A stretch of DNA of 64,000 nt from Lactarius indigo (taxonomy: Eukaryota; Basidiomycota; Agaricomycetes; Russulales; Russulaceae). Shown one piece after another: positions 1-64,000 of this stretch (positions within the stretch are counted from its first letter, which is position 1; each line of letters opens with the position of its first letter). Both the position numbers and the translations under genes were made by a program. Where the stretch lies: the NCBI GenBank assembly GCA_025766275.1, contig JAFKAC010000009.1:1302001-1366000 (forward strand), written 5' to 3'. A model generated the notes under the pieces. It did not search any database and had not been told where the DNA came from. It worked only from the letters and a program-made list of their open reading frames with translations.

Positions 1-99
1 CTCTATGCAGTCTGCCAGCCTTAAGCCACTTCCCAGCACCGTGAGTCAGTGTTCTTCCCTCTTGGCGCTATACCAAACCTAAAACGGAGAGCAAGGCAG

Positions 100-1315
100 T
101 GACTCGCAAAAAAGCCCTTGAAAAAGCCTGGCCTGGAAAGATATCGCTGACTCAGCTTAAAGATTAGGTGAGGGGCGAAGCATTGGTTGCTGGATTGTCG
201 ATTATCAATCGTCCTGCTCTAGTGTTCGTGCAACTGGGTGAGGTATCTGCTTCGACCCCGGCCCGAACAGATCATGGAGCCATTGGGGCCATGATGACGT
301 GACCCGTTATCACAACATAACCTTCACAGGAAAACTAGTGAGGACCACGGCCCACGTTGGTCTTTTCGGTAAGAGCTGCGCAGCAAGAGGAACGGATTAA
401 CCCCAAGGTACTTCTATTCGCCTTCGGCGGTAGGTGGCTCGGTTATCACGGCATCAATGTTGGGCTCTTTCCGAAGTCATGTGAAGACGCTTCGTCTTTA
501 TGTAGTATCTTTCACATGGGGTGGACAATACCTCAGTAGTAACCTGGAGAGGGTCAGATGCTTGATCAGCCGTTTCACTTAGTATAGATTCGCGAAGGGG
601 CTAGTCGCACCGGTAGGGGCCCAGCGGCCAGGGCAGCCTGGGAGATCCGAGAATTTAATGTCATCACTCATGGCCTGAGAAAACCTTTACATTCCCTCAT
701 ACTGTATATGTGCAGTGTGCACGAGTTGGAACAGCGCCAAGAATCTTGATCAAGTTGTTGACACCTTTCACACGGAGAGATGGTGTCAATGTCGAGACCG
801 AAGCTTCGGTTGGCCTTTGCAATACCGTTGTTCGCCCTCGCTACATCTTTGTTTCGGATTTAACAACACCAGACCCCACAGATTCGCCTCACGTTCTGGT
901 GGATATGGGTATAGAGCTTGAGTACAACGGGGGTTTATTGGGCTGGCTTAGTCTGGCTAGGAGATGCGGGAGAACGTGCCCCAAACGCGGTAGCAGCGGA
1001 GCCCAAAACACCAACGCTCGTTGAGATAAGGCCGGGTGACGCTGTCGATGGTTACATTGTGGTCGCCGAATCACCAATCTGGTGGCTTCATGCCATAGCA
1101 CAACAACCGTGATACAGCATAAAGAGCTGCACCCGGTCATTCAGTAGAATATCAGGACTAATTTTGCCGACGGGAAAGGCGAGCGTGCTCACTGGCGCTC
1201 ACTCATTAAAAGGAACCAGGCAGGTTTACAAACCATGGTACTGCAGTGCACTACTCCATAGTTAATGTGAATTGTATAGGTTTGAGTTACTCAAGGCTCG
1301 GGCTGACAATACTCG
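100..1315. repeat. Segmental duplication, unit A
   Basis: This stretch matches 5590-7735 over most of its length with many substitutions and indels. Shared landmarks include the gctgactcagct motif near 148 and 5626, the cacggagag motif near 771 and 6941, and ggtttgagttact near 1279 and 7693. It ends beside the 3' end of the intact SDR gene. It carries a fragment of the same SDR gene, described separately, and no intact reading frame of its own. Divergence is clearly higher than between the foldback arms further on, so the duplication is old. Confidence 0.7.
385..625 (-). pseudogene. SDR gene fragment, copy A
   Basis: Read on the minus strand, the sequence near 395-440 resembles the exon-7 end of the SDR gene at 1350-2768 (the gaagtacttc region). 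The sequence near 540-625 resembles its first two exons, including the part before the caccggt motif that encodes the nucleotide-binding glycine loop. The middle exons are missing and stops are frequent. It is a deleted relic, more reduced than copy B at 5835-6846. Boundaries are approximate. Confidence 0.5.
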
Positions 1316-1349
1316 TGTTACAATATCCTCCCGTTGGGTCCCTACTCCT

Positions 1350-2768
1350 TCACTTCTGTGCGATGATTACTTCCACCTCCGGTCGGACACTTTCGATGAA
1401 ATCTTTGGTGGTCTTCAATGGCTTCCAACCCAGTGCTCTGCTCCTCTTCGCCTTGCAGCGTGCATTACTGCCGAGAAAGACTCCCTGAGACATACGTTGT
1501 GGCATTAGTTTCACCAGTTATTCAGACAATAAGGAAAATGTAATCACCCCGAAGTACTTCTGTGCCTCCTCAGCAGTAAATGGCGTCGGTTCTGGACTCT
1601 TTCCCTTGCCCAGGTCATATAAAGCTTGCGAGTATGCTTTTGCCAGGTCGTACAACTTATATTCATCGCTAGCACCGAAGTAGTATCCCTCGCGACCATG
1701 CGGCGTGTTTGAATTGGACAAAGCGGCGTCGAGAATAATTTGGTATAATTCTGCCTCTGGACTGGAGTTGAGAAAACGGTGATACATTAGAGAGACAGTG
1801 ACTCACGTTCGTGAACCTCCACGTTCGGCCAAATATTCTTTCCCTCGCCGATCATTCCTCCTTGCCCCCTGTCCAGGCTAGCCTTGATCGCGGTAGGAAC
1901 TTGTTGGGAGTAAGCATGGGAAATGCCGAGATCGAAAAGGTTTCCAGTGGCGATTCCATAAATGGTTGAAGGCAAAACTATGTACGTGCGTACATAACCT
2001 GCGTCGCATTTCGCGTAATTCAGCCCTATCTCCATAATATCAGTCGGAAGTGAGACTGACCTTCCTTGTCTGCAGCGACGACTTCTAGGTCAACCAATCG
2101 GTGGATAGCCGTATCGGGAAGAGACTCGATTTGTTCGGGATCGGTGTCGTCATATATTATGTCCGTGTCGCGTAGACCAGCAGCGTTATCCATTAACACA
2201 CCTGAGAATTTCAACCCCGACGTCTAGTGTCGTTCTCTGTGAAAAATAATAGAGAGCATCACCTGTTCCTGACTGTCGAGACGAGAGTCAGCGTCCGTGA
2301 GAAAAATAACGTGTATATTCGACACACAGTGTGGATGTAAATAGGGATCCTGCCAGTCTTGTCATAGCGCGCTTTCAACCCATGAAGAAGGGCTTTAGCA
2401 GCCTTTTGATCATCCGCATCTGCCTATAGACAGGTTTCAGCATGGAACGGGAGACCAGAGACGACGAAAACACTATTACAGTGTGTATTATGACGTCTGA
2501 TGCGGCGGCAAGCTCAGTGAGTTTGTCGAGATCAGATAAAGATGCAACAGCGGTATTGATGCCAAGCGTATTCAACAATTTGGCTTTGTCGGCACTACGA
2601 ACGAGTGCGGTAATTTCAAATGTATCTCTCTTGGGATGAACGAGTAAACGCTGGAGGACTGAGCCTCCGATATAACCTGAAGGGCGCTCCGTTCAGCGTG
2701 GATCCCAAATGGAGTACTAGTAGAATACCTGTGGCGCCGGTGATAAAGATGTAAGTTTTGGGTGTCAT
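1350..2768 (-). CDS. NAD(P)-binding SDR / NmrA-like reductase
   Basis: Eight exons give an open 339-residue protein: 2768-2729, 2676-2480, 2423-2328, 2272-2263, 2201-2061, 1998-1807, 1756-1548 and 1484-1350. All splice sites are GT-AG and all phases agree. Exon 4 is only 10 nt. The N-terminus has the Rossmann loop ITGATGYIGG (GxxGxxG, residues about 9-18) with the codon for the first glycine split by intron 1. Later blocks TYIVLPSTIYGIA, GEGKNIWPNVEVHE and GREGYYFGASDEY are typical of the fungal atypical (extended) SDR family that includes NmrA-like proteins. No substrate can be named. A TATA-like box lies 46 bp upstream of the ATG. The same locus is repeated as two decayed copies at 385-625 and 5835-6846, and this is the only intact one. 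Confidence 0.88.
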
Positions 2769-3480
2769 TGTTGGAGCTTGAGAGAACCTGCATACTGTAG
2801 CACGAAATAACCCCTTTATATATGTGCGACGTCAGTTAGGTTCTGGCGCAATGTGGCTGCCAGTGCTGCCAGTGAAAATTGCTGACTGTAATGAGACCGC
2901 CGCAAGATCAGTGTTAGTGTCAGCATTAGATTAGTCAGGAATCAGCGTTGTCAGCTCCGAGTCGGATCCTTGCGTCATCGTGACGGTCACAGACTTAGGA
3001 AGCACTAGACACTCGCAAAACGCGGTCAATATGAAGGTTGGCCAGGCGGAGTAAGGAACAAGCAGAGGCATGCAGCATCTGGTACATAGTCCTCTCACTT
3101 TGGGAAAGCGACCCACTGTTCATGAGGAGATAGTGATTAGAACAGTGACGAGCCTAGGGTACGATGTCGTTCCGTGAGTTGAGCAGACGAGGCGCACTGA
3201 CGGCCACCACCTTTCTGTCAAATTTCAAGACTGGTCGTTCTTTCGCCCGCCGCGGCCAGCCACACTCAGTAATCGGATATCGATTGACGACTATTTACAC
3301 GCTCATCATCTCACTCCGGCCCGCCCACTGCCGTGCCATCGTGACCTCTGTTTAGCTTTAGGTTTGACAAAGGTGTGATTGAACAGGGCATCTTGCCTTT
3401 GGCTGCGACTGCCAGCGCCGCAAAATGCGACTAACTCGGTCAAGAATGAGACTCACGCTTATGTTGCGTTCACTCCAATC
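2769..3480. other. Divergent intergenic region SDR / LCB1
   Basis: About 710 bp separate the start codons of the divergently transcribed SDR and LCB1 genes. Apart from the TATA-like box near 2814-2822 I see no feature. Short reading frames here show no recognisable family. Confidence 0.5.
2814..2822 (-). promoter_or_regulatory. TATA-like box of the SDR gene
   Basis: On the minus strand this reads TATATAAAG, 46 bp before the ATG at 2768. Related TATA-rich words stand at the equivalent place in the decayed copies (near 703 and 6873), which suggests the promoter was duplicated with the gene. Confidence 0.45.
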
Positions 3481-5303
3481 ATGTCCTCCGCCATCGATGG
3501 CTCAGCCTCCGCGCTTGAGATTCTCTTCGCAGTTCTGTCCTATGCTCTGACACAGGCAAAGTCTGTTTTTTATAAGATACCTGGGTCTCATATCATCGCC
3601 CGCTATATCAAGTCTTCCTACCAGAACGACCCCGGTCTCGCGGTCCTCGAAATACTCTTGGCCATCTTCCCCATTCACACCCCCCTTCGGTCCCGTACCC
3701 GAGCAGACAGCGGCGAAGAGCACTTTATTAACTTTTCAGAAGAGGTTGGTCTCTCTGAGTCTCTCCGCTGGCCCACACTCACCCACATTCGATGCGACAG
3801 GAGGTCGACGAACTCGTGGATGAATGGACCCCAGAACCCCTAATTGCCCCACTCACTCCAGAAGAAGAATCCGATCTCGCGTCAGTGCCCGTAGTCTCTG
3901 GTGCAAATGGGCCTAGGCCGAAACTCGCCAACACGGGCAAGCAGGTTCTTAATCTTGCTAGCTACAACTTCACGGGCCTCGCCGGCAACGAAAATATCAA
4001 AGTGCGTGCGATAGAGGCTCTCCGAAAATATGGCGTCGGTTGCTGTGGCCCTCCTGGGTTCTACGGTACTGCTGGTGCGTCAGTGCTGTCGATGCGCGTT
4101 TGCTGTGACGAACGGCTTAGGTTTGCAGATGTCCACGTGGATCTTGAGCGCGATATAGCGGACTTCCTCGGTACAGAGACCTCGATTCTCAACTCACAGG
4201 GTTTCTCGACAATACCTTCCGTGATCTCTGCGTTCGCAAAGCATGGCGACATCATCGTTTCCGACCGGGGCATTAATTTTGCTATCCAGAAGGGCTTGCA
4301 GATTTCGCGTTCCACGGTTCGCTGGTTCGATCATAATGACCTAAAGAGCCTCGAAGACGTGCTCCTGGGCGTCGAAACGGATCGTCAGAAACGTCGCGGA
4401 CCGCTTACAAGACGATTCATTGTCACCGAGGGCATCTTTGAGAGGGATGGTGCCATGGTCGATCTACCAAAACTCGTAAGTTATGCATGATTAGCAATAC
4501 CGTCTCATTCTGACTTGTTGAACAGATCGAGCTGAAACACAAGTACAAGTATCGTCTTATTCTTGATGAGAGCATCTCCTTTGGCACCGTGGGACGAACT
4601 GGACGCGGTCTCACGGAACTCTATAACGTCCCGGTATGCGTATCCTTTGTTTCGCTTGTTGTGCTTACTCAACTCAACCGCTCAGGCCACGCAAATAGAC
4701 ATGATCATCGGATCGGTCGCCAACAGCCTCAACTCGTCAGGTGGATTCTGCGCAGGCTCGCGTATCATCGTGGATCACCAGCGCAGCAACGGCACATCCT
4801 TCGTCTTCTCCGCAGCGATCCCGGCGCTCCAAGCGGTCTCCGCTTCGGAGGGGATCAATATCTTGCGAAACACGCCATCGATCCTGAGCACCCTGCAGGA
4901 GAACGTGCGCGCAATCCGGGCCGTTCTTGACCGGGTCGAGGCCATCACGATCCCCTCGCATGCTGCATCGCCGATCATCCACATCCACCTGCGTTCTGCG
5001 GCGACGCTTTCTGCATCCACATCTGCGTCTGCGAAGCCACCGAACCCTGCGACCCCCGCGCCACGCGATGGGCCTTCGTTTGACATAGCGGGTGAGGAGC
5101 GCCTGCTGCAGGACATCGTGGATGAGGCGCTCGCGCAGGGCGTGTGGACCACACGGGCACGGCGGCTGCGCGGGCAGGAGCTCGTTGAGGCGCGTCCGAG
5201 CATCCGGCTCGCTGTCACGGCGGCGCTGTCGCGCAAGGAGTGCGAGCGCGCCGCTGGCGTCATCAAGGCCGCCGTCGTGAAGGTGCTCACGAAGCACAAA
5301 TGA
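3481..5303 (+). CDS. LCB1: Serine palmitoyltransferase subunit 1
   Basis: Five exons (3481-3744, 3801-4074, 4129-4475, 4526-4633, 4686-5303) encode 536 residues with consistent phases. The protein is the non-catalytic subunit of serine palmitoyltransferase, the first step of sphingolipid synthesis at the ER. An N-terminal hydrophobic stretch (about residues 55-75) precedes an alpha-oxoamine-synthase fold of the AAT class I/II family. Diagnostic blocks are [45 protein letters not shown] and the segment [19 protein letters not shown]. In LCB2 the last segment carries the PLP lysine. Here there is none, as expected for LCB1. The cysteine matching human SPTLC1 C133 is kept, but the following GPRGFYGT has Pro for Arg. 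The ATG at 3481 is chosen because it gives the usual N-terminal length. Confidence 0.93.
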
Positions 5304-5589
5304 GCGCGCCTGTTACTGATCCGGAGCTCTCCCGACATGCTATTGCATTAGTTTTCCCCACTCTTTACACCTTACATCACCTACACTCAGGTACAATGCC
5401 ATAGTATCTCTATGACAGTCATACAGTAAAGCATAGGCGCCGGTCTCCACCAGGTCTTCATTCCGTTTTACGCAAAATACCATAGTATGCACTCTCAAGT
5501 ACTGGTGTATTAGTAGACTCACTCCCCTTCCTGTGTGCGTGATGGAATACCTCTCACACTTGTGTGACTTTAGCTGGTCCACATGATTT

Positions 5590-7735
5590 TTCAAGAAGCC
5601 TGGAACCTTGCCCGGAACGATACCGCTGACTCAGCTCAAAGATGGCGCTGAAGGCGAAGCTTTGGTTGGTTGCCGAATCACTGATCATCCTGTGCAGTTC
5701 GTGCAATCGGATATATGTATCTGCTTCGACCCCGGGACTACGGTGATGTGGCCCGTGATCACAATGTAACTTTCACAGGCAACTGGCGAGGAATCACGTT
5801 GGTCTTTTCGGATAATAGAGCTAAGTAGCAAGAGGTACTTCTATTCGTCTTCGGCGCTAGGTGATAGCATCAGTTCTGAGTTCTTTCCCACGTCGTATAA
5901 CACCTGCGAGTACGCTTTTGTCATTGGCCTTCATGTAGTATCGTTCATACGCGGGGGAGCTTGAAGTCTGTCAAAAGCGGCATTGAAATCAACTCCATCT
6001 CTGCACTGGAGTTGAGAAAATACCGACATGTAATTGGATCGGGCTGTTGGATAGTAAAAGGATAAAGGATCTATAAGCTTTCCAGTGGCGATCCCACATA
6101 TGGGGCCACAGCATGTCTCTCATTTGCGAAATCGGAGGGGTTGTCGTCGTCACCGTCGTCGTCGTCGACGCTTCCTCTCAGTTCCAGTCAGAAGCATATC
6201 GACCCGCGGCGGCAATCTCCAAGTTGACGGTTCAATGAAGAGCCGTATCAGAGCGACTCGATTGTTCAGGATTTGGTGTCGACGTAAATCCGATCTGGGT
6301 CTCACGTGCCAGTGGCACCATCAAAGAGCACGCCCAAAGAGTTTCAGCGCCCCGCTTCCAGTATCGTTTGTTATGGGCAATGATGGAAGGCCGTCACCTA
6401 GCCCTGACCGCGGAAAACAAAATCAGCGACCGTGAGACAAGGAACACTGCGCTGGACACGTCGCGGTGTGAATACCAGTATAAATGGGGACCTTGCCTTG
6501 TCGGAAAACATTTCCATCTCACGAAGAAGGGCTTTATGTCATCCGCATTTACCTATACAGTGGGTTCAGCACAGTGTGGGAGACCAGGAGAAACGAGAAC
6601 CTGATTACGGTGTGGATAACGACGACCTAAGCGAGTTTGTCGAGATTGGACAAGGGTGTAATAGCAATGTTGACATTGGTGGCCTTGTCGATATGTGAAC
6701 AGCTGTGGTGACTTCAAACGTAGCCCTTTTGGGAGGGTGAAGTAGACGCTGGACAGAACCTCCGATACAACCTGGAGAGGGCAGATGTTCCGTTGAGCAT
6801 AGATTCGCGAAAGCGCCAGTTGCACCGGTGATGTCATCACGGAACATGAAAGACCTTTCGTCCCGATTCCCTTATATATGCGCAGTCATGCACAGGTTGG
6901 AGCGGCGCCGAGGATCACGATCAAGTTACCGATTCTTTTCACACGGAGAGACGACGTCAGCATAGAGCTAGTCAAAAATGGGAGTCTCTAGTCGGCCTTT
7001 GCAACACCGTTGTTCGCACCTGCTGCATTTTCGTCTCGGTTTTACACAATGCCGGTCCCTATGGATTCGCCTGCTCACGTTCAGGCGGTATGGATAAGAG
7101 TGATTGAGGAGATAAGGTGGGTTCATTGGGCTGGTTGGGAGATGCGCGAGAACATGTCCTAAACGCGGTGGCAGTGGAGCCCAAACACCAGCGCTCGAGT
7201 GAGAAGGCCGGGTGGCGCTATCGGGGGGTGTATTGCAGTGGTTACCGGATCATCAATTTGCGCGACGGGAAAGCATTCAGCAACTCGAACAGGCAAGACG
7301 GGCGCAGTAGCAGTAGGTCTATAGCTGTGCATTAGACCGATAATTCTATCTAGTTGGGCTTCTTGGTCGAACCAAGGAAGAGGTCCGGTGACGGTGCGGG
7401 TGGATCGGGGAATTCACAACTTTCACAGCACGCGGTAATTCACCGGCAGTCATCACACTGCATCAATCGGTCAAGCTGGTCAAGAATGGTCGAAGAATTA
7501 CACTTACAAATACGATAACACAGACGTGGTACTGCATGAAGAGCCACACCCGGCCATTTCTACACCATGATCGGGACTATATTTCGCCGGTGGGAAGGGG
7601 CGAGCGCTCACTGGCCCTAGTAACTCATTTAAAAGAAAACGAATTCATTAGTCATGGTGGTGCACTACTCCATGCTTACTGTGGGTTTTATTGGTTTGAG
7701 TTACTAAAGGCTCGGACTGACAATGTTAGGTTCAG
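5590..7735. repeat. Segmental duplication, unit B
   Basis: This is the second decayed copy of the unit at 100-1315. It is longer because it keeps more of the SDR relic (5835-6846). Short GTC-rich runs occur near 6140-6170. The 3' flank ends near 7735, about 290 bp before the Zn2Cys6 gene. Nothing else in 5304-8022 looks coding. Confidence 0.65.
5835..6846 (-). pseudogene. SDR pseudogene, copy B
   Basis: Minus-strand translation near 6846-6600 contains ITGATG, then after a degraded intron CIGGSVQRLLHPPKRATFEVT. This matches the start of the SDR protein at 1350-2768 (ITGATG / YIGGSVLQRLLVHPKRDTFEIT). Fragments of later exons follow down to about 5835. Frameshifts, stops and deletions interrupt every exon, so no product is expected. 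The glycine loop sequence is the main evidence. Confidence 0.7.
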
Positions 7736-8022
7736 GTTGAACGTTGAACGTCACACAGGTGCCCGTCCAGTGCACAGGAAACCGGAATCTGTCGCTTACG
7801 AGAGACAAATCCTCCGTGACATCGCCATCGTGTCTGTAAGTCAATATGTCTAATGGATCAGTTCTAATTTCTTCCACCTCGACCCTCACTACAAGACATT
7901 GATTCCTTTTCTTCCGTATCGTGACAGTCCTCACTTTTTTTGATCTCGCCTCTTTGATCCCGCCTCATTTCGCTGACTGGAAGTTTGTCTAAACCTCAAG
8001 ATCGTACGTTGCGCAGTCAGAA

Positions 8023-11000
8023 ATGTCCACAGATGACACACAGAGTCGGTCCTTCGGCCCTCAGCAACAATGGGCCGGGTTACAACCTCGACAACCATCG
8101 TATGTTTATCCGAGTTCTCAGCTCCCAGAAGAAGGGTCAAGTCTTCAAACCCCCGTTTCATCTTCTCATGACCGCTCACCCGACGTCCCCTCCTTTGGCT
8201 ATGGCCCTTCTTACAACCAGATATCTCGTTCATCCTCACTCCTGCCTTCGTCCGGTCAGTATTCTCGTTCGGATGCCGCTCAACTCCAATATCCATCCTA
8301 TCCCGACCCCTCCTACTCCGACAGCCAACAACATCGTCACAACTACTTCCCAGCTTCCCAGAATTCCTTTGATCCAGCGATCTCTACGATGACCAACCCA
8401 TCGTATGGTACTCCAACAGTTTCGGACACATACACTTCTTCACCCTTTTCTCCTCATCAATTTCCTGAGCTCCGTCCGGCTCACAGTTACAGCGCTGGCT
8501 CGTCCCTACCTACTGCCACATCCCTTGACACCGTCGCGCCAGCAATCTCCACGTTTGATGCCCCTCGTCATCACACACCTACCTCCACGGTGAGCAACAA
8601 ACGTCAGAGACCAGAGGATCAAGATCAGGAGGGGGATGTCAACTCTCAGGCACGGGGAGATACTGCCTTGTCCTTAGCTGAAAAACTGAAGCGCGCTTGT
8701 GCTCGTTGCCGGGGTCTCAAAGTGAGTCGTTCCCCTAGTCCTCTGTACCGGCTTGGTTCTAAACGTCAGTGCATAGGTCCGCTGCCACTTTAGGGATGAC
8801 AAGGATACATGCGACCGATGTATCAAAGCCTCCCAGGAATGCATCATTCCAGGCCGGAAGCAGAGGCGGCCTCCACCGTAAGTTGCCTCGAAGTCCAATG
8901 CATAGCGGACTTCCTTATCGGTTCTTTCCGCCCTTTCCCCTTTTAGCAAACGTGAGCTTCTTCTCGCCAAGATTCGGGACCAAGCCACCCGGATCAAGGA
9001 ACTCATGGCCCAACTCGAGGCGACACAGGCGGCTGATAAAAATGTCACGCAAATGACGGCTAATCTCCCTACTGAGTTTGCACGTTCCTCGAGGTTAGGA
9101 TCACCGGCAAGCGGATCTTTTGTAGATTCTTCTGGCTACGTCGACGTCTCATCTACGTTTGATTCTGCATCGTCGTTCGGTGCCACCCATTCAAATATTA
9201 GCCAAGAAAACTCAGAATGGATAGCGAAAGCACGCGAAAACCTCGAAGCTTTTGGTGACTTCATTCGCTTAGGAGGCTCGAGTACAGCTAGGAGCGATCT
9301 TGTCGATCAAGACCTAGAGGACTCTAGCTCAAGTGACGATCATATTGACGGGGGTAGTAGTGGGAGCGAGGATGAACTCGACGTTGACCGACTGTCTCCT
9401 GAAATACCAGGCACCGTCCGCGAACGAACACTTTCCGGAAAGGGCTCTCCGAGTGGCCGTACGAAGATGGTTAGCCTCCCCGCCCAGGCAAGCCCATTCG
9501 GTATGATGGCTACACTCAGCGTCAGGAACATCAAGCCAAAGGGGCCAGCAAGCGTTATCAGCGATGCGAGCGACTTGGGGGTTGCAAATGAGGACTTCTT
9601 TCGAACGCGTAAGGTATCACGAATGTGAATGGCACGTCTCTCTAACTGATTCGGCTGCAGCTACGGATCCCGACCCGTTGCGACTTGGCCTTCCGGGACA
9701 CCAGATACCTCCTCTCCTACGGAAGAACATCATTACCCCCGCGGAAGCCGAGAAATTATTCAAGAGGTATGTACTCATTTCCTTTGTTACCGTCTGAGCC
9801 ATTCTGACTTCCTGTTAGCTACTTTGACTGGATGAATCCTTCTACTTCACTTCTCGACCCTAAACTTTATACGGCTCAACAAGTCTACTGGAGATGCCCT
9901 TTCTTGTTCACAGTCAGTCAGTCACAGTCACTACGATCCAAGGTAGAGCCGTCTCACAGGTTACTTTATAGTTTGCGCGATTGCATCACGATACGATAGC
10001 GAGCGCCCAGATTTATATCCAACGGCCATGGAGTACGCACGTCAAGAGGCTGGAGCCACCTTCTTAGGCGGCCAGAAGCGCGTCGAAGTTGTCCAAGCGT
10101 ATTATTTGTTGAGCTTATATCCCATCCCTATGCGTCGATGGGAGGACGATCGTTCTTGGATTTACCTTGGACAAGCAATCCGTGTGGCGATGGACATGAA
10201 TCTCCACCATCCGAATACTGCGAAGCCTCAAAACGAGCTGCATGCTCGTGAGATGTTGAACCGGACACGTGCTTGGTTGAACTGTTTCAATCTCGATCGC
10301 TCCTATGGATCACAGTATGGCAAGATGTCGATCATAAACAACGAAGACTATGTCGCAAATCACTCTTACGAGTGGTGGAACTCTTCAGAATACAATATGG
10401 AACATTTCGATATTCATCTCTGCGCATACACATCCGAATTGCGAGTACTAAACGACTTTTTGTCGATGGTATATAGCAACCCGGAGCATCCGACTGGCTT
10501 GAACAAGGTAGGTTTCTCCTGAAAAGTCTTGTGTTTATTGTCATACTAATGTCTCTCCGTGCTTGTTTCACAGGAAATCGATCTCGGGAGACTGGCAAGT
10601 GACACAGATGACAAAATTGAAAAGCTACGGTTACGATGGTTCGACATGTTGGAGAAGACAGACATGGACGAACCACAAAACCGCTTCCGCATTGGGCTGT
10701 TGAAACTGGGCTATAGCTACGCGAGGCTAGTGGCCTTGGCATTTGGCTTCCAACACACTTTTGGCAAGAGCAATACAGACGAGAATCCTTTTTTGATTAG
10801 AGTACGTCACTAATTCTTGTCGATCCCGCTGTGTTGACCCGCCTATAGTGCATTCGTGCTGCATCGGACGTGGTTAATGCTATGGTGGACGATGTTGGGA
10901 TTCCTTCGCAGAGTGAGTACCGATCAGCGGGTGTTGTTTTCCTCGCCCTGATTTTGGCTTAGGAACCTACGTCCGACATGGGCCCGAGTCACAGACAGTT

Positions 11001-11700
11001 TTTGTCGCATTCTCTTGCACATTCTTGATCAAAGTGCGTCTTGCACGGCATTCAAAAGTTACGTTTGTCTGATAAATGATTTTAGTTATTGCAGCCGAAA
11101 TACGCGTCATATATCTCGCCAGGACAACGTGCCGATATTGTTAGAACAGTAGAACGCGCAGTAGAGTTTCTCGGTGCTTCTGATATAGGTGTAGACGATC
11201 GCCACGGTCCACGACTCTATTCCCGTTTCATTGGCGGGTTACTCGAGCGTGTGAAAACTCCACCAGCCACTTCGTACCGCCCGTCACGGTCCAAGAGAAA
11301 GAGTCCAGGATTCTCAGCCACGGGCCATCACGCCAACCTCGCACCGCCAGCTGCGAGACCAGCTGCCGGTACCGTGAATTACTTCGAGCCTCTCCCGAAG
11401 CGAACCACGACACCTTTCGACCACTTAGCATTTCCAATGGAATCTGATCCATCGACTCTTACAACGACCACGGCGCTTGGTTTGACGGCATCAGAGTTCT
11501 TCTGTGCGCCTTTACCTTTCGATAATGACCTGCTCGAGTCGATGCAGACATTGTCATCGTTTTCCGAGATGCATGATACAATGTTGCCAGGTGTGCACGC
11601 ATACACTTGTTCATTGTTTTCGAATCGTTTTGACGTGATGGGTTCCCATAGGTTTTGGATGGATGAAACAAATGCCACCTATAGACTACGCGCAGTATGA
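8023..11700 (+). CDS. Zn2Cys6 transcription factor with fungal_trans domain
   Basis: Ten exons (8023-8721, 8777-8877, 8947-9608, 9661-9766, 9819-9916, 9972-10507, 10574-10801, 10849-10912, 10963-11033, 11086-11700) encode about 1059 residues. A Ser/Pro/Tyr-rich N-terminus of about 220 residues precedes the zinc cluster CARCRGLKVRC / CDRCIKASQEC, spaced C-x2-C-x6-C-x8-C-x2-C-x6-C and interrupted by intron 1 after GLK. A basic linker and a coiled-coil heptad stretch (KRELLLAKIRDQATRIKELMAQ is split across this area) follow. The middle-homology region contains WRCPFLFT / VICAIASRYD and the block LDRSYGSQYGKM. This is the fungal-specific regulator type that acts in the nucleus on DNA triplets. 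The target is unknown. It is 168 bp upstream of, and co-oriented with, the siderophore synthetase. The donor at 9609 was chosen over 9614 because it keeps the frame. Confidence 0.88.
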
Positions 11701-11782
11701 ACAACAGATGGCTGGGGTGTATTATTCTTGATGGTTTTCTTTGATACGAGCGAGTGTTGTCAGATATCGTATGTGGGTTATC

Positions 11783-11804
11783 TTATCAGATTATAATCAG
11801 ATAA
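11783..11804. promoter_or_regulatory. Inverted pair of ATCWGATAA iron-GATA sites
   Basis: 11783-11791 reads TTATCAGAT, which is ATCTGATAA on the minus strand. 11796-11804 reads ATCAGATAA. The two 9-mers face each other across TATA and a further TTATC lies at 11778-11782. ATCWGATAA is the published recognition consensus of the fungal iron-responsive GATA repressors (Urbs1, SreA, Fep1). The pair lies 65-86 bp before the ATG of the siderophore synthetase. The sequence is seen; iron control is inferred. Confidence 0.7.
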
Positions 11805-11868
11805 GACTAGGTTCGCGGTCGGTCGGTCCCAGCGCTTGACTTGCGACTTGTTGGTTTTCCAGATCACA

Positions 11869-14031
11869 ATGACCTCGTCCTCTGCCGAGCGCGCCTCTTC
11901 TGCTACAATCGCACGTCTTCTCTCATGTCTTGTTACCGAATCTCTCGTTTGCGCTTTATTCCTTCCTCTCCAATACTCCGATTGTGTCGGCATCGGGGTC
12001 GTACTAAACGCTCCTGCATCAAACATACCCGCGACAGACTGCATATCTTATTCGGAGGGCGATATTCTTGCCATTATAGTACTCAAGCACATCCCAATAT
12101 TCAAGCACGGCTCGAGTAACCTACTTGGGAAAGAAGTTGGACTTTTGGACCCGTTGGACATGGCTCCTTTAGTATTGGTAACTAATACACACAAAGACGC
12201 ACACAAAGACTCGGACGAAAATGAGGAGGTACTGCTCTAAAAACTCAAATCAATTTCGCACTAAGTATATACAACGATCTCAGAGCGATCTGGTCTCGAG
12301 TATTCAGGAAGCCCTTTCCACTCCGGGATGGTCCATCTCGCCGACCACCACCATCAAGCAGATCAAAGATCCCTTGGTCCTTTGGGAAATGTTTGCATTG
12401 AGTATCGATCTAGATCCGGCCATGCGCTCTGATATCTCGGCCGAGCTTGCAAGTTCTGTGGAGTGGCAAGCCTACTCTTACGATCACCCGCCGAACCCGC
12501 CGACGCTCCTGTCTCCCAGCATCGACTGGGAGCAGTCAATTGTCGAGGGGCATCCCACCCACCCTGTAAGTATGTCCTCAGTGTGCGTCCGGAAATAATC
12601 CACCCACGATACTAGATGCACAAGACAAGACACTTCTTACCCCCTATTCCACCACTGACTCCAGGGAGCTACGATTTGTATACCCCACGTTTGCGCTTTG
12701 CCGTCCTTCCTCGAACAAGTTTACATGTCACAGGAGAGTTTGAGGTGCTCGTTCAACCAATTCTCGAAGGAGCAATGGAAAACGCAGGAAGGGCCTTCGA
12801 CGTACCAGAGAACCAAATCGTCGTGCCGGTACACGAGCTTCAGGTGTCGCATATACTCGACAAGTTCGAAGAAGCGACCATCTATCCGGAGGAGTTTAGT
12901 GTTCCTGCAAGCGCCCAGCAGAGTATCCGGTATTTGTTTTCGAGTGTATCGTTTTCGAGTAGTCTGTTTATTCGTCCAACTCAGCTCGGTGATTCTTCCA
13001 GAAATCCTACACGCGACGCATCTCAAACTCGGGGTTGGGATCAAACTGACGTCCGCGGTTCGCACGATATCACCCGCAAGCGCGTATGTCGGCCCTCGCT
13101 TCTCCGCACAAGTTGTTCCCGCACTACACTTTGACCCATCGTTACTTACTGTTGCGCGGGAACTGGCAAGTGTCGTGCACGTTGCGCCAGACAGCGATGT
13201 CGCGAGACATTGTGCTGCAATCGTACGCGAATGCCACGAGAACGGTAGTGAGGCCCGTGGGGAAAGGCTGATCGTCTGCACGAGTCTCGTCGAGCGCGGT
13301 CACGCGGGTACGGATGGTGTCACGCCGAGCGTCGTGAGAGTATTTGGGCTGGATACAGAGGAGAAGCGCGTCGAGTGGCTTGACAAGTGAAGCCCCCTAT
13401 TTTTCCCTGCTGGCGTCATCCGACCTCTCCCCGTAGATTTGTGCGCTTTTTCTTCGCCGCATTCCTGCCGCCGATGCTGGAAGACGGCGTTGCGTTCGAA
13501 GCGCACCCACAGAATACCGTCGCGCGCTTTTCCCTCACGCCCCCTCACGAACTTCGCGGTTTTGTGATCCGTGATTTTGGCGGGCTGCGCGTGCACCCGC
13601 CCACCCTTCTCAAGTCCACTGGCGTCACGCTAGACGTCATTCCAGGCCACTCTATCGTCGCTGACACCCTCGATGATGTCTACACGCGTATGTACCACAC
13701 CGTGTTCCACAATCACTTACAACAACTCGTGCGCGTGCTTGAGCTCCACTACAATGGCAAAGGATGGCAAGTAATACGCATGCGTCTTCGGGAGGCGATC
13801 CCGTCGGGTCATGCGCTGGAGAGGGCTTGGTTGAGTGAAGAGGTAAAGACACTTCCAGGAAAATGCTTCATGCGCATGCGCATGGTTGGGATGTATAGAC
13901 ACGTAAGTTCAGTTGCGTTCGATTCAAGATGATTCTTTGACGAACTTGTCCGTTGCAAGCATTTGCATGGACCTTTCCCTAACCTATTGCACTACACTGG
14001 TGTTGACGAGGAGAGCTTTGTCGTCGATTAG
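11869..14031 (+). CDS. NRPS-independent siderophore synthetase (IucA/IucC)
   Basis: Six exons (11869-12228, 12284-12565, 12616-12929, 12985-13386, 13437-13902, 13960-14031) encode 631 residues with matching phases. The IucA/IucC family couples a carboxylic acid such as citrate to amines or alcohols through an acyl-adenylate, building hydroxamate or carboxylate siderophores in the cytosol. Family blocks seen are EGHPTHPMHKTR (a nucleotide-binding signature of NIS synthetases), HLKLGVGIKLTSAVRTISP, the His/Asn-rich HNHLQQLVRVLELHYNG and a C-terminal FhuF-like part ending HLHGPFPNLLHYTG. No truncation is visible. The gene sits just downstream of a Zn2Cys6 factor and has an inverted pair of iron-GATA consensus sites in its short promoter, so repression under iron-replete conditions is likely. 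Confidence 0.9.
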
Positions 14032-14123
14032 AAGGTTATAACTCAGATTGTCTGGTCTTCTTGTGAGCTCCTGTCGGGTACGCGGGGTTTCCTTCAGATT
14101 AACCTTTTCATGGGAATGGGCTT

Positions 14124-14288
14124 CGAAGACGAGGCCGGCGATATCTACCGGACGGGTGGGTGTAGTCCCCACGTTTCTCCTTAGTCCAACACAGGACCTG
14201 TGAACGTATAGCATGGCAAAGCTCTCAGACAGAACTCGGGGGAACCTCGGGAAAGAAGTGACGGGTTAAAAGCTCCAAAAGCGAAGAA
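14124..14288 (+). repeat. Direct repeat, first copy
   Basis: It matches 15048-15213 with scattered differences. Shared words are cgaaga, gtgtagt and agaactcggggg, then gaaagaagtgacgggttaaa. No terminal repeats or target duplications were seen. Confidence 0.65.
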
Positions 14289-15047
14289 AGAACTTGGGCG
14301 ACAAGAACGGTAATTACCATTACGCTGCACCCCCGCTCGTGCTGGCCCAAAGGTCACCACAGAAATATATATACTGTAGGCACCGTAGGATCCCTGTTCT
14401 AGGTCATTCAAGCCACCATGTTGTGGGTGCGACTGCCTCGGGAAAGTCCACGAAGATATCATAACTTGTTGGAACATCAAGGGCGAAGTATTAAACTACT
14501 GAAATTTTAAGCAGCACTGGTTTGACTTATGGCGCCACCCTGTCCAACGACTGCCTGCCCCGATCAGCGTCATCTCCTTCACAGGGGACATACTTACTAT
14601 TGAAGCTTGAAGGGTTGTCAATGCCGCCTTGGACGACATATCATATTTGCCGCGTCCCCCTGACATTTTTCTCAGAGTCCCCCTTCACTTGCTCAGGACT
14701 CTAAGAATCGATTTGGTGAGGTGGATTCAGACTGAACACTGCAAGGAACCCGGTCCCAATTAGAGAAACTCACATTGAACCCACTTGTAAATAAGTACAT
14801 ACTGTTCTGTAAACCCTTGAAAGAATTCCGAAGTCCTCTATTGTAGCGCTCTTGATTCTTGTAGTACTTAAGGAACTTTCATGTACCTACCAGAGCTCTA
14901 AGCTCGACCTACTGTGCTCAGCCGCAGTAGCTTTCTCGTATACACGTCTTTGGCTTCACGAACATCGATCCCGAACGACCTCGCTTTTCCCGGCTTGTCT
15001 TGTGCATCATCCGAGTCGCTCCGCCGTCTTGTTGTCGGCAATCGGTA

Positions 15048-15213
15048 CGAAGACAAGGCCGGCCCGGGCAATATTTATCGGATGGGCGAGTGTAGTCGCC
15101 ACGTTTCTTATTTCTCTAGCACAAGATATGTGAATACATGTGGCAAAGTTCGGAGACAGAACTCGGGGGAGCCTCGAGAAAGAAGTGACGGGTTAAACTC
15201 TAAAAGCGAAGCG
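15048..15213 (+). repeat. Direct repeat, second copy
   Basis: This is the second copy of 14124-14288, about 760 bp downstream and in the same orientation. Confidence 0.65.
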
Positions 15214-15530
15214 AGATGGATACCTGAGCGACAACTCCTCAACAGTCCCGAATTTCAACAACTGATGTTATGATGCTTGTTAAAGATGTCCGCACCAAAC
15301 CCAATGTCTCAACATGACATAACTTAATGCTCGACGAACTTTGACACGACTCAGTCCTTCAAAATATCGATGCAATTCCCAATTTGTGACCCTCGTCACC
15401 GCTGCCTCCGCTCCTATTGTACCACTTCTCGCCATCCTAGGCTTGACATATGTCTTCGTGCGATGGCTTTCAGCGACCGTTTTTGAAAACGTGTACGCGC
15501 TGTTGCATCCTCACATTCTGATCTTATTGG

Positions 15531-17464
15531 CTATGATTCACCATCGAGACCAGAACTGTTACCGTGAGTGCTCGTAGCCACCCAGAGGTTTGTGGATACC
15601 TCAAGAGGAGTAACGGGTTCTGTTGAAGGGCCCATGTCGGATGTTAGCGCGGTAGGACCCGCGTTACCCACGACGTCCACGCGATTAGGATCCCTCGCAC
15701 TGGCACCGCGCTTACTGCGCGTGCGATCACGCCTTTTGGTGCCACTTTGACCAATTGTGCGCACTATCGCAGGTGGACGACCTCCTAGTGCCCCCCCGCT
15801 AACAGACGCGGAGTTGCCAGCACCAGCGACGAGGAAACGTCCCACGCCCGATATCTCGCGAGCTGACGTCGAGAACTGGCCCACCTGGAACCCGCTGCCC
15901 GGACTATTTCCCATCGAGTCAGGCAAGAAACCGAGGCCAATGGGCCGTACATTCCCAGGAATAGGCTTGCTATTTGACGCGCGATTACGGCCGGAGCCGT
16001 CTCGAGGCACCGAGGACGAAGTATCTCTAGGTTCGAGCCCAAGCACGTCGAGTGGTGGGAGACTATCCGGCTTCTCCTTGCAAATATTCATGAACTGTAA
16101 CAAGAAGTCGCGATCATACCTACCACGGGAAAGATTTTAGATTAAATGGGATGTCAAAAGCGGAAAGTCAAGCGGAAAGTACGCACCGGAACTTGCCATT
16201 CTGAGTGTTGACATTGAGCTCAACTTTAGGGCTTTTAACACCTTCTGGGTAAGTAATGCGACTGAGGTCTTCGATGTGCCGTGCAGTGGCGAGTGCAGAA
16301 GGTAAAGCGTGGAGGATGATGCTGGAACCCGTACTCTGGAGCACCGAGATCATGCTGGAGTTTGACGCTGTTCCTGACATAAACGAATCACGGCTCTTGG
16401 GGTCACCCTTCTTGCAATTAGAGGCACTAGTTGAAGTGATGGTCGTTGGCATAGCTTTGTCAATCTCTCCGAATTGTGATAGATCGATCGCTTTGGGTTG
16501 CGCGGCGGCTCCTGCGACGGACCACCCATCAGGATGTGGTACCCCACTCGTTGAGCTCGCCAGTGAGATGTCGTTACCCACGGCATGAGCGCGCACCCCA
16601 AATTGCATCGCCTCTACCCGGCGTGAAATTTCGGCTGCTCTCACTCCAGTTTGAGTACGGATGTCTTTGCGTACGGTGGCTACGAGCACGACATCCTCTT
16701 CATTCATTCGGCCAACTTCGTCCAGGCTAAGAGGCGCCGCCCTTTTGCACAGCGCAGTTAAAGCAGGAACAACCCAATGGTCCACTGCGTATGTACGAGC
16801 GAGGATAAGCCGGTCGCATGGGGTCGGTGGCTTGATCGACTTCAACGCCAACTCGCGAAGTGGAGCGAAGCCCCAGCGCGTGGAAAGGTGGAGAACCGAT
16901 TGCCATTGTTCGTACGAAATGTCGTGCTGTTCAAAACTTCTAGATGTATACATCTTGATAAACGGAAAATAGGAGAAGGTGTTGAGAACTTACTCGGGAT
17001 ACAAGACAGAAAGAAAGGCTTCGAAGTCCTCACATTTGACGTCCCCAAGCGATACGATGGTCGATAAAGCCTCATGGTCACGTACTCCAAGCTGAGAAAA
17101 TCGTGTTGAAAAATACGTAGAATCGCGAGAGAATAGATGACGGTGGACACAGTAAAGAAAACCATTGACCTGTGACTTCCTCAGCACATTGGGGACATAT
17201 GCTATATACATGACGCACCAAAAATGTGACATCGCCATCCATGAAGTATTTGCTATGTCGTAGGAAAGAATCATCGCTTTGGTGGAGTGAGCCAGCTGGT
17301 TTCTCACTCTCACCGGACCCCCTCCCTAGAAAGCTCGTGGGTCTGGCTCCAGACCCAGTATGACGAGTCTCAGAGGGGTAAATGGAAACCACCTGAGAGT
17401 AAAGACTCACACGAAACAGCAGGGATAACACCCGTACTCGATACAAGAGAAGAGATACTGTCAT
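15531..17464 (-). CDS. BTB/POZ protein fused to an eIF4G-like eIF4E-binding region
   Basis: Four exons (17464-17219, 17169-16994, 16939-16187, 16119-15531) give about 587 residues. The start is uncertain because exon 1 is open from an ATG at 17464. Residues about 74-160 form a BTB/POZ domain (DGDVTFLV, VHRHLFSRDSTYFSTRF, LSVLYPE), a dimerisation fold that often recruits CUL3. The helical part after it (LHLSTRWGFAPLRELAL) is usual for the basidiomycete BTB family. From about residue 350 the protein changes. It has ALPSALATARHIEDL, YPEGVKSPKVELNVN, then FRYDRDFLLQFMNICKEKP, which contains the canonical eIF4E-binding motif YxxxxL-hydrophobic (YDRDFLL). A low-complexity RTRSKRG / PLEVSTNLWVATS tail follows. 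In fungal eIF4G this segment lies just before the MIF4G domain, which is absent here. Intron 3 splits the codon before the motif Tyr. I read it as a chimera. Expression is untested. Confidence 0.8.
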
Positions 17465-18046
17465 CGTTCTCTCCCCAAGAGATTATACGAGGTGTCATAA
17501 CAGTAATGTTGTTATCACTGGCAAGGTTGTTATCTGATCCTAGTCAATAAGGATTTTATGCAACATCGTGTTGGCGCTCGTGTTACGTCTTTATTCATGA
17601 GGGACGTTCATGTTCCAAAATTATCGTGTTAGTATGGACGCAAATTTCAAAGATCGCAACAGATTACCCTCTTCCCGTCGTCTCTTCTGCCCCCCAAAAA
17701 ATAGCAGGTGTAGTTGGCCCAGACCCCAGGTCCAGGCGGTCTCGGCAGTGCCACATGGTTCTGTTAGATGTACTAGAATACGTCACCAAGATCATCTAAT
17801 ATAATGGCGATGTAATGCACGCGATAGAAGTACGAAAGGTAATCTCACCTTGCGCCCAGGGAGTGCGGAGAGCCCGGTCTGGGTTCCCGGCCCGGCTGGC
17901 ATAAATTGAGGAGGGCAGTAGGAGGGCCCAACATGACCAACGCGTCACTCCAAAGCAAAACAGAAGAGTCAATTGCTAGTAGATATACATGAGAAGTTGC
18001 TACAAAACCATGGTCTCCTTTTTTTCTGGATCCAGTCGCGAGTGCG
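17465..18046. other. Intergenic region, nothing recognised
   Basis: About 580 bp between the BTB chimera (5' side) and the 3' end of the 2OG oxygenase. I see no conserved reading frame, repeat or RNA gene. Confidence 0.4.
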
Positions 18047-19603
18047 CTAATTATAGTGCGTAACCCGCACGCCATTAACGACCTCGTACTCAGTCCCATC
18101 TTCCGCCCGCTCTAGCTGAGTGACGCCATACGTTGATGCCCTGTTCTTACGCCATGTTTCCTGTACAGGCGGAACTCCAATAATAGACTTGTTGATGCCC
18201 TCACGCTGCACGACTGGACTGTTAAGCAGCGGTGCAATACGAACGTCGTCGGCCATGTAATGGAAGTAATACAAACCAAGCCTCCGGTAACCGTCCTGGT
18301 CAGATGGTGGCTTGATAACACGGTGTACTGCGGACTTGTAATAACCGCCTGACAGGTACTCTGTCGTGTCGCCGCAATTTACGACCTATGACACGATATC
18401 AAGAGAGAGAGAGGAAGAACTGTTCACTGTAACTCACGAGTGCATTTTCGACATGCCTAACATAACGCCATTGGCCATCCCAGTCTTTGATTTGCAAAGC
18501 AGTCACAGGTTGACTCCAAATCGCCGTAAAGCTCGTGTGGTCTACAATATTTGTGAGTCGGAAGAGACAGCGCGACATGCAACAGTTACCAGCATGACCC
18601 TTCATCCAAACGTTGTCTGTTTTATCCTCCTCTTCCTGGGAGCGGGGATTGCTAAGTCGATGACGTCAACTCTCAGGGACAGACGGTGTTTGTAAATGAC
18701 ATCATACTAGAGCATAAATCGCCCTGGAAAAGTGATGAACGGATGACAGTGGGTATGAATCGAGTGTACTTACAGAACGAGTGGTTGGTCTCGTTAAAGG
18801 GATGTAAGTCAGGTAGTGTATTTTCCGGGAGCTCGAGGCCCAGCGACAGAAGCCTGCGTTGTGATAAGAATATATAATCAGAGAGCTTTGAAATTTTGAA
18901 CTGACTTTTGCACCTCGTTCAGGACTCCGCGATGAGTGAACTCGACGATCCTCTGAACTTCAGGCAAGAACGGACGAAGTACATTCGGGTGTTCTCGGCG
19001 AGAGACGTCTCGGGGAACTAGTGTATTTCAGTGAATGTTGACTCAGATTCTGTAGCAGTCTCTCACAGTTATAGTGCTCGATCCTATCCTTGACTCCGTT
19101 GGCAATATGCTGATCGGGGGTCAGGACCGTACTAAGGCGCAATCGGATTGCGCCACGTACCCAATACTGGGGAAGTTTATAGCCTAAGTACTCCCCGGTT
19201 TCCTTTATCCGGGCTCGATAGCGGATTTTTTCCTCCTCGCTGACATCGTCAAAAGCAAGAGCCGCAATATCGACCATTCGATCGACCTACATAAACGCTG
19301 TTACCTGGTGGCCCATGGTCATAACGAACTATTACCTACAATTGCTTTATCGAGGCCATGATTGATCACATAGAAGAACCCTTGTCTGTGAGTGGCATCA
19401 CGCGCCAGTCGCACCTGCTCGGCGCGACCCTCTGGTGTCTTAGCCTTAGCAAGGTCAATAAACGTCAGATCGGCCCAGTCAACTAGCCAGGCATCAGCGC
19501 CCATAGAGATGGTGAGTGGCTGACTTTGCTTACTGTCTTCCTTCGTGACTGGTGCAGGGACCCAGCGTCTGACGGGGGGAAGGTTCGAAATGTTGGTAGG
19601 CAT
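18047..19603 (-). CDS. 2-oxoglutarate/Fe(II) oxygenase, isopenicillin N synthase-like
   Basis: Nine exons (19603-19340, 19286-19161, 19109-19067, 19017-18906, 18853-18774, 18723-18708, 18651-18590, 18541-18438, 18385-18047) encode 381 residues, with all phases consistent. Exon 6 is a 16-nt micro-exon. The N-terminal DIOX_N domain has ARDATHRQGFFYVINHGLD. The C-terminal 2OG-FeII_Oxy jelly roll has WMKGHADHTSFTAIWSQPV, giving the His-x-Asp iron ligands (HAD), and SAVHRVIKPPSDQ with the distal His. The 2OG-binding Arg is probably in GYRRLGLYYF. Proteins of this group oxidise small molecules in secondary metabolism or detoxification; the substrate is unknown. A TATA-like box stands 74 bp upstream. 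Confidence 0.9.
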
Positions 19604-20406
19604 AAAGTTATCGGTAGAACCACACGTGGTGAGAGAATGTAAGTTCGCTTGAATGACGTCCCTCTCCTCAGTTCTGCTTTATAGGATTCCGTACGGAGGG
19701 AAAAAAGACCCGGATCGGATCCAGAGGGGTAAATGGGACCGTGTCACCAAACTACTGTGTGCGGAATAACTGTTCCGAAGAAGTAATATTGCAGCCAAAT
19801 AAGACATCAAGGTGGAGATGGAATGAACGACATTGTGGTCAGGGGGGACGTATACGTGGAGGAGAGGGCATCGCAGACGCTTACGGCGCTTCGGGGTTCC
19901 GGTTAGTTTCCGAGATAGACGCAGGACCAGATTCGGGTTCAATGGCAGCCTCATGTCACCAGCGCGCACGAAATGTAGCCTCGCCACTGATGGAAGCCTA
20001 GGACTCTAGTTGATGACCCCTGACACATACATTCAGCCAGAAGGTGGAATCAGTGCCGATATGACAACCTTCGAGAAAACTAAAAAAAAAAAAAAAACTT
20101 TTGGGACGCCGAGTGAAAGAGAAAAAGGCGAAAGCCATGCGGGTAAAGTTGGACCCGGGTGCCGTTCAACTTGGCGAGTAGCAAGCGCGACAGTGTCGTC
20201 AGATCGCATAGAATTTTTCATAGTTCATTGACATGCCGGGTGGATTTGGTCAATCAAAGCCGACTTTGACTTTGACAAAGTGACCAAATGAATTGTTGCG
20301 GGTCGGCAATGTTAAATAGGCGGACCGGAACCCGTCATTGACAGATGCCTGGACAGATGTTCAAGTTCAACGTTCAACCATCAGGTTACCGTCACGGAGA
20401 CATCAT
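19604..20406. other. Divergent intergenic region
   Basis: About 800 bp between the divergent 2OG oxygenase and DENN genes. It contains a poly(A) run near 20082-20097 and one TATA-like box. The frames present match nothing I recognise. Confidence 0.4.
19677..19683 (-). promoter_or_regulatory. TATA-like box of the 2OG oxygenase gene
   Basis: On the minus strand the sequence reads TATAAAG, 74 bp before the ATG at 19603. Confidence 0.4.
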
Positions 20407-22535
20407 ATGGAGAATAGCGCAGACCCTGGACCCTCGAGTAGCGTCCCTGCTCATCTCGTAGCTTTTGAGAGGGTGGGTACTCACTCGGGTACAAACCAGA
20501 CTCTCGATCTGCGCCATGGCTCGGTGTCGTCTCCAGACTTGCAGATCAAGCCATTGATTCCTGCCCTGGGAATAGCCGATGTTAGCGTTTCTCGAACAAG
20601 GACACTCCCTTTAAGATCTCCAAAGCGTAGTCCAACTGGCGTGCCAACGATCCAAGGCGTTACATTTGACGTTGAAAATCTTGAGCGCTTGCGGCGCTGG
20701 ATTCTGGGGTTGGCCATAGGCAATTGTTATTTGCTGGTCCAGCTGTGTGCTTTGTGTGCTTATTCATTAATTTCAGTTGATTTTGACCTTGAGCAGGGTC
20801 CTTCGCTGACCTGCATATTTCCGCTGTTCCCATTATACCCATTTGAGGCCGAGAATATGTTCGTTCTTTTTTTTTTTTTTTCTGTTCGTGTTTGTTGAAA
20901 TCGAACCTGAATTAGTGCCTTCTCGGCGTTTCCTGATTCGACAATATTCAAGGAAGGTTCAGAGATCCATTCGTTTCGCATTCGAGAACAGGTTCTGAAG
21001 ACCAATCAAGACGGTTCCTCGTCGTTTGATGGCCGGCGTGCGCCTTCTCCGGACGGCTTCGTGTACGGCTTTTCTCATTTCAATCAAGAAAAAAGCTCCA
21101 CTTCCAAACGCGGGTATTCTCAGGTATTGTCACCAGACCGTACAATGACTTCTTCTTACCCACGTCGCTCCAGAGGTGTATCGTGGTGTTAACGCAGCAT
21201 CCATTCCCAGCACTCTTCTGTGCCTTGCTCGACAAACTGGGGCCCCTTTATCACAATCACGGAGATCCAATATTGGAGGTCGCGTCGCACAATATAGCAA
21301 AATGGTAAATGTCGACGTTCACAACGTATAATTCAGAATTATTTCACATCGGAATTTAGGCCTTCGCCAACCCCCGGGACCACTACCGAGCTTGGTTTTC
21401 TGGGCGCAGTCCTGCATGTCGAACTTCCCGGAGACGTGGACGAGCAGCAGCTAGGCACCAGCGAACAACCGCAGCCACGAATAGACCAAGATTGGCACGT
21501 ACGTCCCAAATGTAAATTTTCCGTCACAGTGTCGTAATTAGGACCCAGCTTCTTGCGGGTTCTCCTCCGTTGGCTGCACCAAGTGCAATCCACATTTTCG
21601 AGGCGTCGTTATCTCACCTTTGGTCTATCTGGGAGTGCCTTGTTTTATGTGAACCCATCCTTATATTCGGGCAGTCCCCTGCATGGACAAGCAAGGCAAT
21701 ATGGTGGATGCGCGACGTGTTCAGACCTGTGAGAACATTCTTTGTGTCAGATACCTAGGATGCAGACCGTCGGCACGTCGCGTAGATCCCATGGCCCGGG
21801 GACTTCCGCCCCTATTTCACTATCCATGATAGAGAGCATACAGCTCTGGTGAATGACAGGAGACCAAAAGCGGGTCTACTCCTCGGAGTTACAAACCCTT
21901 TTTACGAGAAAGCATGCAGTCATTGGCCGCATGTTCTCACCCTCGGCGGAAAGTCCAGGCGAGTGGCATCAGCTCCTCGCGCCCCTCCCCCGTCATTCCG
22001 ACTGTTGTTATAGCCGCCAGAGCCCACCAACTCGTTCCGCTGGTCCGGAACCGGGGTGGAAGACCAAGACTCACAATCGCTATACGTCTAAAGATCGTCA
22101 GCTCCTCCAGCAGTTGGAAGCCGTGGCGGGAGGTGGGAACACAAAAGCATGTGGGTTAGGCTTCCATGCATGCTTTGTGGCTGTCTGACGCTCTACCTCT
22201 CAGTGGAGGAAGCTTCGTTCGGCCTCCGTCGGCACTTTTCTTCTCGCTCGGCAGCTTTGTTGGTCCCCCTTAATCGCTATTTGAATACCCTCATTCCTCG
22301 ACCCTCCGAGGTCAGCAGAGCCACGACGGACTTACGCCTTAAGCCCTTCAATAACGCAAATTTCTTTACTTCGCTCAAAGCGCATGGAGCAGCGCTACCG
22401 TTCAGATCAAGTACGAAACAGCGTGAGTTCTACGAGCGTTGGCTCCGTACGCCAGCGTTTGGGCTGTGGCTTGCGAAGCAGGAAGACGTCGTTGGACGTA
22501 CACTAGAAAACGCGCGGTTCACGGAAGCACGGTGA
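20407..22535 (+). CDS. DENN-domain protein, DENND6-like Rab GEF
   Basis: Nine proposed exons (20407-20719, 20777-20858, 20916-21123, 21174-21304, 21360-21498, 21549-21728, 21786-21952, 22014-22150, 22204-22535) give 562 residues. The order RRWILGLAI / VDFDLEQGP / IFP / ENIAFSAFPDS, then HSFRIR and YGFSHF, is the uDENN start of the DENND6 (FAM116) family. VVLTQHPFPALF and LWSIWECLVLCEPILIFG follow in the cDENN part. These proteins activate Rab GTPases at endosomal membranes. Intron 1 probably uses a GC donor at 20720, which restores AIVDFDLE. A GT donor at 20726 is also in frame. Between 21952 and 22014 the frame changes. I explain this with a 61-nt GTCCAG-TATAG intron, but an indel in a C-rich run would look the same, and the gene would then be broken. 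Confidence 0.75.
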
Positions 22536-24403
22536 CAGTCGCATGGTGGCGTCGCGACGATTTCCACTAATTTCATCATTCATGGGATGAGGGCTAATGG
22601 AAAACGTTCTGCTTGGGCCAGGTTCCGGGAAAGGGTTAGAGCGATAACAGGTCATATGCATTCGGAGTGGCAGGGTTATCGGTATGAGATCGAGATTTCA
22701 GCGCTTTCCAGCACTCGAGCTCTAAAAATGACAGGAGTCAAATCAGACACATTATTTATGAAGGCACACCGAATGCGGTTGTAGGATTGTGTGGATAGAT
22801 GTTTCTACCAATCACTGGCAGCGATCTAGGCATTCTCGTACCAGGGCTGAGATGGAAGCATCCTTCAAAAGCCAGGTTTCTTCTCACGGAGTATAAGAAG
22901 ACATGTCGAGTGAAGGGTGTCTGCCATATTGAAGGAGGACACCCGTATGGTGTTATGCGAGACTCCACCTGTTAATTACGACCACGGAGTCTGCCGTGAA
23001 ACGATGAACCCTTAGTCATATCGTTCGTAACTTATGCAAGTCAGCTGAGAAGGACACCCCTATATCAACGAAGTTCAAGGCACTTGCTTCCGTGATTAAT
23101 TACCACCTTTCAAGGCCCTACAGCATCAGCGGTGGTCACGGTGCACGACACGATTGGGTTGTTCCTTATTCTAGCTGCCCACGTCTAGAACAGGTCCCAG
23201 GCCGAGGTCACAGAATTTCGGCGGACTTGGGATACAACAAACCAAGCAACAAACAGATTAATCACAGCCGGCCTACAGCAGTCTTTGTAATTCCGCATAC
23301 CTTCCCACGGTCGTGAGAACTTTTTTGTGGCTCCGAACCAAAAACGAAAAACGAGCACATGACTGTAAATGATTAATTGCTAAGTACTTTTACTGTAAAT
23401 AGTAACAAATAAAGAATCCTGCCAACCATAACCCTATGAGTGAAATTCGTGCCACACCAAACGGGCACATGACTACTCATTTTGGTCGTGTGGCCCCTTT
23501 GTGGCCCCGTCCCCAGACACGTCCCCGACACGCGACCGCTCATCCCCTATTCCCGCCACTTCATGCGGCCACTTCATGCAGCACGAAGAGCGCATTCGGC
23601 GCAACCAACACGAACCCAATCCCGCGTCCCCGACTTCTACAACGACGCGGCGCCTCGGGATGTTTTCCAGACGCGCGGCTTGTCTTGGAAGGGGTCGTCG
23701 GGCTGTCTGTCGTGTTGATGACGCGTGGCGCAGGCGTCAATTGACCTCGTGTAGGTGGGGAGCGCACAGGGCGCAACATAAACAGGTACGTCGTCGCGAT
23801 CAAATAGGTAAATTCAAAATTCGCTTACATCGGGGACGACGCGGGGGTCTAGCAAAGTAACCCGATGATACTCCACCGCCCCACGACTGAAGTGCGTTCG
23901 GGTGCCTCCCCGGCCTCGCTCCACGCACGCACCGCCTTTACGCGTACCCGACGCGGCCACACCCCCGCATCGCGCATACCATGGAGAGCGCCACGAGCAG
24001 GGCGACGACGACGCACGCGATCAAGCTGGCGTCGGTGGAGCGCGGCCATTCAGGTACGCCCCCGCTCTCCTATTTCAGATGACAACGTACCGAATCTACG
24101 ACAGCATCGCCGCCGCTCGCGCTCGCTACCGCCAGCCACGCTGCATTTTGCATGTGCCCCCCCTCTCATGCATCGCGCCCGCTTCGTTAGATGTATAGTA
24201 GAATTAGTATGCTATGTATTTATTCTCAATGCTAGTAGCTTCACCCCCCCTCTTGTGCAGCGAGCCATGCATCAATCCCCAGCTTAGACAATAAATTTCA
24301 ATCTGCGGGCCACAATCCACAATCCACAGGGCCACAGAACGCGCCACACGAGAGCACGCGTGAGCGATCCAACAGTACCGTATTGCCACTACACCTCCCA
24401 GCC
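22536..24403. other. Intergenic region upstream of the MULE
   Basis: About 1.9 kb without a supportable gene. The part from 23480 to 24200 is GC-rich and open in several frames but shows no family motif. It may include the left end of the MULE element, but I could not find terminal inverted repeats. Confidence 0.35.
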
Positions 24404-27177
24404 ATGTCCGAGTTCATTTTCGAAGTGCCTTTCGTCCCGGACGCGAATCCACCTGCCGACACTAATTCCACCACAGGCGCGGGAGCTCACCGCCGATCTA
24501 GGCGCCATGAGCCGATCAATCCTGCGACCTCGCGACAGCGCGGGAGCATTACGTGGGATCGGGAGCACGGCTACAGTCTCGAATGGGATTCCCAGGAAGA
24601 CTTCCATAAATGGTGCGAGAACGAGCAACGCGCTCACGGGATCGAGCTCCGCATTACCCAAATCAGGGGTTCGCGTGCAAGCGCTAATCAGAGCGCGCTG
24701 TTCAGCGGGTCACGGCTTTTCGTCTGCGCACGCCAAGGAACCGGTGGCACTAAGAAATATGAGAAGAAAACTAACCGTGAAACCAGGGACAGTAAGCGCA
24801 TTGAGGGCGGCTGCCCCTGCCATGTGCGAATCAAGATGTACCCCTTCACCGGTACCGTGCTCGGCAAATATTCTCCTGATCATTCCCACCCCACCGGCAA
24901 AGACAATCTTAAATATGTCCGGATACGCGTTCCAACACTGGAGCAGATCGCAGGATTGATTCGCTTAGGATTGACAGACAGGGAAATAGTGAGTATCATT
25001 TATTGAAAAATAGTCTGTGTGGGGAGCGTTTTGATGGCAAAGGTGTTTGCTGACCTCAAACGCAGAAAAAGCGTACGCGCGCTCAATTTAGTGAAGACGA
25101 GCGGGACCATTATATCACATTGGGTGAGATAGCCCGGCTGAGGAAGGAGATCGATCGAGAAATTATTCAGTTCGATCCGAATGACTGCAAACTCTACCCG
25201 AATTTACGCGGACAACTTACGTGCCGAGGGACATTTCATATTCTACAAGGATAAGCAAGATTCGCCTCCTGAGGGTTCTGGTCTTGCGGCCGATCTTTTC
25301 GCATTCTGCATCCAAATGCAGTTTCAATTGGAATCTTTCCGAGATCTCGGGAACGCGTTCCTCGGCATCGACGCAACACATAATGTCACCCAGTACAAGG
25401 GAATATTATTATTTACAATCATGGCGCGGGATCGTTGGGGCCACGGTAAGTGCTTCTCGAGCTTCCCCAGTAACGCGGCTATAGATTCCATCAGGCGTTC
25501 CTGTTGCCTGGATGTTGTCCTCCAATGGGACCCAGGCAACAATCAAATATTTTATTAATCTCATCAAATCTCGAAGTCTGGATGTTTCACCATCGATCTT
25601 TATGACAGATCGAGATCAAGCGCAAGTCAACGCAATTCGTGACACATACCCGACTTCCCGCGTATTCTACTGCTGGTGGCATGTGCTCCGGGCCATACGG
25701 ACTCATTTTGTCGTTACCGAATTCAAGGAACTGTGGGACCTGATCCAAAAATGGGTCCGGACCCCTGACCAGTATGAATTTGAAACTATGTGGGAAGACA
25801 TCCAGAGCGATGAGTCCGTTCCCAAGAGCGTTACCCAATACCTGACCCGGGGATGGGTGTCTGTCAAGGAAATGTGGTCCGCCGTCTATCGCCAAGATCG
25901 GACGATCTTTGAAGAGGGCGATACCAACATGTTGCTGGAAGCGTATGTAATTATTGACTTTCGCGTATTACACGACTAATGGAAATTCAAGGTACCACCA
26001 TGTGCTCAAATCCAAATGGCTTGATGGGAAGCGGAATTGCCGGATAGATCACCTTATTCATTTACTTGTTACCGAGGTTATGCCGGATGCTGAGGATCGT
26101 ATCAAGCGGCAATTGGTTATAGACCGAAAAGGCGACTTGGCGCAGCGGCGGCGGCGGGAAATCCTGACGCGCGCCCCCGAAATATCGCAGGACCACATCA
26201 AGCGGGTTGAAGATATGCACTTTCATGTGCGCTCCTCGAATCAGGACAAAGTCTATGAGGTTGATCTACTCAAGACTAAGTGCACTTGTCAAGACTTCCC
26301 TCGTATTGAGTTTTGCAAGCACATCGCGTCCGCTCAACATTTCTTTGGGGAGCTTCAAGTTGAGCCCCCAGCTGCCATCAACCCTCAGCCAAATCAGCCG
26401 AATCCGATTGCGTCGGTGTCACACACTACCGAAGGCGGAAGCGTCGCATGTGATCAGAACGCGGCATCTTTAATTTCCGTCACTAACGAGATCATCGTGT
26501 TGTCTCAGAGTCTACTTATGCAAACACCGAAGCCCGAGGCCGTTTCAAATACGGTGAAGTCGCTGCGTTCGATCCGCTCACATCTCGCTGCGGTGATCCT
26601 TTCAGCTTCCACAACTGGTGACAACCTCCAGCTCCCTGAAAAAGAGCAAATTGCACCAAATCAGCATTCCTGGACAGAGACAGCAGAGCGGATGGGTGTC
26701 AAGCGAGGCAACAAGAACCGCGGTAAGGTTGACAGCGCGCGCACAGCTGAGCTTATTGGCGATATCAATCGTAAACGCAACCGCGAGGATGAGGACCCCT
26801 ATGGGGCTGGAGAACTATCTGGCAAACGTGCAAGACCAGACGCACGCTCGGCCACTGCAAATGCTCGAGCACGTTCCACAGCTAAGCCAGCGAGCTCTCT
26901 GGATCTCCCCCCTGGATCCCTCCCTCTTCGTCAGTCGCCATGTGCGCCCTCCCCTGGTCCTCCCCTTCTCTCTCTGTCACAGCCGGCTCCAATATCTGCC
27001 ACACCGTTCCCTCTCCCAGCGTCCCTCCCCCCCCATCTACCGTCTCTACGCACGCCCGGGCCCTTGCCTCCTCAAATGCCCTACTACCCCCCTCCATTTC
27101 TGTCGCAACCCGCTCCATTTCCAGTCCCCCCATATCCATATCATACGCCTTACCCGTTGTACTATCCCTCCCAATAG
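24404..27177 (+). mobile_element. MULE-type transposase with FAR1-like and SWIM domains, one frameshift
   Basis: Four exons (24404-24988, 25066-25445, 25495-25942, 25992-27177) would encode about 865 residues if one extra base near 25187 is ignored. The N-terminal part (ITWDREHGYSLEWDSQEDF, then CPCHVRI and YSPDHSH) resembles the FAR1 / WRKY-GCM1 zinc-finger DNA-binding domain. The MULE DDE core has LGIDATHNVTQYKG (first Asp), FMTDRDQAQVNA (second Asp) and the C-x2-H helix YCWWHVLRAI. A SWIM zinc finger KCTCQDFPRIEFCKHI follows, then a basic and a Pro-rich tail. Exon 2 reads EIIQFDPND in one frame and STRIYADNLRAEGHF in the next, so an inserted base separates two well-conserved blocks. The copy is probably inactive but recently so. 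No terminal inverted repeats were identified. Confidence 0.85.
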
Positions 27178-28660
27178 ATATTCGACTTAGTTTTTTTTTT
27201 ACAATGTTTGTTACTATTACTCATTACAAATAAAACTTATTACATCATCCTCAAAAAAAGAAAATCGACTTGTAAATTTATTTCTAATGTTTGAAGTTGT
27301 TGTGGACTCGTCAATAAATTTATTACATTATACTTAGCCAAAGTTTTCGAACGAGCGTGGTTCGATTCGGACTTTCGGTTGCGGCCGATGTGTTTACCTT
27401 TTTGGGTCCCAAGGGTATGCGGAATTAAGCCAACTGCCTACAGCCGACTCGGGATCAACAACTTCGCTAGAACCTCACACCTCTCCCACACCTCCCCTAC
27501 ACCAGCGCGGAAGCTTGTGTAGTGTGAGCACCTCGTGATAGATTCGGGGCTCTCTTCTCGATTTATTTGGAAACGGCGCAAGAGGAAGATCAGAAGCTGG
27601 TGGGAACACCGGGCCGAAATAGTATTCGCATTCTCGTCTCGTTGGCCACCTGGCACACTGGTCTGGGATACTTTTACTCAGCTGCTGTAGTAGGGTTTCT
27701 TAGCAAATACTCAAATCAAGACCTTTCCGTCTCCTGTATCCATCAACCGTCTATTCCCAACAATGTATCTCCATTCTCTATTACCTCCTCCCTGATCCAC
27801 ACCCGCTCTCTGCATGAATATCCCTTACATTGGCCTCATGATTAGCTCTGCCTGCGCTCCTTGGCGATACTATCCCCGGGGGTAAAATGTGGCCACTCAA
27901 ACACGTTATCAGATGACCAGCCACACAATTGGCCACATACACTCAATCTGTTGAAGGGGTAATTTTATGTCTATTGATAATTCTCCGACTTCTTTCTTCA
28001 TGCGGGTTTTGGTCGTCCTACTGTCCACTATCAACACGACAGTCTTCTGGAATCTGGATCGTCCTTATTTGTGTCGCGTTCAGCGCACCTTTGTACATCG
28101 TGACCACCCTCCATGCCAGTTATCTACAGTCAGCGCCCCCCTCCTTTTTTTGGATCCATTTATATTTCTGGGATACATATCGATACATATAGGTCGTAGC
28201 GAGACCCACTACACTTATGAAACGTGCGTAACCTAAGAGGTGCCCCGAGAGCGAGCGCCTCTTCTTCGCTCCACTTTCCGCGCGAGATTCTTCTGATGCA
28301 TCTGTATGAGGTACTATCTCATAAACCTGAGTATAAACCATAAAGATCAGATAGCGTGGGTAAAACAGGTGGTTGAGGTCCGTAGGAGTTTAAAGTGTCT
28401 ATGAGGTTTTTGGCTTTACGCGTCGAAAAGATGTGATCAGAACAAGGTTTAGAGGAGCAAGCATATGCAGAACAGTACATCTTGCAGGATGGTGTCCCAA
28501 AGTGAGACTGTCAGTCGAGCCGGTAGCATCTGATTCAAGTTCGCGTGCAGCTTCAAGTTCGTCCGATATACAGTCGGGTCATGGTCACAGACGTGAGCCA
28601 GTAGCGAACACGCCATAGTATTGTTTAGACACTGACAGTGGAAACAGAATGTTAGATGAC
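27178..28660. other. Intergenic region, nothing recognised
   Basis: About 1.5 kb downstream of the transposase. AT-rich runs follow the stop codon (27185-27320). The short frames show no conserved motif. The right end of the MULE element may lie here. Confidence 0.35.
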
Positions 28661-28736
28661 TTTACCCGTCGGTTGGGATGGCTGTGATTGACCTCGCCCA
28701 TCACCGCAAGCCTGGACTTCTTCGCATCTGGCAGCT

Positions 28737-29259
28737 TCATACCACATGACAAGGTAGAAAACAACGGACATTATCAGCCACCTTTCGCTTTCGATCCAGC
28801 GTCCGTTCGTACTTTTCAACGAATTCGGGAACCTCGCCCACGTTCGCATCCACTATACCGTTCAATGCGATATCTTCTTTTGTGAACTTCCCTTTAGTGT
28901 GCGCTCTGAGGAAGCAATCTTCATATTCTGGGTCCACCTGTGACGTGATGGGGTTTCCAACTCCATTCAACTTAACGGCTATGGCCTGTATGAGAACGAA
29001 GCCGACGGCAGTAGATATACGTGACGTACCAGGCGGGCAACTTTACAAACAGTATCTCATTCTTCAAGATGTCTAATCCTGCTATCGCCCGCCCTCCACT
29101 GAGCATTTTGACTGACTTGCTGGAGAAGACCTCGCTAAATTGGCGCCCCAAATTCTCAAGGCCTTCGTCATTGAAAGAAGAGGTTGTCGGGTCAATATAT
29201 CTCCACACGGTGAGCTCACAGGCGTGGGTGTTGGTGCGGGAGAGGGCTCCCGGCCTCAT
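28737..29259 (-). other. Possible gene fragment, family not recognised
   Basis: Two neighbouring minus-strand frames look protein-like. 29259-29060 contains GLENLGRQFSEVFSS and GGRAIAGLDILKNEILFV, faintly like the start of a SET domain. 28970-28790 contains KGKFTKEDIALNGIVDANV and PEFVEKYERTLDRKRK. I could not join them with consistent phases or find a start. They may belong to a decayed gene. Confidence 0.25.
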
Positions 29260-29280
29260 CTATTTGACCTTCTTCGTCAA

Positions 29281-30244
29281 GACGTATGTGTAATCGTCAC
29301 CAGTAGAGTCAACCTGGAAATGGCCTAGAAATTATGGTCGGCGAGAAGCCAGATCTTTGGAAGTTCCACCATCATGATGCCGATGTGTGTGTGTACAACG
29401 GGAACGACGCCACCCACAGTGTAACATCACGCGAGTGTAACACGTAACGCGTAACGTGTAACGCCCCAAAAAGAAGGTCTGTCACGGCGGCGCCTGCCGC
29501 ACGGCATGCGGACTTCTATTGTAACCCGAGAGTCCCCCCGATGAGTTCTGAGTCAGCGCTCAGCGTTTAGTCGAGATCTAGCCGCTAGGTTAGGCTACTT
29601 CTCGATCTCTCGAGTTGTGGTTGTTTCCAATATAACTCAAAAGCTATGAGAATCTGAATGCCGGGGACTGTGGAATATCTGGAGATAGATGTGTTATTTT
29701 TCAAGCGTATTCTACTCGGGTATATGTGCGTGCTGTACTTATGCATACCAAACCCTAAACACCCCTCGCCGCTGACCAACCTAGGCTAGTTCTTACAAAA
29801 GCTGCATATCCTGGTTCTCGCTTTGTCTCACCGATCCCGCAATGCCCTTAGTGTTTCTTGACATCAGGTTTCAGGCTATGTATCTGGAGAAGGTCGCACA
29901 CCCTCCGAACTCGGATACATCAACCTTCTCGGTAATGTCTAACCTTCATTCGGCTATCGGTTCTATGGATAAATACGTTGAGCAGACTGGGATAAATCTC
30001 TATTCGCCAACAAGATCAAGGGCTGTGACTCTCCCGGTGCCGTCCTCCTACTTCAAGAGAACTTGAAAGCGTTCAGAGATTATCGTGACCAAATCTGAAA
30101 TCCTTCAAATACCTTAGCCTGGTAGTACGATTCGCGCACGCGTTCTCTGAATTCTTGGTGAGGCGCGACCAGCTGGAGTGGTGGGCCATCAATTATAATT
30201 TCTATTTTTTTCAGTGCATGGAGCATGGAAAATTGGCCAGTCAG
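29281..30244. other. Intergenic region, nothing recognised
   Basis: No gene supported. A short, partly symmetrical GTAAC-rich run (about 29423-29465, units gtaacacgtaacgcgtaac) is present and has no obvious role. Confidence 0.35.
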
Positions 30245-31284
30245 TCAGGCTTGTGAGACTCGCCCTAATGTCGATCTGCTTCTGTTTCTCCGGGTTAGAT
30301 CTACAAAGTGAAATATCCCACCCGATCGAATGGCCGCACCTCTCCGCAGGTTCAATGCCCTCTTCTCCCCCGTCTGTCCAGCGAAGCACACTACGGTACA
30401 GTCCCCTGCGTCCCTGGCGTCTCCCGGTCGCGCAAACTCGTCATCGTCGACAACTACCATCCCGAGGGAGCCGTACTCCTGCGCGTTGCCTACCTCGCCA
30501 GGCCATGGAAACCGAATCGCCAGCACGCCTTCCTCCGCGCGTGACCGCCGAGCAGTAAATACAATCCCGTTGACCATCGCCATAACCTCCTCCCAGCGGC
30601 GCCGGAACACAGCGAGGAGCACGCGCCGCACGTCTGCGTCTACATGCGCCGGGACCGACAGCGACAGCGCAGGAGCACGCGCACCTTGCGTAGGTGCGAC
30701 CCCCCAGGCAAGAGGCGCCGTTTCACAAATCGCTCGAGGGCGAGGTCTTCGCGCGCGGGCATATAGCGATGCATAAAGGTGGCCCAGTCGCGCGCGTGCG
30801 CACGTCGTCAACCAGATCGCAGAGGTCTAGGACGAGGTGGTAGAGTCGCGGGAGGCCGCGGAGTTTGCTTACGTTACAATCGCTGAGGCGAGGAAGTGGA
30901 GAAGTCGAGGAAGGTGATGCACGGGAGGGCCGGCCACCAGCGGCTGGAGCGCAGCAAGTGGGCAATCTCGTGCCCGGGTATCTAATGGCAGAGCACGTGG
31001 GTGCGCGCGAGGAACGGCGAGGAGGCAAGATCTGAGAGGTTGTCAAGGTGGAAGGAATTGAGGGGTTGTGCAGACCACCCGGTCCTCGACCACCGAGATG
31101 GAGGGGAGCTGCGCAGAGGGCCAACTAGCGAGAGTTTTCGGCACAGAATTGTAGCGTGTATGTTACGTGAAGATGAAGAGGAGCATAAATCCAGGCTACG
31201 GGTGGGGAAATTGCGGGTGTGCTCGTTCACGCACCCACGAAGTGCAGCCCGTGATTCAGAAGCTATGGGTGGTTGGAGGGCCAT
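30245..31284 (-). pseudogene. F-box-like gene relic
   Basis: Minus-strand frames switch several times but read like a basidiomycete F-box/LRR-type protein: FHLDNLSDLASSPFLARTHVL, then LPGHEIAHLLRSSRWWPAL in another frame, LPRLYHLVLDLCDLVDDV, FVKRRLLPGG, and a C-terminal DADVRRVLLAVFRRRWEEV. No F-box itself was seen. Frame changes without plausible introns argue for a decayed gene. Low confidence in the family. Confidence 0.35.
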
Positions 31285-32567
31285 ATTGCCTACAGTAGAC
31301 TATTCAGGAACCAAAAGTCACGGTCAGCACTAGAATAGACTCTCCCTCGGAGTCCCTCTTGGCCGTATGAACCCCGATGACTCCGCCATCCCCGAGAGGC
31401 TTCCTTGAGAGTCATTAGGGAATTCTCTCATCCTGTCCCGTGGTACACTGGCATGTGTCTCACTCACCTCTACTTCTCTAATCTTCTAATGAACATCTTG
31501 GTAGTTGCCTTCTAGTACGTTTATATAACTTCGTCTCGAAAGATACTTTTATAAATAAGCGTCATTCAACGATTGAGTCTTTTGTCAGGGTTTCCTCACA
31601 CCCACTGCTCACAGTCCAAACATGATCCTTCCGCCCCAAAGTTGACTATGCATTGTCCAGAATCTAGAGAAATGCGGACTGACGGAGTGGGATATCGCAT
31701 TTATACGTAATCATATATCATTTACATGCGTCTAGAGTTGAGATCTTGGGATTTTAATTAAAACAAAACCATTTATATTCTGGAGTACGAGCCCTAGATC
31801 CAGCCAGATCCGCGAAGGGAAGCAGAGAAAGGAAGAGACCGAAGAAGATACCCCTCAAACATCACGCACCAATAAAGCACACAACCACCCACCCCAAACC
31901 CGTCAAAACTCCATCTCCACAACTTGCCGAACCCAACACGAACAGGTTCACTCAAGGGTCGTAGAAGAAGGCGGTAGACGAAGGAAGCGGCCACATCCCA
32001 CCCACCAAGACCATCGCAACCAAAGCCGCGCCTTGTGCCACGGCGATCAAATCGCCCCACCAACTTCAACGCTTGACAAGAAGCTATGCTTTTCCACTCC
32101 GGAAAAGGGGAGACTTTAGATGAAAGGGTAGAGCACAGAAAGCGGAGAGTCATGGTCGCGTAGATATATTTACAAGTGTAGTGCTACATAGGGTACTATT
32201 CCCTCAGGCGCACAAAAATGGATTCAAAAAAAAAAAAAAAAAGATCCAGCCAGAGGGTCGTCCAGCCATAATGTACTAGTTGTAGGAAAGCGTATCCCAT
32301 CTAAGGCGCCCCTAATTTTCTCCTAATTTTTCCAGAAACTAGAGTATAGTGAGTATAGTACACAACGGGACTTCCTAAATGGTTGTGTTTCGGCGTTTCG
32401 TGAGAGTGGTGGTTCAGACTAGAAGGAGTGGGTTGCATAGTGTATCATAAGTGCATCATAGTACGTAACCGGCGACCTTGTGGATGGGGATAGTCACGTC
32501 CTAAACGGAACTCGTGTTCAGTTACTGAGCCCTCGGAAACTGTAATATAGGGCACACGCACTCTGAA
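31285..32567. other. Intergenic region with one unassigned reading frame
   Basis: A minus-strand frame at 32153-31794 (119 residues, ATG start, Gly/Trp/Leu-rich) is open but has no motif I recognise, and its codon use does not decide the matter. A poly(A) run lies at 32226-32243. Nothing else is supported. Confidence 0.3.
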
Positions 32568-33524
32568 TCATTGCGGAGGCTGTTTGAAGGTCCACCCCCA
32601 CGGATCTACTGACATGCTCAGCTTTCCGAGTTGATTGGCCTTTGCACGAACGCGTTCAATGACGCGACCAGCCACAATAATATGAGTGTCGCCAGCTTTG
32701 ATCTGGTTCACAAACTCTTGTGTGTTGTATATCTTGAATTGTTCCCTTCCAGGAATGTTACTGTGAGACCCGTGGACCTTTTCCCAGTGGATCTTGAACG
32801 GTTTGACTCGGTTTCCTCGCCAGGTGCAATTCTGGAATGGACAATGTATCCAATGTGGGAGGTGAATTTCTATGTGCCGGTCACAGTCTTGCCAGCGGGT
32901 GAAGTAGGCTGAACAAACGGGACATTTCCTGGGATCCCCCGGAGTAGTTGTGGCGGGTGGGGTAGTGTTGTTAATGTGGAAGGGCCAGCGGCCAGTGGGC
33001 GGGTCAGGCTGCAATGGGGTGGGGAAAATATAAGGAACATGTCGAGGGGGACATGACAAGGCAATAAGTGATCTGCCACCAAATAATAATAATAAAAATA
33101 AAAATAAACCGGACCTGGTACGCGCCAGTCTGAAAGGTAATACCAACGAGAGATGGGTCATAATCTTGCGTCAGAGATGCCGACGGGGTAAGGGCAAGAT
33201 CTCCAGTGCCAAGCGATGCTTCGATGAACTATCGAGGTCAAGACAGAATAATTCAATCAATGACATACATCTGAAAAGAAAAATCGACTAACAGCTGAGC
33301 CGAGACGTTCGAAGGGTACTAGTGGATCAGGAACCGTGAAATCGAGTGAGGTGCCACAACCATGAGGGGACTCTGGAAGAGGGCCAGACAGGTAGTCGTA
33401 AGCAGCGCGGCGCTGTTCTCTCGAAATCTACCGAGGCCAGGAAAGAATGAACCTAGAAATGATACATGCGCGAAAACATCCGACCCACCTGATACGACCA
33501 AAGATCTATGCCAGTGGTACCCAT
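32568..33524 (-). CDS. C2H2-type zinc finger protein
   Basis: Four exons (33524-33489, 33427-33293, 33228-33115, 33008-32568) encode 241 residues, all in phase 0. Two zinc fingers are visible. CPVCSAYFTRWQDCDRHIEIH is C-x2-C-x12-H-x3-H. The next, starting CPFQNCTW and ending HWEKVH, is C-x4-C-x12-H-x4-H. The N-terminal half (REQRRAAYDYLSGPLPESP, DYDPSLVGITFQTGAYQ) and the tail (RVIERVRAKANQLGKLSM) resemble no named domain. The last intron is 106 nt and contains TTA/AAT-rich sequence. Probably a nuclear protein, but with two fingers DNA binding is only presumed. Confidence 0.75.
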
Positions 33525-35667
33525 GTCGGGACCACGACCGCGTTAGTACCCACACCAGTCAGTGGGGGGTGACGGGGTAACGATTGTATAAAATCCAGTT
33601 ATATATATGAGGGTCGGACGCACAGTCTCCTCCTTCAGTGATAATGCCCCAGTGCCTTAGGCACTGTGCCATCGGAGAGATAGATTTCAGTGCCTATCCC
33701 TTCTCCGTGGTGGCTTGTCATCCATCTTGCCATTGCAAGACCTCGTGTGGGGCACTCATAGGACCCGTGATGATGTGTTCACGACTCATCTCCGTATATG
33801 CACAGGCAGATTGAACATGAGTGCGTGGCCGAGGTTACGGCAGGGGCGCGAGGCACCTGCTCAAAGTTAACATGGATGCTCTGAATTTGCTTGGATATAT
33901 ACTCACAGGTGAGGCTGTAAGCGAATTGGCCGATGGATTGTACTCCTATGAATAGGAGTGAATGTCCAGCCCGCCATGCAAGGCTGCTAGTCTACGCAGG
34001 GTAGAGCTCCGATAGAATGGACGCTACTGGAAACACCTATATCAGCCTGAGAGCCAGTGCCGGTGTCAGCGCCGGGCCAAAGTACTATCAGAGGTGAGAA
34101 GTTGGCCATAGTGCCAAGGCGGCTAAATGTGCCGGCCTCGTGGTGCGTCTGTATGGAGCCGATGGTCGGTGGAGGAGGAATGAGCTGACCGTTGATTGGA
34201 CTGGGGAGATGGATACACAAAAGGGAAGAGGGGGAGGGAAAAGTTGACGCACAGTTTGCGCGCACTGATATATGGTGCCACAGCTTCTTTTTTTCCTATC
34301 GCCAACAACACCTTCCTAGTTGCGGTGACAGGTGATGGCATTCTCATTCTCGAGGGAATTTCTTATTGGTCCGTTCCACTTCTCTGGTATCCAGTCGTGA
34401 TCCACGATGCGCTGGACAACGCCTTGACGACTCGTCCCCTGCTACGAATCAAGCTACGAGACGGCCAGTCTACGACTCGGAAAGCCAGTTAAAAAAACTA
34501 CGTTATTCGCAGAATTCGGGTCAAATAGTGTCGAACTATCAAGTTGCCATATGGGGCCACGGGGATCAGTACCGACGGCCATCTCTGAACGCTATCTGGG
34601 CACTAGTCTGAGCACGGGCTTGTTATATCTGGGTATCGTCAAGAGGCTCTGTCAAAGGCAAGAATGGCGAGGAAGGGATCGATGACATTACTTTCGAGGT
34701 AGACTTTGATAAAAAATTCGTGCCTTTGTTTGAATTGTGACAGCACCGGACGGCGCTCGCGCCGACGTGAGACCACAGATGGGATGATTGAAGCCACGAT
34801 TGGGGTTGTGCGTCGTTGGGTGGGTGTTATCTTCGTCATCCGTACTTTTGCTCCCGGGACAGCGTCTATTTCACCAGCGTCTGAGCCCTGTGAAAAAGTT
34901 GGCTGTTAATGAGAGCCACACCTTCTTATTTCACTTGCACATCATCTTCCTCATCGCTTTAATGAGCCAGGATGAGACCACCCTTCCAAGAACGGACCGC
35001 CAACCACCATATCGAACCTTAATAAAAAAACTGTAGTTCGCGGAGTCCCAAATCATAACCACGATTGATATCCTCTCTACTGTAACAGTAAAGGTTCACT
35101 ACTTGTTCTTCACATGGTCAGGTTTGTTGGCCATGTTTCAACCCCAGGCTTTACACTGAATGAAGCTTATAGTAGAGGAGTGGGTTCAGAACCGAGCAAA
35201 GCGACCTTTACGAATAACATTTTTCACACACCAATTTGAACGTGTCGATCACACCCACGGTGATACGACTCGATATCCGAGTCGTACGTACGTGGGCGCC
35301 CGTCATCAACTTCACAATGGGCATGTGGCCGCACGCGGTGTCGTGGAACTTGGTATGTTGTGGTGGACTCAAAGGAGAATCGAATCTTCATTGGGCAGTG
35401 ACTACAAGGTCTCCATTTGTAGGAGTACGTTTGGTTGTTCGTTCTCGATGAATACATAACACCGATGAAACAGGGGAGACGGTTGAAGGTGTTCCACTTC
35501 CATGACTTTCCATCCTGCACCCTAAATATCAGGTCACCTAGAGACCAAGTCACGCCAACTACTACATCCAAAAGTCAACTTAGAGCTCTACCACCCACAT
35601 GGAAAATCAAACCGCCAGCCACAGCGAACCCAAAACCCCGCAATGAGATCAGATTATACCTTGTAGG
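33525..35667. other. Intergenic region with unassigned frames
   Basis: About 2.1 kb. Minus-strand frames around 33987-34347 contain GQLIPPPPTIGSIQTHHEAGTF-like sequence that looks coding, but no family or complete exon set was found. The remainder (34500-35660) shows nothing. Confidence 0.3.
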
Positions 35668-36524
35668 TCAGAATACACCAGAGTTCTTGGCGATGGATAC
35701 CCAGCTTTTAGCGACATACTGCGTGAATATTTCAGCTTCTGTGAGGGCGCTTTGCATGTGTGATGCCGAATCGAGGAGAGTTTCGAGGAAGGCGGGGGCA
35801 GTCTGGGGTGACGTGATTTGATGGAGCTCTGTCAAGAAATAAAAAGTAGAAGTCGGCCACTGGAGAGAAGGGGGATGCAAGCTCATCAGCTTACCGGCAC
35901 TCGCGTAGATAGCCGCAAGGGCGATCCGCTTTGTATACCAAGAGGGCTTTCATACGAGAGTTTAGGGCACTCGCGGAGGGGCAGTGTAAGTGTGTAAACG
36001 GGACGTACTCCGACGGATACGTCCTTGGCCGCTCTACACGCCTCGTCAGCAACGCTTGCTGCATGCTGTACCGCCGGTCGCGGATCGAGAGGGGGCACAC
36101 CAAGTCTCGGTGATGCGACAAGTGCAAAAGCCTATATAGCGTTACATATATAGGAATTGACATATGAGCGCGCGGTACCTCTGGAAGATGCTCGAGGACG
36201 GGCACGTTGTACTCGAGGCGGGCGAGCAGCGCGCCCTTCACGTCTTCCACGGGTACGGAGCGCATGTGATTTTTCCCTTGTTCGAGCCACGCACTGATCA
36301 GCGTTCGTCGCGCGGTGTCACCCTCGCCAAATAACGTTGTGACTGCGGAATCGGGGAGTGGCGTGGCGTGGGGCTCTGGGAGGGCGAGCACGGAGCGCGC
36401 GAGAGCCACACGGGTGAAGCCATGCTGTCGTACGAGAGGAAGTGCGAGTTTCAAGAGCTGTGTCCTGCGAATGGATGGGTATACATAGTTGAGGACGGGA
36501 GGGCACATACCTGAGCTGGGTCAT
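35668..36524 (-). CDS. COQ9: Ubiquinone biosynthesis protein COQ9
   Basis: Five exons (36524-36511, 36464-36179, 36131-36009, 35946-35895, 35828-35668) encode 211 residues. The first exon is 14 nt. COQ9 is a mitochondrial lipid-binding TetR-fold protein that presents coenzyme Q intermediates to COQ7. Family blocks are LLKLALPLVRQHGFTRVAL, LFGEGDTARRTLISAWLEQG, EDVKGALLARLEYNVPVLEH, HAASVADEACRAAKDVSVG and the C-terminal SWYTKRIALAAIYASAELHQ followed by QYVAKSWVSIAKNSGV. A long presequence is not seen. The ATG is followed almost at once by the conserved helix, so the N-terminus is either short or extended by an exon I missed. It shares a 164-bp divergent promoter with eIF3j. Confidence 0.88.
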
Positions 36525-36688
36525 GGCCGCCTTGAACGGCAAACTCGTGACGAGACACTTGCCATTTCCGTATATCTTGCTCTCCACGACCGTTCACAAT
36601 CTCTCTGCTGCTCGGCAGCGCCGACCGTCCTTACGCATACTTCTCTCTTCACAAGCGCCAAAAGTAAAGAAAATCCAAGAAGTATAAA
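36525..36688. promoter_or_regulatory. Short bidirectional promoter COQ9 / eIF3j
   Basis: Only 164 bp separate the start codons of two divergent, intact housekeeping genes, so their promoters must overlap. I see no clear TATA box or known operator. Confidence 0.5.
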
Positions 36689-37684
36689 ATGTCTGACTGG
36701 GGTAAACGATTACTACTACTTTGTGCTACTTGTTACTGATAACGGGGCAGAGGGTTCCGACAACGGCGGCTCTCCGGCGGTGGCGGGTGCCGTACCCAGC
36801 AAAGCAGCCGCCAAGGGCAAATGGGAGGGAGAAGATGAGGACGACGATGAGCCCGTCGTACGTATCCACATCGCCAGACTCGAAAGCCCCGTCCCCTCCT
36901 GATCATCGCGATCATCGCAGAGCGACTGGGAGGCATCCTCCGAAGACGACGAGGTAAAGGCGAAGCCCGCGGCGACAGCAGCGGCGCCTCCCAAGAAGAA
37001 GGGGACGCTCAAACAGAAGCTTGCCGAGAAGGAGGCCGCGCGGCGGGCCCAGCTCGCTGCGGGCGGCAGCGATGCGGACTACGACGAGGATGCGGTGCTC
37101 GACCCGCGCGCGAAGGCGCGGCTTGAGAAGGAGCGTGAACTCGAGTCCGATCTCCACAACGCCACTGAGCTCTTCGGCTCCAGCACTCTTAAGAGTGCGT
37201 CGCCGCCGTTTCTATCTCATCATTTTTGTGTCACTCACTTATGCGCACAGGTTCCTCTGCCGATGCGGATCTGGACAAAATTTTGAAATCGTCGCCCAAT
37301 TCTAAAGAGGACTTCGTCGCGCTCTCAGAAGCCATCATCGCGCATATCGTGAAACGGCACCAAGACAAGCCCCTGTACTCTACGTTCGTCGAACACCATG
37401 TGCGCGCCCTTGCCCAGCCCCTGCGCGATGTCGATGTCCGCAAGGCCGCGAGCGGACTCACTACACTTGCGAATGAGAAACAGCGGGAGAAGACCAGTGG
37501 GAAGAAGAAGCCAAAAGCTGCCGCAAAGCCCGTCCTTGGCGCAAGCAAAGTTGGGAATAAGTAATTCGTCCTTTAGACTTGAGATATGTGCGTTCGGCGC
37601 TGATCGACCTTTTGTAGGCTGGATACGACGGTGTACGACGAGGCGCTGGACGATTTCGGGTCCAACGCAGATGACTTCATGTGA
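36689..37684 (+). CDS. HCR1: Translation initiation factor eIF3 subunit j
   Basis: Five exons (36689-36701, 36751-36857, 36921-37194, 37251-37560, 37618-37684) encode 256 residues. Exon 1 is 13 nt. The start MSDWEGSDNGG, a second SDWEASSEDDE acidic block, the basic KKKGTLKQKLAEKEAARRA helix and the C-terminal YDEALDDFGSNADDFM are typical of eIF3j/Hcr1, a loosely bound eIF3 subunit that works in 40S recruitment and ribosome recycling. The 3' end (from about 37515) is duplicated at 53531-53680, next to the intact PWP1 gene. A PWP1 3' fragment lies just downstream here, which shows the ancestral order eIF3j, then PWP1 in convergent orientation. Confidence 0.93.
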
Positions 37685-37821
37685 AGTGAATGAATGTAGC
37701 CCTGTTTTATTTTGATACTTTAATTGATTAGTCCAGCCGCCGCAATTCATCCTGTCTGTAGCCGAAATCGCGTAGATTGTAGCATGGATTAGTTCCTGCG
37801 ATGGCCCGCCGCCACAAACAA

Positions 37822-38091
37822 CTACTCATCATCATCATCATCATCGATGTCCTCCCCATCGTCCGCAACACTGATGATGCCTCCGGTGGTTCTTTCTCTT
37901 AGTTCGCGTCCGCTTCCGCTAGTTTCGGCCCAAACACCTTTCGTGCACCAAAGTTCGCGCCGACATCCCAATTCTGTAGTTTGGCTTTTCAGCCCGCCGC
38001 GGCGAGCGTTAAAGGATTGTCAGGAGACCAGACAGCCAAGAAGATCTCGCCATCCAGGGCTCAGTTAGTACAACACCGGTCGTCGCGCTCA
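37822..38091 (-). pseudogene. PWP1 3' fragment
   Basis: The minus-strand sequence matches exon 7 of the intact PWP1 (53820-54047) and part of the preceding intron. The acidic tail codons have expanded into a CAT/ATG-type trinucleotide run (37826-37846). Frameshifting differences are present. It is cut by the foldback element at 38092 and has no upstream exons. Confidence 0.85.
38089..38091. repeat. Target site duplication TCA, left
   Basis: TCA directly precedes the element's CACTG terminus and is repeated at 47105-47107. Joining the flanks at one TCA restores the sequence found at the uninterrupted PWP1 copy (cgcgctyaccagtccgag, compare 54092-54109). Confidence 0.75.
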
Positions 38092-38690
38092 CACTGACAG
38101 CATGATTCTGTCTTTACACGAAAAGATTGTAAAAAAGTGATGACTAATACTTAAAGATTTTATAAAATCTGTACTCGGAAAATTATGGTAAATGGACTTT
38201 AAGTCCATTCAGGGATTATCAGATGAGAAAAACTGTGAAAAAACTTAACAATTACATATGCAAAAAACATATAGCTTATGTCACAATTGTCCTCAAGAAA
38301 AGCTGTGGCATGAATTTAAAGTCTTTCCACAATTTCTCAGAAACAGAAAATCCCTGAAAAGACATAAAGTCCATACTTGTCACACCTGTCACGCATTTTT
38401 TCACAGTCCATTCTGTGGCCACATTCAGAAAAGATTTAATGTTTTTTCATTGAAAAATAACTTAACAATTTCTGCTACACAAGACTCCATGTAAAAATTT
38501 AAAAGTTATCACAAAATCAGTAAGCCAGGTTACCTGAAACTCACATAATATATTATTTAGGGAAACTATTCATAGATAATATATTCAATAAGTGTCAGAA
38601 TTGGAGACTCACAGTGTCAGAGAGTTGGAGTGTCAGAGTGTCAGAGAGTTAGAAAGTCAGATTGTCAGAGTGTCGGAGAGTCAGAGTGTC
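38092..38690 (+). repeat. Long terminal inverted repeat, left arm
   Basis: It pairs with 46505-47104. The terminal part includes a small internal inverted pair GACAG...CTGTC (38096-38112). A 78-codon frame (38258-38494) occurs identically in both arms. I take it as chance, because it starts inside the repeat and has no known motif. The few differences from the right arm that I saw are C/T transitions. Confidence 0.85.
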
Positions 38691-39604
38691 GGAGTGTCAG
38701 AGTGTCGGAGAGTCAGAGTGTCGGAGAGTCAGAGTGTCAGAGTGTCGGAGAGCCAGACAGTCAGAGTGTCGGAGTGTCAGACAGTCAGACAGTCAGACAG
38801 TCAGACAGTCAGACAGTCAGACAGTCAGTGAGTCAGAGAGTCGGAGAGTCAGAGCGTCAGAGTGTCGGAGAGTCAGACAGTCAGACAGTCGGAGTGTTGG
38901 AGTGTCAGACAGTCAGAGTGTCAGAGTGTCAGAGTGTCAGACAGTCAGAGAGTCGGAGAGCCAGAGAGTCAGAGAATCAGAGAGTCGGAGAGTCAGAGCA
39001 TCAGAGTGTTGGAGAGTCAGACAGTCAGACAGTCAGACAGTCAGACAGTCAGAGAGTCAGAGAGTTGGAGAGTCAGAGAGTCAGAGAGTCAGAGAGTCAG
39101 AGAGTCAGAGAGTTGGAGTGTCAGAGAGTCGGAGAGTCAGAGAGTTGGAGAGTCAGAGAGTTGGAGTGTCAGAGAGTTGGAGTGTCAGACAGTCAGACAG
39201 TCAGAGTGTCAGAGTGTCAGAGTGTCAGAGTGTCAGACAGTCAGAGAGTTGGAGAGTCAGAGTGTCGGAGAGTCAGAGCATCAGAGTGTTGGAGAGTCAG
39301 ACAGTCAGACAGTCAGACAGTCAGAGTGTCAGAGTGTCAGAGTGTCAGAGTGTCAGAGTGTCAGAGAGTCGGAGAGTCAGAGTGTCAGAGTGTCGGAGAG
39401 TCAGACAGTCAGACAGTCGGAGTGTCGGAGTGTCAGAGTGTCAGAGTGTCAGACAGTCAGACAGTTGGAGAGTCAGAGAGACGGAGAATCAGAGAGTTGG
39501 AGAGTCAGAGCGTCAGAGTGTAGGAGAGTCAGACAGTCAGACAGTCAGAGAGTTGGAGAGTCAGAGAGTCGGAGAGTCAGACAGTCAGACAGTCAGACAG
39601 TCAG
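38592..39604 (+). repeat. Octamer tandem array 1 (left arm)
   Basis: Contiguous 8-bp units of the type GTCAGAGT, with variants GTCAGAGA, GTCAGACA, GTCGGAGA and GTTGGAGA. Because the period is not a multiple of three and the unit has no stop word, all three forward frames stay open and encode the same Ser/Glu/Gln/Val/Arg peptide. These are not genes. Confidence 0.95.
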
Positions 39605-40092
39605 TGTTACGCTCCACCGGTGTCAGTCTGACTTGGACTTAGGATAGGCGTAATCAACTTAGTAAAGATAGGTGAATGGGGACCACGTGTCAACGCAACA
39701 CAAGCTGAACAGGGGCACTCTGGCACACGCTGCAGCGAAAGGGTGAAAGAGGAGTATCGTTTGATAGATACAAGCAGAGGCACCCTCAGTCCGAGACTGA
39801 GGCAGACAGGAGACGAGTTAAGAAGGTGGATTGAAGAAGACCAAGATAGGGACTCTTGGTCTTCCAAGGCAACTACTTATACAGATACACGCGGGCTTTA
39901 AAGTGCCGCTAGAATAGTAAGAGACCAGTAGCATAACTAGCTCGAACCCTAGTACAGCTATCCTAAGAATGAGTCATACATGAGTCACAATCACATGCGA
40001 ACTACCATGCTGACTGATACGGTGTAAGAGTCCATGACTAATATCAATACCAGACCGTAGTCATAACCGGTCATGAATCAGGATCCGTAACA
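39605..40092 (+). mobile_element. Solo LTR, family A
   Basis: The 488-bp segment begins TGTTAC and ends GTAACA, and is flanked by GTCAG on both sides (39600-39604 and 40093-40097). The flanking pentamer also occurs in the array, so the duplication alone is weak proof; the TG...CA ends with a 6-bp inverted repeat support it. No internal retrotransposon coding sequence is present. Confidence 0.75.
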
Positions 40093-41402
40093 GTCAGAGT
40101 GTCGGAGTGTCAGAGTGTCAGAGTGTCAGAGTGTCAGAGAGTCGGAGAGTCAGAGCGTCAGAGTGTTGGACAGTCAGACAGTCAGACAGTCAGAGTGTCA
40201 GAGTGTCAGAGTGTCAGAGTGTCAGAGTGTCAGACAGTCAGACAGTCAGAGTGTCAGAGTGTCAGACAGTCAGAGAGTTGGAGAGTCAGAGAGTCGGAGA
40301 GTTAGAGCGTCAGAGTGTCGGAGAGTCAGACAGTCAAACAGTCAGAGTGTCGGAGTGTCAGAGTGTTAGAGTGTCAGAGTGTCGGACAGTCAGACAATCA
40401 GAGTGTCAGAGTGTCAGAGAGTCAGAGAGTTGGAGAGTCAGAGAGTCAGAGAGTCAGAGAGTCGGAGAGTCAGAGAGTCGGAGAGTCAGAGAGTCGGAGA
40501 GTCAGAGAGTCGGAGAGTCAGAGAGTCGGAGAGTCAGAGAGTCGGAGAGTCAGAGAGTCGGAGAGTCAGAGAGTCGGAGAGTCAGAGAGTCGGAGAGTCA
40601 GAGAGTCGGAGAGTCAGAGAGTCGGAGAGTCAGAGAGTCGGAGAGTCAGAGAGTCGGAGAGTCAGAGAGTCGGAGAGTCAGAGCATCAGAGTGTTGGAGA
40701 GTCAGACAGTCAGACAGTCAGAGTGTCAGACAGTCAGAGAGTTGGAGAGTCAGACAGTCAGACAGTCAGACAGTTGGAGAGTCAGAGTGTCAGAGTGTTG
40801 GAGAGTCAGACAGTCAGACAGTCAGAGTGTCGGAGTGTCAGAGTGTCAGAGTGTCAGAGTGTCAGACAGTCAAACAGTCAGAGTGTCAGAGTGTCAGAGA
40901 GTCAGAGAGTCAGAGAGTCAGAGAGTCAGAGAGTCAGAGTGTTGGAGAGTCAGAGCGTCAGAGTGTCAGAGAGTCAGAGAGTTGGAGAGTCAGACAGTCA
41001 GACAGTCAGAGTGTCAGAGTGTCAGAGTGTCAGACAGTCAGAGAGTTAGAGAGTTAGAGAGTCAGAGCGTCAGAGTGTTGGAGAGTCAGAGAGTTGGAGA
41101 GTCAGAGAGTTGGGGAGTCAGAGAGTCGGAGAGTCAGAGCATCAGAGTGTCGGAGAGTCAGACAGTCAGAGTGTCAGACAGTCAGGGTGTCAGAGTGTCA
41201 GGCAGTCAGAGAGTTGGAGTGTCAGAGTGTCAGAGTGTCAGACAGTCAGAGAGTTGGAGAGTCAGAGAGTCAGGGAGTCAGAGAGTCAGAGAGTCAGAGA
41301 GTTGGAGAGTTAGAGAGTTGGAGAGTCAGAGCATCAGAGTGTTGGAGAGTTAGACAGTCAGACAGTCAGAGTGTTGGAGAGTCAGAGTGTCAGAGTGTCG
41401 GA
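40093..41402 (+). repeat. Octamer tandem array 2 (left arm)
   Basis: Same octamer family as array 1. Between about 40446 and 40680 the units alternate strictly as GTCAGAGA GTCGGAGA, a 16-bp higher-order repeat present about 15 times. This suggests recent local expansion. Confidence 0.95.
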
Positions 41403-42299
41403 TAGGGGTCTCACACCCCTTAGTTCTTCATTCTCAGCTTCCTTTCTGTATGTATTCTACTCCTGTTTCATGCCTTCAAAGGCCCATGTGTATTTACTCT
41501 ACTCTACTTTACTTTACTTCTATTTAGGCTTATCTCTAAAAACATAGCTAAAATGTATAAAAATGTGCTCTTGTGTACTCAAATTATTATCCAGTTGTCT
41601 TCCCCTAATCCCTCTCATGTACCTCTAAGTTCCCTCTCCAAAGTGAAGCCCTCTTTGCCTTTGTACATCTTTGCTCATCCTCTATCATCTTTCAACTTTG
41701 TGCTTTTCTCATTGCCAACTGAACTGGCTCTTTCGGAACTCATCACCTGACCGGCCCACTTAGCCAGATCACCTTCATCGCCAGACCTTTACATCACTGC
41801 TAATCTCATCCCCTTGCTCATAAAATGGTGAATTCTCATAATCCCATGTAAACTGTGGCCTTGAGGTATTTGTGGGGCCAGATTCCCATAGTATTGGACT
41901 TGGAGCAGTATTTCTTAGCCAAGGTCAAAAGGACCTGAAGGATTAAGTCCAAAGTTGGGGTCTTAGTACCGTGTGCTTTTGCTGTGGCATTGCTCGACAC
42001 GTGTTCCCCCTGATCCAAGTTGTTCTGTACTGAAATGAGCTTTCCGACACCTGACAGTTATTCTAAGCGAAATTGCACTTGGCTTTCAGCACACACATGT
42101 GCATACGCCTTTGTGACCCATTGCAATATCAATATTTGCACAGTGCAAATCATACAGAACTATTTAAGATTCAAAGCCCCCTTTATCCGTCACTACGATT
42201 TCCTCCCACTTCACAACAGTACTCATGCGTTGGCGCTCTCCCCTGTTTCCATTCCACCCCACACGCCGGTCACTCAGAGTGGCACCTAAACGCCACCCT
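41403..42299. other. Foldback loop, left part
   Basis: Unique AT-rich sequence at the centre of the quasi-palindrome. The short frames here show no transposase motif. A hairpin-like word (ggggtctcacacccc) stands at its left edge. Confidence 0.5.
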
Positions 42300-43041
42300 T
42301 GTCACGCCTCTGCGGGGGCGTGGGCTTCTGTAATGGCTTCCTGTCACATGGCAGTCAACAGCCAAGTCGGATCGGCACTGTGTGCAACGACTCCTAAGTT
42401 CCTCTGTAACAGCTCCTACACTGAGGTAACTGAGTCGGTGACAATCCCCCTGTGCCGAGGTGGGAAGGTCGTTCTGTAACAGCCCCTTGCAATGAGGTGA
42501 CTGAGTCTGTTGGCAATGGACGAGCTCGGTGGCCTAAGTCCTAAGGTCACGTGTCACTGGGCTGACCAGTAAGACAGGAGGAGGATGAGAGCGAAGTTAA
42601 GGGGGAAGCCTGCACAGAGGCTGAGAGGGGAATGACCCAAAGGGGACAAGGGTCAAGGGTCAGAGGTTCTGGGTCAAGGGTTTGAGTGCTGAAGGAACTG
42701 AGGCACTCAAGGAGTCAATGGGAGATACAGCGCAGATAGTTGATTAAGCCAAAGCTAAGGAGCTAAGGCGCACTACAGGGTTCCTTATATAGTACAGGAT
42801 TGCACCTGAGCGCATAGTGCTACTGGTTGCTATAGATAGAATAATGTGCTGGCAAGATGGTGTTAACATCGTGCAAGATGGTGTTATGCCAGCAAGGCAA
42901 AAGAAGGGTGATTAAGAATAGCACAGAAGGTGCCAGAACAATCAGATAAAGGGGGAGCATAGGTTCAAGAAGGGCAATAGCTAAGAAAGGAGATGGATCA
43001 GATAAGGACAAGAAGGGAAAAGTAGCAGGGGGTTCGTGACA
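42300..43041 (+). mobile_element. Solo LTR, family B, copy 1
   Basis: The 742-bp segment begins TGTCACGCCTC and ends TTCGTGACA, with the duplication ACCCT on both sides (42295-42299 and 43042-43046). It is the inverted homologue of 44306-45045. No gag-pol sequence is present. Confidence 0.88.
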
Positions 43042-43046
43042 ACCCT

Positions 43047-43326
43047 GACCCTGCAGAAACGGGTAGTCTGCAGGTTCCAGTTGTCAATGAGGTGTGGCTT
43101 CTTGTCATATTCACCTCAACTCATGAATTATCTCGCACTCTAGGCAGTTTCCAACTATGAGAATAGAGAAGATTGTGCTGCCAGAGAAAACCCGACCGCA
43201 CCCATGCAAATTGAGTCACATAACCAGGTGAGCTTTTGCTCAAAATCATCCGTTCAGGTGCTCTAAATGAATTGCCAAGTTTCTGACAGGTGATCCAGGC
43301 CACACACTGCCTTCTGAGGTCCCTGA
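43047..43326. other. Foldback loop, right part
   Basis: About 280 bp of unique sequence between the solo LTR and the first right-arm array. Nothing recognised. Confidence 0.45.
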
Positions 43327-44305
43327 GACTGTGACTGACTGTCTGACTGTCTGACTCTCCAACTCTCTGATGCTCTGACTCTCTGACTCTCTGACACTCC
43401 GACTCTCTGACTCTCTGACTCTCTGACTCTCTGATTGTCTGACTGTCTGACACTCCGACACTCTGACTCTCTGACTGTCTGACTCTCCAACACTCTGACG
43501 CTCTGACTCTCCGACTCTCTGACTCTCCGATGCTCTGACTCTCCGACTCTCTGACTCTCTGACGCTCTGACTCTCCGACTCTCTGACTCTCCGACGCTCT
43601 GACTCTCCGACTCTCTGACTCTCCGATGCTCTGACTCTCCGATGCTCTGACTCTCCGACTCTCTGACTCTCCGACGCTCTGACTCTCCGACTCTCTGACT
43701 CTCCGACGCTCTGACTCTCCGACTCTCTGACTCTCCGACGCTCTGACTCTCTGACTCTCTGACTCTCCGACTCTCTGACTCTCTGACTCTCTGACTCTCC
43801 AACTCTCTGACTGTCTGACTGTCTGACACTCTGACACTCTGACTCTCCAACTCTCTGACACTCTGACACTCTGACACTCTGACACTCTGACACTCTGACA
43901 CTCCGACTCTCTGACACTCCGACTCTCTGACTCTCTGACTCTCTGATTGTCTGACTCTCTGACTCTCCAACACTCTGATGCTCTGACTCTCCGACTCTCT
44001 AACACTCCAACTCTCTGACTGTCTGACTCTCTAATTGTCTGACTGTCTGACACTCCAACACTCTGACTGTCTGACTGTCTGACTCTCCAACACTCTGATA
44101 CTCTGACTCTCTGACTCTCTGACTCTCCAACTCTCTGACTCTCTGACTCTCTAATTGTCTGACTGTCTGACACTCCAACACTCTGACACTCTGACACTCT
44201 GACTCTCCGACACTCTGACACTCTGACACTCTGACACTCTGACTCTCCAACTCTCTGACTCTCCAACACTCTGACTGTCTGACTGTCTGACACTCTGACA
44301 CTCTG
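43327..44305 (-). repeat. Octamer tandem array 3 (right arm)
   Basis: Same octamers as arrays 1 and 2 but on the minus strand (CTCTGAC-type units). Open frames of up to 401 codons here are products of the repeat. Confidence 0.95.
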
Positions 44306-45045
44306 TGTCATGAACTCCCCGGTCACCTTTCCTTTTCTGCCCTTATCTGATCCATTCCCTTTCTCAGCAGTTACCTCTCTTGAACCTATGCTTCCCGTTT
44401 ATCTGATTATTCCAGCACCTTCTGTGCTATTCTTGTCTACCCTTCTTCTGCCTTGCTGGCATAACACCATCTTGCACGATGTTGATACCATTTTGCCAGC
44501 ACATTATTCTATCTATAGCAACCAGTAGCACTATGCGCTCAGGCGCAATCCTGTACTATATAAGGAACCCTGTAGTGCGCCTTAGCTCCTTAGCTTTGGC
44601 TTAATCAACTATCTGCGTTGTATCTCCACTGCCTCCTTGAGTGCCTCAGTCCCTTCAGCACTCAAGCCCTTGACCCAGAACCTCTGACCCTTGACCCTCT
44701 TCCCCTTTGGGTCACTCCCCTCTCAGCCTCTGTGTAGGCTTCCCCTTGACTTCGCTCTTACCCTCTTCCTGTCTTACTGGTCAGCCCAGTGACACGTGAC
44801 CTTTGGACTTAGGCCACCGAGCTCGTCCATTGCTACAGACTCAGTCACCTTAGCACAAGGGGCTGTTACAGAAGGACCTTCCCACCACAGTACAGGGGGA
44901 TTGCCACAGACTCAGCTACCTTAGCATAGGAGCTGTTACAGAGGACTATAGGAGTCGTTGCACACAGTGCCGATCCAACTTGGCTATCGACTGCCACGTG
45001 ACAGGAAGCCATTACAGAAGCCCATGCCCCCGCAGAGGCGTGACA
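44306..45045 (-). mobile_element. Solo LTR, family B, copy 2
   Basis: The 740-bp segment is oriented opposite to 42300-43041, with ends TGTCACGCC and GTTCATGACA on the minus strand. CTCTG flanks both ends (44301-44305, 45046-45050). It lies within the octamer array, so it inserted after the array formed. Confidence 0.88.
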
Positions 45046-45217
45046 CTCTGACTGTCTGACACTCTGACACTCTGACTGTCTGACTGTCTGACTCTCCAAC
45101 ACTCTGACACTCTGACACTCTGACACTCTGACACTCCGACTCTCTGACACTCTGACACTCTGACTGTCTGACACTCTGACACTCTGACTGTCTGACTGTC
45201 TGACTCTCCAACACTCT
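45046..45217 (-). repeat. Octamer tandem array 4 (right arm)
   Basis: A short stretch of the same minus-strand octamers, left between two solo LTRs. Confidence 0.9.
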
Positions 45218-45844
45218 TGTTGATAAGTGACCCTTGCGCACTTAGCGGCTTGTACGGACCGGACTTGCAGCATGGACTGCTTTAGATTAGATATACAGGA
45301 CTTGTAGATTAGATACTGTTTGATCTGTACAATCTGGACTTATCATTGCGTCACATATGACATCACTGTACTTCTAATGACATCATACATCCGGACCCTG
45401 CGTTGTATAACGCCTTTGTACTTTCCTTTGTTCTTTACTTGGTGTTATCTTTATTATGATGTCAGTATGATATCATCTAGTTCTGGACTCTTCTTGTTCT
45501 TCTCTCCCTTGTTCCCAAAGCGTCCACTCTTTTGTCCCTTTGTAGAACAATAGCACCTTTATATTCTGTGACTAGCGTTACTTATCTTATACTACTGTCA
45601 CCCTCTGTAGGAGTATAAGTAGAGTACCATGTACGCTCCTGGTCCACATCAGTTCTCACTGCTTGTGTGCCAGGTAAGCCTCCTTTCCTCCAATGTAACA
45701 ACATCAGTTCTCACTGCTTGTGTGCCAGACTCCCTGCTTTACTTGCAAGATCCCCTGTTACACCTCTGCTTCCAGCTACCTTCCATATCTCACCACAGTC
45801 CTCTTGTCCACTGTGAGTATGGTCTTTATGTATGCTGTTCATCA
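45218..45844 (+). mobile_element. Solo LTR, family C
   Basis: The 627-bp segment begins TGTTGATAAG and ends TTCATCA. ACTCT flanks both sides (45213-45217, 45845-45849). Inside, a 27-bp stretch (catcagttctcactgcttg...) is repeated near 45646 and 45704. Copia-like start. No coding domain. Confidence 0.75.
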
Positions 45845-46605
45845 ACTCTGACACTCTGACACTCTGACACTCTGACACTCCGACTCTCTGACACTCTGAC
45901 ACTCCGACTCTCTGACACTCTGACACTCTGACTGTCTGACTGTCTGACATTCTGACACTCTGACTGTCTGACTGTCTGACTGTCTGACACTCTGACACTC
46001 TGACTGTCTGACTGTCTGACACTCCAACACTCTGACTGTCTGACTGTCTGACTCTCCGACACTCTGACACTCTGACACTCTGACACTCTGACACTCCGAC
46101 TCTCTGACTCTCTGACTCTCTGATTGTCTGACTGTCTGACACTCCAACACTCTGACGCTCTGACTGTCTGACTGTCTGACACTCTGACACTCTGACTCTC
46201 CGACTCTCCGACTCTCCGACTCTCCAACTCTCCGACTCTCTGACTCTCCAACTCTCTGACTCTCCGACTCTCTGACTGTCTGACACTCTGACACTCTGAC
46301 ACTCTGACTGTCTGACTGTCTAACTGTCTGACACTCCGACACTCTGACTGTCTGACTGTCTGACTCTCCGACACTCTGATGCTCTGACTCTCCGACTCTC
46401 TGACTCTCCAACACTCTGACTGTCTGACTGTCTGACTGTCTGACACTCCGACACTCTGACTGTCTGACTGTCTGACACTCTGACTGTCTGACACTCTGAC
46501 TCTCCGACACTCTGACTCTCCGACACTCTGACAATCTGACTTTCTAACTCTCTGACACTCTGACACTCCAACTCTCTGACACTGTGAGTCTCCAATTCTG
46601 ACACT
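45845..46605 (-). repeat. Octamer tandem array 5 (right arm)
   Basis: Outermost right-arm array. Its outer part matches array 1 in inverted order before passing into the non-repetitive terminal repeat. Confidence 0.95.
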
Positions 46606-47104
46606 TATTGAATATATTATCTATAAATAGTTTCCCTAAATAATATATTATGTAAGTTTCAGGTAACCTGGCTTACTGATTTTGTGATAACTTTTAAATT
46701 TTTACATGGAGTCTTGTGTAGCAGAAATTGTTAAGTTATTTTTCAATGAAAAAACATTAAATCTTTTCTGAATGTGGCCACAGAATGGACTGTGAAAAAA
46801 TGCGTGACAGGTGTGACAAGTATGGACTTTATGTCTTTTCAGGGATTTTCTGTTTCTGAGAAATTGTGGAAAGACTTTAAATTCATGCCACAGCTTTTCT
46901 TGAGGACAATTGTGACATAAGCTATATGTTTTTTGCATATGTAATTGTTAAGTTTTTTCACAGTTTTTCTCATCTGATAATCCCTGAATGGACTTAAAGT
47001 CCATTTACCATAATTTTCCAAGTACAGATTTTATAAAATCTTTAAGTATTAGTCATCACTTTTTTACAATCTTTTTGTGTAAAGACAGAATCATGCTGTC
47101 AGTG
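46505..47104 (-). repeat. Long terminal inverted repeat, right arm
   Basis: Inverted partner of 38092-38690, ending GAATCATGCTGTCAGTG. Near-identity over about 600 bp suggests a young insertion or sequence homogenisation between arms. Confidence 0.85.
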
Positions 47105-47107
47105 TCA
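47105..47107. repeat. Target site duplication TCA, right
   Basis: Right partner of 38089-38091. Confidence 0.75.
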
Positions 47108-47192
47108 CCAGTCCGAGATCGAGGTCACGGGGTAATCGCGTCACGCAAGTGCCACTTTCTTTCGATTTGGACTTGCCCAGACAACGGTCATC

Positions 47193-49620
47193 ATGTCCGC
47201 TTCCATCACGCTCAACTGCCTGGTCTATGGGCAGCGTTACGACAGGATCTTCTCGGTCGAGACCCCCGGTAACGGGAATGTCATCACCCTGAAGAAAGCG
47301 ATCAAGAACAAAAAGAATCTGACTTTCCAAGATGTTGAGGCCGACACTCTTAAGCTATGGAACGTTTCTATCCCCATCGACGAATTTTTGGAAGAAAATA
47401 TTAATGATCTAGAGCTTGGGACAATGACACCACTGCTACCTGTGAAGAGGTTGTCAGCAGTCTTTTCGGGCAAATTTGAGGATGACCACCTCCACATCGT
47501 CGTACAAGGACCCGCCGCTATCGTCCAGACAAATGGATCTCCGCGGCTCCAGCTAAATTGTTTTGCACTCGGTGGTAATCGTAATAACGTCTTCTCGGTC
47601 AAGATCCCCGGGACCGAGAGTGTCAGCACCCTCAAGGAAGAGATCAAGGACAAAATGAGGCCCGCATTTGATCACATTGTCGCTGACACCCTCATCCTTT
47701 GGCGGGTTTCTGTCCCTGACACAAGCGATCTCGAACTGAAACTCAACGGATTCGACCTGGCCGATGAAGACCAGTTATCGCCTATGCAGGTGTTATCGAG
47801 CGTCTTCTCGGATCCCCCTCTTCCAGGGCAAGTACACATTGTTGTGAAGCCTCCATCAGCCCGTGAGTTCGAGTGGTTTTCCTCGCCACCCGTCTGACCT
47901 CGTTGTAGATTTGCTGTTTCAACAACAACGAGCCTCAAAGTCTGACACGAATGAACCATGGACGAATATTGGACAACTGGAAACTAGTACGTTCTCTGAC
48001 AAGTTGAACTCTCAACGTTGTTGAGCCCCGACTTTCCAGCCCAAGCTTTAGTAGTCAATGACGCGGTGGGAGTTCCTCCGCCCTCATCCATCGCTACGTT
48101 CCCCAGATTTCATGCTGAGCAAAAGCGTCACCCCATATGGAATGGGCGTCCCTCGGTGAATTCGGGCATCCCCATACAACTCTATCATCCCGCGTTTGCA
48201 AACTTTCTTCGCATTTCCCGTGAAGGTACCGTCGACATCGATGTCAAGCCAGAATCTTACTCGGCCACACATTCCCTCTTCCACGCCGCTGCAGATCTTC
48301 ACGACAACGATGCTGAGCGTGTAACAGCAACCTGGACGTCTTTGGGACTGGCCATTGAGAATCCGCTTCCTCCACTGGACCACCATGGCATGCATTTCAA
48401 CGGCGCCATTACAGAGGTCTGTGGAGGCGTCCCTGCTTTGGTGGCTCTCAAAGAAGATAAGAACGAAATCGGGACAGACGGTTGCGACCCATCGCACCAG
48501 TGTGCTTTCGGCTTTCGTTCGTACTACGCATCAGAAAGGGTTACGTATTCCTGCCATTCCCTGCCAATTGCTCTTGTCTCACATGTTGTAGATGGAGCGG
48601 ATCCGTAAAAGTTGTTGCTGCCCAACTTTCTTGATCGCTCTCGCAGGCCCTTGGATGTGTATTTTCGGGGCGGTCTTCGTTGAGAACGCAGTCGTTCAGC
48701 AGCTGACGGACTTCATCTGGATCGGTGGACATCCCTACGACGACCGTAAAATTGAGTCGGTGACGCGTATTCTGGCATCGCTTGGCACAGGGATAAAGAA
48801 ATTGAAAGACTTTTACAAGACGCTATCCCAGGATGGTTTACGACCCAATCCCCAACGGTTCTTCCCATTTATTCGGCGCTACCCTGTTAAAGAAGATTTT
48901 GTCAACTTCTCGTATAATGCCTACCTTTTCCCCGTCACTCAGGATACTCGGGACACTCCGAGAAGCCCCTCCAAAGCCATATTCGTTGCTACCACCGAAG
49001 TCAAACGTCGACGTATTATCGTCAAGTTCACTCAAAGATATAACGCCAAAGCCCATCGCCTCCTTGCAATCAAAGGCTGTGCTCCTGAACTCTTATACTG
49101 CTCGAAGGAGGATCCGAATTCCGTTGATTTTGCTGGGTTGATCATGATCGTCATGGAATATATCGATGGAAGAACTGCTTATCAGCGGTATAGCAACGGC
49201 CGACTTGACCAGCGCATTTTCGATCAGGTTGAGAAGGCCCTTGGCATCCTGCATGACGGAAACATTGTCTTTGGTGATCTCCGTTACCCGAACATCATAA
49301 TCACGAAAGACGAGCGCGTTCTGCTTCTCGATTTTGATTGGTGCGGAGAACACGAAAAGGACACCTACCCCGTTTCGTTGAATGACAATCACGACCCACT
49401 CAACAACATTAACTGGCACCCTGACGTCAAGAGAGGTGGTAAGATGGCGAAAGTACATGATACTTTCATGCTTGATGGCATGAGACCTCAATCGGACACC
49501 ACGTCTTTGCACAACCAGCCACCAGGCACGACTTCAAGTCAAGATAGAGAACACATTCGACTCGGAAAACGCAAAGCGCGAGCCCAAGACGATGAGGTGA
49601 ATGAAGGTGAAGGCGTGTGA
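47193..49620 (+). CDS. Crinkler-type protein with tandem header and kinase-like C-terminus
   Basis: Four exons (47193-47862, 47909-47986, 48040-48539, 48592-49620) encode 758 residues in consistent phase. The first about 220 residues hold two related ubiquitin-like Crinkler headers in tandem. Each starts with LNC...G and F-V-x-I/T-PG, then TLK-x-I-K-x-K, DTL-x-LW-V-S-x-P and ends near HIVV. The C-terminal third is kinase-like: IVMEYIDGRTAY (hinge), VFGDLRYPNIII (catalytic-loop Asp) and LLLDFDWCG in place of DFG. Fungal Crinklers of this shape have nuclease or kinase-type effector ends. Target unknown. The C-terminus has a basic patch (LGKRKARAQ). It lies inside the DNA inserted between the duplicated eIF3j/PWP1 blocks, just right of the foldback element. 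Confidence 0.85.
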
Positions 49621-50495
49621 AGAAATTGAGACCAATACTATATACCGTACGATAAGTACTTTATAACTTGTATTCCCATACTCTATGGCTTGTCACCGAA
49701 TAATAGATTCCGCCCGAGGGGAAGAATAAAATCAATACAGAAATAACAAGAAACATGGGAACGCAGATGCACAGACGCAGGCGCAGATCGTCAACAGAGG
49801 CTACTTTTCCGCATTCGGTGACACCCCGAAAAAGGAAGGTGCTAAGCAAGAAAGTCACCTTTTTACTGTCTTTGTAGCCTGTGTTTCCCGTAGACACCGT
49901 CTAACATGCTAGCTAGAAATGACGGGACCTAGGACGATGAGTGAGTTCAGTCGAGTCAGCTAACTCTCAGGTTCACCACGCAATTAAGCCGATGACAGTC
50001 ACACAAGACATATGCAAAACAACAGCGGACACATAACTAACTGACCATTCACGCTGTCTTAGGCTTGTAACCCATGTGCCAATGCCCTGGGCAGATAGCA
50101 TTCACAGGTCGGGTGTCGGGTGATTTAGTAGCGTTCAAAAATGACATTGTCGTTCTTGCCTCAGACAACATAAGATATCTACCAACTCACATCTGAAAAT
50201 GTTGTCTTTTTCTTTCCCCCATGGCATGGCGTAACAGATGTGTCGTTATCAATGACTCCACCAGTTGAAGGGACGTTATGGTAATACAAGTTAGGAGCAC
50301 TGAGTAGTGCCAGTGAGAGACTACAATAATATTACGGGTGAGTAAAGCCAAGAAAGAGGTGTTACAGTACTACAGAAAAAGCCGGCTAAAAATATGGATA
50401 CAGTATTGTTCATGAGCATTATGATGAAAACATCTGTGGAAGGTCGTGTAGCGTCTCAGCATATGAAAGAGAAAAAGTTCGTTCAACGATCGTCA
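49621..50495. other. Intergenic region, nothing recognised
   Basis: About 875 bp between the convergent ends of the Crinkler gene and the PRM1 pseudogene. No motif or repeat seen. Confidence 0.4.
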
Positions 50496-53165
50496 TCAAA
50501 GCGCACTACCAGCCGCGACAAACTTGGCCTGGGGCTCCTTGGCAATGCCCAGCGGCATGAACGAGAAATCCTCCACCCCCGCCTCGTCATCAAACGGTGT
50601 CGAGAACGGGTTCTGCGCTGGCACAGGCACGCGCACCGCCACCCGCGCGAGCGCCGCACTCGGGCTAGGCGGGAAGTATACCGTGCACGCCGGCGCTGCA
50701 CGCGCATACCCATACCCGTAATGCAGCGGCATCGGGACGTGCGCCAGCGCCACGGCTACAGGGTTCAGCGCATTCGAGTCTGCCTCGCCTGCGCTCATTG
50801 CGCTCATGGGCATGCTCGGCTTGCGGCACGCACCAGGGTTGACGGACGTGGACGTCGGCGCCGTATCGGGCGACCAGGTGGACTTGGGTTCGTATGATGG
50901 TGGCTGGGTACGCGAGATGCCCAGAGAGGCGTTCTCGAGTTCGGGGAAGCTCTTCCCTCGCAGCAACGCGGCCCGCTCCGTGGAGATTGTCAGCTAGGGC
51001 CGATGCGCCTTGTTGAAACTTTTGCACGCCGCGCTCTTGTCGCCCCACAATGAGAGGGTTAAGCGCTTATGCCAGTCGCCATCGCCACGGAGCTTGCGTG
51101 AGAGTGTGTGGATCACAATCCCAAGTGGCGGAGGTTGCGCAGATGCTGGAGAAACGTGATTGAAGAAGCTATCGAATGACTTGGTAGGGCGGTGCTTAAG
51201 ACTAGACGAGGGATCAAAACTTTCGGGATCTTCGGAATCGACATGATGGATCACCGCCGGCGTGAGAGGGAACTACGGAGGCATATTTCTGGCCTGGGAG
51301 GGCTTCTCTCCGGGGAAGCGATTGTCGAACCCTGTGCGTGGTTGATCACGCTCGAAGTTGCGCTTGCCCCGAGAGTAGAGGAAGCGATGACCATACGAAT
51401 GCCAGAAGATAATGGTGAGCCACATGAGCACAACGACGCCCCATAGCACAAGGAATATCACAAACATAATATGTTCCCTCTCGAGTGACTACACGTAGGT
51501 ATTGATAAGCCGCCCAACGAGCCCACCGTCGGGACTATTGTTATTTCCGATAGCCGCAGCTGCGATAGGCTGTGAGGCCGCATTTACTTCTTCAGGGGAT
51601 AACACCAGTGCGCTCTCGTTCTCGCGCAGGACGTTAATGTTCAGGTTATCGTGTAAGAATGTGAGTGTATTCTCAATCGCATCGACCTTGGAGCCGATGA
51701 AGCACGCGAAGAATTCCTGAGCAGGTTGTTCCAGGATCTCCCCATTGAAAATTGCAGAGACTGCACTCTGAAGGTCACTATAGAACGTGTTGACGGCGTC
51801 ATTGAGAGTGGTCGTGGTTCCATTAACCCATCCGAATAACCCGTCGTTGACCGTCGACTGTATGCTGTTGATATGGTTGTTGACGCCGTTCGCGTACAGT
51901 GCCGACTGGTTGTACATGCTTTGGTTGAGCGACGTGAAGATTGAACCAGAGAAATCGCTGACGGCTGCGTTCGCACGATCGTGGAATTTAGCCTCCAGCG
52001 GAGTGACGGCCAACAACTGGAGCTGGACGGAGAGGATACCGAAAAAGCCAATCAAGAAGCAGCCGAGAGCAGGTGGGTGGAATATGTAATGGAAGAACCA
52101 TGTGGGGTTGACGTGTTGAGAAGGGGTGAGACGGAGGAGTGCACTGAGCTTATTTGCTATACGCATCAGAAGGGGGTGAGCTGAATCGGCCTGGAGTATG
52201 AGTAAATTGTGATCAGACAGTGTGAGGGTTGGAGCTTGAGGCAACGCCACTTGTACCACTCAAGTGCAGAGTAGCCGGCCAATAATACCACGGCTAGCAC
52301 AGCAATCAGGATAATCCCAATCTTCACAACGTTCAAGAGTCGTGTTCGATTTCATCAATGACTGAGGTGTCCATGTGATCGCAGAAGGTAATCGTGCTGC
52401 GATCGGAAAGGGGAAGCACCAAAGAGTTGAAATTCATGCTCGCGAAAGTGTCATTGATATCCTTCTTTACTGCCTCAAATGGAGTGTCAAGCCTATAAAC
52501 GCGTCAAAAAAAAAAAAAAGAGCTGAGGAACTATAAACAAAGGGCACACAGGTTGTTGATTGTATCCTTCAATACAGAGACAGACGGTAAGGAAGCATTG
52601 AGCTTTGTCAAGGAGTCCTGAAAAACTGTTGGAAGAGTAACGTTCTGAAGCGCATCGAGACTAGGGATACTAAATTGTGGAGCCTTGATGTTCCCAAAGG
52701 GATTTACTTTGTTAATCCCATCTATTGCTGTTTGGACCGCCGAGTTTGCCGCCGCTACGTCGTTTTGGATGGACGTGCGCAGAGAACTAAACGTGTTGGT
52801 GAGGAGTGTGTTGATCTAAAGGAGTCGTCAGACGAACTTTTTTTTTTGTTTCAAAATTTTGTCAGACGCACCTCTTGTGTAGCACCAATGATCAATGAGA
52901 GTCCTCCGCGCACGACTAATTCCAAAAAGCACAACAAAGTAGAGCGGTAGATGTCCACAAGGAGGTTGATGACGGCCTCCATGACGGTCAGCGCAAGAAT
53001 AAGAGCCTCACGAGCACCATTCATGGAGGCATTAACCGCGTCCGTGATCTGCTCGTTGGTAACAAGGGCCATGAAATAAGGCATGCTCGTGTTTGACGAT
53101 GCCGCCTGTTGCGCAGCCTGACAGCTTGTGAAGAGATCGCCCCCAGCATTATTCACAGCCGCATG
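50496..53165 (-). pseudogene. PRM1: PRM1 plasma-membrane fusion protein, decayed
   Basis: Minus-strand exons read as Prm1, a multispanning protein acting in plasma-membrane fusion during mating. Seen are [112 protein letters not shown] and SFPELENASLGISR. Several lesions were found. Three in-frame TAG codons lie at 51489-51491, 51273-51275 and 50994-50996. One base is missing near 52338, after DEIEHD. A deletion near 52245 joins EWYKW to [15 protein letters not shown] out of frame. The N-terminal membrane helix expected before QLSSDSAH is not found. Other genes here use TAG as a normal stop, so recoding is unlikely. The 5' end lies about 370 bp from the duplicated eIF3j fragment. Confidence 0.85.
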
Positions 53166-53530
53166 TGCTGAATCCGAGGAAAGTTGGCACGAGCAGATGG
53201 GTCTTGCGTGCTGTCACGTTCAAAGAGGCGACGATGAAGCTCACGTGCCCGACGCGCATCAGCTCGCTCCGGGAGGTCTCGCCCGCTCGTCGCGATCTCC
53301 CCTCGGACACATAACCCCCGGGCCTTCGATCAAGAAGCACTCCGTGCTTCCGCCCGCTCTCCATGCCCCTTTCCATCTTTGCTCAATCTTTTTTTTTTTT
53401 CACTTCCTTCAACTACGTATAGAAGTGGACTATAAATTGTCGACGCGACGCGTTGCTCTTTCCTTACCCCTCCTGGCGCGGCACCAGTCCTCCCTCTCTT
53501 CAGAGACCAAAGGCAGTGACTCGTAAAGAC
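53166..53530. other. Junction region between PRM1 relic and duplicated block
   Basis: About 365 bp where the missing 5' end of PRM1 would be expected. It contains a poly(T) run (53389-53400). No reading frame continues PRM1. Confidence 0.4.
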
Positions 53531-53680
53531 TGCCGGAAAGCCCGTCCTTGGCGCAAGCTAAGTCGAGAATAAGTAAATTGCCTTTTGGATGTGAGATATG
53601 TCTCTTTTTGCAGGCAGGATACAACGGTGTACGACGAGGCGCTGGGCAATTTTTGGTCCAACGCAGGCGACTTTATATGA
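53531..53680 (+). pseudogene. eIF3j 3' fragment
   Basis: It matches the end of eIF3j exon 4, the last intron and exon 5 (compare 37515-37684), including the stop codon at 53678-53680. Upstream exons are absent, and the sequence has several substitutions (for example a changed DDF-M end). Confidence 0.85.
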
Positions 53681-54115
53681 AGCGAATGAATGTAGCCCTG
53701 CTTTACTTTTTACAGTAATCCATTTATCAAGTCGCCGCCGTTTGTCCTATTCGAGCCGAATCACGTAGATTGTAGCATGGATTAGCTCGTGCGGTGGCCT
53801 GGCAGGTCAGCACAAACAACTACTGCTCTTCATCGTCATCACTGTCCTCCTCATCGTCCGCAACACCGATGACGCCTCCGGTGGTTCTTTCTCTCAGCTT
53901 GCGTCCCGCTTCCGCTAGCCTCGGCCCAAACACCTTTCGTGCACCAAAGTTCGCGCCGACATCCCAAATCTGTAATTTGGCTTTTGAGCCCGCCGCGGCG
54001 AGTGTTAAAGGATCGTCCGGCGACCAGACAGCCGAAAAGACCTCGCCCTGCAAAGTTTAGTTAGCACAACACTGGTATCAACCACACCTCGCGCGCTTAC
54101 CAGTCCGAGATCGCG
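53531..54115. repeat. eIF3j/PWP1 junction block, right copy
   Basis: Partner of 37515-38091 plus 47108-47125, same orientation, 16 kb apart. This copy holds the intact PWP1 3' end but only a fragment of eIF3j. Confidence 0.85.
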
Positions 54116-55838
54116 GCCTGCGACAAGGCTGACCTGCCTCTTCGTACCATCTTCGTGCTCCTGGACGTTCCATATTTTCACCATTTTGTCCGTCCCGGCC
54201 GTAACGAGGCACCCGCGGATGTGAAGATTCACGTCCAACGCACATGCTGCGCCGTCATGCGCCGCGATCGTGAAACGGGCTGGCGACGGTTGGTCAAGAT
54301 CTGATGGCAGTGTCCGCGCGTCGAAATTGACCACCATTCCGTTTTCCAACGAAACCTATGAAAAAGTACCGATTAAGTCACCCATCGCACGCGATGGAAA
54401 AGAAAACCCCCGCACATAAAAGCCGTGGTTGTCCCATGGATCCCAACGTATGGCTTCGACGTCCGCGCCGACCACTGCGCCGACGCTCGCGTCGGGCGCT
54501 CGCGAGTCGAAAACGCGCACCGTGCGGTCGTAGCTCCCGCTGAGCAGCACAGCAGGATCTGTAGGGTTCCATTGCACGGCCTGCACCTTGTCCCTATGCA
54601 ATTTGCCAAAGCTGCGCAATGCGCCCCCCTTCGGGTCCCGCGAGAGGTCCCAGAGCTTGACGGTGCGGTCCGCGCTCCCGCTGGCGAGCATCTGTCGCGC
54701 GGTACGGTTCCACGAGAGGGAGAGGACAGCGTCGACGTGATGCGCCTCGCTCGCCGCGCGGTGCTTCGCCTTTTTGCGCTTTTTCTTGCCCGTGCCCGCG
54801 GGTTCCGGGACGTGCGCCGCCGTCTCCTTAGGGTTACCAAGGACGGCGTCGGGATAGACGGAGTCGAGCAAGTCGATGGAATAGATTTCAATCTCTGGGT
54901 CGAGGGTGCCGATCGCAACGTAATTACCGAAACGTGAAGCGGGGTCGTCCTCGGTGTCCATGTTTTCCTCTTTAGTTGCCGACGAAACTGGGTAGTCGAG
55001 CCATTCGAGGCAGAGCGGCATGCTGCTAAGGAGCAGGTCGTGGTGGGGCCCCAGGTACTCCGTCGGCTCATCGTAGACGAAGAAATGGAGCTGAGGCACG
55101 TTTTGTTCGACAATGGCGGTCACGACCATGTTGTCTGTCGGCAAGACCTCGTTTTCCTCGCGCTCGAGTTCGTCATCGTCCTTGGGATCTGCATATTTAT
55201 CAGGTGCACCGGGACATGAGTAATACAACGCACCTCTTTGAGGGTGATGTATGGGTCGTCATCGTTGTCGCGGTGAAACTGTAACCCTTTTATGCTGGTG
55301 AAAGGACCAAAAGCTGGGTAGGGCATATGGTGGTGATCCCAAATACGGCGTAACCAGACGCACTGGATGCCGGCCCATCGTCTTCTTCGTCATATGTATC
55401 TAAATTATATTCGGAGAGATCTCCGTTTCGTTTTGGGGCGACGACGTCCTTTATTGCGTCATCATTCATGGGTTCATCGTCATCCTCGCTGCAAGACCAG
55501 TCAATCAGTCGTCCATAGCAGAGTGTAGGGGACGCACTCGACCCATGCAGAGTCGTCGTCATCGTCGTCAACCTTGATATCGTCGACTTCGCTGTCCTCA
55601 TCCCTTTGACTCATAGCGTGGGCGACAGCATTCGCACGTTCTAGCTCTGTGCGCGCGTCTTCGAGCTGTATGTTAGCAATATCTTTAATGCGCTCGATAT
55701 CGGCATCGTTCAGAGGCTGTTTTGACGGGTGGCGCGCGGGGGCTCCTCGCTTAACCCTTCCGAGAATAGATGAAAAGGGGCGAGGTGATAAAAGCAGTGG
55801 AGTGCGTACCAGACGATGCCCGAAATCAAGTCCCCCAT
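53820..55838 (-). CDS. PWP1: Periodic tryptophan protein 1, WD40 ribosome biogenesis factor
   Basis: Seven exons (55838-55810, 55756-55538, 55488-55355, 55313-55234, 55180-54416, 54355-54101, 54047-53820) encode 569 residues. MGDLISGIVWVKRGAPARHP is the family's start. An acidic stretch with NGDLSEYNLDTYDEEDDG follows. WD40 repeats include SWNRTARQMLASGSADRTVK with LWDL, QWNPTDPAVLLSGSYDRTVR, LVTAGTDKMVKIWNV and WSPDDPLTLAAAGSKAKLQI. The end is acidic (DDEEDSDDDEEQ). Pwp1 is nucleolar and acts in rRNA processing. For intron 4 I use the acceptor CCCAAG at 55181, which gives TLKEDDDELE in frame. The 3' end is duplicated at 37822-38091. Confidence 0.93.
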
Positions 55839-56312
55839 TTTCGAAAATTACCAAGAGACGTGCGCGATGAGACGACAGTGCCCATGCATGGCCCGGCCGG
55901 TCCGAGTGGCGTCAGGCGCTGTGGAGTTGGACCGAATAGACGCGCGACTTTTGCTACCCCATTGACCCTGTACTCTACTTCTATTTCATCAAAGCATGTG
56001 GCACTCAAAGGCACGCGTGTGCAGCAGTTGATGCACGTTGATGAATCATGCCCCGCGCCCCAGCCGATGAACAGATTAATTGTTCGGGGAGAGCCCGCGA
56101 TCCATACGATCCTTCCGACCGATGGTGCATCAAATGTCATAAGCAAGCCGCGGAATGTGAATCTAAGGATTTACAGCAGAAGAGAAGCTGAAAGCTACTT
56201 GCAGTAAACCTCCGTACCCACCATTCCAGCGAAATAGTCGTGAATACGTTAGTAAGAGCGAGAGTAAACGAGCCACCCTCCCAGCATTTCTAAATAACAG
56301 CGGTCGCGCTGA
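55839..56312. other. Intergenic region PWP1 5' / ATG22 3'
   Basis: About 470 bp. Frames are open on both strands but match no family. It probably contains the PWP1 promoter and the ATG22 3' region. Confidence 0.4.
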
Positions 56313-58860
56313 TCACATATTACTGATGGAGAACGCATGGCGCGTAGCTTCAGCCTCTACAAATTCCTCGCACTCAATGCGACTCTTCTTCACGTCCACC
56401 ATGAATAAGAAGATAGTACTGAAGAGCCCGCTAAAAACCGGATTAGGACCAAGGGGGCTCGACCCGAGGTCTAGGGTACTCACAGGCCAAACAGGAACGC
56501 GAACGGCATATTGTCATTGTTATTTGAGGCAGATATAATCGCTTCGGAGACGAATGGTCCGATGAATGCCGAAGTCTTTCCAACCTATCATATTTGACTT
56601 CAGCAGGTAACCTATGCCGATGATGGAAGTAGGTATTACCACGGAGAACAGGGCAAAGAAGAGGAACCTGCGTAGGAAAATAACACCTCAGGACCGACAC
56701 ACAGAAAATAATGGAAAAACAGACATTTGAGGAAGAGGTGACACTTCGCTAATCATGGTCTGGCTGTATGCGTACCATGGGCAGACCATCAATCCATAGA
56801 AAACTTGATATAACCTTAAATTAAAATGAGTACGCGGGTCCGGTCGAGAGGGACACTGCATGCACCAGATCTCCCAGACATGTTTAAAGCCGATCTTGTC
56901 CGTGTGTACACCAGCGAGACCCCAAGCAGTGAGGACCTGATATCGAGTGAGCCTGTCAAAGAAAATTCCAGTGTATGAAAGACGTCTGACTCACTAGAAT
57001 CCAGAATATGTTGAAAACTAACATCTAGGTTTATGGCATGGTTAATACAAGGAGGTAGATCGCTGAGAATTGCCTTACCGTCTTCGTGGTTATATTATAT
57101 TTCTTTTGAACTAGCCAGAACATGCTGCGAACAGTTTCAGCCTCAACACGAATCAACAGACTTTCTGTTCTCACTAGATTCCTAGTCCTTGCGTCACTAT
57201 CCCGACCAAAAGCAAGAGGGTGAGCTGCAGTGTAGAATAGGCTACAACGCTACACGGAAGACACGTTAAGAGTGGAGGAATTTTAAAGATAACCTGACCA
57301 ACCTGTTCTGAAGAGTCCCGATAACGGTTCTGAAACGAAAAAAAAATGAGTCTCACGAGTAGGTGTGATAATGCAAGGCACTTACACAGTGGTATTCAAT
57401 ACATCGCCCCTACGGGAAAAGGGGGGCGTCAGGACCCGCACGTTGAAGAAAGAAGAGGGACTTGCATGAGAAAATAGAATATAAGATACAAGAAAGTTTG
57501 TTTCAATCGTAAGCATTCTCGTAAGGCAACGTAGGCCTGCTTGAATCCAATAGTCATGAAGGAAGTCCCTGGAGGAAGGGCGAGACCAGGCCGGCGCTTT
57601 TCGAAGATGAACCAAGGAATGGCACAAAGTACTGGGGGAACGATAATGAGATGCATAAGCGCAGAACAGTTTCAGTCAGCGAAAAGACGAACACCACACG
57701 CCTCCAGAAAATGCGATCAGCACGCTAAATGCTCTCGTATTATTTTCCGGGCTCGCGTCAGCATGTAGTGCCTTGAGAATGCCGACCATGATAACAAGAA
57801 TAATGATCTCTCCTGCCGAACTTATGGCAAAGGAGATATTGGAGACGCGATTGCGTGCCAAGGATTCAAAAAGGGAATGGTCATCCGAGCTATCTTGACT
57901 GGTCAGTGAACGATCACAGATGAATCCAAACGGGGGTGCTGACAGCTTTAATCCTCGTTTCGCCTCATCAGCAGAGTCTTGAACTTCTGGGAGATTGCGA
58001 GCCAGGCCAGGGAACGCGGCAGTCCAAAATGTAAGGGCGCCCTTAGAAAACGGCGTGTCAGTGGCTGCATCGGCAAAGTCACCATGTGGTTTACCTGATA
58101 TGAAATCACTAGAACAGCGGGTGTATGCGTTGAGATGAGAGAGTAAGAACAAAAATCACGAGACCCACAGCCGAGAACATATAATGCGACGCCGGTGCGC
58201 CACTGAGATGGGTCTTCGACCCCAAGCCATGCGAATGAGACGCCAACGGCCAAGAGCGTGAAGAAAATGGTGATGTTTGGCCTATACGGTGCGACTGTGA
58301 CTCTCCCTTCGTCTGGTACAAAATCCTAGCGCACCTCCACGTCCCGTAATCAGCCCATCCACCAATCGTCAACAACAAGACGGCCTGGATAGCAAAGCTG
58401 ATCCCATTCGTGAGGAGAACGATTGAGTTGACTGCATCAAATGGATGATCATGAGATCCCCTGGAAGTGATTAAGTGAGAACGACGACTCGCCGTTCCTA
58501 ACGCGCCCTAGATAGGGCAGCACGCATTCGGTACCGCTAGCACACGGCGCAGAGAACGGTGGATGGCTTGGGTCATAACCCGCGAGGTAGAGTAAGTTTT
58601 GGAACTGAGACGGGCCGAAGTTGAAGCCGGAGAGTCCGTTGTTGCCCTTGATGGACGTTAGGAAACGAAGAGTGGGCACACGGAGAAGAACGCACGACGT
58701 AGTACAAATAGAAACACCAGAGCTCTCGACGCGACGTCGTCGTCCACAGTCCTTGGTCTCTCAAAACAGTCACATCTGGGGTTTGCACGCCGGCTTGAGA
58801 AACCTCGATGTCTAGATTAGCTTTAGGATCGTCTTTCGAGTCCCGGGTGTCGCCAATCAT
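56313..58860 (-). CDS. ATG22: Vacuolar effluxer ATG22
   Basis: About 17 short exons. The first two are 58860-58696 and 58646-58493 and the last ends at the TGA at 56313. The protein is the MFS-related Atg22 family, which exports amino acids from the vacuole after autophagic breakdown. Blocks in order are RRELWCFYLYYV, GNNGLSGFNFGPSQFQNLL, LLTIGGWADYGTWR, SYQGALTFWTAAFPGLARNL, AISSAGEIIILVIMVGILK, LLCAIPWFIFEKRRPGLAL, STLQLTLLLLVGIVTQGLG, AWGLAGVHTDKIGFKHVWEI, QVFYGLMVCPWYAYSQTMIS, VGKTSAFIGPFVS and a cytosolic tail ending HAFSISNM. Two introns use GC donors (58492 and 57465). One exon is about 14 nt. A 45-nt in-frame intron near 57945-57900 is possible. All junctions checked keep the frame. 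Confidence 0.9.
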
Positions 58861-59549
58861 GGTGGGAGGGTAGAGAAGTAGAAGAAAACAAAGTAGAAGC
58901 GACGGCTCATGATAAGGGAAAAAAAAAAACTATCGGATGAGCTTCTCAGAAGCCTGGTGCTCTGTTTTGCGAGTGCGATTCGGAAAGGACTCCAAGCTGA
59001 CCAAGCAGGTGCCAACTCCATCTATCATAGCATACTCCATCTATCATACAGCGATAATACAAGACCCTACTGTAACGTAAGAGTTTGGTATACATAAATA
59101 CAACGTGTACATATACCCGGGCAGTGCATACTATTGTATTGTCACATCTATCCGCAACCACTGTATTCCAGCCCCCGGCGTCCAGATCTTCACATCCAAC
59201 TAACTTGAAGGGGGAATACAACTACTAAGTTACAAGTGTTTCAGACCTAGTTCCTGGTTCAGCTCGAAACCATATACAGCTATCTTTCCAGTAATCTGTT
59301 CTACATATTACAAGTATATTAACGAGTAACCGATATACTACCAATGAGCCATAACACAAATACTGTCCAGATATAAGAGCCCCGAATAGAAATTGCAGCA
59401 CAGAAAAGAGGTATCGACGTACCAAAATTTTTGCGTAGGAGTGACAGTGATAGAACAAACAGAGTGCGGAGATAGAGAGTCACGATGTCGCGAAACGGGA
59501 ATATGTATGGTGCGCAAATGTGTGTGCAGGTGTAAACGCGTAACCAATT
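58861..59549. other. Intergenic region, nothing recognised
   Basis: About 690 bp between the ATG22 start and the arrestin-like gene's 3' end. A poly(A) run lies at 58919-58930 and a short direct repeat (ctccatctatcata) near 59017 and 59036. No gene. Confidence 0.4.
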
Positions 59550-61161
59550 TTAACGCTGTCTGGTGATCGGAAGTTTTGCCATGAAAAGCTCCTTGTTCGG
59601 GTCGCTCGCAGGGCGAAAATCTGACGAACGGAACGGGAAGAGGGAAACAAAGTACTGAATAAGAAAATCAGTTGGGAGATCCTCATCTGAGTCAAAACTG
59701 CGCACCATGAGTCCCGTGCCCCTCTGTTCAAAGCTTTCGGTTATCTCAATCTTTGGGACGCGGTGAAGCGTTCCGTTCAGCTTAATGCGCCAACGGGCCT
59801 CGGGGTGTTCATCGCTTGGAGGAACTTCCCAGGGGGGGGCGTTGGCTTCCCACTGAGCTCTCGCGGCCCAATCCGTACGGTGATACGAGGAGCGGTTTCT
59901 CAGTGTGAAGGGGTGGATATTTGCTATGTTGCCTCCGAAAACCAGGACTTTGAGCAACCGTACATCGATGGCATGTGATACGGCGAGTAGCTCGAGCGCC
60001 TCACGGCTTACGCATGTCATGACGAGGCGGAGTGGGATAGCATCGCTCACTGGGTGTGAAACCTTGGATGATCGAAGATAAGCAAAGACCCAAAATAAGC
60101 ATGAGAAGTGCACAGCTTACGGGTACAATTAACTAGAAACGATAAGGTGAGCCGAGATAGCCAAATTTGGTATTTTCATTCTTACCTTGCATTCGACGTC
60201 GACCTGGAGCCGACGAAATATGATGCCCCTCACAACCACCTTTGGGCACTTTTGTTGTGGCCAGGACGAATCCACGGCAAGACCAGGTGATTCCCCCGAG
60301 CTAGTGGACGGGAGTTCGGTCGAGAGCAGAGAGGGAGACGAAGTCAGTACGGGATCTGGAGGCGGCACATAATGGATTGGCTGTCTCAATCTGAAGCAGA
60401 AATCTACTGTGAAAAGGCACTCATTGGAAGAGGGGGTAGATAGCACGTACCCGACATTGCGAGTGAGACGCCCGCGACGATAGATTGTAACTACTAGTTG
60501 AACTTTTGGCCTGCTACGATGGCCGCGAGGCGAAAGATGTGTAGGGGAGGAATCACCATAGCCTGATACCGCGGTGGAGGATAGAACGGGCGGGGGTGTG
60601 AAAACAAAGGGCCAATTAAATTGACCACCTGATATACAAGATTCGTCGACCTGTTGGGACAGGAGTGTTTGCTTGTTCTCATAGGATGGGATGATGGGGT
60701 CAGATTCGAACAACTGAAACTGCAAATACTTTGCCTTAGTTCGAGGCCCAGCAATTGGGGAACCAACTCACCACCACCTCCATGCTCCGCATATCAGTAA
60801 GGTTTTCTCGAGGCAATACAATGACACCATTTAATTCATCCCCGAAGTGCAACAGAGGAGGATCTCGGACGTTTTGCGCATGGCTCACGACGGCGACGAT
60901 GGCATAGTCTCTCCCACGAGACGCTAGAAGGTATTCGTGCGCAGTGTCGAAGGGAATCCTTGAGGGAGGTACGACGTGTTCCTGGGAAGATGGTTCCGCA
61001 GCGGTCTGCATGGGGGATGGATTGGTTGCAGGATTAAGGGGAGTATAGGGGGACGGATTAGAAAACCGACGTAGAAGAGCATCTACGTCGAAGGCAGGGG
61101 AGGGCTGAACGGAAACGCTAGCTCGTTCGCTGCGGATCCTGTTCATGGGCCCGGGAAGCAT
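59550..61161 (-). CDS. Arrestin-like domain protein
   Basis: Four exons (61161-60772, 60719-60451, 60390-60186, 60062-59550) encode 458 residues in consistent phase. The middle shows a beta-sandwich arrestin-like pattern: LHFGDELNGVIVLP, MEVVFQLFESDPI, GQFNWPFVFTPPPV, LRQPIHYVPPPDP, VVVRGIIFRRLQVDVECK and HPVSDAIPLRLVMTC. The C-terminal QYFVSLFPF and SDFRPASDPNKE close the domain. Related basidiomycete proteins are adaptors that may help ubiquitinate membrane transporters, but no PPxY ligase motif is obvious. Intron 3 is 123 nt, longer than usual. An upstream ATG-led frame (61385-61290) could be a 5' exon, but I could not splice it in frame. Confidence 0.75.
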
Positions 61162-61590
61162 GGCAGGAGGACTGAGAGTGTATAGACGAAGAGCGCCGTC
61201 CCTGGATTATAACTAAAGGAAATAATGCAGTTTATGAAACGCACGTTCGTGGGGACAAATGACTGGATCAAAAAGGTACTCACACTGACCAAAATCCTCT
61301 CTGGCATGGGAGTCTTAGTAAGCGCGCCAAGGGCCAACTGCTCATGGCTGTGCACAGGGGACTGACGTCGTGGGCGGTCTTGCACTGATTGTTTCTTAGA
61401 AGCATACCCTGTGCTGCGGCGGGCTCGGTCGGGTCGGGTCTAGGAAGTTAGTACTGTACGAGCGGTATTGAGATCCTCTGTCTGGATTGAGTCATTCCCA
61501 TTTCCGGCAGTTCCCGAACTAGCCACGCCACGCCACGCCAGACTCGGAGACCCGTCGAGCTGTGAGCAGACGACTTCACATCCCGGACGC
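61162..61590. other. Divergent intergenic region arrestin-like / MIC60
   Basis: About 430 bp holding both 5' regions. A short tandem repeat (ccacg units, 61523-61537) is present. No further gene. Confidence 0.45.
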
Positions 61591-63762
61591 ATGTTCCGCG
61601 CTTTGCCTGTCGCGAGACAGGCAGTTTCAAAACGAAATGGGGGGCTTGTTCGTATTTCTCGTCGCGTGAGTTCTTCTCTATCGTCGCCGTCACACAACAA
61701 TCGAACCCCACCCAGCGACTCGTGACAGAGACGACGGATACAGCTGCCACCTCTTCTGCCACTCCACCGAAGAAGAGGAACTATCTCCTCACCAAAGTCG
61801 TAGTCTACACTGCTGCCGCAACGACGACGTTCTACGTTGGCGGCGCCTTCCTGGCGTTCAACAACCCTTCCTACCATGCCTTCTACCAACAGCATATTCC
61901 TTTGGCTCCTTCCGTGCTCCAATACGGGGAGGACCACGGTTGGGATTCCCTCACAGTTGCCGATGTCATCGTGAATACCTATGACGGCGTCTCGGGGGCA
62001 TACTCGTATGTGCGGAAACAACTAGGGTATACTGTCGAGGAACCGTCCACCAAGGTTCCCCCGAAACCTAAATCAACCACCGAGAACAGAGAAATTGAGG
62101 CCAAAACACGGGTCCAGAAGGCTGTCGACAGACTCAAGACAGATATAAAGGTCGAAGCTAAGAAAGCCCATGACCAGGGTGTCAAGGCCGCGGCCATTGC
62201 CAAGCACCAAGCAATTCAATTCACAGAAGGTGTTGAGGAGCTCGTTCTCGAGGCAGAGGCCGCACTCAAGGGTAAACCTTTCAAAAAGTCACCACCAGTC
62301 GAGGCGGCGGCGACCACATCCGACCACGCGACTCCTGCTGCTTTGGAGGCTTCTGAACCCCAATCTCCCCTGGTCGTTGGGACAGAGCCCGCAGAACCCG
62401 CGCCGAAAAATGTCTACAATGCCCCGCTGCCACTTGGGCATGAGCCTCCACCTGGCTTTTCCCGTCCGGCCCCTCCTAAACCTCCGAAGCCTTTGGCGCC
62501 CGGTGAACCGCTCCCGCTCGTCGCACCTGCTGTTGAAGAATTACGTTCCTCCGAGCCAGTCCTAACGCACCTCGCCCAGACCATCGACTCACTTGCTTCC
62601 TTCCTCAATGCGAATCCCGCTGCTGCCAACAAGGCACGTGGTGTTCTCGATGTCGCAAAGAATGACATGTCCGTGTTGGCGCAGAGTTTCGAGCGCTTGC
62701 GCGAAGAGGAAAGGTCGAAACTCGAGCAGTCGCTGGACGAGCAGACCAGGGAGTATACACTCAAGTTACTAGAGCTGGAGCTGCAGGCACAGGACAAGCT
62801 CGAGAGCCAAGAGACCGACTTCCGCTCCTTCTATGAGGAGGAGAAAGCGCGTTTCGCTTCAGCATATCGAGAGAAGCTCGAGCAGGAGTTGCGGACACAG
62901 AGTGGTATCATCAACGACCGGTTCGTTTCTGTTTATTTCGTGGCGGCGTAGCTCCTACTGATCTCGTGCCCAGACTAAAGGAAGAGGTTATCGCACAAGG
63001 AATCGAACTCCAGCGCCGATGGATCAGAGAAATCAAGGTCCGCATCGAGGAAGAGCGTGGCGGCCGCCTCGCCAAGCTCGACGAGCTCGCCGCGAACCTG
63101 AAGCGCCTCGAGCGCGTCGCCCTGGACAACTCGACGTACCTCGACGAGAACCTACGCATCCACGCGCTCTGGTCCGCCCTGCGTGCCGTCCACGGTGCTG
63201 TCGACGCGCCCACACGGCGACCGTTCCGCGACGAGCTGCGCGTGCTCCGCCACGCCGCGGCGACGCGGGACGACGCAGTGGCCGGTGCTGCGCTGGATGC
63301 GCTGGATGCGGGCTCCGCGCCGGACGTCGGGGTTGAGCCCCTCGCGGATCTCGCGTCATGGTTCGCGACCAGCGTCGCACCCGCCGTCTCGCGCGTCGCG
63401 CTGGTGCCCGACGAGGGCGCGGGCGTGCTCGCGCACGTCGCGTCACATGTGTTGTCTGCGTTCACGTTCCGCAGGCAGGGGCTCGTCCCTGAGGACGACG
63501 TGCTCAGCGTCCTTGCACGCGCGGAATATTATCTGAATGAGAAGGACCTGGAAAGCGCAACACGCGAGTTGAACCAGCTGGGTGGTACGGCGAAGACCCT
63601 ACTGAAGGACTGGCTAGATGCGGCGAGGCGACGGCTGGAGGTGCAGCAAGCTTTAGAGGTGTGTTGCCCGTTTCAATTTCAATGATACGCTGGCTAATGA
63701 TTGAACAGGTCGTGCACGCACATGCCACCCTCTCTTCGTTACTTGTCGCGCAGGGCCGTTAG
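61591..63762 (+). CDS. MIC60: MICOS subunit MIC60 (mitofilin)
   Basis: Four exons (61591-61665, 61731-62920, 62974-63658, 63709-63762) encode 667 residues. Exon 1 supplies an Arg/Ser-rich mitochondrial presequence, MFRALPVARQAVSKRNGG. A single transmembrane helix (NYLLTKVVVYTAAATTTFYV) follows, then a Pro-rich linker, a long coiled coil (LREEERSKLEQSLDEQTREY and following) and the C-terminal mitofilin domain ending HAHATLSSLLVAQGR. MIC60 sits in the inner membrane and holds crista junctions. For the first intron the second AG of CAGAG is used to keep frame. The mitofilin domain is strikingly GC-rich compared with the rest of the gene. Confidence 0.92.
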
Positions 63763-64000
63763 ACATCCATTAGAATAAATTGCTTTGCTGTCTGTTTCGA
63801 GACAAATGTTTAAAAGCACTATATTCTCACTCCAAGAATGGACCCAACCAAAACGTATGGGGTATAGCAACATGTCCACGGAAGGCAAAAAAAAACACAA
63901 CAAAAAATAATACCACTCTTACATCGCTGGTGGTGGCGGCGCCGTTACGGAATAGCTGCTCGCCACTAATGCACATTCACATATGACCTGCGCCCGTCGT

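Follow-up and report, generated by a model that had tools for sequence, protein, structure and literature searches.

An octamer-bearing foldback transposon family with CACTA-like ends in Lactarius indigo

Results

The 64,000-nucleotide stretch of Lactarius indigo DNA analysed here (the window) carries at 38092-47104 an element that the initial annotation described as a 9-kb quasi-palindrome without transposase, built from octamer arrays and ending like a CACTA transposon. The ends CACTGACAGC...GCTGTCAGTG, the TCA target duplication, the inverted arms and the opposed octamer arrays were all present where they had been described, and the locus reads as follows (strand given where one applies).

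38089..38091: TCA, left copy of the target duplication (3 bp); the empty site on C72 has a single TCA
38092..38603, plus strand: left arm, an AT-rich non-repetitive TIR beginning CACTGACAGC; 33 genome ends match at 96-100%
38604..39604, plus strand: octamer array, 125 units
39605..40092: nested solo LTR, 488 bp, 5-bp duplication GTCAG
40093..41402, plus strand: octamer array, 163 units
41403..42299: core part 1, found in 6 family copies
42300..43041: nested solo LTR, 742 bp, duplication ACCCT
43042..43331: core part 2
43335..44305, minus strand: octamer array in opposed orientation, 121 units
44306..45045: nested solo LTR, 740 bp, duplication CTCTG
45046..45217, minus strand: octamer array, 21 units
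45218..45844: nested solo LTR, 627 bp, duplication ACTCT
45845..46592, minus strand: octamer array, 92 units
46593..47104, minus strand: right arm, TIR, finishing GCTGTCAGTG
47105..47107: TCA, right copy of the target duplication
54076..54109, plus strand: paralogous uninterrupted site with a single TTA, adjoining a duplicate (82%) of the left flank

Compared over 500 bp, the left and right arms are identical except at 4 positions, and arms and arrays together align over ~1,260 bp at 90%. Part of the quasi-palindrome is due to the nested solo LTRs, and the 9-kb size is inflated by these four insertions (2,597 bp) and probably by an older LTR relic. All four have TG..CA ends and perfect 5-bp duplications and lie outside the foldback design. 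The 742- and 740-bp LTRs belong to one family (90.6% identity) and are inserted in opposite orientation, which adds accidental palindromy. Relatives of the 488-bp LTR (84-85%) occur in the C226 and C236 copies, those in C226 forming a pair that flanks Gypsy-type frames, and in a diverged copy, L041, a 90% relative of the 627-bp LTR is found next to a Copia-type gag frame. The first ~394 bp of core part 1 are similar to a high-copy repeat and are likely an old LTR relic.

Searching the genome with the arm revealed that the element has relatives, with at least 16 two-ended copies. A 489-bp arm query gave 37 matches, 33 of them at 96-100% identity, which resolve into 16 inward-facing pairs and one lone end (C236:248808); one further end (L041), 78% diverged, likewise carries octamers. 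The ends of the family are of the type CACTGACA; in the terminal-pattern search, 32 of 37 sites were exact, and a reversed control pattern gave 6 sites. As in CACTA/EnSpm (CMC) elements with their CAC..GTG termini, all 16 pairs start with CACT and finish with AGTG; the longer form CACTG..CAGTG occurs in 15 of them, the C112 copy having CACTA on one side. Exact 3-bp target duplications, also typical of CACTA/EnSpm (CMC), flank 12 of the 16 pairs. Two pairs (C2 and C13) have 4-bp duplications with which their empty sites agree, the C112 duplication is CAG plus two extra bases, and the C232 pair has none. Unequal duplication sizes had been named as a refutation of the initial reading; the 4 bp of C2 and C13 fall within the 2-5 bp that excerpts of PMC12730594 give for the CMCT group.

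The octamers follow the pattern GA..GT in register in 489 of 522 window units, far above chance; positions 1, 2 and 6 and the register are kept in ~99% of the 522, and four positions vary. Runs of at least five units in both orientations were found in all 13 copies read whole, so that a repeated subterminal motif, a further feature of CACTA/EnSpm (CMC), is general in these copies. Array size ranges from 14 to 451 units per orientation and is unequal between copies and between arms. By eye, octamer and terminus share TGTCAG, a likeness short enough to have arisen by chance.

The two arms of a copy are far more alike than arms of different copies. Over 500 bp they differ by a mean of 1.8 bases within a copy and 9.6 between copies, and the within-copy differences total 23 over 13 copies, compared with a mean of 121 under random pairing; none of 20,000 random pairings reached a total as low as 23. 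The own partner was nearest or tied nearest for 24 of 26 arms, and the data imply that arms are homogenised within copies. The window copy is an exception that counts against such homogenisation: each of its arms is 2 differences from an arm of another copy and 4 from its partner.

The empty site originally read near 54092 is real, but it reads TTA and adjoins the 82% duplicate of the left flank. A better one lies at C72:60614-60684 (99% over 201 bases), exact over 69 compared bases and with a single TCA at the junction of the window copy. Among the 13 copies tested adequately, 12 have joined flanks that match uninterrupted DNA elsewhere in the assembly; all 12 fetched sites were uninterrupted, 11 of them gap-free at the junction after removal of one duplication copy. 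No empty site was found for the 48-kb C236 copy among the candidates scored, and the joined-flank queries of C226, C263 and C232, only 75-80 bases long, had no match among 40 of 119 candidates scored. The C168 and C112 copies lie in repeats and the C135 query has two matches, so some empty sites could be paralogues. Twelve insertion sites that are uninterrupted elsewhere point to a family that was likely mobile recently, and we infer that the uninterrupted sites are alleles carried by the second nucleus of a dikaryon.

In agreement with the initial annotation, the parts of the element that were read revealed no transposase. A Tnp2 search gave 149 matches (150 of 153 candidates scored), many in long open frames, with two of the listed entries under the cut-off; none of the 149 falls inside the 16 pairs. 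Plavaka (at least 156 matches; 123 of 510 candidates scored) and KDZ (at least 175; 150 of 250 scored) are abundant, and among the matches listed none lies within the pairs. Neither an autonomous copy nor a CACTA/CMC partner sharing these ends was found. A Tnp2 match lies 7 kb from the lone C236 end; this Tnp2 type recurs on 11 contigs without ends of the family, with near-equal scores and mostly identical frame length. In three Tnp2 loci (L052-L054) we saw neither an inverted repeat nor similarity to the arms, although these sequences may not reach as far as the element ends.

A transposase was looked for in the large copies, whose long interiors contain LTR retrotransposons. Five long frames, one each from C168, C236, C79, C259 and the C226 interior, all match an integrase region and a chromodomain, with RNase H in four and reverse transcriptase in three; C168, C236 and C226 also showed paired LTRs. 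In C135 their place is taken by another high-copy element. Ten selected open frames (seven from C135, three from C79) gave no Pfam match above the cut-off, one having a weak DDE_3 match below it, and three core-region frames gave no credible domain match. These scans covered selected frames of selected copies, the interiors of C263 and C232 excepted. At C281:499800-507800, a locus with similar ends, there are DUF6535 frames, and none of the three frames scanned matched a transposase; at C244, another such locus, three short frames gave no match. Four frames scanned in L041 yielded Copia-type pieces and one Sad1/UNC-like frame.

Discussion

Of the proposed union of CACTA-type termini with foldback architecture, the foldback structure, the CACTG ends and the 3-bp duplication stand, whereas for the CACTA part no partner transposase with these ends was found. 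Ends and duplication size agree with fungal EnSpm/CACTA (CAC..GTG termini and a 3-bp duplication according to PMC12730594) and disagree with Plavaka, KDZ and Mutator; a CACTA assignment is predicted from these two characters only. We consider it probable that the family is non-autonomous and CACTA-like, with a likely recent cut-and-paste spread for which another locus of the genome is predicted to supply a CACTA/EnSpm-like transposase. The borrowed enzyme would be of the Tnp2 type. In plant CACTA elements, the subterminal repeats are binding sites for TNPA, and by analogy the octamers may be an expanded set of putative subterminal binding sites for Tnp2-type machinery. Gene conversion or hairpin-templated repair inside the copy could keep the arms alike. 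Arrays would gain and lose units and absorb LTR retrotransposons while the ends are retained, which would account for copies from 2.5 to 48 kb, the smallest being 2.5-4.7 kb. A bolder scenario, which we hold to be unlikely in its entirety, is that a CACTA transposon turned foldback: an amplified, putative subterminal binding motif would have become mirror satellite arms, with octamers numbering up to hundreds, that concentrate the borrowed transposase, homogenise themselves through hairpins and offer a landing pad for chromodomain-bearing Gypsy elements, so that a 2.5-kb parasite grew to tens of kilobases.

It is also conceivable, though we lean against it, that the arrays have no role and are a satellite grown by slippage and unequal exchange in a tolerant transposon, the mirror arms being a by-product. 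The widely unequal array sizes would suit this, as would octamer positions 7-8, where CA (3304), CG (644) and TG (581) dominate and TA (117) is rare, a composition that reads as CpG decay and not as selection on a binding site. The constancy of the register and of positions 1, 2 and 6, however, argues for constraint, as does the persistence of octamers in all 13 copies and in the 78% diverged L041. In L041 the array orientation relative to the end is reversed compared with the family, which speaks against our main reading. Far less credible is that the inverted arms are chimeric joins of the assembly. The arms are known from the assembly alone, and a lone end and a pair without duplication exist; yet duplications of 3 or 4 bp flank 15 of the 16 pairs (that of C112 has two bases more), 12 clean empty sites agree with them, and the four nested LTRs retain their own 5-bp duplications.

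We regard as improbable an origin of the family in a different lineage of DNA transposons (Plavaka, KDZ, Mutator- or Harbinger-type), with a resemblance to CACTA confined to the ends. The 3-bp target of Harbinger is T-A-rich, unlike GCG, GGT, ACG and AGA, which are among the 3-bp duplications here. Such an origin would be in keeping with the abundance of Plavaka and KDZ in the genome, with the Mutator type of most described foldbacks (PMC4079207) and with the 3-bp duplications of canonical Harbinger (PMC12730594). According to excerpts of the latter, however, PlavakaA ends in TGT..ACA (2 bp) and PlavakaB in CATCA..TGATG (2-3 bp), and the KDZ members Kyakuja and Zisupton duplicate 7 and 8 bp, while the family studied here has CACTG..CAGTG and 3-4 bp. 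Mutator-type foldbacks, represented by Tetris and Tm1, duplicate 8-10 bp (PMC4079207, PMC3169594). The one Plavaka family compared, a pair from the same genome, has different ends, TGATG and then a shared AAC.

In structure the family is a foldback, with long inverted arms that contain tandem repeats and a variable or absent middle. Drosophila FB/Tetris and nematode Tm1 share such arms, as well as the variable middle, non-coding copies and unequal arm lengths; excerpts of PMC4079207 and PMC3169594 give Tetris and Tm1 8-10 bp duplications and a Mutator link, in contrast to the 3-4 bp duplications, CACTG ends and 8-bp units found here. Galileo, of the P superfamily, likewise has a foldback appearance, changing arm length and tandem repeats in its interior, which have been suggested to act as additional sites for the transposase; it differs in its P-type transposase, the ~210 bp repeat unit of its F subfamily and its 7-bp duplications, which the 3-4 bp here do not match (excerpts of PMC3573991). 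The plant CACTA/EnSpm element Tgmt* resembles the family in CAC..GTG ends, 3-bp duplication and a repeated subterminal motif, but its inverted repeats are imperfect and 13 bp long and its subterminal motifs asymmetric (PMC2613891, in excerpt), compared with ~500-bp arms and tens to hundreds of octamers per side. The claim that no basidiomycete family with this layout has been described held among the literature matches listed, where we found no counterpart.

In excerpts of PMC4079207 and PMC3573991, foldback architecture is mostly linked to Mutator, with Galileo tied to P transposases. If the family is CACTA-like, the same form would have arisen in yet another lineage, and in fungi. The many insertions that look heterozygous and have clean empty sites, together with graded array lengths and arms homogenised within copies, make up a natural series on foldback formation, which could also test whether repeat number governs mobility. 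In the same genome, two MITEs of 243 bp (L044 and L048) have similar ends of the type CACTGAC.ACATGATT; they differ in being without arrays, one end of each reads CAGTG, and their duplications are CAT/CAT in L044 and CAT/CGT in L048.

An octamer-bearing foldback family with nested LTR retrotransposons

The element is real and multi-copy. Its ends, TCA duplication, inverted arms and opposed octamer arrays, all proposed in the initial annotation, were borne out at 38092-47104, and the 9-kb foldback is a real element of 9,013 bp; however, four nested solo LTRs with a summed length of 2,597 bp are not part of the foldback design.

Features of the window element
38092-47104, foldback element, 9,013 bp, start CACTGACAGC, end GCTGTCAGTG, TCA on both sides
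39605-40092, solo LTR, TG..CA ends, perfect 5-bp duplication GTCAG
42300-43041, solo LTR, TG..CA ends, perfect 5-bp duplication ACCCT
44306-45045, solo LTR, TG..CA ends, perfect 5-bp duplication CTCTG
45218-45844, solo LTR, TG..CA ends, perfect 5-bp duplication ACTCT
41403-42299 and 43042-43331, remaining core, 96-98% common to the copies on contigs C135, C168, C236 and C248

Both arms consist of ~510 bp of AT-rich non-repetitive sequence outside and tandem octamers inward. On the + strand, units of the left arrays read GAGAGTCA, GAGTGTCA or GACAGTCA; those of the right arrays are the reverse complement. Read in register, 489 of the 522 window octamers fit GA..GT; positions 1, 2 and 6 are invariant in ~99% of units and position 5 in 96%, and the variable positions are 3 (G/C), 4 (A/T), 7 (C/T) and 8 (A/G). 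Because the LTRs at 42300-43041 and 44306-45045 belong to one family (90.6% identity) in opposite orientation, they add palindromy by accident. The first 897 core bases are present in six copies (C135, C168, C236, C248, C226 and the window), split into two pieces in C236 and starting at base 8 in C168. The first ~394 of them are 74-80% similar to a high-copy repeat, same-strand pairs of which were seen four times ~5.1 kb apart (40 of 104 candidates scored), and would most simply be an old LTR. Three core-region frames gave no credible Pfam domain.

The genome-wide search for the ~600-bp end that had been called for, performed with a 489-bp arm, gave 37 matches, and the 33 at 96-100% make up 16 inward-facing pairs plus a lone right end (C236:248808). 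The latter carries an array (stretch L061, C236:247815-248808), and its left partner was not found. The 13 pairs read whole measure 2,516-48,276 bp. Short copies (C2, C243, C252 and C78; 3.6-4.7 kb) are essentially arms and arrays, and large copies are enlarged by nested Gypsy-type LTR retrotransposons, with a chromodomain in five of five frames tested (C168, C236, C79, C259 and the C226 interior). Stretches L039-L040 and L014-L018 hold LTR retrotransposons nested within each other inside octamer-bearing copies, their tested frames being Gypsy-type with a chromodomain; LTR pairs in the C226 interior lie at 573-1082/15812-16322 and 4460-5031/11829-12400 (coordinates of the joined stretch). The C135 copy is instead enlarged by another high-copy element. 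Inside this copy lies an 8.2-kb element (L010:1100-9250); the genome has five more near-full copies of it (97-99%), long pieces besides, and a related family that is 86-88% identical, and its seven tested frames had no Pfam match.

All 13 whole-read copies have stretches of five or more octamers in each orientation, with 14-451 units per orientation, the weakest left array being that of C135 (14 units). A diverged right end at C226:2546122 (78-79%) also bears an array, with units GACAGTCA, GAGGCTCA and GACACTCA, and the octamers are therefore old in the lineage. Relative to its end, this array is oriented opposite to those of the family copies, and array orientation may not be fixed in the lineage. 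Short MITEs with related ends show CAT/CAT (L044), CAT/CGT (L048) or no matching duplication (L049). Outward-facing CACTGACAACATGATT-like ends lie ~3.6 kb apart both in L047 (C281:499800-507800) and at C157:346601-350295; the long L047 frames encode DUF6535 proteins and not a transposase.

Insertion sites point to probable recent mobility

The claimed 3-bp target duplication is exact in 12 of the 16 pairs (TCA, GCG, GCA, AGA, GGT, TCG, ACG, AGA, TAA, CAA, GCG and CGA), whereas C2 (GGCG) and C13 (TATA) have 4-bp duplications, the C232 pair has none, and C112, judged from a paralogous site, has a CAG duplication plus, on the right side, two extra bases. The initial annotation had also called for empty sites, and we searched the assembly with the joined flanks of all 16 copies, that is, with left and right flank fused without the element (40 candidates scored out of 111, and 40 out of 119). 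Among the 13 copies with queries of at least 180 bases, 12 had an uninterrupted match elsewhere; C236 had none among the scored candidates, and the 75-80-base queries of C226, C263 and C232 gave no informative outcome. The window copy's empty site, on contig C72, matches at all 69 compared bases and has TCA once. Once one duplication copy was removed, 11 of the 12 fetched sites were gap-free at the junction; the gap at C112 is five bases (CAG and the two extra bases), and C243 shows an 8-base gap slightly right of the junction.

The matched flanks are 90-100% identical. The sites of C168 and C112 may be paralogues because they lie in repeated DNA, as may that of C135, which has two matches; the remaining nine have the appearance of a second allele, as an assembly from a dikaryon or diploid would contain. 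No insertion common to both alleles was found among the scored joined-flank candidates. Precise excision is indistinguishable from a never-occupied allele at such sites; recent mobility of the family is the simplest reading and is likely. The flanks of most tested copies recur once more in the assembly at 92-100%, as expected if two haplotypes were assembled side by side.

Arms are kept alike within copies

Left and right 500-bp arms of the same copy differ at 23 positions in total over 13 copies (mean 1.8), whereas arms taken from different copies are on average 9.5-9.7 bases apart. An arm's own partner was nearest or tied in 24 of 26 cases and strictly nearest in 21, the two exceptions being the window copy's arms, each nearer to another copy's arm. 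None of 20,000 random re-pairings gave a sum as low as that observed (lowest 59). If the arms had only been copied from an ancestor whose two arms were distinct, left and right clades would be expected, but left arms were as near to right arms as to one another; this pattern implies exchange or templated repair that links both arms of one copy. Alignments extending into the arrays drop to 89-97% in 10 of the 13 copies and end at 548 and 580 bp in C135 and C13, which indicates a quicker turnover of the arrays than of the arms themselves; that of C2 holds 99.6% over 1,130 bp.

Octamers as a putative binding array

The subterminal repeats of plant CACTA elements are recognised by TNPA and act in cis in excision (PMC2613891), and tandem repeats in the arms of Galileo have been proposed as extra binding sites (PMC3573991). 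By analogy, the octamers could be an amplified binding array. Over 13 copies, positions 7-8 of 4,646 pattern hits read CA (3304), CG (644), TG (581) or TA (117), the chance expectation for such hits being ~310, or 7%, in even-composition sequence. The TA count is far under the 514 expected if both positions were independent, a deficit that CpG decay would produce if the ancestral unit carried CG, and this argues against selection as the sole cause. A binding role and CpG decay are compatible, and both can be true. Chromodomain-bearing retrotransposons favour heterochromatin, a preference that would suit methylated octamer arrays.

CACTA-like ends and the search for a transposase

According to values given in PMC12730594, fungal EnSpm elements have CAC..GTG ends and a 3-bp duplication, and the wider CMCT group has CA..TG ends in most cases and 2-5-bp duplications; the ends and duplication of the family fit these. 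By sequence, the family is foldback in architecture and CACTA-like in ends and duplication. The CACTA link of the initial annotation holds to that extent, but none of the 149 genome matches to Tnp2, the CACTA/EnSpm-type transposase (many of them in long open frames; two of those listed score under the cut-off), lies inside the 16 pairs. Since the family's transposase was not found, CACTA/EnSpm membership is unproven; a Tnp2-type partner supplying transposase is predicted. A match to a Tnp2 gene is located 7 kb from the lone right end in C236, on its inner side, and we take this as probably chance because the same type, judged by near-equal scores, recurs on 11 contigs without family ends.

The open-access full-text matches listed in our literature searches included no CACTA-type or basidiomycete foldback, in keeping with the earlier statement that no basidiomycete family of this layout is known to have been described. 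The values printed in PMC12730594 for PlavakaA, PlavakaB, Kyakuja and Zisupton do not fit the family. One Plavaka family compared in this genome ends TGATG with AAC, agreeing with PlavakaB. Plavaka and KDZ transposases are abundant here, which suggests that the host is a basidiomycete. Two compared Plavaka copies contain tandem repeats (L050:2432-3090) that aligned at several offsets and differ between both places.
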